Shown piece after piece: positions 1 through 42,257 of a stretch of 42,257 bases of DNA. Each line of letters opens with the position of its first letter. Within the stretch, counting starts at the first letter, position 1. Both the position numbers and the translations under genes were made by a program. This stretch comes from Oceaniovalibus sp. ACAM 378. Lineage in GTDB: Bacteria; Pseudomonadota; Alphaproteobacteria; Rhodobacterales; Rhodobacteraceae. Location: positions 1-42,257 of the forward strand of contig NZ_VSJK01000025.1 in NCBI RefSeq assembly GCF_008085915.1, in the 5' to 3' direction. The notes under the pieces were generated by a model, which did not search any database, was not told where the DNA came from, and saw nothing but the letters and a program-made list of their open reading frames with translations.

Positions 1-148
1 CCAGATCATCTCTGGGTCAAACCACCCTCTCATCGCTACAAGCAGCGACTGCCGGGCAGTGGATCGTTAGCGAGCCACGGCGCTTGAGCGCTTCATTGTA
101 GGCCGGCCAGTTTCTGGTCTTGTAGGTTGGGGGCGAAGGTCTGCTCAT
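1..148 (-). pseudogene. IS5-family transposase N-terminus, interrupted
   Basis: Reading from an ATG at 148-146 gives 29 codons that contain YKTRNWPAYNEALKRRGSLT. This closely matches the N-terminus of the transposase at 16578 (YKTRNWAEYTVSLKQRGSLS). The frame then meets a 37-bp insertion (25-61) and resumes at 24-1 with WFDPEMIW, matching WFDAEMVW of the other copy. The insertion falls exactly between codons 29 and 30 and shifts the frame by one base, so the gene is broken as written. The rest of the gene lies outside the window. Confidence 0.75.
25..61 (+). repeat. 37-bp hairpin insertion element, copy 0
   Basis: The element begins CCCTCTC. It has a stem of TCGCT/AGCGA around a CAAG loop region and ends CTGCCGGGCAGTG. 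It is 37 bp long and is followed directly by GAT, as in the other copies. Here it lies on the strand opposite to the transposase gene it interrupts, and the site (between SLTI and WFDPEM) is not a catalytic codon. This copy shows that the element is not restricted to one site or one orientation. Confidence 0.75.
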
Positions 149-379
149 CCATCCCAGCTACCACGCTGGCTTCGCGAGATGAATCCTTCATGGGATTTGT
201 GCAACAAAGCCCCGGCGCTTTTCACTGATCTAAGTGGCTGCTGCTCTCTCAATTTCAATGACTTCACCGGCGCGTCGGAGTTGTTTTGCTGATCCCGGAA
301 ACTCTGTTTCACCCATTGTTGCGGGACCAAAATTTCGCTTTGAGCCAAGACAAGCTTGTTGGATGGCGAGATAAGTTTT

Positions 380-2170
380 TTAGGATACCAATGGCCAGAT
401 GAGCGGGATCAGCAACACCGTCGCTGCGCCGATAATGATGTTCATCGGAATACCTATCTTGAGGAAATCAGTAAATCTGTACCCACCGGCATTGTAGACA
501 AGCGTGTTGGTCTGGTAGCCGATTGGCGTCGCAAAACTTGCGCTTGCACCGAACATCACGGCCACCACAAAAGGGCGCGGATCAAGGCCAAGCTGGGTTG
601 CCACGCCCGCAGCGATCGGTGCCAGCAGGACCGCGACGGCGTTGTTGGTGACCAGTTCCGTCAGGATAGACGTCAGGGCGTAGACCAGCGCAAGGGCGAC
701 GATCGGTTGGACCGTTGCCAACAGAGGCGATACCTTGGCGACAATCAGCGCAAGCGCCCCCGAATTGTCCAGCGCACTCCCCAAGGTCAGCATCGAGACG
801 ATCAGTAGCAGCAGCCGGCCGTCGATCGACCCCACGCCTTCATCCGCATCGATGCAATTTGTCAGCAAAACGACTGCAACGCCGATCAGCGCAAGAGTCA
901 GGATCGGCGCCACATTCAGGGCCGCCAGAACGACGACGGCAACCATGGTGGCAATCGCAATGGGAGCTTTCTTGCGCCGAAAGCCCCGAGAGGTGACTGA
1001 GGACAGTTCAATCAACTGTTCTTCATCGGCAAGCCGCGCAATATCTTCCGGCGCACCGTCAAGCAGCAGGGTATCTCCGACCTCCAGTTTCATCATCGCA
1101 AGGCGCATGTCGACCGCTGCTCCCTTTCGGTGGAGTGCGACCGGATAGACCCCAAAACGGCGACGCCACTGCAAGCGCCCGACCATTCTGTGTAGCGCTT
1201 TCGAATTTGGGCCGATCAGGACCTCGACGACCGACGTGCGCCGGGCGGTCGACGGCTCGGTGCCCAGAACGGCGTTGCCCACCGCCGAGCCGTCGCGAAA
1301 ACCCATGATCTCTGTATCCGTGGTCTTCACAACCACAACATCGCCAGCCGCCATCGTCGATGTGGTAAGGGTTGCGCGCAGGGACACGTCCCCAGAGACC
1401 AGATCAACGACCCGGCTTCCGGCCTTCTTGAACGCGTCCACTTCCAGCACGGTCTTGCCGATCAGGGGCGAGCCCGCGGGGATGAACAGTTCAACCAGCC
1501 AGGTGCGCCCGTCGCGCTTGGACTGAACCTCGCCGACCGTCTGTCGCACGGGGAGAAGGCGCGGGGCGGCGATTGTCAGAAAAGCTCCGCCAACGATGGC
1601 CACGACGATTCCCACAGGAGCAATCTCGAACAGACTGAACGGTGCCATCCCCAGATCGCGCGCAATGCCATCCACCAGCAGGTTCGTCGAGGTTCCGATC
1701 AGCGAACAGGTCCCGCCAAGAATGACCATGTAGGACAGCGGGATCAGCAGGTGCGACGCGGCAAGGTTCATCTGACGCGCAAGGGTGATCACCACCGGGA
1801 TCAGCACGATGACGACCGGTGTGTTGTTCATGACGGCTGAGGCCCCGGCAGCAGCACTGAAAAACAGCGCGAGAGTCAGGACCGGACGGGCCGACGCATA
1901 TCGTCCAAGGACATCGCTGACGGCCTCCAATACGCCAGTCCGAACCAGGGCCGCGCTAAGGACGAACATCGCGCCGATGGTTGCCGGTGCAGGATTGGCG
2001 AGCGCGGCCAGGACATCGTCCGGTTTGACAAGACCGATGGCAAGAGCTGTTGCCGCCCCGCAAAAGGCGACAACATCCGGGGATCGCAGTTCCAGAACAA
2101 AGGCCGCGAAAACGCCGAGCAACAAAATTACGGCGGCGTAGGGTGCCAGTGTTACAAGCTCGTATGCCAT
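380..2170 (-). CDS. SLC13-family anion permease with two TrkA-C domains
   Basis: A 596-residue inner-membrane transporter of the SLC13/DASS (sodium:dicarboxylate/sulfate) superfamily. Two hydrophobic halves, each with several membrane segments, flank a soluble middle part. The family signature appears twice: SLIGTSTNLLVDG in the first half and FATPIGYQTNTLVYNAGGYR in the second. Residues about 215-390 look like two RCK_C/TrkA-C domains (the first with SPLIGKTVLEVD, the second with GDTLLLDG), which in this subfamily probably regulate transport. An AAGGAG-like site (CGGAGCC) lies about 10 bases upstream of the ATG. The substrate cannot be read from sequence; sulfate, a dicarboxylate or a related anion are candidates. 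The gene stands alone, 180 bp upstream of the secDF stop and in the same direction. Confidence 0.88.
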   Translation of the reverse strand: MAYELVTLAPYAAVILLLGVFAAFVLELRSPDVVAFCGAATALAIGLVKPDDVLAALANPAPATIGAMFVLSAALVRTGVLEAVSDVLGRYASARPVLTLALFFSAAAGASAVMNNTPVVIVLIPVVITLARQMNLAASHLLIPLSYMVILGGTCSLIGTSTNLLVDGIARDLGMAPFSLFEIAPVGIVVAIVGGAFLTIAAPRLLPVRQTVGEVQSKRDGRTWLVELFIPAGSPLIGKTVLEVDAFKKAGSRVVDLVSGDVSLRATLTTSTMAAGDVVVVKTTDTEIMGFRDGSAVGNAVLGTEPSTARRTSVVEVLIGPNSKALHRMVGRLQWRRRFGVYPVALHRKGAAVDMRLAMMKLEVGDTLLLDGAPEDIARLADEEQLIELSSVTSRGFRRKKAPIAIATMVAVVVLAALNVAPILTLALIGVAVVLLTNCIDADEGVGSIDGRLLLLIVSMLTLGSALDNSGALALIVAKVSPLLATVQPIVALALVYALTSILTELVTNNAVAVLLAPIAAGVATQLGLDPRPFVVAVMFGASASFATPIGYQTNTLVYNAGGYRFTDFLKIGIPMNIIIGAATVLLIPLIWPLVS

Positions 2171-2350
2171 GATGTGATCAGGCTCCGTTGGGCCGGTGGC
2201 GGCTTGGGTTCAGGTTTCCCCGACAAGAACCCTAGCCTTGTTGTCTGACCATACATTCCCGTGCAAGAATCGGTCAGGGTGAGATTACGCAGTCGACTGG
2301 GATAGGAAGTATCTCGCCGGGGAGGTTGTGCTCCCCGGCGCCAGCCGCTT

Positions 2351-4813
2351 TCAGGTCTGATTGCTTAAGGCATCCGGCATGATTGCAACCTTGTTGCGCT
2401 GTGCGAGCCAGGCAAGGACCGGCCCCGCCACGAACAACGAAGACGCGGTGGCGATGGTCACGCCCGCGATCATCGGCCAGGCAAAACCTGATACCGCTGG
2501 CCCGCCCCAGATCGCCATCGGCACGATGGCAGCGAGCGTCGTGCCAGAGGTGAAGATGCACCGTGCCAGAACCTGATTGAGGCTGTGGTCGATCACATCG
2601 GCCAAGGGTTCGTCACACCCACCAGCAAGGTGTTCGCGGATTCGGTCATAGACCACGACCTTGTCGTTGACCGAATAGCCGATCAGCGTCAGCAGGGCGA
2701 CGATCGTGGTCAGGTTCACCTCCCATCCCATCAGAGCGATGACGCCAAAGGTCTTCGTCACGTCGAGGAACAGCACCGCGATGGCCCCGGCGGCAAAGTG
2801 CCACTCGAACCGGACCCAGATATAGGCCAGCATCGCCAGAACGGCGAGGCCCAGGGCCAGCAGGCCGGTGGTTGCCAGTTCCCCGCTGATCGTCGGGCCG
2901 ACAAGATCGATCTGGTTGAACACGGCATCAGGTATCACGTCTGTTGCTGCACGTTCGACAGCGGCAACAGTGGCCTGTCCGACCTCTCCCTGCACCCGGA
3001 TCAGCGCTTCATTGGGGTCACCGAAGGCCTGCAGGCTCGCGTCACCCGGAACCTGTGCCGCGATGGCGGCACGCAGTTCGGACAACGGGACGGGCGCGTC
3101 CGAGCGCAGGACCATCTGCACCCCACCGGTGAAATCAATCCCAAGGTTCGGCCCCGGCATCACGAGCAGGCCAAGCGAACCAACGGAAAGCACCGCCGAT
3201 ACCGCAAGCGCCAGCCGTCCGCGCCGCATAAAGGACAGTTTCCCCGGCGCCGGCACCCCGCCGATCAGCGGTTTGATTTCCAACCGTTTGAGTTTGCGGC
3301 GACGTACCAGCGTCTCCATCATGAACCGCATCAGCGCGACGGCCGTGAACATCGAAATGACGATGCCAAGGCTCATCGTGACGGCAAATCCCCGGATCGC
3401 CCCAGCGCCAAACATGAACAGCAACACCATCGCCAGAAGCGTGGTGATGTTTGCGTCAAGGATTGTCGCCCAGGCCCGCCCATAGCCAAGCGTGAGCGCT
3501 TTGATCGCAACCGCACCCTTCGCGGTTTCTTCGCGGATACGGCTGAAGATCAGGATGTTGCTGTCCACCGCAATGCCAAGGCACAGGATGATCCCGGCAA
3601 TCCCCGGCAACGTCAGCGTCGCCCCCAAAAGTCCCAAGGCGGTCAGCGTGAGCATCACGTTCAGCCCGAGAATGGCGCTGGCCAGAAGGCCCCATGCGCC
3701 GTAAAGCCCGACCATGATCGCCACCACCAGCGCAAGACCGATGGCGCCCGTGACCAACCCCGCGCGGATGGAATCCGCACCCAATGCTGCGCCCACGCTG
3801 CGTTCCTCGATCACGTCAAGCGACGCAGGCAGCGCGCCGGAGGTCAGCAGCACCGCCAACGTCTGCGCCTCTTCAACTGTAAAGTTACCGGTGATCTGAC
3901 CCTGACCGCCCGGAATGGCCTGCTGGATGACCGGGGCGGTCAGAACCTCGCCATCCAGAACGACCGCAAACCTTTGACCGATATTGGCGGCAGTGATCTC
4001 GGCGAAGGCAGCGCCGCCTTGCCTGTCGAAATCGAAGGTGACCATCGGTTGGCCGGTGTCGGGTTCGAACCCCGAGGCCGCCGCATCCAGCCGATCACCC
4101 GACAGTGCCACACGGTCTTCAACCGGGATCTCGCCCGTGCCGTCCCGGAGCGGCAGCAGCGACACTCCGGGGCCCGGACCCGGTGCGACCATCTGAAAAC
4201 TCATCTTCGCGGTTGATCCGAGAAGTGCGCGCAATTGGGCCGGATTCTCGACGCCCGGCATCTGGACGAGGATGCGGTCATCGCCGACCCGGCTGATCAC
4301 CGGTTCGGACACGCCGACCTGATCGACCCGGTGGCGAATCACTTCAAGGCTGGCATCGGCGGCATCGCTTGCGGCTCGCTCAAGCCCGGTATCGGTCAGC
4401 GACAGCCGTGCGACGCCGTCAGACAGGTCGACGGTAAAGTCCGGCGCGATACCGGGTCCGCTGCTGGCCGACGCTGTCGCCTGCAGGGCCGCCACCAGCG
4501 CCGCACTTGCGGGGACCGACAGGTCAGTGTCGCTGGCCCGGATCGTCGCCGGGTTCAGGTTCTGCGCGCGCATCTCGGAAACAAGGATTTGACGCAACTC
4601 CTGAAGGCGCGCGGTTGCCAGATCCGCGCGATCCACGGCCAGCAGCAGATGCGCGCCACCCTGCAGATCTAGGCCGAGAGAAACTGTCTGGCTCGTCGCC
4701 CAGGGCGGCAGCTTGTCACGCATGTCCTTGGAAAGAAAGTTGGGTAGTGCCGTCGCAACTGCCAGAAGCAGGAGGACGGCATAGGTCATCACGACCCATG
4801 CTGGTCGGCGCAT
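2351..4813 (-). CDS. secDF: Fused protein-export subunit SecDF
   Basis: An 820-residue fusion of SecD and SecF, the proton-driven accessory subunits of the SecYEG translocon that pull exported proteins across the inner membrane. The SecD part has one N-terminal membrane segment, LGLDLQGGAHLLL near residue 46, a periplasmic region with GSTAKMSFQMV, then membrane segments with VDSNILIFSRIREE. The SecF part, from roughly residue 520, has LGIDFTGGVQMVLRS and GYSVNDKVVVYDRIREHL. I chose the ATG at 4813 because AAAGGA lies 8 bases upstream and MRRPAWVVMTYAVLLLL is the expected first membrane segment; the longer upstream reading is basic, non-membrane and unlike the family. It follows the 119-residue gene by 46 bp and is probably cotranscribed with it and the antiporter. 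Many alphaproteobacteria carry separate secD and secF, so this may be a second, accessory copy. Confidence 0.93.
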   Translation of the reverse strand: MRRPAWVVMTYAVLLLLAVATALPNFLSKDMRDKLPPWATSQTVSLGLDLQGGAHLLLAVDRADLATARLQELRQILVSEMRAQNLNPATIRASDTDLSVPASAALVAALQATASASSGPGIAPDFTVDLSDGVARLSLTDTGLERAASDAADASLEVIRHRVDQVGVSEPVISRVGDDRILVQMPGVENPAQLRALLGSTAKMSFQMVAPGPGPGVSLLPLRDGTGEIPVEDRVALSGDRLDAAASGFEPDTGQPMVTFDFDRQGGAAFAEITAANIGQRFAVVLDGEVLTAPVIQQAIPGGQGQITGNFTVEEAQTLAVLLTSGALPASLDVIEERSVGAALGADSIRAGLVTGAIGLALVVAIMVGLYGAWGLLASAILGLNVMLTLTALGLLGATLTLPGIAGIILCLGIAVDSNILIFSRIREETAKGAVAIKALTLGYGRAWATILDANITTLLAMVLLFMFGAGAIRGFAVTMSLGIVISMFTAVALMRFMMETLVRRRKLKRLEIKPLIGGVPAPGKLSFMRRGRLALAVSAVLSVGSLGLLVMPGPNLGIDFTGGVQMVLRSDAPVPLSELRAAIAAQVPGDASLQAFGDPNEALIRVQGEVGQATVAAVERAATDVIPDAVFNQIDLVGPTISGELATTGLLALGLAVLAMLAYIWVRFEWHFAAGAIAVLFLDVTKTFGVIALMGWEVNLTTIVALLTLIGYSVNDKVVVYDRIREHLAGGCDEPLADVIDHSLNQVLARCIFTSGTTLAAIVPMAIWGGPAVSGFAWPMIAGVTIATASSLFVAGPVLAWLAQRNKVAIMPDALSNQT

Positions 4814-4859
4814 TTTCGGTATCCTTTGGTGCCTGAGTGTTTGATCTGACGTCGATAGG

Positions 4860-5219
4860 TCAGACCACAGGCGGACCCCGGACCGGGGGAAGGATATGGA
4901 TCGCAAAGGGAGATTGGGATGCTGCCTGTTCCCACGAAATCCGCGCCGCCGTCGTTTGTGTCGGCGCTGGGCTTTCTGGTGCGGGCGTGGCGGCGTGCGG
5001 GGTGTCACCCTCGGGCAATTGCACCCGCATCAGTTGGATTTGGGCCGTCAGGATGATCGGCGCAAACACAGTCTCATTTGCCGCAACCGGGCCGGCGTTC
5101 GTGACCGCCCTGCCCGCGTCACTTGCATGCGCGCCGAACAGCGCGAGCGCCAGCATAAGGATCAGCCGCGAGAGAACCCCGGCGATTCCCGTTCCTGTGT
5201 GCCCGCGCCAGCGTGTCAT
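4860..5219 (-). CDS. Small exported or membrane-anchored protein, unknown function
   Basis: A 119-residue protein I do not recognise. Residues about 12-33 (IAGVLSRLILMLALALFGAH) form one hydrophobic segment that could be a signal peptide or anchor. The rest is soluble, rich in Ala, Pro and Thr, and ends in a proline-rich tail. Its ATG overlaps the TGA of the upstream antiporter gene (ATGA, 5216-5219), and secDF begins 46 bp after its stop. It therefore looks like the middle gene of a three-gene operon. Tight coupling to both neighbours is the main reason to regard it as real. A role in the envelope is inferred only from the hydrophobic segment and the context. Confidence 0.6.
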   Translation of the reverse strand: MTRWRGHTGTGIAGVLSRLILMLALALFGAHASDAGRAVTNAGPVAANETVFAPIILTAQIQLMRVQLPEGDTPHAATPAPESPAPTQTTAARISWEQAASQSPFAIHILPPVRGPPVV

Positions 5220-6136
5220 CCTTGCGCCGCCCAGACATAGAAGGCGTAGCCCGCCAGCATCACGAGCCCGACACCGCGTCCGATCACCGACCGGGTCAGC
5301 AGAAGCCCGGTCAGCACCAGCGAGACGGCAATCATCACGGGAAGGTCGAAGGTCAGGAACCGCGACGCGACCGGGATCGGCGTGATCAGCGCCGTCACCC
5401 CAAGAATTCCCAGAACGTTAAAGATGTTCGATCCGATGATATTGCCGATGGCGATTTCGGACTGGCGGCGGAAGGCCGCGATTAGCGATGTGGCCAGTTC
5501 CGGCAGGGACGTTCCGATGGCGACAATGGTCAGGCCGATGAACGCCTCCGATATGCCATAGCCGCGCGCGATCGATACTGCGCCGTCTACCAGAAACCGC
5601 GCGCCGACCATCAAGGCGACAAGTCCGCCGATGACCCAGAGCACCGACACAAGGGTCGAGGCCGGAGGTTTTAGACTTTCGTCCTCTGCTTCTGCCTCAC
5701 CGGGCTTCAGATAGGCCCGGACAAGATAGGCCACCAACCCTGAAAACAAAACCAGCCCGGACAGGCGCGTCATCTGGCCCAAGGCGAAAATCGGGACCAG
5801 AAAAAGTGCCGCGGCCATCATGACGGCCGTGTCACGCCGCAGGGTAGCGCCCATGACCTTGATCGGCCAGACCAGCGCCGAAATGCCTACGATCAGCAGG
5901 ATGTTGGCAATGTTGGATCCGACGATGTTGCCCAATGCAATATCGGGAACGCCGCGCCAGGCTGCGTCGACCGATACCAGAAGTTCAGGCGTCGACGTAC
6001 CGAAGCCCACCACCGTCAAGCCGATCAGCAGCGGCGGGATCGACATGCGCCGGGCGATGCCGACGCTGCCACGCACAAGCGCCTCGCCGCCGAAGAACAG
6101 ACCGATCAGTCCGACGAACAGGTAGAAATAGTCCAA
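5216..6136 (-). CDS. Calcium/cation antiporter, YrbG type (CaCA family)
   Basis: A 306-residue inner-membrane antiporter of the Ca2+/cation superfamily. Both alpha repeats are clear: GFGTSTPELLVSVDAA followed by ALGNIVGSNIANILLI, and AIGTSLPELATSLIAA followed by AIGNIIGSNIFNVLGI. The acidic PEL residues bind the cation in this family. I place the start at a TTG at 6136, giving a protein that begins MDYFYLFVGLIGLFFGGEAL. GGAG lies about 6 bases upstream and homologues start at this point; the open frame runs further upstream but that part is not membrane-like. Its stop overlaps the start of the 119-residue gene. The ion could be Ca2+ or another cation exchanged for Na+ or H+. Confidence 0.85.
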   Translation of the reverse strand: MDYFYLFVGLIGLFFGGEALVRGSVGIARRMSIPPLLIGLTVVGFGTSTPELLVSVDAAWRGVPDIALGNIVGSNIANILLIVGISALVWPIKVMGATLRRDTAVMMAAALFLVPIFALGQMTRLSGLVLFSGLVAYLVRAYLKPGEAEAEDESLKPPASTLVSVLWVIGGLVALMVGARFLVDGAVSIARGYGISEAFIGLTIVAIGTSLPELATSLIAAFRRQSEIAIGNIIGSNIFNVLGILGVTALITPIPVASRFLTFDLPVMIAVSLVLTGLLLTRSVIGRGVGLVMLAGYAFYVWAAQG

Positions 6137-6386
6137 ATCGAGGCTCCAAAGGGCAAAACGATCTACCCTCACGGGAAGTTGTGAATGAAGCCGGGCGCTT
6201 GCAAGGGCAGCGCAAAGATAATTCACGAACGGACAAGTCGCACAAAGTTTCTTTGTCGCAAACCCTGAAGGAAAGCTGTGGCGACATGCCCTCTGGTCTT
6301 GGATCCTGATGCGGGATAGTATTAAAAGTCCCGGCCAAAATAAGAACGCGCCCCCGCAGAAATGAAGGAGATGGTGGATCACCACC
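6137..6386. promoter_or_regulatory. Divergent intergenic region with an ACAAAG/CTTTGT inverted repeat
   Basis: This 250-bp region separates the minus-strand antiporter operon from the plus-strand gene at 6387, so it must hold both promoters. A perfect inverted repeat, ACAAAG-TTT-CTTTGT, lies at 6242-6256 and could be an operator or a short hairpin. GTGAAT and ATTCAC also recur as inverted copies at about 6181-6186 and 6230-6235. No clear sigma-70 hexamers were recognised. Confidence 0.3.
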
Positions 6387-7355
6387 ATGATCTCATCATC
6401 GAATCCCACGCCAAAAGGCGGCGACACCGGCCTGCCAAACGGCCAAGCATACTTTGCTAGTCGACGGACCAGAGTTAACCGGTTTGTCGAACAGCACTTT
6501 ACCTGGCCCGGAACCTTGCATCTTCACAACGCCGCGTTGGGCTGGGATTTCCTGCGTGCGCCGATCAACGTGATGCTGTCTCCGGTCCTTGTCCTGACCC
6601 GGATCGCCGCCTTTCTTTGTCGGCAGATCAGGTTGTATGGGATCGCCGATTGGCTGGCAGCGCGGCGTATCCTGCTGCCGACAGCGGTTTCGCATCGGGT
6701 AGAGGTTCTGATTGCGACTGATCTTCTGGACCTGCCTCTGCCGCAGGGATCAGCGGCTCGTGACCCGGGTGCGCTGTCCCGCGCCGTTCTTGCGGCCCCC
6801 CAGTTTCGCGAGTTGATCCGCCAACGCGCAGACGCGGCAGAGGCGCAGGTTCTGGGTCAGAGGATTGCGGATGCGCTTGGTGACTACGCGGGAACAAGGT
6901 CGGCGGTGGCAGAGATGACCACGGGTCTGGTCACGCTGGCCGTGGGCGCGCTTGTGTTCCAGGCTCTGACCCCCGGCGTGATCTCGATGGCACCCGGCGT
7001 TGCGGGCGCCCTGGCACGCACCACCGCGATTGCGGAGTTTCCGATGGGTCAGACCATCGGAGGCCTATGGTACGGCCTGTTCCCGCCGGGCGCATCACCA
7101 CTGCTCGTCACGGCAAGTGTCGTGTTCCTTGTCATGATTGGGTCGGTCTTTGCCGCGTTTGCAGGTGTGCTGGCCGATCCGGTCCAGAGCCGTCTTGGCA
7201 TTCACCACCGTCGTCTCATGCGCCTCATCGACACGCTTGAGGTTGAGCTTTGCGGGCCCGGCGACAGGCCTTTCGCCGTACGCGAACACTATTATGCGCG
7301 GCTGCTCGATCTTTGGGATGTCGTCGGCAGCGCATTTCGGCTCTTTCGGAATTAA
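6387..7355 (+). CDS. Membrane protein of unknown function (resembles DUF6635)
   Basis: A 322-residue protein with about three hydrophobic stretches: near residues 55-78 (INVMLSPVLVLTRIAAFLC), 175-205 and 238-265. A soluble helical part lies between the first and second. The C-terminus (ELCGPGDRPFAVREHYYARL) is soluble. I believe it belongs to an uncharacterised Rhodobacterales family catalogued as DUF6635, but this is from memory and not certain. No enzymatic motif is visible. GAAGGAG lies upstream of the ATG with somewhat long spacing. It heads a run of plus-strand genes for ion transport (CNNM, TerC, ExoD, Kup), but the 86-bp gap to the next gene leaves cotranscription open. Confidence 0.7.
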   Translation: MISSSNPTPKGGDTGLPNGQAYFASRRTRVNRFVEQHFTWPGTLHLHNAALGWDFLRAPINVMLSPVLVLTRIAAFLCRQIRLYGIADWLAARRILLPTAVSHRVEVLIATDLLDLPLPQGSAARDPGALSRAVLAAPQFRELIRQRADAAEAQVLGQRIADALGDYAGTRSAVAEMTTGLVTLAVGALVFQALTPGVISMAPGVAGALARTTAIAEFPMGQTIGGLWYGLFPPGASPLLVTASVVFLVMIGSVFAAFAGVLADPVQSRLGIHHRRLMRLIDTLEVELCGPGDRPFAVREHYYARLLDLWDVVGSAFRLFRN

Positions 7356-7441
7356 CCCGCTGCTTCATGGCCTCGCACCGTGGTATTTGACACAAAACCT
7401 GTAAAATAGATTTCGGAACTGTCCGGTAAAAGTTGGAGAAC

Positions 7442-8719
7442 ATGGTCTTAGAAATCGCAATCGTCATCCTGCTCACGCTGATCAATGGCGCGCTGGCGAT
7501 GTCTGAACTTGCCATCGTCTCTGCCCGTCCCGCCCGGCTGAAACTGATGGCCGCCAAGGGGAGCAGGGGGGCCGCGATGGCCCTCACGCTTGCCAAGGAC
7601 CCCGGTCGGTTCCTGTCCAGTGTTCAGATCGGGATCACGCTGGTGGGGGTGCTGGCGGGCGCCTTCTCGGGTGCGACACTTGGTGCGCGTCTGTCCACAT
7701 CGTTGATCGAGTCGGGTTTGGCGGCAAACGTCGCTCAACCTCTTGGCGTGGGTACCGTGGTTGTGGCGATCACCTATCTGTCGCTGATCGTGGGCGAACT
7801 TGTTCCCAAACAGATTGCCTTGCGTGCGCCTGAAAAGGTCGCCGCCCGCATGGCCCCGATGATGGGGCTTATCGCGCGCGTCGCGGCACCGCTGATCTGG
7901 GTGCTTGATCGGTCCGGCAAACTGGTATTGCGTCTGCTCGGTCAGTCCGGCGCTCAGTCACGCAAGGTAAGCGATGAAGAAGTGCGCCTGATCGTCGCCG
8001 AGGCCGAAAACACCGGGGCCATGCACCGCGCCGAAAGCGGGATGATCGCGGGCGTCATGCGCGTGGCCGACCGCACTGCGCGCGGGCTGATGACACCACG
8101 CCACGAGGTCGAAACGCTCGACGTATCCAGCAGCAAGGCACAGATCCTCACACAACTTCGCGGTATGAGCCGGTCCAGACTGCCGGTGCAGGACGGCGAT
8201 GCAGACGACATCATCGGCGTGCTGATCACACGTGACATCCTTGGTCCCGCCCTGATGAGCGGGCCATTCGATCTGCGCGCCCTGCTGCGCGAAGCACCCG
8301 TCGTCCAGGGTGGACAAAGTGCGCTGGAGGTCATCGACCGTTTGCGCACGGCGCCCGCGCATTTGGTGCTGGTCTATGACGAATATGGCCATTTCGAAGG
8401 TATCATCACGCCGATGGACGTTCTGGAGGCCATAACCGGCGATTTCCCGGACAGCGAGACTGACGAGCCCAAAGTCATCACCCGTGCCGACGGATCATAC
8501 CTTGTCGCAGGCTGGATGCCCGTGGACGAATTCGCCGATCTGCTGTCGCTGGAGCTTGAGGATGATCGTGATTACGAGACGGCAGCCGGATTTGTCCTTG
8601 AGAAGATCGGCAGGTTGCCAGAGATCGCGGAACGGCTTGATCTGCAGAACTGGTCCATCGAGGTTGTCGATCTGGATGGTCGCCGCATCGACAAGCTTCT
8701 GGTGACGCGCTTGGGCTGA
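7442..8719 (+). CDS. CNNM/CorC-type transporter (hemolysin C family)
   Basis: A 425-residue protein with the classical layout of the UPF0053/HlyC-CorC family. An N-terminal CNNM membrane domain (about residues 1-190; NGALAMSELAIVSARPARLK and SSVQIGITLVGVLAGAFSG) is followed by a CBS pair (about 205-335; LMTPRHEVETLD, GVLITRDIL, VYDEYGHFEGIITPMDVLEA) and a C-terminal CorC domain (about 350-425; GSYLVAGWMPVDEFADLL, YETAAGFVLEKIGRLPE). Relatives export Mg2+ or Co2+ or regulate their movement; hemolytic activity is a historical name only. The ATG at 7442 has GGAG just 3 bases upstream, which is short. A TTG at 7433 is an alternative that would add three residues. Confidence 0.87.
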   Translation: MVLEIAIVILLTLINGALAMSELAIVSARPARLKLMAAKGSRGAAMALTLAKDPGRFLSSVQIGITLVGVLAGAFSGATLGARLSTSLIESGLAANVAQPLGVGTVVVAITYLSLIVGELVPKQIALRAPEKVAARMAPMMGLIARVAAPLIWVLDRSGKLVLRLLGQSGAQSRKVSDEEVRLIVAEAENTGAMHRAESGMIAGVMRVADRTARGLMTPRHEVETLDVSSSKAQILTQLRGMSRSRLPVQDGDADDIIGVLITRDILGPALMSGPFDLRALLREAPVVQGGQSALEVIDRLRTAPAHLVLVYDEYGHFEGIITPMDVLEAITGDFPDSETDEPKVITRADGSYLVAGWMPVDEFADLLSLELEDDRDYETAAGFVLEKIGRLPEIAERLDLQNWSIEVVDLDGRRIDKLLVTRLG

Positions 8720-9020
8720 CGAACTATCCACCGGCTAGTGTGCTGCCCCGCCCCCAGACATTCATCCCGAACATTGCGATTGCCGAAGTTGTGAATCGGC
8801 GATTAATTGCCCGCCGCGATGGGACTGACCGATCCCTGTGGCGGCACAAAAAATTCAAGATCGAACTGAAATAATAGATTTTTCGGGCAGGTGTTGCTCG
8901 CCAATTCGCGGCACGCCACTTAGGTCAGGTCGGGTCCGGGTTTGCTCCTGAAACTGCGGCGCGTTGGGTGAATGAGACTTTCGAGTACTCGTCAATCGCC
9001 CTTTTCGGAGCTTTGGCAAC
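8720..9020. other. Intergenic region with one imperfect hairpin
   Basis: No gene is seen in these 301 bp. A 9-bp stem (with two G-T pairs) at 8778-8786/8796-8804 encloses a 9-base loop and could end the upstream transcript, but no T-run follows. The region just before terC was read for a yybP-ykoY manganese riboswitch, which controls related genes in other bacteria, and none was recognised. CGGAG at 9006-9010 is the probable ribosome site for the GTG start of terC. Confidence 0.3.
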
Positions 9021-10031
9021 GTGGACCTTATTTTCGTCGATTTCCTTGGAAAACCTGTCTGGAGCTGGATTGGTTTTCTTGTGCTTGTTCTGGCGCTTCT
9101 GATCTTCGACCTGGGCGTGTTGCAACGCAAATCCCACGAAATCGGGGTACGCGAAAGCCTGTTTCTGTCAGCCTTCTACATCAGCATCGGCGTGCTGTTC
9201 TCGCTCTGGGTCTGGTACTTTCTGGGCGAAGCGTCCGCACTTCAGTATCTGACCGGCTTTGTGGTCGAGAAAAGCCTCGCATTGGACAACATTTTCGTAA
9301 TCGCGATGATATTTGGATATTTCGGAGTGCCGCGCGCCTATCAGCACCGGCTGCTGGTCTATGGCATCATCGGTGTCGTCATCTTGCGCGGCATTATGAT
9401 CGGCCTTGGGGCTGCGGTGGTCGCGCGTTTCGACTGGGTTCTTTTAGTCTTTGCGGCGTTTCTGATCTTTACCGGCATCAAGATGCTGATGTCGGGTGGC
9501 GGCGAATACGATGTCGCGGCCAATCCCGTGCTGCGGTTCATGCGGGCCAGGTTCCCGGTGACCGATGACCTGCACGGCGAACGCTTCTTTGTCCGCGTGC
9601 CGCACGCCAAAACCGGCAAAGTGGCCTTGTATGTGACGCCGCTCTTTCTGGCGCTTGTGATGGTCGAACTGGCCGATGTGATCTTCGCCGTCGACTCGAT
9701 CCCCGCAATCTTTGCCATCACGCAGGATCCCTACATCATCTACACATCGAACATCTTTGCCATCCTCGGTCTTCGGGCGCTGTATTTTGCTTTGTCCGCC
9801 ATGATCCATCGCTTTACCTACCTTCCGACAGCATTGTCGCTGGTCCTGATCTTCATTGGCGGCAAAGTCATTGCAGCCGAGGTTCTGGGGCTGGAAAAGA
9901 TACCTGCTTCGATTTCACTGGGAATAACGATGACCATTCTGATTGGCGGTATCGTCGTGTCTTTGTGGCGCACCCGTGCAACGGATGTTGGTTCTGCTTC
10001 TGCCCCCATTGTGCGGGTCAAAGCCGAATGA
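9021..10031 (+). CDS. terC: TerC/Alx-family membrane protein (metal efflux)
   Basis: A 336-residue integral membrane protein of the TerC/Alx family, which in characterised members exports Mn2+ and can load metal onto exported enzymes. About nine membrane segments are visible. The conserved acidic motifs are present: FVVEKSLALDNIFVI near residue 75 and VELADVIFAVDSIPAIFAI near residue 215. The start is a GTG at 9021 with GGAG about 10 bases upstream, giving the expected N-terminus MDLIFVDFLGKPVWSW. Its stop codon overlaps the start of the exoD-like gene (ATGA at 10028-10031), so the two are translationally coupled. The substrate is inferred from family knowledge, not from this sequence. Confidence 0.9.
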   Translation: MDLIFVDFLGKPVWSWIGFLVLVLALLIFDLGVLQRKSHEIGVRESLFLSAFYISIGVLFSLWVWYFLGEASALQYLTGFVVEKSLALDNIFVIAMIFGYFGVPRAYQHRLLVYGIIGVVILRGIMIGLGAAVVARFDWVLLVFAAFLIFTGIKMLMSGGGEYDVAANPVLRFMRARFPVTDDLHGERFFVRVPHAKTGKVALYVTPLFLALVMVELADVIFAVDSIPAIFAITQDPYIIYTSNIFAILGLRALYFALSAMIHRFTYLPTALSLVLIFIGGKVIAAEVLGLEKIPASISLGITMTILIGGIVVSLWRTRATDVGSASAPIVRVKAE

Positions 10032-10657
10032 ACACTCTGTCCTCCAGACTGCCCCTTGGCAAAGGCGCACCCGCAAAGAAGCTTTCTGATGTCCTGCGGG
10101 AACTCGATCAGGGCACGGGGAAACGCATTTCGCTTGGCGATCTGATCACCGCGCTGGGGGACCGAAGTTTCGTGCCTCTGATGATCCTGTTCGCGCTGCC
10201 AAACGTGTTCTTCTTCGTGCCGGGATCATCGGTCATTACGGGATTGCCGCTTATCTTCATCGCTTCTCAGCTGGTCCTTGGACGCCCTGCGGTCTGGTTG
10301 CCTAAGGTGCTGAACGAACGTTCGATAGAGCACGGGGCGTTCACCCGGGTTGTCACCCATGCCGTTCCTTGGATCGAATGGGTGGAGCGCATGGCGCGAC
10401 CGCGATATTGGCCGTTTTCGCGCGTCGTGGCGGAAAGGATCGTCGGACTGACCAGTCTCGTGATGGCTATTTTCATGTTCCTCCCCATTCCTTTTGCCAA
10501 TTCTTTGCCAGCCGTGTCCGTGATCACTTTGGCGCTTGGTCTGGGGGAACATGATGGCTTGTGGCTTGCGGGCGGCGTGGTTGCCAGTCTGGCTTCAACT
10601 GCGATCGTCGTTGCCATTTTCGCCGCAGGCACCTTCGCAATATTCAGTTTCTTTTGA
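10028..10657 (+). CDS. exoD: ExoD-family membrane protein
   Basis: A 209-residue protein with the ExoD family pattern. An N-terminal helical part (KLSDVLRELDQGTGKRISLG) is followed by hydrophobic hairpins (FVPLMILFALPNVFFFVPGS, TGLPLIFIASQLVLG, MAIFMFLPIPFANSLPAVSV). ExoD of Sinorhizobium affects exopolysaccharide production and alkali tolerance; its biochemical action is not established. The ATG overlaps the terC stop, which decides this start over a longer upstream reading inside terC. The kup gene starts 11 bp after its stop. The pairing with terC and kup fits a role in pH or ion homeostasis, which is an inference from context. Confidence 0.85.
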   Translation: MNTLSSRLPLGKGAPAKKLSDVLRELDQGTGKRISLGDLITALGDRSFVPLMILFALPNVFFFVPGSSVITGLPLIFIASQLVLGRPAVWLPKVLNERSIEHGAFTRVVTHAVPWIEWVERMARPRYWPFSRVVAERIVGLTSLVMAIFMFLPIPFANSLPAVSVITLALGLGEHDGLWLAGGVVASLASTAIVVAIFAAGTFAIFSFF

Positions 10658-10668
10658 GGACGATTGCC

Positions 10669-12573
10669 ATGCAAAGCTCATGTGATGCGGCAGTTCTCCA
10701 AGGTCATGACGCAAACGCATCACGTCCTGGACGGACCGCTGCCTTGTCGCTCGGTGCCGTGGGCATCGTCTATGGCGACATCGGGACAAGCCCGCTTTAT
10801 GCCTTTCGCGAGGCCATTCGGCCCGCCGCCGCCGACGGTCTGTCCGAAGCGGAGGTCTTTGGCGTCGTGTCCTTGCTGCTCTGGGCGCTGATCCTGATCG
10901 TCACCCTGAAATATGTCCTGTTCCTGTTGCGTGCGGACAACCGCGGCGAAGGTGGGATATTGTCCCTTGTTGCGCTTGTTCAGGACCATCCCAGACGCTC
11001 CGGCGTGGTCTTTGTTCTGGGTGTTTCCGGGGCAGCCCTGTTCTTCGGAGATGCAATCATCACGCCCGCCATCTCCGTTCTGTCCGCAGTCGAGGGACTG
11101 AAGCTCATCACTCCCGTGCTCGAAGCTTACGTTCTGCCGATTTCCATCGGAATCCTCGTTTCTCTGTTCATGGTGCAAAGCCGTGGCACCGGCCCACTTG
11201 CCCGGTGGTTCGGCCCGATCACCGCAATCTGGTTTCTGGCAATGGGCGCCGCAGGTGTTGCCCAGATCGCGGCCGCGCCGGGCATCCTGTGGGCCTTCGA
11301 TCCGCGCTATGCGCTGTCGTTCATGACAGAGCATGGCAGTGTAGGCTTCGTCGTGCTGGGCGCCGTGTTTCTGTCGGTCACTGGTGCCGAGGCGCTTTAC
11401 GCCGATTTGGGACACTTTGGCCGCAAGCCTATCCAGCTTGCCTGGTTCCTGCTGGTTCTTCCGGCATTGGCGCTGAACTACCTTGGTCAGGGCGCATTGG
11501 TCTTGCAGACGCCCTCCGCAGTGTCGGACCCGTTCTTTCTGATGGTTCCGCCCTGGGCTTTGCCCGGTCTGGTCGTGCTGGCGACCATCGCCACGGTAAT
11601 CGCGAGCCAGGCCGTCATAACGGGCGCGTTTTCGATGACGCGTCAGGCGATACAACTTGGGCTTCTCCCCCGCCTCGTGATCCGTCACACATCAACCACC
11701 GAGACAGGACAGATTTTCCTGCCTGTCATCAACGCTCTGTTGCTCGTGGGCGTTGTGATCCTCGTCCTTGCCTTTCAGACATCGACGGCCTTGGCCGCGG
11801 CTTACGGGATCGCCGTCAGTGGCACGATGATCGTCACGACGGCGCTCGCCTACCTCATGCTGCATCGGGTCTGGGGCCTGCCAAAGACCATTGCCATGGT
11901 GGCCCTTGCCCCCATCTTGCTGATCGAGGCCGCATTCCTTGCTGCCAATCTCGCGAAAGTTCCGGACGGGGGTTACGTCCCGCTTCTGCTGGGGGCAACG
12001 CTGGTGATCATGATGTGGACCTGGGCGCGCGGCACGCAGCAGCTGTTTGAGCAGTCCCGCAAACTCTCGGTGCCGCTGGTTGATTTCATTCCAAAGATCG
12101 AAAACAGTTCAACACTTCATGCGCCCGGAACAGCCGTCTTTCTGACCAGCGATGTCTCCGCCACGCCACCGGCGCTCTTGCACAACCTCAAACACAATCA
12201 TGTCCTGCACGCGCATATTATCGTCTTGACCGTCGAGACACGTGACGTGCCTCGCGTGCCAGAGAACGAACGCGCGGTCATCGAGCGCCTCAACGATCGG
12301 TTCGAACGGATCAGTCTGCGGTTCGGCTTCATGGAAACCCCGAACGTCAACCGAGCGTTGGGGTCGTGCCGCAAGCAGGGCCTGCAGTTCGAAGGCATGA
12401 AGACCACTTTCTTCCTTGGTCGCCGCAAGCTTGTCGCCAAAGCCGACATCGGGATGCCGATCTGGCAGGATCACCTTTACATCTTCATGTCGCGCTTGGC
12501 GGCCGATCCGTCCGATTTTTACCACTTGCCGCGTGACCGGGTCGTCGAATTGGGTTCTCAGGTGGCGGTGTAG
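10669..12573 (+). CDS. kup: Kup potassium uptake transporter
   Basis: A 634-residue K+ transporter of the KUP/HAK/KT family, which imports K+ with protons. The family signature GAVGIVYGDIGTSPLYAFRE lies near residue 30. About twelve membrane segments fill residues 25-460, including LVALVQDHPRRSG and NYLGQGALVL. A soluble C-terminal domain of about 170 residues follows (FLTSDVSATPPALLHNLKHN). The length matches E. coli Kup. GAGGA lies about 9 bases upstream of the ATG at 10669; an earlier in-frame start inside exoD gives a non-family extension. It is the last gene of the terC-exoD-kup operon and is followed by hairpins that may terminate it. Confidence 0.93.
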   Translation: MQSSCDAAVLQGHDANASRPGRTAALSLGAVGIVYGDIGTSPLYAFREAIRPAAADGLSEAEVFGVVSLLLWALILIVTLKYVLFLLRADNRGEGGILSLVALVQDHPRRSGVVFVLGVSGAALFFGDAIITPAISVLSAVEGLKLITPVLEAYVLPISIGILVSLFMVQSRGTGPLARWFGPITAIWFLAMGAAGVAQIAAAPGILWAFDPRYALSFMTEHGSVGFVVLGAVFLSVTGAEALYADLGHFGRKPIQLAWFLLVLPALALNYLGQGALVLQTPSAVSDPFFLMVPPWALPGLVVLATIATVIASQAVITGAFSMTRQAIQLGLLPRLVIRHTSTTETGQIFLPVINALLLVGVVILVLAFQTSTALAAAYGIAVSGTMIVTTALAYLMLHRVWGLPKTIAMVALAPILLIEAAFLAANLAKVPDGGYVPLLLGATLVIMMWTWARGTQQLFEQSRKLSVPLVDFIPKIENSSTLHAPGTAVFLTSDVSATPPALLHNLKHNHVLHAHIIVLTVETRDVPRVPENERAVIERLNDRFERISLRFGFMETPNVNRALGSCRKQGLQFEGMKTTFFLGRRKLVAKADIGMPIWQDHLYIFMSRLAADPSDFYHLPRDRVVELGSQVAV

Positions 12574-12578
12574 CGAAC

Positions 12579-12610
12579 CCGCCTCATCAATCAGGCGGAC
12601 ACTCGTTTTT
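12579..12610 (+). terminator. Possible terminator after kup
   Basis: A perfect 6-bp stem (CCGCCT/AGGCGG) with an 8-base loop begins 6 bases after the kup stop. Five T residues follow at 12606-12610, but after a 7-base gap, which weakens the call. Confidence 0.4.
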
Positions 12611-12660
12611 ACAAAGTGATGACCGGAGCAACTTGTACATTTTTGCTGGGTGGACGTTCT

Positions 12661-12682
12661 TCCACTTCAAGTGGACCTTTTT
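12661..12682 (+). terminator. Short palindrome with T-run
   Basis: TCCACTTCAAGTGGA at 12661-12675 is a perfect palindrome about a central base, giving a TCCAC/GTGGA stem with a 5-base loop. CC and then five T residues follow (12678-12682). It could be a second terminator for kup or the border of the degraded region that follows. Confidence 0.35.
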
Positions 12683-12794
12683 GCGAGATCAGGTCGGTAT
12701 GGTCTCCGCCGTCCAGCAAAATTCTGTGCCATTAAACCGCATGCGACGGAGGAGGACCGCCGGCTGTCGCGCGATTGCGATCATGGCCTTGTTC

Positions 12795-12869
12795 CCAAAC
12801 AGCATAAGCAATGATCTCAGATGGATATCGAAAGCCCTTCAGGCGCGGCATATCGGTTGGAATTCTCAT
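12795..12869 (-). pseudogene. IS6-family transposase N-terminal remnant
   Basis: Reading on the minus strand from an ATG at 12869, the stretch PRLKGFRYPSEIIAYAVW matches the N-terminus of IS6/IS26-type transposases, which typically read KGHRYPREIIAYAVW. After this point the expected sequence is lost and the frame continues into unrelated residues before a stop at 12732. Only about 25 codons remain, so this is a dead fragment. No IS6 terminal repeat was recognised nearby. Confidence 0.6.
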
Positions 12870-13146
12870 GGCGGACCAAAGCCTGAACAGGCAAGAGGAA
12901 TAACTTGGCAATGCCGTGGCCGGATCTCCGGATCGGCCAGTGTCTCTGACAACATGCGGAACTTGCAATGATAAAGCTCGGCAAGATACGGGTGAAGGCA
13001 CACCGGTGTTTGTGCAGGAGCCGCCGATTTGAGGCCGACGTCACCAACCCGGCCCCCATCTTTAGCAGTTTCGCCTGCAAGCCCGGGCGGCGCAGCCCTT
13101 CGACGATCGCGTGGTAAAGCAAGCCAAGCTTGCGCGCCTCCGACAT
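12870..13146 (-). other. Unrecognised open frame downstream of tctA, possibly a decayed gene
   Basis: Directly after the tctA stop a coding-like stretch runs on the minus strand, including MSEARKLGLLYHAIVEGLRR from an ATG at 13146 and then PGLQAKLLKMGAGLVTSAS. Its first 35 residues look like genuine helical protein. After about 13040 the residues become unlike normal protein, and the frame runs into the IS6 remnant. I do not recognise a family. It may be the 5' end of a fourth gene of the tct operon cut off by an old IS insertion. The rest of 12574-13198 holds no gene that I can support. Confidence 0.3.
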
Positions 13147-13198
13147 CGCCCGGGACCGCTCCCGCGTCAGGATCTTTCGCCAGACGTCACGCTCGATC

Positions 13199-14692
13199 TC
13201 ACACCGTGCGGCGAGCCCGCCCGATGGCCCAGATGATCAGCGGGATACACCAGATCGCGATGGTGAACAGGCCCAGCCCGGCCGCGATAGGACGTTCAAA
13301 GAAGGCAAGGAAACTGCCGTCGGCCTTGATCATCGAGGTGATGAAGTTCTGCTCCAGCATCGGACCCAGCACCAGTCCTAGAATCGCAGGCGCGATGGGG
13401 ATGTCGTTTTCGTCCATCAAAAAGCCGAGCACGCCGAAGATCAGCATCAGCACCACGCCAAATGGGGTGTTGTTGATCGCGAAGGACCCGACGATGCAGA
13501 ACAGCAGGATGATCGGCATCAATACCTTGCTCGGCACCGAAAGCACCGTGCCCGCCGCCTTGATCGCGATCCAGCCCAATGGCAGCATGATGACGTTGGC
13601 CAGCAGGAAGACGATGAACACCGCATAGATCAGTTGCGGATCGTTGATGAACACTGTCGGGCCGGGATTGATGCCCTTGATGTACAGCACGCCGATCACG
13701 ATGGCGGTGATGCTGTCGCCGGGAATGCCGAACACCAGCGCCGGGATCCACGCGCCGCTGACGGCGGCGTTGTTAGACGCGCCCGCCTCGACCAGACCCT
13801 CGACGTGGCCGGTGCCGAATTTCTCCTTCTCGCGCGAGAACCGCTTGGACACCGCGTATGAAATCCAGGCTGCGATGTCGGCGCCCGCCCCCGGCAAGGC
13901 CCCGATGGCGGTGCCAAGGGCGCTGCCGCGCAGCACCTGCACCGGATAGCGGCGCAGGTTGCGCCACTGGTCGCGGAAGATGCCACCGCCAAGATTCTCG
14001 GGAATCGGCGGGCGGGGACTGTCGCGATTGACCACGGCGCGCAGCACCTCGCTGACCGCGAACAGGCCGATCATCGCCGGAATGAACTGCACCCCGGCCA
14101 GCAATTCGACGTTTCCGAAGGTATAGCGCGGCTGACCGGCGGGATTGTCGATACCGACGGTGGCGGCGAACAGCCCGATCAGCAACGCGATCAGCCCCTT
14201 CGACACCGCTCCGGGCGACACGAAGATCGCGCAGGACAGGCCGAGAACGACCAGCCAGAAATATTCAAACGACGAGAATTTCAACGCCACTTCGGCCAAT
14301 ATCGGCGAGGCGGTCATCAGAACGATGGTGCCGAAAATGCCGCCAATGGACGAGAAGACCAACGCTGCGCCCAAGGCTTCCTGGGATCGGCCCTTGCGGG
14401 TCATGGCATAGGCGTCTTCGACATAGGCCGCGCTGGCCGGGGTGCCGGGCATTCGCAGCAACGCGCCGGGAATGTCGCCGGCGAAGATCGCCATGCCCGT
14501 CGCGGTGACGATGGCGGCGATGGCGGGCACCGGATCCATGAAAAACGTGATCGGCACCAGCAGCGCGGTGGCCATGGTGGCGGTCAGTCCGGGGATCGAG
14601 CCGACGAACATTCCGAACGCCGCCGAGGCGATAATGACGATCAGGACATAGGGCTGAAAGACAAGGCCGAGCGCCTCGATGATGACGGGCAT
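13199..14692 (-). CDS. tctA: Tripartite tricarboxylate transporter, large permease TctA
   Basis: A 497-residue permease of the tripartite tricarboxylate transporter family, which imports citrate or other carboxylates with the help of a periplasmic binding protein. About twelve membrane segments are visible. The family motifs SIPGLTATMATALLVPITF (near residue 33), DIPGALLRMPGTPASAAYVE (near 73) and VFGIPGDSITAIVIGVLYIK (near 315) are present. The gene starts 6 bp after the tctB stop, so the two are cotranscribed. Codon use and family length are normal. The actual carboxylate cannot be told from sequence. Confidence 0.95.
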   Translation of the reverse strand: MPVIIEALGLVFQPYVLIVIIASAAFGMFVGSIPGLTATMATALLVPITFFMDPVPAIAAIVTATGMAIFAGDIPGALLRMPGTPASAAYVEDAYAMTRKGRSQEALGAALVFSSIGGIFGTIVLMTASPILAEVALKFSSFEYFWLVVLGLSCAIFVSPGAVSKGLIALLIGLFAATVGIDNPAGQPRYTFGNVELLAGVQFIPAMIGLFAVSEVLRAVVNRDSPRPPIPENLGGGIFRDQWRNLRRYPVQVLRGSALGTAIGALPGAGADIAAWISYAVSKRFSREKEKFGTGHVEGLVEAGASNNAAVSGAWIPALVFGIPGDSITAIVIGVLYIKGINPGPTVFINDPQLIYAVFIVFLLANVIMLPLGWIAIKAAGTVLSVPSKVLMPIILLFCIVGSFAINNTPFGVVLMLIFGVLGFLMDENDIPIAPAILGLVLGPMLEQNFITSMIKADGSFLAFFERPIAAGLGLFTIAIWCIPLIIWAIGRARRTV

Positions 14693-14698
14693 GGGCGC

Positions 14699-15172
14699 CT
14701 ACCAGAGAAAGGACAGAAATCCGCTGCGTGGCAGCGGCACCAGAAGAAGACGGGCGAAGGCCTGTTGGACCACGATGGTGGCCACCACCGCCAGCGGCAG
14801 CGCCATCCACCAGCGCACCTGCATCACCAGCATCAGGATCGTCACCAGACCGATTGCGACGGGCACGAACCCGATCCGCCCCGACAGCACGATATAGCCG
14901 ACGATCAGCGCCAGCGTGACCAGCAGAGCCACCATTGCACCGGGCGTTTCGGCCCATTCGGGCAGCGTGGCACGGGGCAGCGCAGTTCCGGTCATGACAC
15001 TGCGCACGATCATGAACACGCCCAGCAACATCGCCACCCCAGACAGAGCCAGTGGCATGGTTTCGGACCCGTAGGACTGGTTCGGCAGGCGCGAAAAACT
15101 CTGCGCCGATATCCATATGCCGATCGCCGCCGCGACCAGCAGCAGCCCGAGGAACATGTCGTTCAGCTTCAC
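14699..15172 (-). CDS. tctB: Tripartite tricarboxylate transporter, small permease TctB
   Basis: A 157-residue small membrane subunit with four hydrophobic segments (MFLGLLLVAAAIGIWI, MPLALSGVAMLLGVFMIV, MVALLVTLALIVGYIVL, MALPLAVVATIVVQQ). It pairs with TctA in the membrane. I prefer a GTG start at 15172, giving (M)KLNDMFLGLLLVAAA, because TctB proteins usually begin with a similar K/R-L-N-D sequence and GCGGGG lies just upstream. An ATG at 15196 is also in frame but has no ribosome site and almost touches the terminator hairpin. Confidence 0.88.
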   Translation of the reverse strand: MKLNDMFLGLLLVAAAIGIWISAQSFSRLPNQSYGSETMPLALSGVAMLLGVFMIVRSVMTGTALPRATLPEWAETPGAMVALLVTLALIVGYIVLSGRIGFVPVAIGLVTILMLVMQVRWWMALPLAVVATIVVQQAFARLLLVPLPRSGFLSFLW

Positions 15173-15201
15173 TTTCGACCCCGCTGAGGTGTGCAAGACG
15201 C

Positions 15202-15229
15202 AAAAGGCGCCGCCCTTTCGGACGGCGCC
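15202..15229 (-). terminator. Attenuator-like terminator between tctC and tctB
   Basis: On the minus strand a strong GC stem (GGCGCCG/CGGCGCC, extended by two further pairs around one mismatch) is followed directly by four T residues. It lies 9 bp after the tctC stop and before tctB. Such a partial terminator would let the periplasmic binding protein be made in excess over the membrane subunits, a common arrangement in solute-binding-protein operons. Confidence 0.7.
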
Positions 15230-15237
15230 CTTACCGG

Positions 15238-16221
15238 TCAGTTCGCGGCGAACCCGGCTTCTTTCATCACCTTGCCGAGTCTTTCGTCGTCGGCGGCGAC
15301 AACTTTGGTCGCCTCGGCAGCGTCGGCCCAGCGAAGTCCAAACCCGCGATCTTTCATGAAGGTCTGGTATTCTTCGCTGTCGTAAGCCTGCTTGATCGCC
15401 TCGCCCAGTTTCGCCTTCACGTCATCGGGCAGGCCCTTGGGCGCTGCGATGGACCGCCACACGGCGTGGGTGTAATCGGTTCCGGTCGCTTCCTTGATCG
15501 TTGGCGCGTCGGGGAACAGATCCTGACGGTCGTCCGACATTGTCGCCAGCGCCTTCACCCGCTCTGCTTCGATCATCGAGCGGCCCTCGGCCAGCGACGA
15601 GGGCACCAGATCGACGCCACCGGCGACCATATCGGTGATGCCGGGGGCGGCTCCTTCGCTGGGCACCCATGTCACCTGATCGGGCGCCAGACCTTCGGCC
15701 ATGAGCCACCCGGCCAGACCAAGGTGCCAGATACCGCCCTGCCCCGTGCCCGACGCCTTGAAAGTGCCCTTGGGTTCGGATTTGATCGCCGCCAGAAGCG
15801 ATTCAACGTCCTGGTATTCGCTTTCGGTGGACACCATCAATCCGCCGGGATCCGAGTTCACCAGCGCCAGGATGTCGTAATCCTCATAGGTCAGTTCCGT
15901 CAGGCCCTGCCAATGCATCATGTCGATTTCGATCGTCATGATGCCGATGGTGTATCCATCGGGCGCGGAATTCGCGATGGCGCTATGGCCGACCACGCCC
16001 GATCCGCCGGTGCGGTTCACCACGTTGACGGGCGTGCCCAGACTTTCCTGCAACAGCGACGCGAAGACGCGGCCCACCGCGTCGGTGCCGCCACCAGCGC
16101 CCCACGGAACGATCATCTGAATCGGGCGCTCGGGATAGTCCTGCGCCGCCACGGACAACGCGGGCAGCATGCCGGCAGATGCCAGAAGTGCGCCGAGGGC
16201 GATCATGTGTCGTCTTTGCAT
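15238..16221 (-). CDS. tctC: Tripartite tricarboxylate transporter, binding protein TctC
   Basis: A 327-residue periplasmic solute-binding protein of the Bug/TctC family. The N-terminus MQRRHMIALGALLASAGM and the following ALSVAAQ form a signal peptide, probably cleaved near residue 27. The family motif YPERPIQMIVPWGAGGGTD follows, then VVNRTGGSGVVGHSAIANS and PDGYTIGIMT. The ATG at 16221 has GGAGG about 6 bases upstream, so I reject the start eight codons further upstream. It is the first gene of the tctCBA operon. Bug proteins bind carboxylates such as citrate or aromatic acids; the ligand here is unknown. Confidence 0.93.
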   Translation of the reverse strand: MQRRHMIALGALLASAGMLPALSVAAQDYPERPIQMIVPWGAGGGTDAVGRVFASLLQESLGTPVNVVNRTGGSGVVGHSAIANSAPDGYTIGIMTIEIDMMHWQGLTELTYEDYDILALVNSDPGGLMVSTESEYQDVESLLAAIKSEPKGTFKASGTGQGGIWHLGLAGWLMAEGLAPDQVTWVPSEGAAPGITDMVAGGVDLVPSSLAEGRSMIEAERVKALATMSDDRQDLFPDAPTIKEATGTDYTHAVWRSIAAPKGLPDDVKAKLGEAIKQAYDSEEYQTFMKDRGFGLRWADAAEATKVVAADDERLGKVMKEAGFAAN

Positions 16222-16510
16222 ATATTCCTCCACAGAATTTCTCAAAGGGTGACCGCCGGATCTTGCACCCTGCGGCCGCTTTGCTGGCGCGATCCATCTC
16301 CTCCCGGATCACCCGGCCCGGTCGTGGCGACGCTTTCAAACGACAGACCACGACATGGACAGATTTCGACCATTAACCAGCGTCAAACGAGTGTCAATCG
16401 CGCTCGCCTGCTCCAGATGTTGCAAGACGTCCTGTCTGACGTCAACGCGTATGGAATCCAAATAGCAGTATTCAATGGAAGATTGTTTCTGATCTGTTGT
16501 AACCAAGCCG
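16222..16510. promoter_or_regulatory. Upstream region of the tct operon
   Basis: These 289 bp lie between the tctC ribosome site and the left end of the IS5-family element. They should contain the tct promoter, but I could not recognise clear promoter hexamers. No tctDE-type regulator is next to the operon. The IS insertion at 16511 may have separated the operon from its former neighbour. Confidence 0.3.
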
Positions 16511-16937
16511 GGCTTTGTTGCACAAATCGCCGCGTGGCGGGATTCACTGCCTGAATCCAGCGTGATAGCTGGCTTTTATGAGCAACTGTATCCCTACGAA
16601 GTATAAGACCCGGAACTGGGCAGAGTATACCGTTTCACTGAAGCAACGAGGATCGCTGTCGATCTGGTTTGATGCTGAGATGGTGTGGGAGGCAGTGCGT
16701 TCTGGCCGCCGAGGTCGCCAGCAGGCCTATAGCGATGCGGCGACACAAGCCTGCCTGACCCTCAAAGTGCTGTTCGGGCTACCGTTCCGGCAGACGACTG
16801 GATTTGTAGAAAGTCTTCTGAAGCTTGTCGGATTGGATTGGTCAGTGCCAGACTTTAGCACCTTGTGTCGGCGGCAAAGAACGTTGTCTGTTGCCATCCC
16901 GTACAAGGGGTCAGCAGGGCCGCTGCACCTCTTGATC

Positions 16938-16974
16938 CCCTCTCGTCGCTGCAAGCAGCGACTGCCGGGCAGTG
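16938..16974 (+). repeat. 37-bp hairpin insertion element, copy 1 (before DSTG)
   Basis: Begins CCCTCTC, then a perfect 7-bp stem GTCGCTG/CAGCGAC around the loop CAAG, then TGCCGGGCAGTG, directly followed by GAC of the first catalytic aspartate. The 3' part can itself fold (ACTG/CAGT). It has the same orientation as the transposase. The uninterrupted sequence is inferred from the conserved LLIDSTG/LLVDSTG of this family. Confidence 0.85.
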
Positions 16975-17196
16975 GACAGTACGGGCATCAAGGCTGAAGG
17001 TGAAGGCGAGTGGAACGCGCGCAAACATGGTGGTCCCAAACGCCGCCTTTGGCGCAAGATACATATAGGGATCGACGAGGAAACGCTGGAGATACGGGCA
17101 GTTAAGGTCACCAGCAGCGGGATCGGGGACGCACCCATGTTGCCTGACTTGCTCAATCAGATCCCACCGGATCGAGACCACTGCAGTGTCACTGCC

Positions 17197-17233
17197 CGCT
17201 CTCATGCATGTAAACATGCACTGCCGGACAGTG
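17197..17233 (+). repeat. 37-bp hairpin insertion element, copy 2 (before DGAYD)
   Basis: Begins CGCTCTC, has a stem TGCATG/CATGCA around the loop TAAA, and ends CTGCCGGACAGTG, directly followed by GAT of the second catalytic aspartate. Compared with copy 1, three stem pairs have changed on both strands together, so the fold is kept while the sequence is not. Length and both borders are the same as copy 1. Confidence 0.85.
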
Positions 17234-17638
17234 GATGGTGCTTACGACACCCGAAAATGCCACGATGCGATCGCAGCCCGAAATGCCCATGCTGTCATAC
17301 CGCCGCGTAAGAACGCCAAGCTATGGAAGCCAGATACACCCGGGGCCAGAGCACGAGACGAAGCCGTGCGATCATCAAAGTATCTGGGTCGGGCACTGTG
17401 GCGACAGTTGACTGGATATCACCGCCGAAGCCGCGTCGAAACCAAGATGCACTGCATAAAATTACGCGGGCAGCGCCTCTCAGCCCGTGACTTTGATCGG
17501 CAGGTTGCGGAGATACAAATCCGCGCCGCGATCTTAAACGGCTTCACAGCGCTTGGCATACCACGCACCGTGGCCGTAGACTAAATCCGTCTGGGGGAAG
17601 GGAAAGCCCAGCCTCAAACTGATTTGTGCGACAAAGCC

Positions 17639-18307
17639 TCATCACGGTGCAGATGTCGAACCGCCGTGCGCCGGGGCCTCTGAATCTGCTGGTCCCCTCT
17701 CGGGCATTGCTGCGCAATCCCCTGCCGGGCGAGGGACAGCACGGGGATCAAGTTCCTCGGCGATGGGGAATGGCTTGCGCGCAAGCTTGGCACACACCGC
17801 CGCCGCCAGTATCGCAAGGTGCATCTGGCGATGGATACGGCCACTGGCGACATTCGGGCGGTGGAGTTCACCTCAAGCGATCAGGGTGACAGCCCCGTTC
17901 TGCCTCATCTTCTGGACCAGATCCCACCCGATGAACAGATCGGCACCGTAACCGGTGATGGCGCCTTCGACACCCGCCGTTGCCGCACCGCGATCCATGA
18001 TCGCGGTGGCACCACGATCATTCCCATCCGCAAGAACGGCCGCCGTTGGAAAGAGAATTGTCCCGCTGCCCGAGCCCGCAACGACATCCTCAGGGCGACA
18101 CTCCGATTGGGTAGGGCCATCTGGAAACGCTGGTCCGGCTATCACGTCAGAAGTCGGATAGAGGCCAGGATGCGATGTCTCAAAGCGTTCGGAGAACGGA
18201 TCGCTTCACGAGACCCCGACCGCCAAACCGCAGAAATCCAGATCCGTGTAGTCCTCATGAATCGCTTCAATGCACTAGGCACCGCCGAGATCGAACGCGT
18301 TGCCTGA
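17639..18307 (+). pseudogene. IS5-family transposase fragment, interrupted at DSTG
   Basis: The remaining 5' part reads RRAPGPLNLLV up to 17694, then a 40-bp element intervenes, and the frame resumes at 17735 with DSTGIKFLGDGEWLARKHG. It continues through VTGDGAFDTRRC and SRIEARMRCLKAFGER to the stop at 18307. The second aspartate site (GDGAFD) is uninterrupted here. Roughly the first 95 residues are absent because the neighbouring IS replaces them. Two defects, truncation and insertion, make it a pseudogene. Confidence 0.8.
17695..17734 (+). repeat. 40-bp variant of the hairpin insertion element, copy 3 (before DSTG)
   Basis: Begins CCCTCTC like copies 0, 1 and 4, then folds as GGG-C-ATTGC/GCAAT-CCC around TGC. 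It then has CTGCCGGGC followed by GAGG, and directly abuts GAC of the first catalytic aspartate. The central stem shares no sequence with copies 1 and 2, but the flanking parts and insertion point are the same. The ends CCCTC and GAGGG are complementary. Confidence 0.75.
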
Positions 18308-18397
18308 CCCCAAAGGGGAAAGGGGCAGTCGCGTCGTCAGGCTGACTTCTGCAACAACGCCCACGCGCTGTCATGCTGAGTTCGCACCGCCTTCAAC

Positions 18398-19132
18398 CTA
18401 CTGAAAGATCAAGGCGGTCTCTTCTTCAGTCAGCAGTTTCCACTGACCGGGGAGCATGTCATCAGGCAGTGAAAGATCGCCCAGACGTTCGCGGTGCAGT
18501 TCCTCGACGTGGTTGCCGGTGGCAGCAAACATGCGGCGCACCTGATGGTATCGGCCCTCGGTAACACTGAGCAATGCTTCGGTTTCTGAGACCACGTCCA
18601 GTTCGGCAGGAGCCAGTGGCTTGTTATCTCTCTCCAGCATCAAATGGCCCGAGGCGAACAGATCCCCTTCGGTGCCATCGAGCGGGCGGGCCAGCTTGGC
18701 GCGATAGGTCTTTTTGACGTGGCGCTTGGGGCTGATGACACGGTGCAGCAGGTCACCATCATCGGTCAGCAACAAAAGGCCGGACGTCTGTTTGTCCAGA
18801 CGGCCGATGGTCGAGATCGCCGGTTTGCGCTGTTTCCAGCGCTCGGGCAGGATGTCATAGACCAATGCGCCGTCTTCCTTGTGCGAACAGGTCATGCCCA
18901 AGGGCTTGTTCAAAAGGATGACCATGCCGGCGACGGGGTCGAGCGCCTTGCCGTCGATCTCCATGTGGGTCGGCAAATCCGGAGTGACGGGGATGCGTTG
19001 GGTGGCGTCCCGAAGCTCGGCAGAGTCCAGAATGATACCACCAGCCCTGGCCATTCGCGCGATTTCGTTGCGCGAGCCGTAGCCCATGGAGGACAGGAGC
19101 TTGTCGACGCGAGACGTTGGAATCTTGGCCAT
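18398..19132 (-). CDS. rsuA: RsuA-family 16S rRNA pseudouridine synthase
   Basis: A 244-residue enzyme of the RsuA/RluB/E/F family, which isomerises a uridine in rRNA to pseudouridine (U516 of 16S rRNA for RsuA). An N-terminal S4-like RNA-binding part (SRVDKLLSSMGYGSRNEIARM) is followed by the catalytic domain with GRLDKQTSGLLLLTDDGDL; the aspartate in RLD is the nucleophile of the family. The C-terminal motif EGRYHQVRRMFAATGNHV is also typical. AGGAA lies 9 bases before the ATG at 19132, so I reject a longer start 19 codons upstream. The choice of RsuA over its paralogues rests on length and the EGRYHQVRRM motif and is probable, not certain. Confidence 0.88.
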   Translation of the reverse strand: MAKIPTSRVDKLLSSMGYGSRNEIARMARAGGIILDSAELRDATQRIPVTPDLPTHMEIDGKALDPVAGMVILLNKPLGMTCSHKEDGALVYDILPERWKQRKPAISTIGRLDKQTSGLLLLTDDGDLLHRVISPKRHVKKTYRAKLARPLDGTEGDLFASGHLMLERDNKPLAPAELDVVSETEALLSVTEGRYHQVRRMFAATGNHVEELHRERLGDLSLPDDMLPGQWKLLTEEETALIFQ

Positions 19133-19299
19133 TACTTTTGGTTCCTCACGTAGGGGTCTGAAACCGGAGAGTGCAGAATGACCCCCCAAGGTTTTCGGTC
19201 ATCTCTTTGGCCACCTATATAGATCTGTGAGGAGGATGTAGGCCCATCCGAGCGATGATCTGTGGGCCAGAAGGATTGGCTTCAACGAACAGCCAGCAG

Positions 19300-20232
19300 T
19301 CAGTGAAACAAAACTGGTTCCTTACGTCGCCTGTCGACCGCAAGCGTAAACACGTCTGGCCGGGCATAATGCCCGCTCACATCGAACTTTCGGCGTGAAG
19401 ATCGGGAGGCGGATACATCAATCTCAGCCCAGAGCAGCCCCTTTTCACGGTGCATTGGTCCAGCAGCGGCCCCGCCAAACGGTTTGTAGACGACGGCGTC
19501 GCCCGGGTTTACCCATTCATCTTGGTCCGGGAACAGGATTTCACGATACGGGATGCTCGTTGGAATGTCGGACGCTTCGAGCGCGGTTGCACATCCGATG
19601 ACCCAACATCCACCCTCCCGCGCGATGTGCTGCATCGTGGCGAGCCAAGAGTCGCCGCTGTCCCACGTTGGTGCGACATAGATATCGATATTCTGAGCAT
19701 ACAGTGCAAAGCGTGCCAACGGCATATAGTTTTCCCAGCAGATCAGAGCCCCGATGCGGCCGACCGCAGTATCAACCACGTTTAGGCCCGATCCGTCGCC
19801 AAAGCCCCAAATCATGCGTTCCGGATTGGTCGGCATCAGCTTGCGGTGGTTGTTGACGATCCGCCCGTCGGCGTCGATGATCGCGCAGGAGTTGTAGAGA
19901 GTGGAGCCTGAAACTTCGCCGTCAATTTCCTGATAGCCCACCACAACAACTATTTCGTTCTCCGCTGCTGCCTCTTGCAGCGGGGCCATGCCCTTGCGGG
20001 TAAGATCGATCGAATTGGCTTGGGTCAGAGCGAATAATTCGTCCATCTTGCCCATGTCAGCGCCTGGGGAAAGACGCCAACAAAACGTTGGATAGCCGGG
20101 AAGCCAGGCTTCGGGGAAGACGATCAGTTTGGCGCCGTCACTGGCGGCTTGCGTGACGAGATTGACGGCGCGCTCCATACTGGCGGCAAGGTCCAGATAG
20201 ACGGGCGGTTCTTGAACAACTGCGATTTTCAT
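19300..20232 (-). CDS. Nitrilase (aliphatic or aromatic nitrilase type)
   Basis: A 310-residue enzyme of the carbon-nitrogen hydrolase superfamily. The catalytic triad is visible as Glu41 (VFPEAWLPGYP), Lys131 (NHRKLMPTNPER) and Cys165 (GALICWENYMP). The CWENYMPLAR sequence is characteristic of true nitrilases, which hydrolyse a nitrile to a carboxylic acid and ammonia, rather than of amidases. Length fits the family. The gene lies 66 bp downstream of an acyl-CoA dehydrogenase-like gene on the same strand, and both are divergent from an HxlR regulator. This suggests a small regulated catabolic operon for a nitrile-containing compound. The substrate cannot be named. Confidence 0.88.
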   Translation of the reverse strand: MKIAVVQEPPVYLDLAASMERAVNLVTQAASDGAKLIVFPEAWLPGYPTFCWRLSPGADMGKMDELFALTQANSIDLTRKGMAPLQEAAAENEIVVVVGYQEIDGEVSGSTLYNSCAIIDADGRIVNNHRKLMPTNPERMIWGFGDGSGLNVVDTAVGRIGALICWENYMPLARFALYAQNIDIYVAPTWDSGDSWLATMQHIAREGGCWVIGCATALEASDIPTSIPYREILFPDQDEWVNPGDAVVYKPFGGAAAGPMHREKGLLWAEIDVSASRSSRRKFDVSGHYARPDVFTLAVDRRRKEPVLFH

Positions 20233-20298
20233 CCTGAATTCCTTTCTGTTCGCTTCCGAAAGGTTTTGCCCGCCGAAAGCCCTGGCATTTACGAATTT

Positions 20299-21450
20299 TC
20301 AGAATATCCGATCAACAGGATGGCCAAGCGCCATCGCCCCGGCATATTCGGCCTGCGCCTCCTTTTGCAGTGGGTGATAGCGCGCGGCTTGAATGTCGCG
20401 GAACCTGCGCTCAAGTTCAGTTTTGCGGTAGAAGCTGGCCCCACCTGCCAGTTCCATGGCCAGTTCAACGACCTGGATCGTGTTCTCTTCGACCAGGCGG
20501 CGACCGATCATCACATCATTTACGGTTTCGGCAGAGGGTGCGTTTCGTTCAACGACCTCAATCATAAAGTTCTGGGCCAGCCGTGCCGCTGTTAGCGCCG
20601 TGTCCATCCGCCCAGCAATCGATTGTGTACGGTGAGAGGTCGGTTTCATACCGGCAATACCCACCGCAATCTCGCGCGCACTTTCTGCAATGCCAAGATA
20701 GGCAGAATAGATCAGCGGAAACGCGATTGTGGCAATCATCTGAAACGCCGGATGCCATTGGCCCGCCTTACGGCGGAGGGGGATTTTGTCATCCGCGATG
20801 AACAACCCGTCGATCAGAATATCGTGCGAACCGGTGCTTCGCATCCCCATGGTGCGCCAGGTGTCCAGAACGGTTACCTCTGGCGCGCCAAGCGGTACGC
20901 CGAAATGCAGCACTGTGCGTTCGCCGTCCTCTTCGCTGATCGCGCCGGTCATCAAAAGGTCACCGGCGGGTGCCCCTGACGTGAACACCTTGCGTGCCGT
21001 AATCCGATAGCCGCCTTTGACCTTTTCAGCCTTGCCAGAGCCGCCGATCCAGTCGGAACCACCGGAACTCAGCAGCACAAGGTCTTCATCTGCGACACGT
21101 CGCAAAAGCGGTTCGACCATCGGGCGCGCGGCGTTCTGATGGTGCCAGCGCCATGCAGGGATCGCAACTTGATGGGTATGCATCGACAGCGCAAGCCCGG
21201 TCGAACCACAGGCCCCCGCGATGATGCGCAGCATCTCGCAAAGTTCGCGGACACTGGCACCGCCACCGCCAAGTTCCGTCGGGACGCCGGCGGCGATCAA
21301 TCCGGCACTTTTCAAATCCGCATAGTGTTCTTCGACAAATCTGTCATTTTCATCATTCGCCACAGCCCTCGTCGCAAATATTTTCGCGAGCCTTTTGGCG
21401 GACTTTTTGACATCTAAAACGGCAACTTCTGGGTCAAGTGCCTGGTCCAT
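20299..21450 (-). CDS. Acyl-CoA dehydrogenase-like flavoprotein
   Basis: A 383-residue FAD-dependent protein of the acyl-CoA dehydrogenase superfamily. The N-terminal helical domain (DLKSAGLIAAGVPTELGGGG), the middle beta domain (ARKVFTSGAPAGDLLMTGAI, TWRTMGMRSTGSHDILIDG) and the C-terminal helical domain (GRRLVEENTIQVVELAMELA, then GGASFYRKTELERRFRDIQA) are in the usual order. It resembles the branch that includes flavin-dependent monooxygenase-type and atypical dehydrogenases, so oxidation of an acyl-CoA is not certain. It is the first gene of the operon with the nitrilase. Together they may convert a nitrile through an acid or CoA ester; this is inference. Confidence 0.85.
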   Translation of the reverse strand: MDQALDPEVAVLDVKKSAKRLAKIFATRAVANDENDRFVEEHYADLKSAGLIAAGVPTELGGGGASVRELCEMLRIIAGACGSTGLALSMHTHQVAIPAWRWHHQNAARPMVEPLLRRVADEDLVLLSSGGSDWIGGSGKAEKVKGGYRITARKVFTSGAPAGDLLMTGAISEEDGERTVLHFGVPLGAPEVTVLDTWRTMGMRSTGSHDILIDGLFIADDKIPLRRKAGQWHPAFQMIATIAFPLIYSAYLGIAESAREIAVGIAGMKPTSHRTQSIAGRMDTALTAARLAQNFMIEVVERNAPSAETVNDVMIGRRLVEENTIQVVELAMELAGGASFYRKTELERRFRDIQAARYHPLQKEAQAEYAGAMALGHPVDRIF

Positions 21451-21512
21451 GTACCTATCTCCTTGTTTCAGAATATGCTGCCAGAGTCGCGAAATCTTCT
21501 GATTTGTGATAG

Positions 21513-21530
21513 TCCAGAAACTGTACTGGA
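21513..21530. promoter_or_regulatory. Inverted repeat between the dehydrogenase and HxlR genes
   Basis: TCCAG and CTGGA are inverted with 8 bases between them, in the 142-bp space separating the divergent genes. It is a candidate operator for the neighbouring HxlR regulator, which would control its own gene and the dehydrogenase-nitrilase operon. Five-base arms can occur by chance. Confidence 0.3.
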
Positions 21531-21592
21531 TCGGCGCGAGACCCCATCCTGAACAAGAAGCGAAAATTTTTCAGAGGCGTAGGAGCCACATT

Positions 21593-22282
21593 ATGCGCGG
21601 CGGTTATGGACAGTTTTGCCCAATTGCGATGGCCGCGGAAATCTTGTGCGCACGCTGGACGCCACTGTTGATTCGGGAATTTCTTTGTGGGAGCACCCGG
21701 TTCAATGATTTGAGACGTGGTCTTCCGCGTATGTCCCCGACGCTGCTGTCAAAGCGGTTGAAAGAACTGGAAGCGGCCGATGTGATTCAATCCGTAAAGG
21801 GCGCAAATGGTGCGGTAGAGTACCGGCTGACAACCGCGGGCGAAGAGCTGCGCCCGCTTGTCATGGGGATCGGCGTTTGGGGGCAAAGATGGGTCGAGAG
21901 CGGGCTTTCTTCGGACAATCTCGACCCGGAGCTGCTGATATGGGACATGCATCGGGGCTTGAACATCGATCCTTTGCCGAAAAAGCGGCTGTGCTTTCAG
22001 TTCGTATTCGACAACCTTCCTACCGCAAAACGGAACTATTGGCTGCTGGTGGATCCAGAAACAGGGGTGGAGGCCTGCTATGCAGATCCGGGCCATGACG
22101 TGGATCTGTACGCGGAATGCAGTTTGCGAACGATGACAGATATTTGGATGGGTGTGGACACTGTGGCAAAGGCGGAAGATGCCAGTCGCTTGGTGTTGAC
22201 CGGCTCCCGTGTGATTGCATCCATGATGCAGGAGTGGCTCGGACTTAGCCCATTTGCGCAGGAACTACGCATGGCTGGTTAG
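21593..22282 (+). CDS. HxlR-family regulator with C-terminal extra domain
   Basis: A 229-residue transcription regulator. Residues about 5-100 form an HxlR winged helix (CPIAMAAEILCARWTPLLIR, FNDLRRGLPRMSPTLLSKRL, YRLTTAGEELRPLVMGIGVW). The C-terminal 110 residues (CFQFVFDNLPTAKRNYWLLV and DLYAECSLRTMTDIWMGVDT) look like an SCP2/sterol-carrier-type domain found in longer HxlR proteins; it may bind a ligand. The start at 21593 is supported by GGAG about 8 bases upstream; an earlier ATG gives an unlikely basic leader. It is divergent from the dehydrogenase-nitrilase operon and probably regulates it. Confidence 0.85.
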   Translation: MRGGYGQFCPIAMAAEILCARWTPLLIREFLCGSTRFNDLRRGLPRMSPTLLSKRLKELEAADVIQSVKGANGAVEYRLTTAGEELRPLVMGIGVWGQRWVESGLSSDNLDPELLIWDMHRGLNIDPLPKKRLCFQFVFDNLPTAKRNYWLLVDPETGVEACYADPGHDVDLYAECSLRTMTDIWMGVDTVAKAEDASRLVLTGSRVIASMMQEWLGLSPFAQELRMAG

Positions 22283-22763
22283 AGGACTTATCGCCGAACA
22301 AGGTTGAAATCGCCGCGGCGTTTCTCGCCGCCAGATGAAAGGTTTCCACCTTCCCTCGACGACTCGTCAAACGTTGATGTGGCGTTAACCTGTTTTGGAC
22401 CAACAAAAGCCCGACGATTTAGGCCCGACTTTAAGCGTTTGGTATCGCGTTCTTACTTGACGGCGGGAGCCTGAGACCACCGAGGTTTTAGCTCCCCATT
22501 GGACATACTCTGCGTCGGCGATCGCTAAATGCATAGATGGTTTGATCTATGCCATGGGTCCGGACGCACTAAATGTCAGGATACCGGGCGACGATACCTG
22601 CTTTCCAAGAAGGCGCGTTAAGGCAGCGAAACGCCGACACTTGGAAAGCAGCCTGATCGTCCGCCCCCGCCTCAGGCGCTGTTCTCACGATGAAAACCAT
22701 TTCGATGCGGCCAAGCGTGCTTGGTTGCCCGCTCGATTGTCGCATGTCGCGGCATGCGGTGCC
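22283..22763. other. Intergenic region with two hairpins
   Basis: No recognisable gene lies in these 481 bp. A GCGGCG/CGCCGC stem with a 5-base loop at 22315-22331 may end the HxlR transcript, although it has no T-run. A perfect 8-bp inverted repeat, GCATAGAT and ATCTATGC with a 6-base spacer (22531-22552), stands alone. An open frame from 22542 begins inside this repeat, but it has no family resemblance and no ribosome site that I trust. Confidence 0.3.
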
Positions 22764-23465
22764 TCAATACATCTGATCTGTAACGCCCGGCTTCATTGAC
22801 GGCAGAACGACAACCGACGACCCGTGGATCGCGCGTTCATAGAGGTCGATCGCGTCCTGGTTCAGCATTCTGATGCATCCCGACGAGACGGCCTTGCCCA
22901 ATTCTTGCGGTGATGCGCTGCCGTGGATGCGATAAAGCGTGTCCTTGCCGTCCTTGAACAGATACAGGGCGCGCGCACCCATCGGATTGTCCGGCCCTGG
23001 ATCCATCCCGCCGTTTGCGACCGAATAGGGTTCCAGTTCCGGCTGGCGCTTGATCATGTTGGCGGGAACCTTCCAACGCGGCCATTCGCGGCGAAACTGA
23101 AGCCGGGCCTCACCATCCCACGCAAATCCCGCTGCGCCGACACTGACGCCATAGCGCATGGCCTTGTCCGGATTCTGGACGAAATGGAGCATCGCGGCAT
23201 CCGGGTCGATCACGATGGTGCCTCGGGCGCGGGTGGGGAAAGGATTTGCCACCTCCTGCCGCCACAGACGCGGGTCGATCGAGCCATCGGGAATGGCCGG
23301 GATCGGCCATGGCTCGGTGGTGATGGCGTCATAGAAATCCGGCATCGGCGGATGGATCGGGGCAGGCGCCATGATGGCGCGTGACACCGGTTCGGCCGGT
23401 GGGCGTGCGCAAGCGGCAAGACCGCCCGCTCCGGCAAGGGCGACGAAAGAGCGTCGGGTAAGCAT
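22764..23465 (-). CDS. L,D-transpeptidase lipoprotein (YkuD domain)
   Basis: A 233-residue periplasmic enzyme that forms or exchanges 3-3 cross-links, or attaches proteins, in peptidoglycan. The N-terminus MLTRRSFVALAGAGGLAAC has a twin-arginine pair and a lipobox (LAAC, Cys19), so it is probably an exported lipoprotein. The YkuD active site is clear: His181 (YRIHGSASPQELGKA) and Cys197 with Arg199 (SSGCIRMLNQDAIDLY). The start at 23465 has a perfect AAAGGAGA site, so I reject longer starts. It follows the DsbA-like gene by 35 bp. Thiol enzymes next to a cysteine-dependent transpeptidase make functional sense, because the catalytic cysteine must be kept reduced. Confidence 0.9.
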   Translation of the reverse strand: MLTRRSFVALAGAGGLAACARPPAEPVSRAIMAPAPIHPPMPDFYDAITTEPWPIPAIPDGSIDPRLWRQEVANPFPTRARGTIVIDPDAAMLHFVQNPDKAMRYGVSVGAAGFAWDGEARLQFRREWPRWKVPANMIKRQPELEPYSVANGGMDPGPDNPMGARALYLFKDGKDTLYRIHGSASPQELGKAVSSGCIRMLNQDAIDLYERAIHGSSVVVLPSMKPGVTDQMY

Positions 23466-23500
23466 GGAGTCTCCTTTGGTTGTCATGGTGGAATTGGGAT

Positions 23501-24127
23501 TCATCCCCGGCTTTTCGCGATCGCGTCCCTCAGCTCTGTGCGGTTCATCGACCCCGGATAGATCGATGTTCCGACAATGAATGCGGGTGTTCCACGCAAG
23601 CCGAGCTGTGCCGCCTGCGCGCCATTGCGTGACATCAACCCATCCCATTTGCTGCGATTGGCCCGGTATGCGGCGTCCAGTTCAGGGATATCAAGACCAA
23701 CTTTTTCCAGTGCAGACTTGATGACGGCATCAGAAAGCCGACCCTCGGTCGCCATGAGCGCCTCAACAGCGGTTTCATAGGTGCCGGTATCAACAGCGCC
23801 CAGCGCCAATTGGCTGGCGCGGATCGAGGGCGCGCCGAGGATCGGCCAGTCCTTCATTACAAGGCGGACATTCCCATCCTCAGCAACGGCTTTCGTCAGA
23901 TCCGGATGGTTCGCCTTGCAATAGGGACATTGATAATCGAAGAATTCGACGATGGTGACATCGCCATCGGGATTTCCCAGCACCGGATTGTCCGGATCAA
24001 ACAGGACGTCTTCGACGGTCAGGTCCTGGGCCCGGCCCGCTGTCGGAACAAGCGTCGCGCCGAGGACTATGGCCGTGCTTGTCCCGAGGCCGCTGATCAA
24101 CAGATTTCTTCGTGTAATGATGCTCAT
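23501..24127 (-). CDS. DsbA-family periplasmic thiol oxidoreductase
   Basis: A 208-residue thioredoxin-fold protein. The N-terminus MSIITRRNLLISGLGTSTAI is a Tat-like signal, with cleavage probable after GRA near residue 33. The active site CPYC is at residues 67-70 (EFFDYQCPYCKANHP), and the cis-proline loop GLRGTPAFIVG lies near residue 177. It belongs to the DsbA/DsbG-like group that oxidises, reduces or isomerises disulfides. With DsbD encoded just upstream on the same strand, it may be kept reduced by DsbD and act as a reductase. It lies 35 bp before the transpeptidase gene. Confidence 0.9.
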   Translation of the reverse strand: MSIITRRNLLISGLGTSTAIVLGATLVPTAGRAQDLTVEDVLFDPDNPVLGNPDGDVTIVEFFDYQCPYCKANHPDLTKAVAEDGNVRLVMKDWPILGAPSIRASQLALGAVDTGTYETAVEALMATEGRLSDAVIKSALEKVGLDIPELDAAYRANRSKWDGLMSRNGAQAAQLGLRGTPAFIVGTSIYPGSMNRTELRDAIAKSRG

Positions 24128-24227
24128 TACGGTTCTCCATCGTGTTCGATTTTATTGGCGTTGACGCGATTATCGCGGCGTCCGTGGCGGCCATTCACCC
24201 GTCAGGGTGGGGACTGGCGCGTCTGTC

Positions 24228-24368
24228 CTAACTGCCATTCTCGGTGCGTTTCCGTTTCTTGATGTCCGCGAGCAAGGCCGCGCGCGAGATCTCTGCGGTT
24301 TGAACCGATTGCAGGCTGCCATCGGCTGCGAAAAAGAGCGTGTTTGGCAGGCCGAGAAGTCCGACGGG
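24228..24368 (-). pseudogene. Thioredoxin-fold C-terminal remnant
   Basis: In a frame different from dsbD, the minus strand reads PVGLLGLPNTLFFAADGSLQ followed by SVQTAEISRAALLADIKKR and a stop. This closely resembles the C-terminal part of TlpA/thioredoxin-like proteins, with LGLPNTLFF as the cis-proline strand. There is no matching N-terminal part, because the upstream bases belong to the end of dsbD. It is probably the tail of a deleted TlpA-like gene that once lay between dsbD and the DsbA-like gene. Confidence 0.5.
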
Positions 24369-24384
24369 CCGATAGCGATGGCAT

Positions 24385-26184
24385 TCACCGGATGACCTCC
24401 GCCGATTTCTGCACAGCGTCCGCGCCGGTATCGCCCACGATACGTGTTCCCGGCGCTTCGGTCCTGTTGCGATCCAAAAACACCATCGTTGGTGGGCCGA
24501 CAGCACCAAGCCGTTCAAGCATCTCCTGCCCCTCCGCGTCAAAATCCGACACGTCAGCCGCAATCACATTCAGCCCTGACAGGGCCGCCTGCACGCCTGC
24601 ATCGGGCCAGACATTGCGTTCAATGACCCGGCAGGTAACGCACCAGTCGGCGGTGACATAGATCATCGCTGGCACGCCGGGCTTTGCGGAAATGGCGGCA
24701 TCAAGAGCGCTGGCGTTGATAACGGTGTCAAACTCCACGGTGCCGGTTGTCGCCCCGGCCTTGCCCGCCACGCCTTGCAGCGTTGCGAACGGGCGCAGCG
24801 GATCGCTGCCGCCCAGCGCGGCGCCCACGGCCATGATCGCACCGGCGATCAGGGACAGAACCCCGACGCTTTTGATCCCTCGCCGTGCTGACCCGGCGTC
24901 GCCTGGCAACAGGTCCATGGCGCCTGAAAATATACCTGCGCTGACCAGCAGACCGGCCCAAAGCGCGAGGATCGCAGGACCGGGAACCAACCGGCCAATC
25001 AGCCAGATCGCCATGCCAAGGAAGACGAAGCCGAACAGCCGTTTCACCCCGTCCATCCACGCACCAGCGCGCGGCAACACCCGTGCGCCAAGTGTTCCGG
25101 CGATCAGAAGCGGAATACCCTGACCCAGCCCCAAGGCAAACAGCGCACCGGCGCCGAGCATCAAATCTCCGGTCCCGGCAATATAGAGCAACGCACCGGC
25201 CAAGGGTGCCGTCACGCAGGGTCCGACGATCAAAGCCGATGTAAACCCAAGCACCGCCGCACCGCCAAAAGTGCCGCGCCGCCCCGATCCCGCCGATGAA
25301 AGGCGGCGCGTCCACGCTTGCGGAAGCTGGAGTTCAAACAGACCAAACATCGACAGGGCCAGCGCGACAAAGATCGCCGCCACACCATAGATTGCTGCCG
25401 GTGATTGCAGCACCATCTGAAGGTTCTGTCCCGACCAGGCGGCAGCGATGCCAAGCAACCCGAAAGCCGATGCCATCGCCAGAACATAGACGCCCGACAG
25501 CGCCGCGCCACGTCGGGCGGTCAGGGTGTCGCCTTGCCGTGACAGCAATCCCGCAAGGATCGGGAACATCGGAAATACGCAGGGCGTAAACGCCAGCAGC
25601 AATCCGAACCCCAGAAACCCTGCCAAAACCAGCAGTGTCCCGCCACGCGCGCGCAGGGAGTCGATCAACCCCTGTTCTTGCGCCAGGACGATTTTTTCGG
25701 CGGCAGGCGCTGCCGATACGGGGCTCGTCGCGCCGTCAAGTGCCGTCAGGGTTTGCTTGACCGGGGGATAGCAGATGCCGCCATCCTGACAGCCCTGCCA
25801 TGTCACAGTCACAGGTCCATTGACCGCCCCCATCACGGCGCGCGCGGTATCGAAATAGACCTCGACCGCTCCGAAGGTCAGGTCATCCATTTCTTTGCCG
25901 GGACCGGTTTGCAACGGCACTGCGATACCGTCAGCGGTGTCTGCCGCCAGTTTATCGCGATAGAGATAATATCCGTCGGCGATATCCCACGACAGAATCC
26001 GCGTTCCGTCATCCTGATCGGCAACACTGATCTGAAAAGCGTCGGATGCAGGCAGAGGGGCGTTGCCAGAACCTGTCAAAAGTTGCGCTGTTGCGGGCCA
26101 TGCGGACATGACGATAAACAGCACTGTCATTGCAGTGACGATGGATCGGACCGCCCGGCGGAAAGGTTCTGTAGCTCTGCTCAT
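24385..26184 (-). CDS. dsbD: Thiol:disulfide interchange protein DsbD
   Basis: A 599-residue inner-membrane protein that passes electrons from cytoplasmic thioredoxin to periplasmic thiol proteins. After a signal segment (residues about 15-33), the alpha domain carries the pair Cys132/Cys138 (TWQGCQDGGICYPPV). An eight-segment membrane domain follows, with the conserved LLAFTPCVFPMFPILAGLLS near residue 195. The C-terminal gamma domain has the CxxC motif in VTADWCVTCRVIERNVW near residue 515. All three cysteine pairs appear present. It is the first gene of the operon that continues with the DsbA-like protein and the L,D-transpeptidase. A PmrA-like box lies 22 bp upstream of its start. Confidence 0.93.
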   Translation of the reverse strand: MSRATEPFRRAVRSIVTAMTVLFIVMSAWPATAQLLTGSGNAPLPASDAFQISVADQDDGTRILSWDIADGYYLYRDKLAADTADGIAVPLQTGPGKEMDDLTFGAVEVYFDTARAVMGAVNGPVTVTWQGCQDGGICYPPVKQTLTALDGATSPVSAAPAAEKIVLAQEQGLIDSLRARGGTLLVLAGFLGFGLLLAFTPCVFPMFPILAGLLSRQGDTLTARRGAALSGVYVLAMASAFGLLGIAAAWSGQNLQMVLQSPAAIYGVAAIFVALALSMFGLFELQLPQAWTRRLSSAGSGRRGTFGGAAVLGFTSALIVGPCVTAPLAGALLYIAGTGDLMLGAGALFALGLGQGIPLLIAGTLGARVLPRAGAWMDGVKRLFGFVFLGMAIWLIGRLVPGPAILALWAGLLVSAGIFSGAMDLLPGDAGSARRGIKSVGVLSLIAGAIMAVGAALGGSDPLRPFATLQGVAGKAGATTGTVEFDTVINASALDAAISAKPGVPAMIYVTADWCVTCRVIERNVWPDAGVQAALSGLNVIAADVSDFDAEGQEMLERLGAVGPPTMVFLDRNRTEAPGTRIVGDTGADAVQKSAEVIR

Positions 26185-26205
26185 GATGGCACGACTCGCG
26201 CCCGA

Positions 26206-26226
26206 ACCTTAAGCGGGGATTAAGGT
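26206..26226. promoter_or_regulatory. PmrA/QseB-like response-regulator box
   Basis: The sequence holds CTTAAG, five bases, then ATTAAG (26208-26224). This matches the direct-repeat pattern YTTAAK-N5-YTTAAK known for PmrA-type regulators. Seen the other way, ACCTTAA and TTAAGGT form a perfect inverted repeat with 7 bases between. It lies between dsbD (minus) and the response regulator gene (plus), so one site could control both directions. That the neighbouring regulator binds it is an inference. Confidence 0.6.
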
Positions 26227-26268
26227 AAGCAGCCTAAGCGAGTGACGTTGCGGAAAGGATTTCGTGTA

Positions 26269-26934
26269 ATGCGCATACTCATTGTCGAAGACGACGCGAC
26301 GCTTGCCGATGGTCTGTCGGTGGGCCTACGCCTTTCGGGTTTCACGCCCGAACTTGTCACGACCTGCGCCGACGCAGACGAGGCGCTGGCGCAGGGTGGG
26401 TTTGCCGCCGTCGTGCTGGATATCATGCTGCCGGATGGGTCCGGGCTTGATGTTCTTTCACGGATGCGCGGCAAGGATGACCGCACGCCAATCCTTTTAC
26501 TGACCGCGCTTGATCAGGTGCGCGACCGGATCGCGGGCCTCGATCTTGGCGCCGATGATTATCTTGGCAAGCCGTTCGATCTGGATGAGGTGACGGCCCG
26601 CCTGCGGTCCATCGTGCGCCGCGCCGAGGGGCGCGCGCAGGCTGATCTGCAGTGGAACGGTCTGAGTGTCGATCCGGCCAGAATGAACGGACGGCACAAC
26701 GACCGCGATATCGAGTTTTCACCGCGGGAGTTCGCCATTCTGCGTGCATTGCTCGAACGCCCCGGTGCAATTCTGTCTCGTTCTGCGCTCGAAGATCGCC
26801 TCTACGGCTGGCAGGATGGCGTTGAAAGCAACGCGGTCGAGGTTCACATTCACAAGCTGCGCGCCAAGCTCGGCGCGGATTTCATTCAGACAATACGCGG
26901 CGCAGGATACAAACTGGCGAAAGACGCATCATGA
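26269..26934 (+). CDS. OmpR-family response regulator (PmrA/QseB-like)
   Basis: A 221-residue two-component regulator. The receiver domain has the acidic pocket Asp8/Asp9, the phosphorylation site Asp51 (AAVVLDIMLPDGSGLDVL) and Lys101 (YLGKPFDLDEV). The C-terminal winged helix (EFSPREFAILRALLERPGAI, ESNAVEVHIHKLRAKLGADF, IQTIRGAGYKL) is of OmpR type. The ATG at 26269 has GGAAAGGA upstream. Its stop overlaps the kinase start (ATGA). It lies divergent to dsbD across the PmrA-like box and most likely autoregulates and controls the thiol/peptidoglycan operon. Confidence 0.92.
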   Translation: MRILIVEDDATLADGLSVGLRLSGFTPELVTTCADADEALAQGGFAAVVLDIMLPDGSGLDVLSRMRGKDDRTPILLLTALDQVRDRIAGLDLGADDYLGKPFDLDEVTARLRSIVRRAEGRAQADLQWNGLSVDPARMNGRHNDRDIEFSPREFAILRALLERPGAILSRSALEDRLYGWQDGVESNAVEVHIHKLRAKLGADFIQTIRGAGYKLAKDAS

Positions 26935-28283
26935 ACTCGATCCGCATCCGTCTCTTCCTGATCCTGCTGCTGGCTACCGGTGTTGTGTGGCTTTCGGCCT
27001 TCCTGTGGATTCAGCAGTCCACCCGTGCCGAGGTCGAGCGTGTTCTCGATGCCCGACTGGCCGAGTCCGGACAAATGGTATCGTCGCTGATCTCAGACCG
27101 GCGAATAGATGTTGCCAGAGCGGCGACGGTCGTTCCGGAATTTGAGTTTGCCGAAGATGGCCCTACGGCGGGATATTCCCACAGGCTGTCTTGTCAAATC
27201 TGGTCGCTGGATGGTGTGCTTGTCGGCAAATCAGGCAGTGCCCCGGCAGAAAGTCTTTCCGGGCAGGACGCGGGTTTCAGCAGCAATATCGTCGATGGTG
27301 AGGAATGGCGGGTTTACACCGTCATCAACGAAGATCTCGGCGTGCGTGTCATGGTCGGCGACAGCCATACGGTGCGCGACCGCTTGGTGCGCGACGTGAC
27401 GACCGGTCTTGTCCTGCCTGCGCTGATGGTCCTGCCAATTCTTGCGGGCTTGATCTGGCTCTCGGTGCAACGCGGGTTGCTTCCGCTGGACAGATTGGCG
27501 AACGGGTTGTCACGGCGTTCGGCGGACGACCTGAATCCGGTCGCGGTGTGGACGATGCCGCGCGAAATCAGACCGGTGGGAACAGCGCTCAATGGTCTGT
27601 TCAGCCGCGTCGGTGCCGTGCGGGAAAGGGAAAAGGCGTTCACGTCATTTGCCGCGCATGAGCTGAAGACGCCACTGGCCGGGATCAAGACACAGGCCCA
27701 GGTGGCGATGATGGCATCCGACGACGCGACGCGCACCAGCGCCCTTCGGCGTATTCAGCACGGAGTTGATCGAACCGACAGGATGGTGCGCCAGCTTCTT
27801 TCGCTGGCATCGGTGGACGGCGCCGAGGTGGGGCAGAAAGTCGATGTCAATATCGTGGCAATTGTGCGGGACGTCGCGGACGACCTGACGCGCCTGGCTG
27901 CCGCGAAGGGCGTTTCACTAGAGATATCCGAAAGCGGAACAATACCAATCCAAAGCGACCCGATCCTGCTGGCACTGGCGCTGCGCAACGTCATCGACAA
28001 TGCCATCGCCGTGGCCCCGGACGGGAGTAAAGTTGAAATCAAGATCGAAATGTTCGAAGCTCGGCTGCAAATCCGCGTGATGGATCGTGGACCCGGCATT
28101 GCGGATTGCGATCGCGCAAGGATCACCGACAGGTTCTTTCGAGGCGCTGGTTCGAATGGAGATGGGAGCGGGTTAGGTCTCGCCATTGTCGAAACAGCGG
28201 TCAAGCGTCTTGGCGGTCAGCTGGAATTCACGCCAAGACCGGATGGCGGTGAAGTGGTCAGTATGGTCATCCCCCAATTGTAG
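26931..28283 (+). CDS. Sensor histidine kinase (QseC/PmrB-like)
   Basis: A 450-residue inner-membrane kinase. A first membrane segment (residues about 7-27) and a second (about 157-178) flank a periplasmic sensor domain of about 130 residues. A HAMP-like linker follows, then the H-box with His243 (SFAAHELKTPLAGIKTQAQV), the N-box (ALRNVIDNAIAVAPDG) and the G-boxes (VMDRGPGIADCDR and GDGSGLGLAIVETAVKRLGG). Its start overlaps the regulator stop by the ATGA motif, so the pair is coupled. The signal is unknown; the linked genes point to envelope redox or cell-wall stress. Confidence 0.92.
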   Translation: MNSIRIRLFLILLLATGVVWLSAFLWIQQSTRAEVERVLDARLAESGQMVSSLISDRRIDVARAATVVPEFEFAEDGPTAGYSHRLSCQIWSLDGVLVGKSGSAPAESLSGQDAGFSSNIVDGEEWRVYTVINEDLGVRVMVGDSHTVRDRLVRDVTTGLVLPALMVLPILAGLIWLSVQRGLLPLDRLANGLSRRSADDLNPVAVWTMPREIRPVGTALNGLFSRVGAVREREKAFTSFAAHELKTPLAGIKTQAQVAMMASDDATRTSALRRIQHGVDRTDRMVRQLLSLASVDGAEVGQKVDVNIVAIVRDVADDLTRLAAAKGVSLEISESGTIPIQSDPILLALALRNVIDNAIAVAPDGSKVEIKIEMFEARLQIRVMDRGPGIADCDRARITDRFFRGAGSNGDGSGLGLAIVETAVKRLGGQLEFTPRPDGGEVVSMVIPQL

Positions 28284-28305
28284 GTCGGTTTTAGCCGTTC
28301 AAAAG

Positions 28306-28440
28306 CTAATGAAATGGGCCGAGGACCAAGCGGTTACGCTCCTGCACATTCAACCGGGCCAGCCGCAACCGAACGCTTGCATCAAGCGTTACAACCGCAC
28401 GATCCTGCACAAACGGATGGATCAATACATCATCGAAAGC
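28306..28440 (+). pseudogene. IS3-family OrfB transposase remnant
   Basis: About 45 codons read LMKWAEDQAVTLLHIQPGQP followed by QPNACIKRYNRTILHKRMDQ and YIIES. This matches the C-terminal catalytic part of IS3-family OrfB, where IQPGKPQQNAYVERYNRTVR is typical. The glutamate expected in YVERYNRT is replaced (IKRYNRT), and both sides are cut off. The rest of the 300-bp gap (28284-28583) holds only the ribosome site of the next gene. Confidence 0.7.
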
Positions 28441-28583
28441 GGAATGATCGGCGACGTCTCGGTAGCCGCATGACCAGCGCTGAAGGAGCGTTTATTGAAG
28501 GGAGAGACCGGGTTTGACGGGACCGGGTAAGTCAGCATCTTCATGCGATCCGTCTTGGCGTTTTACTTTTTGCGGGGAATCAC

Positions 28584-30161
28584 ATGAAGTCGAGTTGCAC
28601 CGATAGGGAGCCTGAGCCAATGAAAACTGAAACGCCGGGGTCAGATGCGAACCGATCGCTATTTCAGGCCGATGAAAACTGCTGGCGTGTGGCTTGCGCC
28701 GACAAGATTGCCCTGATCGTCGATGCCGCCGATTATTTCCGGATCCTGCGTAAAGTGTTCATCACTGCACAGCGGGAATTGTTACTGATCGGCTGGGACT
28801 TCGATTTCGAGCTGGAAATGCTGCCCGGAGAAAGCGACGGTGACGGGCGTGCCCCAGACGGGTTCCCGAACCAATTGGGCCCGTTCATCGAAGCCATCGT
28901 TGAGCATTCACCCGAGCTTCATGTCTATCTGCTCAAATGGAATGGCGCGGTCCTCGCGGCGCCGGGGCGTCTGATGCCCGCGCTCACACTGGATATTTTC
29001 GGCAGTGAACGTGTACATTTTGCCCTCGACGGGCATCATCCCTTCGGGGCCTGCCACCACCAAAAGATCGTCGTGGCCGATGACAGTCTTGCCTTTTGCG
29101 GCGGGATCGATGCGACCGAGGACCGATGGGACACCTCCGAACATCTGCCCGACGATCCACGCCGGGTGCGCAAGGATGGCTCCCCTTCCGGTCCATGGCA
29201 CGACGCGACTTCGGCGCTGACCGGGCCGGCGGCCGCCGCGCTGGCGGATTTGTCGCGCACCCGCTGGCATCGCGCGACAGGGGATACGCTGGATCGACCG
29301 CTGGGCGCAGTCACTTCCGTCTGGCCGGATGACCTCAAGGCCGACGCCGAGAATGTCGAGGTCGCCATCGCGCGCACAGAGCCGCCCTATGACGACGAGC
29401 CGCTGATAAACGAGATCGAACGGCTCTGTATCCGCAGCATCGAGGCGGCGGTGGATACGATCTATATCGAGTCGCAGTACTTTGCGGCTGAAACCGTATG
29501 TGCAGCGCTGGAACTGCGCCTGAGAGAAAGCGATGGCCCTGAAATTGTCGTCATCAATCCCTACGCTGCCCTCTCGCAGCTTGAGGATGACGCCATGCAT
29601 GTTCTGCGCGGGCGGATGATCCAGCGCCTGAAAGCCATCGATCATCAGGATCGTTTCCGCATCTTTTATCCTGCGACCACCGCCGGAGAGCCGATCTATG
29701 TTCACGCCAAGATCATGATCGTCGATGACCGCATCCTGCGCCTCGGGTCGAGCAATCTTAACGACCGCTCCATGGGCTTTGACACGGAATGCGACGTGGC
29801 CATTGAAGGGCCGGAGTCGTTGATTACCAAATTTCGCACCCGCCTGCTGTCCGAGCACCTTGGGGTCTCGCCCGAAGTTTTCGACGAGACATTGCAAGAG
29901 GCAAAGACGCTGATCGCCACAATCGAGAGGCTGAACCCGCCCGAGGGGCGCGGTCTGCGCAAGATAGAACCTCAGACAGAAGGTGTGATAGGCGAGTTTC
30001 TCGCCAACACCCGTCTGCTTGATCCGCGCTATTTGCCGGGTCAGGCGACGTCGGCAGGAGAGGGTCTGCGCCCGCGACATCTGGCTTTGGTCGCCGGGGT
30101 CGCACTGGTGGGCTATCTGGGTTGGCTGGCATGGCGAAAACGAAGGGGCGGAAACTCCTAA
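28584..30161 (+). CDS. Phospholipase D-like protein (cardiolipin synthase type)
   Basis: A 525-residue protein of the phospholipase D superfamily. Two HxKxxxxD motifs are visible: His159/Lys161/Asp166 (CHHQKIVVADDSLAFCGG) and His374/Lys376/Asp381 (YVHAKIMIVDDRILRLGSSN). Such enzymes hydrolyse or exchange phosphodiesters, for example in cardiolipin synthesis or phosphatidyl transfer. A single C-terminal membrane segment (LALVAGVALVGYLGWLAW) followed by RKRRGG anchors it, which is unlike classical cardiolipin synthases with N-terminal anchors. A GGGGA site precedes the ATG at 28584; a second ATG at 28620 is also possible. The substrate is not known. Confidence 0.85.
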   Translation: MKSSCTDREPEPMKTETPGSDANRSLFQADENCWRVACADKIALIVDAADYFRILRKVFITAQRELLLIGWDFDFELEMLPGESDGDGRAPDGFPNQLGPFIEAIVEHSPELHVYLLKWNGAVLAAPGRLMPALTLDIFGSERVHFALDGHHPFGACHHQKIVVADDSLAFCGGIDATEDRWDTSEHLPDDPRRVRKDGSPSGPWHDATSALTGPAAAALADLSRTRWHRATGDTLDRPLGAVTSVWPDDLKADAENVEVAIARTEPPYDDEPLINEIERLCIRSIEAAVDTIYIESQYFAAETVCAALELRLRESDGPEIVVINPYAALSQLEDDAMHVLRGRMIQRLKAIDHQDRFRIFYPATTAGEPIYVHAKIMIVDDRILRLGSSNLNDRSMGFDTECDVAIEGPESLITKFRTRLLSEHLGVSPEVFDETLQEAKTLIATIERLNPPEGRGLRKIEPQTEGVIGEFLANTRLLDPRYLPGQATSAGEGLRPRHLALVAGVALVGYLGWLAWRKRRGGNS

Positions 30162-30310
30162 AGCTGAACGCCACCTCCTGCTGTCGCATGCCCACGTCCA
30201 CGTCGGTCATCCTGGATCTTTGCGGTGGGACGGAACGATTGGAACCAAACCGTTCTTCTTGGAATGCGAAGAGCCCATCACATCGTAATTGAGCCAAAGG
30301 TTACGTCACT

Positions 30311-31906
30311 ATGAAGAGCGACAGGAAAATTGCTATTGTCGGCGCGGGGCCAATGGCCGTGTATACCGTCAAGAGTCTGCTCAAGAGCGAGGTCCCGCTC
30401 GACCTCACGATCTTCGAATCCGCGGGGCGGACCGGCTGTGGAATGCCCTACCGGGTCGGGTTGAATGCGGATTACATGTATTGCAACGCATTCAGTAAAG
30501 AGATCCCGCCGATCACCCGACGTCTTGCAACATGGCTGCATGATCAGGATGACGAGTTTCTTGCAGGCTGGGACCTTGATCGCACGGACATTGATGCACG
30601 GGATTTTTACCCTCGTGTTCTGCTCGGGGAGTTTCTGACATCGGAGTTCAGGGATCTCTGCGAGGCTGGTCGACATGCCGGGCATACCATCCGCGTGCTT
30701 CAAAATCACCGTGTCGTTGACGTCATTCCAACCGATGAGACTGTCACACTGGACGTTTTGCACCCGGACGGAAAATCAACATTTTCGTTCAGTGACGTCG
30801 TGTTGGCGACCGGGCACCAATGGCCGACGGCGCCTCAGGTCGGAACGGCCGATCTTGTTTCGCCATGGCCCTATACCAATATCACGGCCCTGCCAGCCGG
30901 CGAAATCGGGATACTGGGTTCGTCCTTATCCGCGATCGACGTGATCGTAGCCCTTGGTCAGGAACACGGTACATTCACCGAAAAAGGCGACAGAATTCGC
31001 TGGTTCCCTCACGAGGGGCGGGATGCGCTTTCGATCACCATGGTCTCTCACAAGGGGATCATGCCCGAGCCGGATTTTTACTATCCCTACCCCTATGAAC
31101 CCTTGCTGCACGTGACCGCTGAAGCAGTCTTGGCCGAGGTGGCGAAGGGGCCAGAGACCCTTTTGGACCGCGTTTTTACGCTTTTGTTATCCGAGCTGCA
31201 TCAGGTTGCGCCGGACTATATGGCCGATCTTGGCGAGGGTGCGCAGACTATTGATGGGTTTTCCGAGGCCTATTTTGATCACCGCGAAAAGATGGGCGGG
31301 CTGCGGGCGCTGCGCGAGACATTGAATGCCGCGGTCCAGTCCAAGAAGGACAAAGAGACGCAACATCATCGCTATGCTCTTCTGCGCGGCCACGAGAATT
31401 TCGCATTGATCCTGGAGCATCTCGACGACCGGGATTGGAGGGTTTTCAGCGACAAGCTGATGCCGGTGTTCGGTGATTGTTACGCCGCAATCCCGCATAT
31501 TTCCGTTTTGCGGGTGCTGGCACTTTATGATGCGGGGGTCCTGAAAATCGTTCCAACCGGCCCTGGCGCATCATTCAGAAACCGACACTCCGATGGCGTG
31601 TCGGTGATGACAATCGACGGCGAGGTTGATTTTGACGCGTTGATTGATGCGCGTGGTCAGGCCGCAGCACCCCTTCGCGATCTGCCGTTTCCCGCCCTGT
31701 GCCGCGCGCTTCTTGACCCTGAAGGTGACCTTGCAGAACCATTCAGGCTTGAATTGCTCACCGCTGGCGCGGGCACAGTCTATTGCCTTGCAATGCCACA
31801 AATTCTGACGCGCCATCCCTTCTCCCAAGGCTTGCCAAACTGTGACGAGCTTGGCCGGGTTGTGGCGCGCGAAATATTGAGCAGGAATATGGGTCGACAA
31901 GGTTGA
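30311..31906 (+). CDS. FAD/NAD(P)-binding protein (FAD-NAD(P)-binding domain family)
   Basis: A 531-residue protein with an N-terminal Rossmann dinucleotide fold (KIAIVGAGPMAVYTVKSLLK, acidic end LTIFESAG) and the second family motif VVLATGHQWPTAP near residue 165. A further nucleotide-binding segment, GEIGILGSSLSAIDVIVAL, lies near residue 200. It belongs to the FAD/NAD(P)-binding family often encoded next to stress or siderophore genes, whose reactions are mostly unknown. It starts 149 bp after the phospholipase D-like gene, and the weak ribosome site makes the exact start somewhat uncertain. No partner that would reveal a substrate is adjacent. Confidence 0.8.
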   Translation: MKSDRKIAIVGAGPMAVYTVKSLLKSEVPLDLTIFESAGRTGCGMPYRVGLNADYMYCNAFSKEIPPITRRLATWLHDQDDEFLAGWDLDRTDIDARDFYPRVLLGEFLTSEFRDLCEAGRHAGHTIRVLQNHRVVDVIPTDETVTLDVLHPDGKSTFSFSDVVLATGHQWPTAPQVGTADLVSPWPYTNITALPAGEIGILGSSLSAIDVIVALGQEHGTFTEKGDRIRWFPHEGRDALSITMVSHKGIMPEPDFYYPYPYEPLLHVTAEAVLAEVAKGPETLLDRVFTLLLSELHQVAPDYMADLGEGAQTIDGFSEAYFDHREKMGGLRALRETLNAAVQSKKDKETQHHRYALLRGHENFALILEHLDDRDWRVFSDKLMPVFGDCYAAIPHISVLRVLALYDAGVLKIVPTGPGASFRNRHSDGVSVMTIDGEVDFDALIDARGQAAAPLRDLPFPALCRALLDPEGDLAEPFRLELLTAGAGTVYCLAMPQILTRHPFSQGLPNCDELGRVVAREILSRNMGRQG

Positions 31907-32117
31907 GAGCTTACCGGGCAGACGCTGGGAAAGGCACTTTGCCGCGCGCCCGAAAGCCTTGGCGGAAAATCTGCCGGATCCTACACTGGTCCGGATGCAT
32001 TTCGCGAGATAGTTCGCCCTTTCCTGCGTTCTCGCATTACCAAGCGGCGCGACCCCGGCATAGCGGTTCAAACAGAAATTGACTTCGATCACAGGTCAGC
32101 CGAACAGCAATTCACGT

Positions 32118-33047
32118 TTAACTTTGCACGCCACCGGGATCACGCACGGTCAGATGATCCGCACTCCACTGGGCCGGACAAACCTCGGCCTCGGCATGTC
32201 CGTTGCGCAACCGGCGACACGCTCCGACCGGGATATCGGCCGCGATCAGAACGTGATCGGTCATCATCGCGGCGGACTGCGGCGGCAAACTCGCGTGAAT
32301 CCCGTCAAGTGATACGCTGACGTCACAAGGCAGAAAGACACTGGCACCGCCCACTCCGGTATCCGTCAAAGCCTGACCGAAAGGCACGCCGACCGCACCC
32401 AAAACGCAGACAACCGTCTGAAGCTCGATCGCCCGCGCACGCGCACAGCTGAAAACCCGGTTATAACCGGTGATCATATCGGTTTTGGCCGGAATGATGA
32501 TCAGATCGAGATCAAGCTTTCCCAACCGCGACCACAGATGCGTAAATTCGCTGTCCAGACAGATGATCATGGCGATCCGCAAGCCATTCCACTCGATGAC
32601 ATTTATCGTCTCGCCGTGAACGGTGATACCGCCTGCGCCATGGGCCTCAAGAGGGGTCAGGCTCAACTTGTCCTGCGCATGGCGCATGCCGTCGGGGGTT
32701 AGCAGCCACGCGCGATTCAGATAGGTCGCGATGCCATCTATCGGCGCGGCGGCGAAAGGAATGGTGCCCGCCAGAATCGAAATGCCATATTTGGCAGACA
32801 TGGCAGCGATCGCATCCAACGCAATCTCTCCACACTCAAACAGCCACCCCATGATATTGGCCTTTGGCAAATCCAACGGCGCAAAGCTCAGCCATTGGGC
32901 ACAGGCAAATTCGGGAAGGACAAGCATATGCCCGCCCCGCGCCGCTGTCTGTGCGACCCGCGCTTCCAGACCGGCAAGCCAGGTTGGTAGATCCTGCACC
33001 ACCGGCTCAAGATTGGCCGCCCAGAGGTCGATTGAAACGTGTTCCAC
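32118..33047 (-). CDS. Carbon-nitrogen hydrolase (nitrilase-fold amidohydrolase)
   Basis: A 309-residue enzyme of the nitrilase superfamily. The triad is visible as Glu46 (VLPEFACAQW), Lys127 (AQDKLSLTP) and Cys163 (AMIICLDSEFTH). The CLDSEF context is unlike true nitrilases (CWEN), so an amidase or related C-N hydrolase is more likely. It is convergent with the FAD protein gene, 211 bp away, and divergent from the PRC-barrel gene. It shares only the fold with the nitrilase at 19.3 kb, so the two are not recent duplicates. Confidence 0.83.
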   Translation of the reverse strand: MEHVSIDLWAANLEPVVQDLPTWLAGLEARVAQTAARGGHMLVLPEFACAQWLSFAPLDLPKANIMGWLFECGEIALDAIAAMSAKYGISILAGTIPFAAAPIDGIATYLNRAWLLTPDGMRHAQDKLSLTPLEAHGAGGITVHGETINVIEWNGLRIAMIICLDSEFTHLWSRLGKLDLDLIIIPAKTDMITGYNRVFSCARARAIELQTVVCVLGAVGVPFGQALTDTGVGGASVFLPCDVSVSLDGIHASLPPQSAAMMTDHVLIAADIPVGACRRLRNGHAEAEVCPAQWSADHLTVRDPGGVQS

Positions 33048-33280
33048 AGATTTTTCCCGGCTGTTTTGACACTACTCGATCCAAGATAGTCCAAAACCGT
33101 GAAGATCAACCGCGATGCAGGGGTGTTTTTCACAGCCTGCCGCGATCAACCAATGACAGGGGTTTGCGGGGTTGACGGATTGCGGTCAGACGGGCGCATT
33201 TTTGCACCTTCCGATGCTCCGGGCCCGTCCTCAGGACTGCGCGGCTTTCCGCCCGGTGAAAGCCTTCAACTTCGGCCTGT
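33048..33280. other. Intergenic region without a recognised gene
   Basis: These bases lie between the divergent amidohydrolase and PRC-barrel genes. Open frames in both directions are short and look unlike protein. The promoter of the amidohydrolase should lie near 33060-33130 on the minus strand, but no clear motif was seen there. Confidence 0.25.
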
Positions 33281-33306
33281 GGAACCTGAGGGTTCGCGAC
33301 ATGGTT
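33281..33306 (+). promoter_or_regulatory. EcfG-like promoter before the PRC-barrel gene
   Basis: GGAAC, 17 bases, then GGTT. The alphaproteobacterial general-stress sigma factor EcfG recognises GGAAC-N16/17-CGTT, so this is a match with one change in the -10 part. It lies about 40 bp upstream of the start codon. Confidence 0.5.
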
Positions 33307-33346
33307 GGACAATCAATCGGAAACTTCAACCAAAGTGAGGCTACCC

Positions 33347-33643
33347 ATGGATCACTCAAAACATACTCCTCTGCGTCCTGACGAACTGAATGCTTCCAAC
33401 GTCGAAGGCGCGAATGTTTACGGTCCGGACGACAACGATATCGGCAATGTGTCCCACCTGCATGGCACGGGTCAAAGCGCGCAGGCTGTTTTGGATGTCG
33501 GCGGTTTCCTTGGACTCGGAGCCAAGTCGGTCGCTTTGGCTGTTTCAAGTCTGAACTTTATGCGGGACGAGAACGGTAAGGTGCATGCGACGACCACGAT
33601 GACCAAGGACCAGTTGAAAGACTTGCCCGAGCATCACCACTAA
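33347..33643 (+). CDS. PRC-barrel domain protein, stress-associated
   Basis: A 98-residue soluble protein with one PRC-barrel (EGANVYGPDDNDIGNVSHLH, VLDVGGFLGLGAKSVALAVS, FMRDENGKVHATTTM) and a C-terminal LPEHHH that is typical of a Rhodobacterales subfamily. PRC-barrels bind protein or RNA partners; this subfamily has no assigned role. The ATG at 33347 has GTGAGG about 9 bases upstream, and I reject an in-frame start 14 codons earlier. An EcfG-like promoter precedes it, which fits the stress character of the neighbouring genes. Confidence 0.88.
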   Translation: MDHSKHTPLRPDELNASNVEGANVYGPDDNDIGNVSHLHGTGQSAQAVLDVGGFLGLGAKSVALAVSSLNFMRDENGKVHATTTMTKDQLKDLPEHHH

Positions 33644-33769
33644 ACGATCTCGAAGTTTTGCAAATGACATGGTCGGCATGCGTAAGTGTGCCGACCACTT
33701 ATATGAGTATTGCTGTCGGGTCAGGGACTTGCGGCAAACTTGTCGTGGCGGAAAAAGCCATGCGGCTGA

Positions 33770-33794
33770 GGAACAAAATCGACAATATTGCGTT
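33770..33794 (+). promoter_or_regulatory. EcfG-type promoter before the DUF421 gene
   Basis: GGAAC at 33770-33774, exactly 16 bases, then CGTT at 33791-33794. This is a perfect match to the general-stress sigma factor EcfG consensus of alphaproteobacteria. It lies 29 bases upstream of the preferred start codon at 33824. Confidence 0.65.
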
Positions 33795-33823
33795 TTTTGG
33801 ACTGCACCGAAGGATTGCGCCCA

Positions 33824-34540
33824 ATGGAAGACCCCATCGTTCCCCTTGAACTAACGCGTATGTTTTTCGGAACCGATCCGGCATTGTTCTACCTCGAAAT
33901 CGTAGTTCGGACCTGTGTGGTCTATACCTATGCGCTGTTGTTGATCCGTTGGGTGGGCGGGCGTGGCATCGCGCAGATGTCGACCGTTGAATTCCTGCTT
34001 GTCATCGCCTTGGGGTCAGCAGTGGGCGACGCGATGTTCTATCCCGAGGTGCCTTTGCTTCATGCCATGCTGGTCATCACTGTTGTGGTCTTAATCAACA
34101 AGGTGCTGGATATTTTGATCTACCGGTTCAAATCCATGGAAAAGGCTCTCGATGGCAAGACGGCCGAAGTCATTTCGGACGGGGTCATCAACACGAAAAC
34201 GCTGCGGGACAACAAGATCGGTAAGAGCGAACTGTTCGAAAGCCTGCGTGAACAGGGCTATGTCCACCTTGGCGAAGTGCGGCAGGCCTATCTGGAATCC
34301 TCTGGCCGCTTCAGTTTTTTTCGGGCCAAACCCGCACGCCCCGGCCTGCCTATCGAACCTGCCTGGGATGTCTCCGCGCCGAGGATGCTCGGTCCCGGGA
34401 CGGAGATCGATGCGGGAAAGCTGGTGTGTTGCGATTGCGGAGCTATCGTCGAAGGCGTTGCCAAGACCCCGGCCACTTGCAGACAGTGTGGCGGCACGGC
34501 CTGGACAATTGCGGCGCCGGCGCAACCGGATAACCCCTAG
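33824..34540 (+). CDS. DUF421 membrane protein with C-terminal zinc ribbon
   Basis: A 238-residue protein of the DUF421 (YetF-like) family. Three membrane segments (YLEIVVRTCVVYTYALLLI, VEFLLVIALGSAVGDAMF, AMLVITVVVLINKVLDILIY) are followed by the soluble DUF421 domain (SDGVINTKTLRDNKIGKSEL, REQGYVHLGEVRQAYLESSG). The tail carries two CxxC pairs (VCCDCGAIVEG and ATCRQCGGTAW), a likely zinc ribbon. I place the start at the ATG at 33824 (AAGGA about 10 bases upstream), 12 codons inside the longest frame. DUF421 proteins act in spore or envelope stress in other bacteria; the role here is unknown. Its stop codon overlaps the ligD stop on the other strand within the palindrome CTAG. Confidence 0.85.
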   Translation: MEDPIVPLELTRMFFGTDPALFYLEIVVRTCVVYTYALLLIRWVGGRGIAQMSTVEFLLVIALGSAVGDAMFYPEVPLLHAMLVITVVVLINKVLDILIYRFKSMEKALDGKTAEVISDGVINTKTLRDNKIGKSELFESLREQGYVHLGEVRQAYLESSGRFSFFRAKPARPGLPIEPAWDVSAPRMLGPGTEIDAGKLVCCDCGAIVEGVAKTPATCRQCGGTAWTIAAPAQPDNP

Positions 34541-36987
34541 GTGTCGATCCAGTCCTGAAGCCGTTTCGCCGTGTCTGCATCGAGCGTCTGGTGGCGTTGT
34601 GCCTGTGCAAGGTAAGGACAGGGTGCGGCAAGCCGTTCATTAATATTGGCAAGCGTGAACGCGGCTGCGGTCTTGAGCTGTTTCAACTCGTCCCACGGGA
34701 CCGGCACCGCGACCGGTGCCCCCGCACGTGCGCGCAGCGACCATGGCGCGACAGCGGTGGAGCCGCGTTCGTTGCGCAACCAGTCGACGAATATCCGCCC
34801 CTTGCGCCGCGCTTTCGACATTGATGCAGTGAACCGCTTCGGTTCCTTTTCCTCAAGAACATGCGCGATTGTCTTGGCAAAGTCGCGCACCGCGTCCCAG
34901 CCTTGTGTGCGGCGCAGCGGCACCCAGACGTGGACGCCTTTGCCGCCGGTCACCAGCGCACCGCTTTCCAGCCCGATATTGGACAGCCAGCCGCGCAGGT
35001 CCAGCGCGGCCTTGCGCACGTCGCTCCATCCCAGACCTTCGTCAGGGTCCAGATCAAAAACCAGCCTGTCAGGCCGCTCTAACCTGTCGGTGCGCGCCCC
35101 CCAGATATGGAATTCGATGGTGCCCATCTGAGCCGCTGCAACGAAAGATTGCGGGCGCGTCGCATAGAGATAATCCGCGTGTTTGCCGTCGCTTTCCTCA
35201 ATCGAGATACGCTGCAACGCGGCGGGCATCGCGCCATTTCCGTGCTTTTGGAAAAAACACTCGCCTGCGATACCGCTGGGACACCGCAGCAAGGACAGGG
35301 GCCGGTGCCCGGCAATTTCGGTCAGTCTTTCGCCAGCCCTCTCGTAGTAACGCGCGACATCAAGCTTGGTATGGCCCGAAGCGTCGAACACCAGCCGATC
35401 CGGGTTGCTGATCGCCATGCCTGCCACCTTGGACGCGTTGGATTCGGGTTTCTCGGGTGTCACGGCGTCTGCTTCCTTGTCCTCGCGCATTCCCAAATAA
35501 CTTCCGTGACGGATGTGCCCATCTGCGGTGAACTCGGCAAAGTCGATCTCGACGACCAGATTTGGCGTCACCCAAGTGGCGTCGCGGGCAATGTCGCTCG
35601 GAACCGCATCGAACGGACTTGTCTTGCGGGTGCGCAGCGCCTTGGTCAGTTGGTCGAAATCGGTATCGGTAAACCCCGTGCCGACGCGCCCGCGATACCC
35701 AAACCCGTCCGGACCGAATTGACCCAGCAGCAGCGAGGCAAAGGGGCGGCCACGCTTGTCAGACGGGGAATATCCGCCAACCACGAACTCCTGTCGCCGC
35801 GTGCATTTGACCTTGCGCCATGCGCCGGTGCGCGCACCGCGATAAGGCGCATCGATACGTTTGCTGATGATCCCCTCCGCACCAGCCTTGCATGCGGCGG
35901 CAAAGACCTCGCGGCCCTGACCCTGCACATATTCACTGATCCGCAAGACACCACCTTCGGGCACCCCGGCCAGAAGGTCGGCAAGCCGCGCGCGGCGTTC
36001 GATCTGATCCTGTTTCGTCAGATCGGTTCCGTCAAGCGACAGCAAATCGAATGCATAGAACACCAGTGGGCCACCATCCTTCAGTGCACCCTGCAAGGAC
36101 GAAAAGGCCGAACCGGAACTTCGCGCCGCCATCACCTCGCCGTCGATCAACGCCGATTTGCAGAGCAGCGTATTGAATACGTTGCCCAACGCCGCGAACC
36201 TGTCGGTCCAGTCGTTGCCGTTGCGGGTATAGAGCCGCGTGCCCCCCTTGCCCAAGGCGGCAAGGCAGCGATAGCCATCGAACTTTGTCTCGTGGATCCA
36301 GTCGTCACCCGCCGGCGCCTCGTCATACAGCTTGGCAAGCTGCACCTTGCGAAAGGCGGGGCGCGTGCCTGATTGCCCGGCTGGCCGCAGCTTCTTGGCC
36401 TTGGCACCCGCCGCGATCTCCGCCATCGTGCGACCGGTGCGAACAGAAACTGCGTGCCCCTCAGTCAGCCCGTCAGGATCGTCTGAGGTCAGGTTGTCAC
36501 GCTCTTTGATCAGCAACCAATTCTCGCGCTTTTCCCCCTTGCGGCGTTTCATTCGCACCAGAACCCACGCGCCCCGCATCCGAGCCCCGTGCAAAACAAC
36601 CTTGAGATTCCCGGATGCCAGCCCTTCGTCAGGGTCACCCTTTGGCAGCCAAACGCCTTCATCCCACAGCATGACTGTTCCACCGCCATATTCGCCTTTC
36701 GGAATGGTGCCTTCGAATTTGCCGTAATCAAGCGGATGATCTTCGGTCCGCACCGCGAGACGCTTTTGTGACGGGTCAGCACTTGGCCCCTTGGTCACGG
36801 CCCAGCTGAGCAGCACGCCCTTCCACTCCAACCGGAAATCGTAGTGCAGGCGTGTGGCGTCATGTTTCTGGACCAAAAACCGCAGACCCGCGGCATTTGT
36901 CCCTTCCGACGCGCCCGCTGGCTCGGCGGTGCGTGAGAAATCGCGCCGCGCGTTGTAATCGGCCAGTTTGTCACCCGGCCCGGACAT
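34537..36987 (-). CDS. ligD: Multidomain DNA ligase LigD (non-homologous end joining)
   Basis: An 816-residue ATP-dependent DNA ligase of bacterial non-homologous end joining. Domain order is phosphoesterase, ligase, polymerase. Residues about 30-180 form the 3'-phosphoesterase (FLVQKHDATRLHYDFRLEWK, GTIPKGEYGGGTVMLWDEG). The ligase domain has the AMP-lysine Lys235 in HETKFDGYRC and the C-terminal OB part near residue 420-510. The last 290 residues form the polymerase/primase (LSLLRCPSGIAGECFFQKH, VFDLDPDEGLGWSDVR with metal-binding aspartates). It begins directly after the ku stop (TGA then ATG), so ku and ligD form one operon. Its stop overlaps the DUF421 stop. Confidence 0.95.
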   Translation of the reverse strand: MSGPGDKLADYNARRDFSRTAEPAGASEGTNAAGLRFLVQKHDATRLHYDFRLEWKGVLLSWAVTKGPSADPSQKRLAVRTEDHPLDYGKFEGTIPKGEYGGGTVMLWDEGVWLPKGDPDEGLASGNLKVVLHGARMRGAWVLVRMKRRKGEKRENWLLIKERDNLTSDDPDGLTEGHAVSVRTGRTMAEIAAGAKAKKLRPAGQSGTRPAFRKVQLAKLYDEAPAGDDWIHETKFDGYRCLAALGKGGTRLYTRNGNDWTDRFAALGNVFNTLLCKSALIDGEVMAARSSGSAFSSLQGALKDGGPLVFYAFDLLSLDGTDLTKQDQIERRARLADLLAGVPEGGVLRISEYVQGQGREVFAAACKAGAEGIISKRIDAPYRGARTGAWRKVKCTRRQEFVVGGYSPSDKRGRPFASLLLGQFGPDGFGYRGRVGTGFTDTDFDQLTKALRTRKTSPFDAVPSDIARDATWVTPNLVVEIDFAEFTADGHIRHGSYLGMREDKEADAVTPEKPESNASKVAGMAISNPDRLVFDASGHTKLDVARYYERAGERLTEIAGHRPLSLLRCPSGIAGECFFQKHGNGAMPAALQRISIEESDGKHADYLYATRPQSFVAAAQMGTIEFHIWGARTDRLERPDRLVFDLDPDEGLGWSDVRKAALDLRGWLSNIGLESGALVTGGKGVHVWVPLRRTQGWDAVRDFAKTIAHVLEEKEPKRFTASMSKARRKGRIFVDWLRNERGSTAVAPWSLRARAGAPVAVPVPWDELKQLKTAAAFTLANINERLAAPCPYLAQAQRHQTLDADTAKRLQDWIDT

Positions 36988-37842
36988 TCAGGACGCTTTC
37001 TTCCGCCCTTTCGGGGCGGTCTTTGTGCCAGACTTTCCGGCAGGCTTTTTCTTCGTGCCAGCGCTGCCAAGGCTCTGCTTTAGCGCCGCCATCAGGTCGA
37101 CCACATTCTCTCCGGCCGGACGATCCTCTTCATCGGCACTGACACGCGGTGTCTTGCGGTTCTTTTTCTTCGCCTCGATCAGCTCGGTCAGCGCCTCGGC
37201 ATAATGGTCGGTGAAGTTCTCGGCGTCGAACGGCGCGGTTTTCTTCTCGATCAGGGCAGTGGCGAGGTCGAGCAACTCATCGTCGGCCTTGGCGTCCTTG
37301 ATCTCGGAAAACATCGGCTCGCTGTCGTGCAATTCATCCGCATAATAGAGCGTTTCCAGCAGCAGACCGTCGCCGCAAGGCTTGATCGCGACAAGGTACT
37401 CTTTGCCCCGCATCGTCATCTGCCCGAGCCCGATCTTTTCGCTTGCCCGCAAGGCATCGCGGATCACGCGGTAGGCATCTTCGGCCAGATCGTCGGTTGG
37501 CACGAGGTAATAGGGCTTGTCGAAATACAGTGGTGGTATCTCGCAGGCACCGACGAACTGAACCAATTCGACCGTCTTTTTGGTCTCTAGCTTGATCGCA
37601 TCAATCTCATCGGGGTCGAGCAGAATGTAATCTCCATCAATCTCATAGCCCTTGACGATGTCGTCGGATTTCACCGGCCCGATCCCGGAAACCGTCTTGT
37701 CATAGTGGATACGCTTGCCGCTGGGCTTGTGGATCTGGCGAAACGAAACGCGGGCCGATGAGTCATGCGCTGCGTATAATTCCACGGGGATCGAGACCAG
37801 CGAGAGGCGAAGCTGACCTTTCCAGAGTGCGCGACGGGCCAT
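36988..37842 (-). CDS. ku: Ku protein (DNA end-binding, NHEJ)
   Basis: A 284-residue bacterial Ku homologue that forms a ring on DNA double-strand ends and recruits LigD. The core reads ALWKGQLRLSLVSIPVELYA, then FRQIHKPSGKRIHYDKTVSG and VKGYEIDGDYILLDPDEIDA. The C-terminal tail is lysine-rich (KKKPAGKSGTKTAPKGRKK), as in many bacterial Ku proteins, where it helps DNA binding and threading. AAGGA lies about 10 bases before the ATG at 37842, so I reject the start 21 codons upstream. It is directly followed by ligD without any spacer. Confidence 0.95.
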   Translation of the reverse strand: MARRALWKGQLRLSLVSIPVELYAAHDSSARVSFRQIHKPSGKRIHYDKTVSGIGPVKSDDIVKGYEIDGDYILLDPDEIDAIKLETKKTVELVQFVGACEIPPLYFDKPYYLVPTDDLAEDAYRVIRDALRASEKIGLGQMTMRGKEYLVAIKPCGDGLLLETLYYADELHDSEPMFSEIKDAKADDELLDLATALIEKKTAPFDAENFTDHYAEALTELIEAKKKNRKTPRVSADEEDRPAGENVVDLMAALKQSLGSAGTKKKPAGKSGTKTAPKGRKKAS

Positions 37843-37877
37843 TTGAAGTTTCCTTGAAATATTGACGTCAAACAACC

Positions 37878-37903
37878 AACGCACAAACTTCTGAGAAGGA
37901 TCC
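37878..37903 (-). promoter_or_regulatory. Weak EcfG-like promoter before ku
   Basis: On the minus strand GGATC, 17 bases, then CGTT. One base differs from the EcfG -35 consensus GGAAC. It lies about 35 bp upstream of the ku start codon. Ku-LigD operons are under general-stress control in some alphaproteobacteria, which supports but does not prove the call. Confidence 0.35.
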
Positions 37904-37994
37904 ACCCGAAGTTAGGCGTGACTGGCCCGATCTACTTGATTCACAAGCCTCTGAGCGGTGTCCCGCAGGCTTTCGGAAAACTTAATCTTCGACG

Positions 37995-38019
37995 GGAACC
38001 TCTGCAATGCTGCGCGGTT
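37995..38019 (+). promoter_or_regulatory. EcfG-like promoter upstream of the catalase region
   Basis: GGAAC at 37995-37999, 16 bases, then GGTT at 38016-38019 (one change from CGTT). It faces the small open frame at 38085 and katE at 38436, and together with the ku-side candidate it makes this a divergent stress promoter region. Confidence 0.45.
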
Positions 38020-38025
38020 TATGCA

Positions 38026-38050
38026 CTGAAGCAAAGCGCTTTCGCTTCAG
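38026..38050. other. Hairpin between the promoter and the small ORF
   Basis: CTGAAGC and GCTTCAG flank AAAGCGCTTT, forming a nearly continuous palindrome with one extra base. On a transcript started near 38025 it would form the first stem of the leader. It could protect the 5' end or be a protein site. Confidence 0.4.
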
Positions 38051-38084
38051 AACATCACAGATGAATAACACCTAGGGGTGAACC

Positions 38085-38282
38085 ATGCCGGTCGTCCTGC
38101 CCATGGCGCTGGGAATTCTATGCTCTCTGCTCATCCCGATATTCGGGGTGATCTTTCGCGTCCGTTTTCTTCCCTCGGCCTTGATGGCGATCCGGGCGTT
38201 GGTCCGACATGCGCTCCCGTCTCCTAAAGCGACTCCTTCACTGACTGGCTCAGAGAATAGGTTAAAACCATGGATAAATTGA
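38085..38282 (+). CDS. Possible small membrane protein, 65 residues
   Basis: An open frame with a good ribosome site (AGGGGTG, 6 bases before the ATG) and a hydrophobic N-terminal half (MALGILCSLLIPIFGVIF), followed by a basic half. No family is recognised. It lies downstream of the EcfG-like promoter and before katE. It may be a real small membrane protein or a chance frame; the polar second half looks untypical. Confidence 0.3.
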   Translation: MPVVLPMALGILCSLLIPIFGVIFRVRFLPSALMAIRALVRHALPSPKATPSLTGSENRLKPWIN

Positions 38283-38435
38283 CAGCCCACGATCTCCAAA
38301 AGCCGCAGATCCTCCTGTCTGCAAACGCGCAGGCCAAGCGCATCTACAGCATATCCGCGTTTAAATAGGCCAAACCGCAAAGTGCCCGGCGCCTGTTGGC
38401 CGGGGTGTCCCTTCTTCAGATCAATGAGAAATCCC
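38283..38435. other. Leader region of katE
   Basis: No gene is seen. The ribosome site of katE is weak (TGAGAA). GCCGGGG and related GC-rich bases at about 38385-38405 may fold, but no T-run follows. With 37843-38084, this makes up the remaining non-coding space between ku and katE. Confidence 0.25.
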
Positions 38436-40550
38436 ATGGACCAGAAATTGCCATTCAACCCACCCACCGCCGACACGCAGTCCTCGGGTGATACTGCGGA
38501 GCGCAAGCGCCATCCGGGCACCGGAGGCGAAACGCATCAACGCCCCGATGCCGATGGAACGCGCCTTACCACGGCACAAGGCATCCCCGTCGCCGACAAC
38601 CAGAACACGCTGAAGGCGGGCGCGCGCGGTCCGGCGCTGCTAGAGGATTTCCATTTTCGCGAAAAGATCTTCCACTTCGATCATGAGCGTATCCCCGAAC
38701 GGGTTGTTCACGCCCGCGGCTACGGCGCGCATGGCTATTTCGAGACGACCGACGCGATTCCTGATCTGACGGCGGCGCATCTGTTCGGCGAAACCGGTCG
38801 CCGGGTGCCGGTCTTTGCCCGGTTTTCCACCGTCGCGGGCAACAAGGGGTCGTTCGACCTGGCCCGTGATGTGCGCGGATTTGCCGTCAAGTTCTATACC
38901 GAACAGGGCAACTGGGATCTGGTGGGCAATAACATGCCCGTCTTTTTCATTCAGGATGCAATGAAGTTTCCCGACCTTGTCCACGCCGTCAAGGAAGCAC
39001 CCGATCGCGGCTTCCCGCAGGCGCAGTCGGCCCATGACAACTTCTGGGATTTCATCTCGCTGATGCCCGAGGCGATGCATATGATCATGTGGATCATGTC
39101 GGACCGCGCAATCCCACGATCATTTCGGTTCATGGAGGGGTTCGGCGTTCACACCTTCCGGTTCGTAAATGCCGAGGGCGTCGGCACTTTCGTCAAGTTC
39201 CATTGGAAACCCAAGGGCGGATTGCAATCGGTGCTCTGGGACGAGGCGGTCAAGATCAACGGTGCCGATCCCGATTTCCACCGCCGCGACATGTGGGACG
39301 CGATCCAGAAAGGCGATTTCCCTGAATGGGAACTGGGCGTGCAGATCTTCGACGACGCTTTCGCCGACAGCTTTCCCTTTGACGTATTGGACGCGACCAA
39401 GCTGATCCCCGAAGAAGACCTGCCTGTGCGGATCATCGGGCGCATGGTTCTCGAACGCGTGGTCGATAATTTCTTTGCCGAAACTGAGCAGGTGGCGTTC
39501 TGCACCCAGAACATCGTGCCGGGCATCGATTTTACCAACGATCCCTTGCTTCAGGGGCGCAACTTTTCCTATCTCGACACCCAGACGAAACGTCTGGGCG
39601 GGCCAAACTTCACCCACATCCCGATCAACGCGCCGCGCTGTCCGATGCATCATTTCCAGCAGGACGGGCATATGGCGATGCACAATCCCAAGGGGCGCGC
39701 AAATTACGAACCGAACGGTTGGGCCAAGGGCGGCCCCCGCGCCGATCCCAAGGTCGGCTTCCATTCGTTCCCCGAAGAGATTTCGGGCGAGAAACGCAAG
39801 ATCCGCAGCGAGACTTTTGCCGATCACTACAGTCAGGCAGGACAGTTCTACCACAGCCAGACCAAGGTCGAGCAGGGACATATCGCCGACGCGCTGGTCT
39901 TTGAACTGTCCAAGGTTGAGACTTTGGCCGTGCGTGAACGGCTGGTCGCGCACCTGCCTCATATTGACAAGGATCTGGCAAAGAAGGTCGCAGACGGGCT
40001 TGGCTTGGAACATGTCCCGGACCCGCATCAGGCGGCCCGCGATCCCATCACCGATCTCGCCCCGTCCGACGCGCTATCGATCCTGAAGAACGGCCCCGAC
40101 GGCTTTGCCGGCCGCAAACTTGGCCTTCTTGTTACGGATGGCATCGATGATAAAGTGCTCACGGCCCTTATCGATGCGGTTGAGGCGGCGGGCGGAACCG
40201 TCGAAATCGTCGCACCCCGCGTCGGCGGTGTCGTGACCGAAGGCGGCTCTAGGATTCCGGCGGATCAGAAAATCGATGGCGCACCTTCGGTCCTTTATGA
40301 CGCGGTCGCAATCCTCGCGACAGCCGATGGGGCAGAGAAACTGACGGACATGCACCCGGCCCGCAGCTTTGTGGCCGACGCCCATGCCCACGCCAAATTT
40401 ATCGGCGTCTCGAAAGAGGCGCAGGCGCTTTTGAAACGCGCCGGTGTCGACGCAGATGGCGGTGTGATGACTCTTGGAGCCGCCGAAGATGCCAAAGCCT
40501 TCGTCAGATCCTGCGCCGCCCTGCGATTCTGGGACCGTCTGGTAAAGTGA
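38436..40550 (+). CDS. katE: Large-subunit catalase with C-terminal DJ-1-like domain
   Basis: A 704-residue heme catalase of the HPII/KatE type that degrades hydrogen peroxide. The catalytic His92 ([16 protein letters not shown]) and Asn165 ([14 protein letters not shown]) are present, and the proximal heme tyrosine lies in [16 protein letters not shown]. The C-terminal 150 residues ([36 protein letters not shown]) form the flavodoxin/DJ-1-like domain that distinguishes large-subunit catalases. I use the ATG at 38436 ([15 protein letters not shown]); another at 38424 would add four residues. A GC-rich hairpin follows the stop. The EcfG-like promoter 440 bp upstream suggests general-stress control. 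Confidence 0.94.
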
Positions 40551-40557
40551 TTTCGGT

Positions 40558-40586
40558 GAAGCCGGGGCGCCAGTCGTCCCGGCTTC
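40558..40586 (+). terminator. Hairpin after katE
   Basis: GAAGCCGGG and CCCGGCTTC form a perfect 9-bp stem with an 11-base loop, beginning 7 bases after the katE stop. No T-run follows, so it may act as a transcript-end stabiliser or a Rho-assisted end rather than a full intrinsic terminator. Confidence 0.55.
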
Positions 40587-41058
40587 GCAAACGTCGCATG
40601 GGGACATTCCTAGCCCGGCATCGAACAGCACATCGTACTGGTCCCCCGGGTCGAGATTGCCGTGATCGGGATCACCCGGAACCAATTTGCTCGAGGTTAA
40701 TGGCAGGCATCAACAAGCATTCGCGACTAAAACAACCGAACTATCGTGCCGCTACAATCCGAATGCCAGCGGTAGCCACATGTAACCCGATGAACACCGC
40801 ATAGACGATGGCAAGGCTTCCGTCCTCGGTTGAGGGTGGCAAAACCACCAACGATACCCGCCACCATGATGACCGGCAGAATTGCCGCATTCGACAACCG
40901 CGCTGTGATCACACCAAGTCACGTAAATTGTAACGTTGTGAGCTGATCAGGGAAAGGAAGGTCGAGTTATTGATCCGCGCCAGCGCATAGAGCATTCCGA
41001 CAGGGGCCCAAAATTACGGAATCATCATCGCCATGCCAAAGAAAAAGGGGTCCTGATC
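40587..41058. other. Decayed region between katE and the IS cluster
   Basis: Apart from the TRAP permease remnant at 40741-40912, no gene can be supported. A minus-strand stretch near 40960-41050 reads GMAMMIP, a stop, then FWAPVGMLYALARINNST, and may be a further piece of the same decayed transporter. Stop codons and frameshifts show that nothing here is intact. Confidence 0.35.
40741..40912 (-). pseudogene. TRAP transporter large permease (DctM) C-terminal remnant
   Basis: On the minus strand one frame reads ITARLSNAAILPVIMVAGIV and GGFAT. After a one-base shift the next frame reads TEDGSLAIVYAVFIGLHVAT and ends with a stop at 40741. Together this matches the DctM motif GGIFTPTEAAAVAVVYALLLG of TRAP permeases. 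The frameshift at FAT/TED and the lack of the upstream part show decay. The nearby IS5 copy probably removed the rest. Confidence 0.5.
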
Positions 41059-41112
41059 GGCTTTGTTGCACAAATCAGTTTGAGGCTGGGCTTCCCCTTC
41101 CCCCAGACGGAT

Positions 41113-41749
41113 TTAGTCTGCGGCCACGGTGCGTGGTATGCCAAGCGCTGTGAAGCCGTTTAAGATCGCGGCGCGGATTTGTATCTCCGCAACCTGCCGA
41201 TCAAAGTCACGGGCTGCGAGGCGCTGCCCGAGTAATTTTATGCAGTGCATCTTGGTTTCGACGCGGCTTCGGCGGTGATATCCAGTCAACTGTCGCCACA
41301 GTGCCCGACCCAGATACTTTGATGATCGCACGGCTTCGTTTCGTGCTCTGGCCCCGGGTGTATCTGGCTTCCATAGCTTGGCGTTCTGACGCGGCGGTAT
41401 GACAGCATGGGCATTTCGGGCTGCGATCGCATCGTGGGATTTTCGGGTGTCGTAAGCACCATCCACTGCCCGGCAGTGCATGTTTACATGCATGAGAGGG
41501 GGCAGTGACACTGCCGAGGTCTGGATCCGGTGGGATCTGATTGAGCAAGTCAGGCAACATGGGTGCGTCCCCGATCCCTCTGCTGTTGACCTCGACTGCC
41601 CGTATCTCCAGCGTTTCCTCGTCGATCCCTATATGTATCTTGCGCCAAAGGCGGCGTTTGGGACCACCATGTTTGCGCGCGTTGCACTCGCCTTCACCTT
41701 CAGCCTTGATCCCCTCTGGTCGCTGCTTGCAGCGACCAGAGGGGATCAA
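41113..41749 (-). pseudogene. IS5-family transposase fragment, broken at both Asp sites
   Basis: On the minus strand the readable parts are IKAEGEGECNARKHGG onwards to SVTA (about 41704-41501) and, after a 37-bp element, DGAYDTRKSHDAIAARNAH to the stop at 41113 (117 codons including stop). It is nearly identical to the transposase at 16578, so both come from one IS family. The DSTG codons are lost: the site now holds a perfect inverted repeat instead. Without its N-terminus and first catalytic aspartate it cannot encode an active enzyme. Confidence 0.8.
41464..41500 (-). repeat. 37-bp hairpin insertion element, copy 4 (before DGAYD)
   Basis: On the minus strand it begins CCCTCTC, has the stem TGCATG/CATGCA with loop TAAA, and ends CTGCCGGGCAGTG directly before GAT of the second catalytic aspartate. 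It differs from copy 2, at the homologous site of the other element, in only two bases. It therefore was probably already present before the two IS copies separated. Confidence 0.85.
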
Positions 41750-41750
41750 G
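41705..41750. repeat. 21-bp perfect inverted repeat at the first Asp site (rearranged element)
   Basis: A perfect 21-bp inverted repeat with a 4-base loop replaces the element and the DSTG codons. On the minus strand the 5' arm equals the IS flank CTTGATC plus the element start CCCTCT and the stem GGTCGCTG. The 3' arm is its exact complement and joins the IS again at ATCAAGGCTG. This looks like copying of one arm of the hairpin with a switch back at the microhomology ATCAAG. Confidence 0.8.
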
Positions 41751-41854
41751 AGGTGCAGCGGATACGACAGGAAGACGGCGCGGAGAAATCTCGAGCGTGG
41801 CTGGGAAATTCCGACGAAATGCCCACGCCTGCCGGGCGACTGGATGGTCGATCC

Positions 41855-42049
41855 CTACGAGAACTATCTGTGCGGGCCGATGCGTTCGTCGATTACTACA
41901 ACATCCAGCGCTACCACGAGAGCCTGAACATCGTCACACCGGCAGACGTCTGCTTCCGACGGGACAAAGCCATTCTCGGAAAAAGGGATAAGATCAAGAA
42001 ACAGACAATCCAACAACACCGCTTGCAACATCAAAGTCAAGCCGCTGTT
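41855..42049 (+). pseudogene. IS3-family OrfB transposase C-terminal remnant
   Basis: The plus strand reads YENYLCG, then in another frame DAFVDYYNIQRYHESLN, IVTPADVCFRRDKAILGKRD and KIKKQTIQQHRLQHQ. This is the well-known C-terminal end of IS3-family OrfB (AFVDHYNHQRYHESLNNLTPADVYFGR). About eight codons (normally PGDLEAQI) are missing at the frame change. The 5' side is fused to the truncated IS5 copy at about 41761. Confidence 0.7.
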
Positions 42050-42145
42050 CCATTTTATCCGACGACGGACAGAGTGGGTGGCTTCAACGCGACGAGCGGA
42101 AGTTCAGCGCAGTTTTTGCGTGCACAACGGCTCTGTTGATGGCGT

Positions 42146-42220
42146 GGATGCCCCTCCCGACGGCATCGCAATGTGCCATTGTGGTGAGTGTTAAAGCCAT
42201 CACAAAAGGAAGGAGCATCC
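42146..42220 (+). ncRNA. IS110 left-end region, possible bridge RNA part
   Basis: Just upstream of an IS110-type start codon, GGATGCCCCTCCC (42146-42158) and GGAAGGAGCATCC (42208-42220) are complementary in 11 of 13 positions. IS110-group elements encode a structured bridge RNA in the non-coding end before the transposase gene. This region is in the right place and can fold, but the exact left end of the element and the RNA borders cannot be fixed here. Confidence 0.3.
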
Positions 42221-42257
42221 ATGTCCGAAGTTACTATTATCGGTGTCGACTTGGCAA
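42221..42257 (+). CDS. IS110-family transposase, N-terminal 12 codons (cut by window end)
   Basis: The frame starts MSEVTIIGVDLA at 42221, directly after AAGGAAGGAG. IS110-family transposases of alphaproteobacteria begin just like this, and the aspartate in GVDLAK is the first residue of the DEDD catalytic set. The rest lies beyond the window. Confidence 0.7.
   Translation, partial: MSEVTIIGVDLA

Follow-up and report, generated by a model that had tools for sequence, protein, structure and literature searches.

An interrupted IS5 transposase and its relatives in the window

The window, which is the whole stretch of 42,257 nucleotides that was analysed (contig NZ_VSJK01000025.1 of Oceaniovalibus sp. 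ACAM 378), carries on its forward strand an IS5-family insertion sequence at 16511-17638 that aligns with ISPko1-type elements of named plasmids and is bounded by terminal inverted repeats (16511-16528 and 17621-17638) that are 94% complementary. A closely similar copy of this insertion sequence at C7 (L001) gives a match to the Pfam family DDE_Tnp_1_5. Alignment with relatives divides the transposase gene into three forward-strand segments, from the start to LLI (16578-16937), from DSTG to VTA (16975-17196) and from DGAYD to the end (17234-17584), separated by two inserts of 37 nt on the same strand. Insert 1 (16938-16974) consists of CCCTCTC, a stem formed by GTCGCTG and CAGCGAC, and CTGCCGGGCAGTG; it lies between ATC and GAC (LLI/DSTG, the slash here and below marking the point of insertion), immediately 5' of the codon GAC at 16975-16977 for the first conserved aspartate (D1). 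Insert 2 (17197-17233) consists of CGCTCTC, a stem formed by ATGCATG and CATGCAC, and CTGCCGGACAGTG, and lies between GCC and GAT (VTA/DGAYD), immediately 5' of the codon GAT at 17234-17236 for the second (D2). Alignment with five relatives from named plasmids shows exact borders at both sites, with no target duplication and no base lost. The D1 site is empty in two of the five (CTGATC/GACAGC in L274 and L275) and holds other inserts in three, and the D2 site is empty in all five. Two 37-bp inserts at codon boundaries before GAC and GAT, as described in an earlier sequence-only reading of this DNA, are thus present with the borders claimed for them. The three stem differences between them do replace one Watson-Crick pair by another, as that reading stated, but because the two inserts are different subtypes of one large family these differences represent covariation at the level of the family and not allelic changes.

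There are five copies of the element in the window, all of them in IS5 genes. The gapped pattern CTCTC-N10..30-CTGCCGGRC finds five matches where 0.01 would be expected, so that chance is excluded as their source, and there are 31 matches to the same pattern in the whole genome, a few of them stemless. The third insert (17695-17734, forward strand) is of a 40-nt subtype, GGGCATTGCTGCGCAATCCC, and occupies the D1 site (LLV/DSTG) of a second, 5'-truncated IS5 transposase, the remainder of which (17735-18307, forward strand) is 56% identical to ISPko1 over query residues 121-307. A copy at the contig start (25-61, forward strand) is antisense in an IS5 transposase, and the same genome has a similar antisense copy elsewhere (L014), at the position of site 87 in the frame of ISPko1. 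The remaining copy (41464-41500, reverse strand) occupies D2 in a partial IS5 (41059-41761) that is 95% identical to the main insertion sequence. Within this partial IS5, a perfect inverted repeat of 46 nt with 21-nt arms and a 4-nt loop can be read at 41705-41750; it is made up of sequence flanking D1 and of the left half of an element resembling insert 1, after which the gene resumes at ATCAAG. An inserted copy seems to have been rearranged here through its hairpin, perhaps by template switching.

The same IS5 sequence with a nearly identical insert recurs at the ends of several contigs of this draft genome (window positions 1-61 and contigs C25, C27, C29 and C57), the insert on C27 differing from the others by one base, and these ends probably represent a multi-copy repeat collapsed in the assembly. 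The position of several copies at contig ends is what an assembly or sequencing artefact would produce, but the same kind of insert is present in complete plasmid records of named strains (NZ_CP072993.1, NC_023136.1 and NZ_CP083557.1) and in a one-contig genome, and the stems covary, so that the chance of an artefact is negligible. A plasmid of Leisingera methylohalidivorans DSM 14336 has four copies. The exclusion of artefacts that the sequence-only reading had called for is thereby largely provided. In six plasmid stretches that were inspected no gene was annotated over the insertion sequence or the insert, and the feature tables list no pseudogenes; in the family to which the window belongs, transposase genes appear often to be broken by such inserts without this being annotated.

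A covarying hairpin family, its carriers and its target

The family has the architecture 5'-CCCTCTC, a covarying stem-loop and CTGCCGGGCARTG-3', mostly within 34-45 nt and most commonly in 41 or 37 nt, with nearly fixed ends and a variable stem. When 394 genomes from the window's family were scanned with a loose pattern for it, 121 matched, at least 12 of which rest on one stemless match (leaving, by the matches listed, about 109 at most), while a reversed control pattern matched three genomes, once each. A stricter pattern matched four of 385 genomes of the class, all four from the window's family, and none of 380 genomes of other families. At least 119 loci were found in a collection of named sequences, and among the matches listed 107 carry names that we take to be those of Rhodobacterales. 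The other listed loci belong to Vreelandella (2), Labrenzia, Robiginitomaculum (2), one member each of the Hyphomicrobiales and Rhodospirillales, one unspecified alphaproteobacterial MAG, Microcella and Synechococcaceae (both stemless), Proteobacteria, and a contig labelled Enemella that is possibly G007 of the window's family. Thus, judged by named contigs, the carriers belong mainly to one alphaproteobacterial family, the Rhodobacteraceae in a wide sense, with some stray hosts. The Vreelandella neptunia contig, which is labelled as gammaproteobacterial, has its two elements (L147 and L182) in insertion sequence genes, which suggests either transfer or a mixed assembly. In G405 five near-identical copies of the element (L098-L102) are found in a GC-rich dispersed repeat whose matches are 84-90% identical, and no transposase was identified in that repeat.

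After removal of second registers and stemless matches, the working set comprised 301 elements, 237 of them distinct, from 133 assemblies, some of which may represent one and the same organism. No long relative with the ends of the element was seen in a search that covered gaps of up to 40 nt: all but six of the 368 3' ends were preceded within 40 nt by a regular 5' end, and 27 5' ends lacked a regular 3' end, most of the 25 that were examined being followed by a variant of it.

The stem is supported by formal covariation. In the 41-mers (38 of 63 distinct sequences), a stem of nine pairs with one unpaired base, such as also occurs in the stems of some REP-type hairpins, had 95.0% of its cells paired compared with 71.1% after shuffling; there were 63 double-changed cells compared with 16.5, a value reached in none of 500 shuffles, double changes affected eight of the nine pairs, and slid partners gave at most 47.7% pairing. 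In the 37-mers (21 of 30) 86.4% of cells were paired compared with 59.6% and 36 were double-changed compared with 13.7, while two of five measures were not above the shuffles: four pairs showed double changes, and there were eight further pair types. The folding of single strands alone was unexceptional (z of -0.8 to -1.7 for six strands). On the top strand of 173 distinct elements of four lengths the inner pairs comprised 1222 Watson-Crick, 31 A.C, 16 G.T and 36 other combinations, and the basal pair was Watson-Crick in 129, A.C in 41 and G.T in one. The rarity of G.T relative to A.C is weak for the inner pairs (16 against 31, p 0.04), and the comparison treats related elements as independent; since an A.C on the top strand is a G.T wobble on the bottom strand, we infer that it is the bottom strand that folds. 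Selection on a folded RNA, as proposed in the sequence-only reading, is not shown by these data: the mispairs fit the bottom strand better, and template switching or hairpin-templated DNA correction could itself match the two arms and so produce covariation. The covariation is a record of the history of a hairpin and alone is no demonstration of selection on RNA.

An important consideration is what determines where the element lands. The flanks of 227 sites give the target consensus C/GAYGR. From 141 of 154 site clusters, with ISPko1-like sites omitted, a weight matrix was derived and scored on five insert-free IS5 genes, and among 1812 positions it ranked D2 at 1-18, D1 at 10-25 and site 621 (antisense) at 1-66; other observed sites ranked lower (site 87 at 98-162, 453 at 7-118, 827 at 22-302 and 754 at 6-658) and some top-ranked positions carry no insert. 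The matrix predicts that 60-67% of insertions will be in phase 0, and 53 of 77 were observed, 34 of 111 sites having been dropped since their two sides disagreed; relative to the gene, 58 elements were sense and 53 antisense, and both phase and orientation come from tblastn matches with natural open frames, which is a noisy method. No special targeting of codon boundaries or catalytic positions need be invoked, because D1, D2 and the phase are all predicted by a motif derived without the IS5 sites. The search for codons of catalytic aspartates that the sequence-only reading had envisaged was therefore rejected, the more so as other insertion sites are not catalytic positions and the orientation is about even; what survives of it is that D1 is overused and that subtypes tend to be bound to sites. 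The alignment of IS5 genes with and without inserts that the same reading had recommended gave the clean borders described above. The possibility that the target lies in a hairpin loop was only slightly favoured (mean score 8.08, compared with 7.56 for random positions and 7.33 for C/GA controls) and was not used.

The genes that receive the element are predominantly transposases. Twenty-four of 30 sampled flanking fragments match transposase families (one of the 24, to HTH_21, below the Pfam cut-off), including IS5/IS4, rve types, IS21, IS66 and Y2; six matched nothing significant and none of the 30 matched a significant non-transposase family. In wider scans of 100 and 96 fragments the largest families were the same, and there were single matches to arginase, creatinase, amidase and a phage portal protein, the last of which is probably L268, where an IS5 fragment is fused to other DNA. 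On the viral contigs L264 and L268 the insert-bearing IS5-like gene is fused some 40-50 nt downstream to differing DNA, the two being near-identical until the break. The sequence-only reading held that these inserts form a structured family linked to insertion sequence genes, and would have abandoned a targeted element had they lain at random places without structure or such a link; the covarying stems, the repeated exact sites and the transposase hosts uphold it.

Could the element be a small palindromic repeat of the ordinary kind, able to insert wherever there is a C/GAYGR, insertion sequence genes being simply the places where insertion is tolerated? The target motif does predict D1, D2 and the codon-phase bias, and intragenic small palindromic repeats are known from other bacteria (PMC3733652). 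However, the window contains 261 perfect CGAYGR sites and its five copies are all in IS5 genes, the sampled fragments include no significant non-transposase match, D1 is repeatedly filled, and subtypes are shared at the same site above chance in diverged hosts (see below); this explanation is accordingly unlikely, although it is the most credible of the alternatives. Both the preference for transposase genes and the recurrence at particular sites exceed what the motif accounts for.

Recurrence at identical sites and the state of the host genes

Among the aligned IS5 genes, 12 of 26 have an insert at D1 (nine assemblies, five subtypes), although four of the 26 were picked since their length hinted at an insert. 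Among 164 pairs of elements at the same site in different assemblies and in diverged hosts (identity below 0.78 over 48 nt), 25 (15.2%) differed by two or fewer positions in the variable part and so shared a subtype, compared with 3.6% in 500 permutations, of which the largest value was 9.1%; the 25 pairs come from eight of 16 site groups. Three IS5 copies of G163, whose flanks are 83-88% identical, have one identical 41-mer at D1, and these flanks differ six bases from the insert, so that there is no long co-conversion tract. In the same three copies (L311-L313) a run of A followed by G, AAAAAGGGGGG, lies some 50-60 nt 3' of the insert and the IS5 frame shifts there, one copy having three extra G in the run; presumably this resembles the insertion sequences that use slippage. 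G115 has two IS3-type copies with flanks 71-79% identical and a common 41-mer, and L158 and L212 have this 41-mer at the same site.

It may be asked whether such sharing is simply inherited, that is, whether old insertions with a function in the insertion sequence have been kept by vertical inheritance and purifying selection on the whole element. There are identical elements at the same site in differing hosts, and an insert at site 621 is common to five of seven genes of one IS5 clade in three assemblies. Against this, subtype in the VMI/DAT group is independent of host similarity (L200 is nearer to L312, which has another subtype, than to L082, which has the same one), insert-free genes are nested among insert-bearing ones, and sharing barely drops with host divergence, being 18.5% (12/65), 13.1% (13/99), 18.2% (10/55) and 26.9% (7/26) from the most to the least diverged hosts, the closest bin comprising identities of 0.86 or more. 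Fully identical elements at the same site numbered 0, 5, 2 and 3 in these bins, with 0/65 in the most diverged. The site-bound subtypes could in part reflect inheritance, since the closest hosts share most (rank correlation -0.14, p 0.03) and the most diverged share no fully identical element, but inheritance is improbable as the explanation of the whole. A guide model, in which the stem resembles its target, was rejected, no stem-target similarity accounting for the binding of subtypes to sites. We read the recurrence instead as repeated, site-preferring re-insertion, which on the pattern of sequences described might be termed homing-like.

The consequences for the interrupted genes depend on whether the insert can be removed or skipped. 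A rescued insert, either a mini-intron lost from the RNA or a translational bypass in which the ribosome skips the insert, would allow transposase still to be made. Such rescue is suggested by G018, where an IS3 occurs six times in full length, each time with the same set of four inserts, and which has no insert-free full copy and no other relative of OrfB above 33% identity (the nearest being 31-33%), by L014 and L008, which contain five and four elements respectively and yet have only one small frameshift each and no stop codon, and by the host genes that share site 621, for which dN/dS is 0.10-0.24 at a dS of 0.29-1.73 (seven genes from four assemblies), although this low ratio may be older than the insertion. 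However, sense and antisense elements are about equally common, even within a single insertion sequence of G018 (two and two in the copy read), and the triplets at the end, as read at three sites, are GTG, GTG and AGG. Copies within one genome diverge as if unselected, with dN/dS of 1.22 between the main insertion sequence and its copy at C7 and with differences outside the elements mostly replacements among the four of the six G018 copies compared. Copy number was at first taken, from G018, as proof of a working transposase, but this was dropped when four insert-bearing IS5 copies in G084 proved to have a common in-frame TGA; an insert-free full copy of that IS5 is absent from G084, and therefore an insertion sequence bearing an insert can multiply without its own transposase. 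In L351, one of these four copies, the D1 aspartate itself is replaced by alanine. If an insertion sequence with an insert still multiplies, either the transposase acts in trans or the inserts are tolerated.

By a tally from the alignment, other lesions were present in 12 of 26 insert-bearing and 13 of 28 insert-free IS5 genes, a count that left out two insert-bearing genes with lesions (L195 and L248) and that includes L296 and L298, whose insertions may be of another kind. The lesions among the insert-bearing genes speak against rescue, and the similar rates in the two groups would also fit harmless inserts. In plasmids of Loktanella and Leisingera (L271 and L272) inserts of 39 nt preserve the frame, and the annotation shows each gene as one open frame for an IS5 transposase of about 323 aa, which has 13 additional residues immediately before D1. 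Rescue of the interrupted gene is possible, but as an account of the inserts it is doubtful, and somewhat more so than that of an ordinary repeat.

Proposed mobility and its meaning

The reading that we prefer, to which we would give a probability of a little over one half, is, from the comparison of sequences, that the inserts represent a mobile, non-coding hairpin of 34-45 nt, with most of its carriers among the Rhodobacteraceae, that is moved in trans and would repeatedly re-invade sites in insertion sequences. A mobilising enzyme was looked for and none was found. The Y1 transposase domain (Y1_Tnp, PF01797) is present in five of 23 element-bearing and two of 37 element-free genomes, and in neither G000, to which the window belongs, nor G018. 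RVT_1 is present in 12 of 25 element-bearing genomes and gave no match in 13, among them the one-contig genomes G084 and G152, and neither domain occurs in nine of the 23 carriers tested for both, including G152. A resident Y1 transposase or reverse transcriptase was thus rejected as a general mover, both being missing from many carriers. It is possible that carriers have lost a reverse transcriptase or drew on a foreign one, and the range of truncated copies that reverse transcription would be expected to leave was not seen. The host insertion sequence families are common outside the window's family, and the near-restriction of the element to that family suggests a family-particular factor.

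The element would work as its bottom strand (5'-CAYTGCCCGGCAG-stem-YGAGAGGG-3'), either as RNA or as single-stranded DNA, and would be placed immediately 3' of 5'-YCRTC. Going by the consensus, YCRTC could pair with the terminal GAGGG of the element at four of five positions. An enzyme acting in trans, not in general a resident Y1/RAYT or reverse transcriptase, would then join element to target. The insert in most cases breaks the reading frame; the insert-bearing insertion sequence would persist or multiply by means of transposase made elsewhere, and the element would then re-invade identical sites in other copies. The preference for transposase genes is left unexplained even by this best explanation.

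A preference for transposases might be expected if the bacterium itself placed hairpins in transposase genes to silence them, and both the unrelated insertion sequence types among most of the sampled matches and the near-restriction to one family, which points to a host-encoded factor, would fit such a defence. It is very improbable nonetheless, because insert-bearing insertion sequences keep multiplying. Beyond the mobile hairpin itself, it is conceivable, though less likely than not, that the copies represent a class of minimal homing element not described before, a non-coding hairpin of 34-45 nt that would re-invade conserved transposase sites of many unrelated insertion sequence families, with subtypes tied to sites and with family-particular machinery. 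If the homing-like reading is true, mobility without coding capacity would extend down to about 37 bases with a target preference tied to a hairpin, the element would be a family-wide natural brake, or a passenger, of insertion sequences, and the way would be open to test for a DNA- or RNA-joining enzyme of the Rhodobacteraceae.

Comparison with known systems

No description of these elements was found in the open-access literature searched, and so far the view of the sequence-only reading that no described class fits is sustained, although this does not establish their absence from print. Several kinds of short mobile or palindromic sequence nevertheless invite comparison. The small dispersed repeats (SDR) of Nostoc and the GC clusters of yeast mitochondria are tiny non-coding hairpins that are apparently mobile, and we know of no preference of either for transposase genes. 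MITEs are likewise non-autonomous, short and palindromic, but the ends of the present element are not mutual inverted repeats and there is no target-site duplication. Homing introns and inteins occupy conserved codons and form site-bound lineages in diverged hosts, as is the case here, but an element of 34-45 nt has neither ribozyme nor protein and is too short for a group I or group II intron, and at gathering thresholds there were no Rfam matches in the window.

REP sequences and REPINs, which are associated with RAYT (Y1) transposases, are also non-coding hairpins of 20-40 bp in many copies, some of them intragenic (PMC3733652). They have a foot of GTAG or CGTC, whereas here the ends are CCCTCTC and CTGCCGGGCARTG. 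A RAYT gene is present in the genome in REP systems, but no Y1 match was found in 18 of 23 element-bearing genomes, and REP sequences are mostly extragenic while the sampled flanks are predominantly transposases. The Rickettsia palindromic elements (RPE) are alphaproteobacterial palindromic inserts within protein-coding genes; REP and RPE inserts are described in PMC3733652 as encoding amino acids. An in-frame, translated insert is not the rule for the present elements, with 35 of 227 lengths divisible by three and L271 and L272 as the exceptions. The byps of Magnusiomyces mitochondria are short, frame-breaking inserts in coding genes; according to PMC5009743, they are found in most mitochondrial protein genes, are skipped in translation and in several cases are without perfect matches. 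The hosts here, by contrast, are mostly transposases, and the inserts are found in both orientations. Of the features that define REP/RAYT, RPE, introns and MITEs, the element lacks those that were tested; in size and fold it resembles REP, RPE and SDR, and in its behaviour it resembles homing introns.
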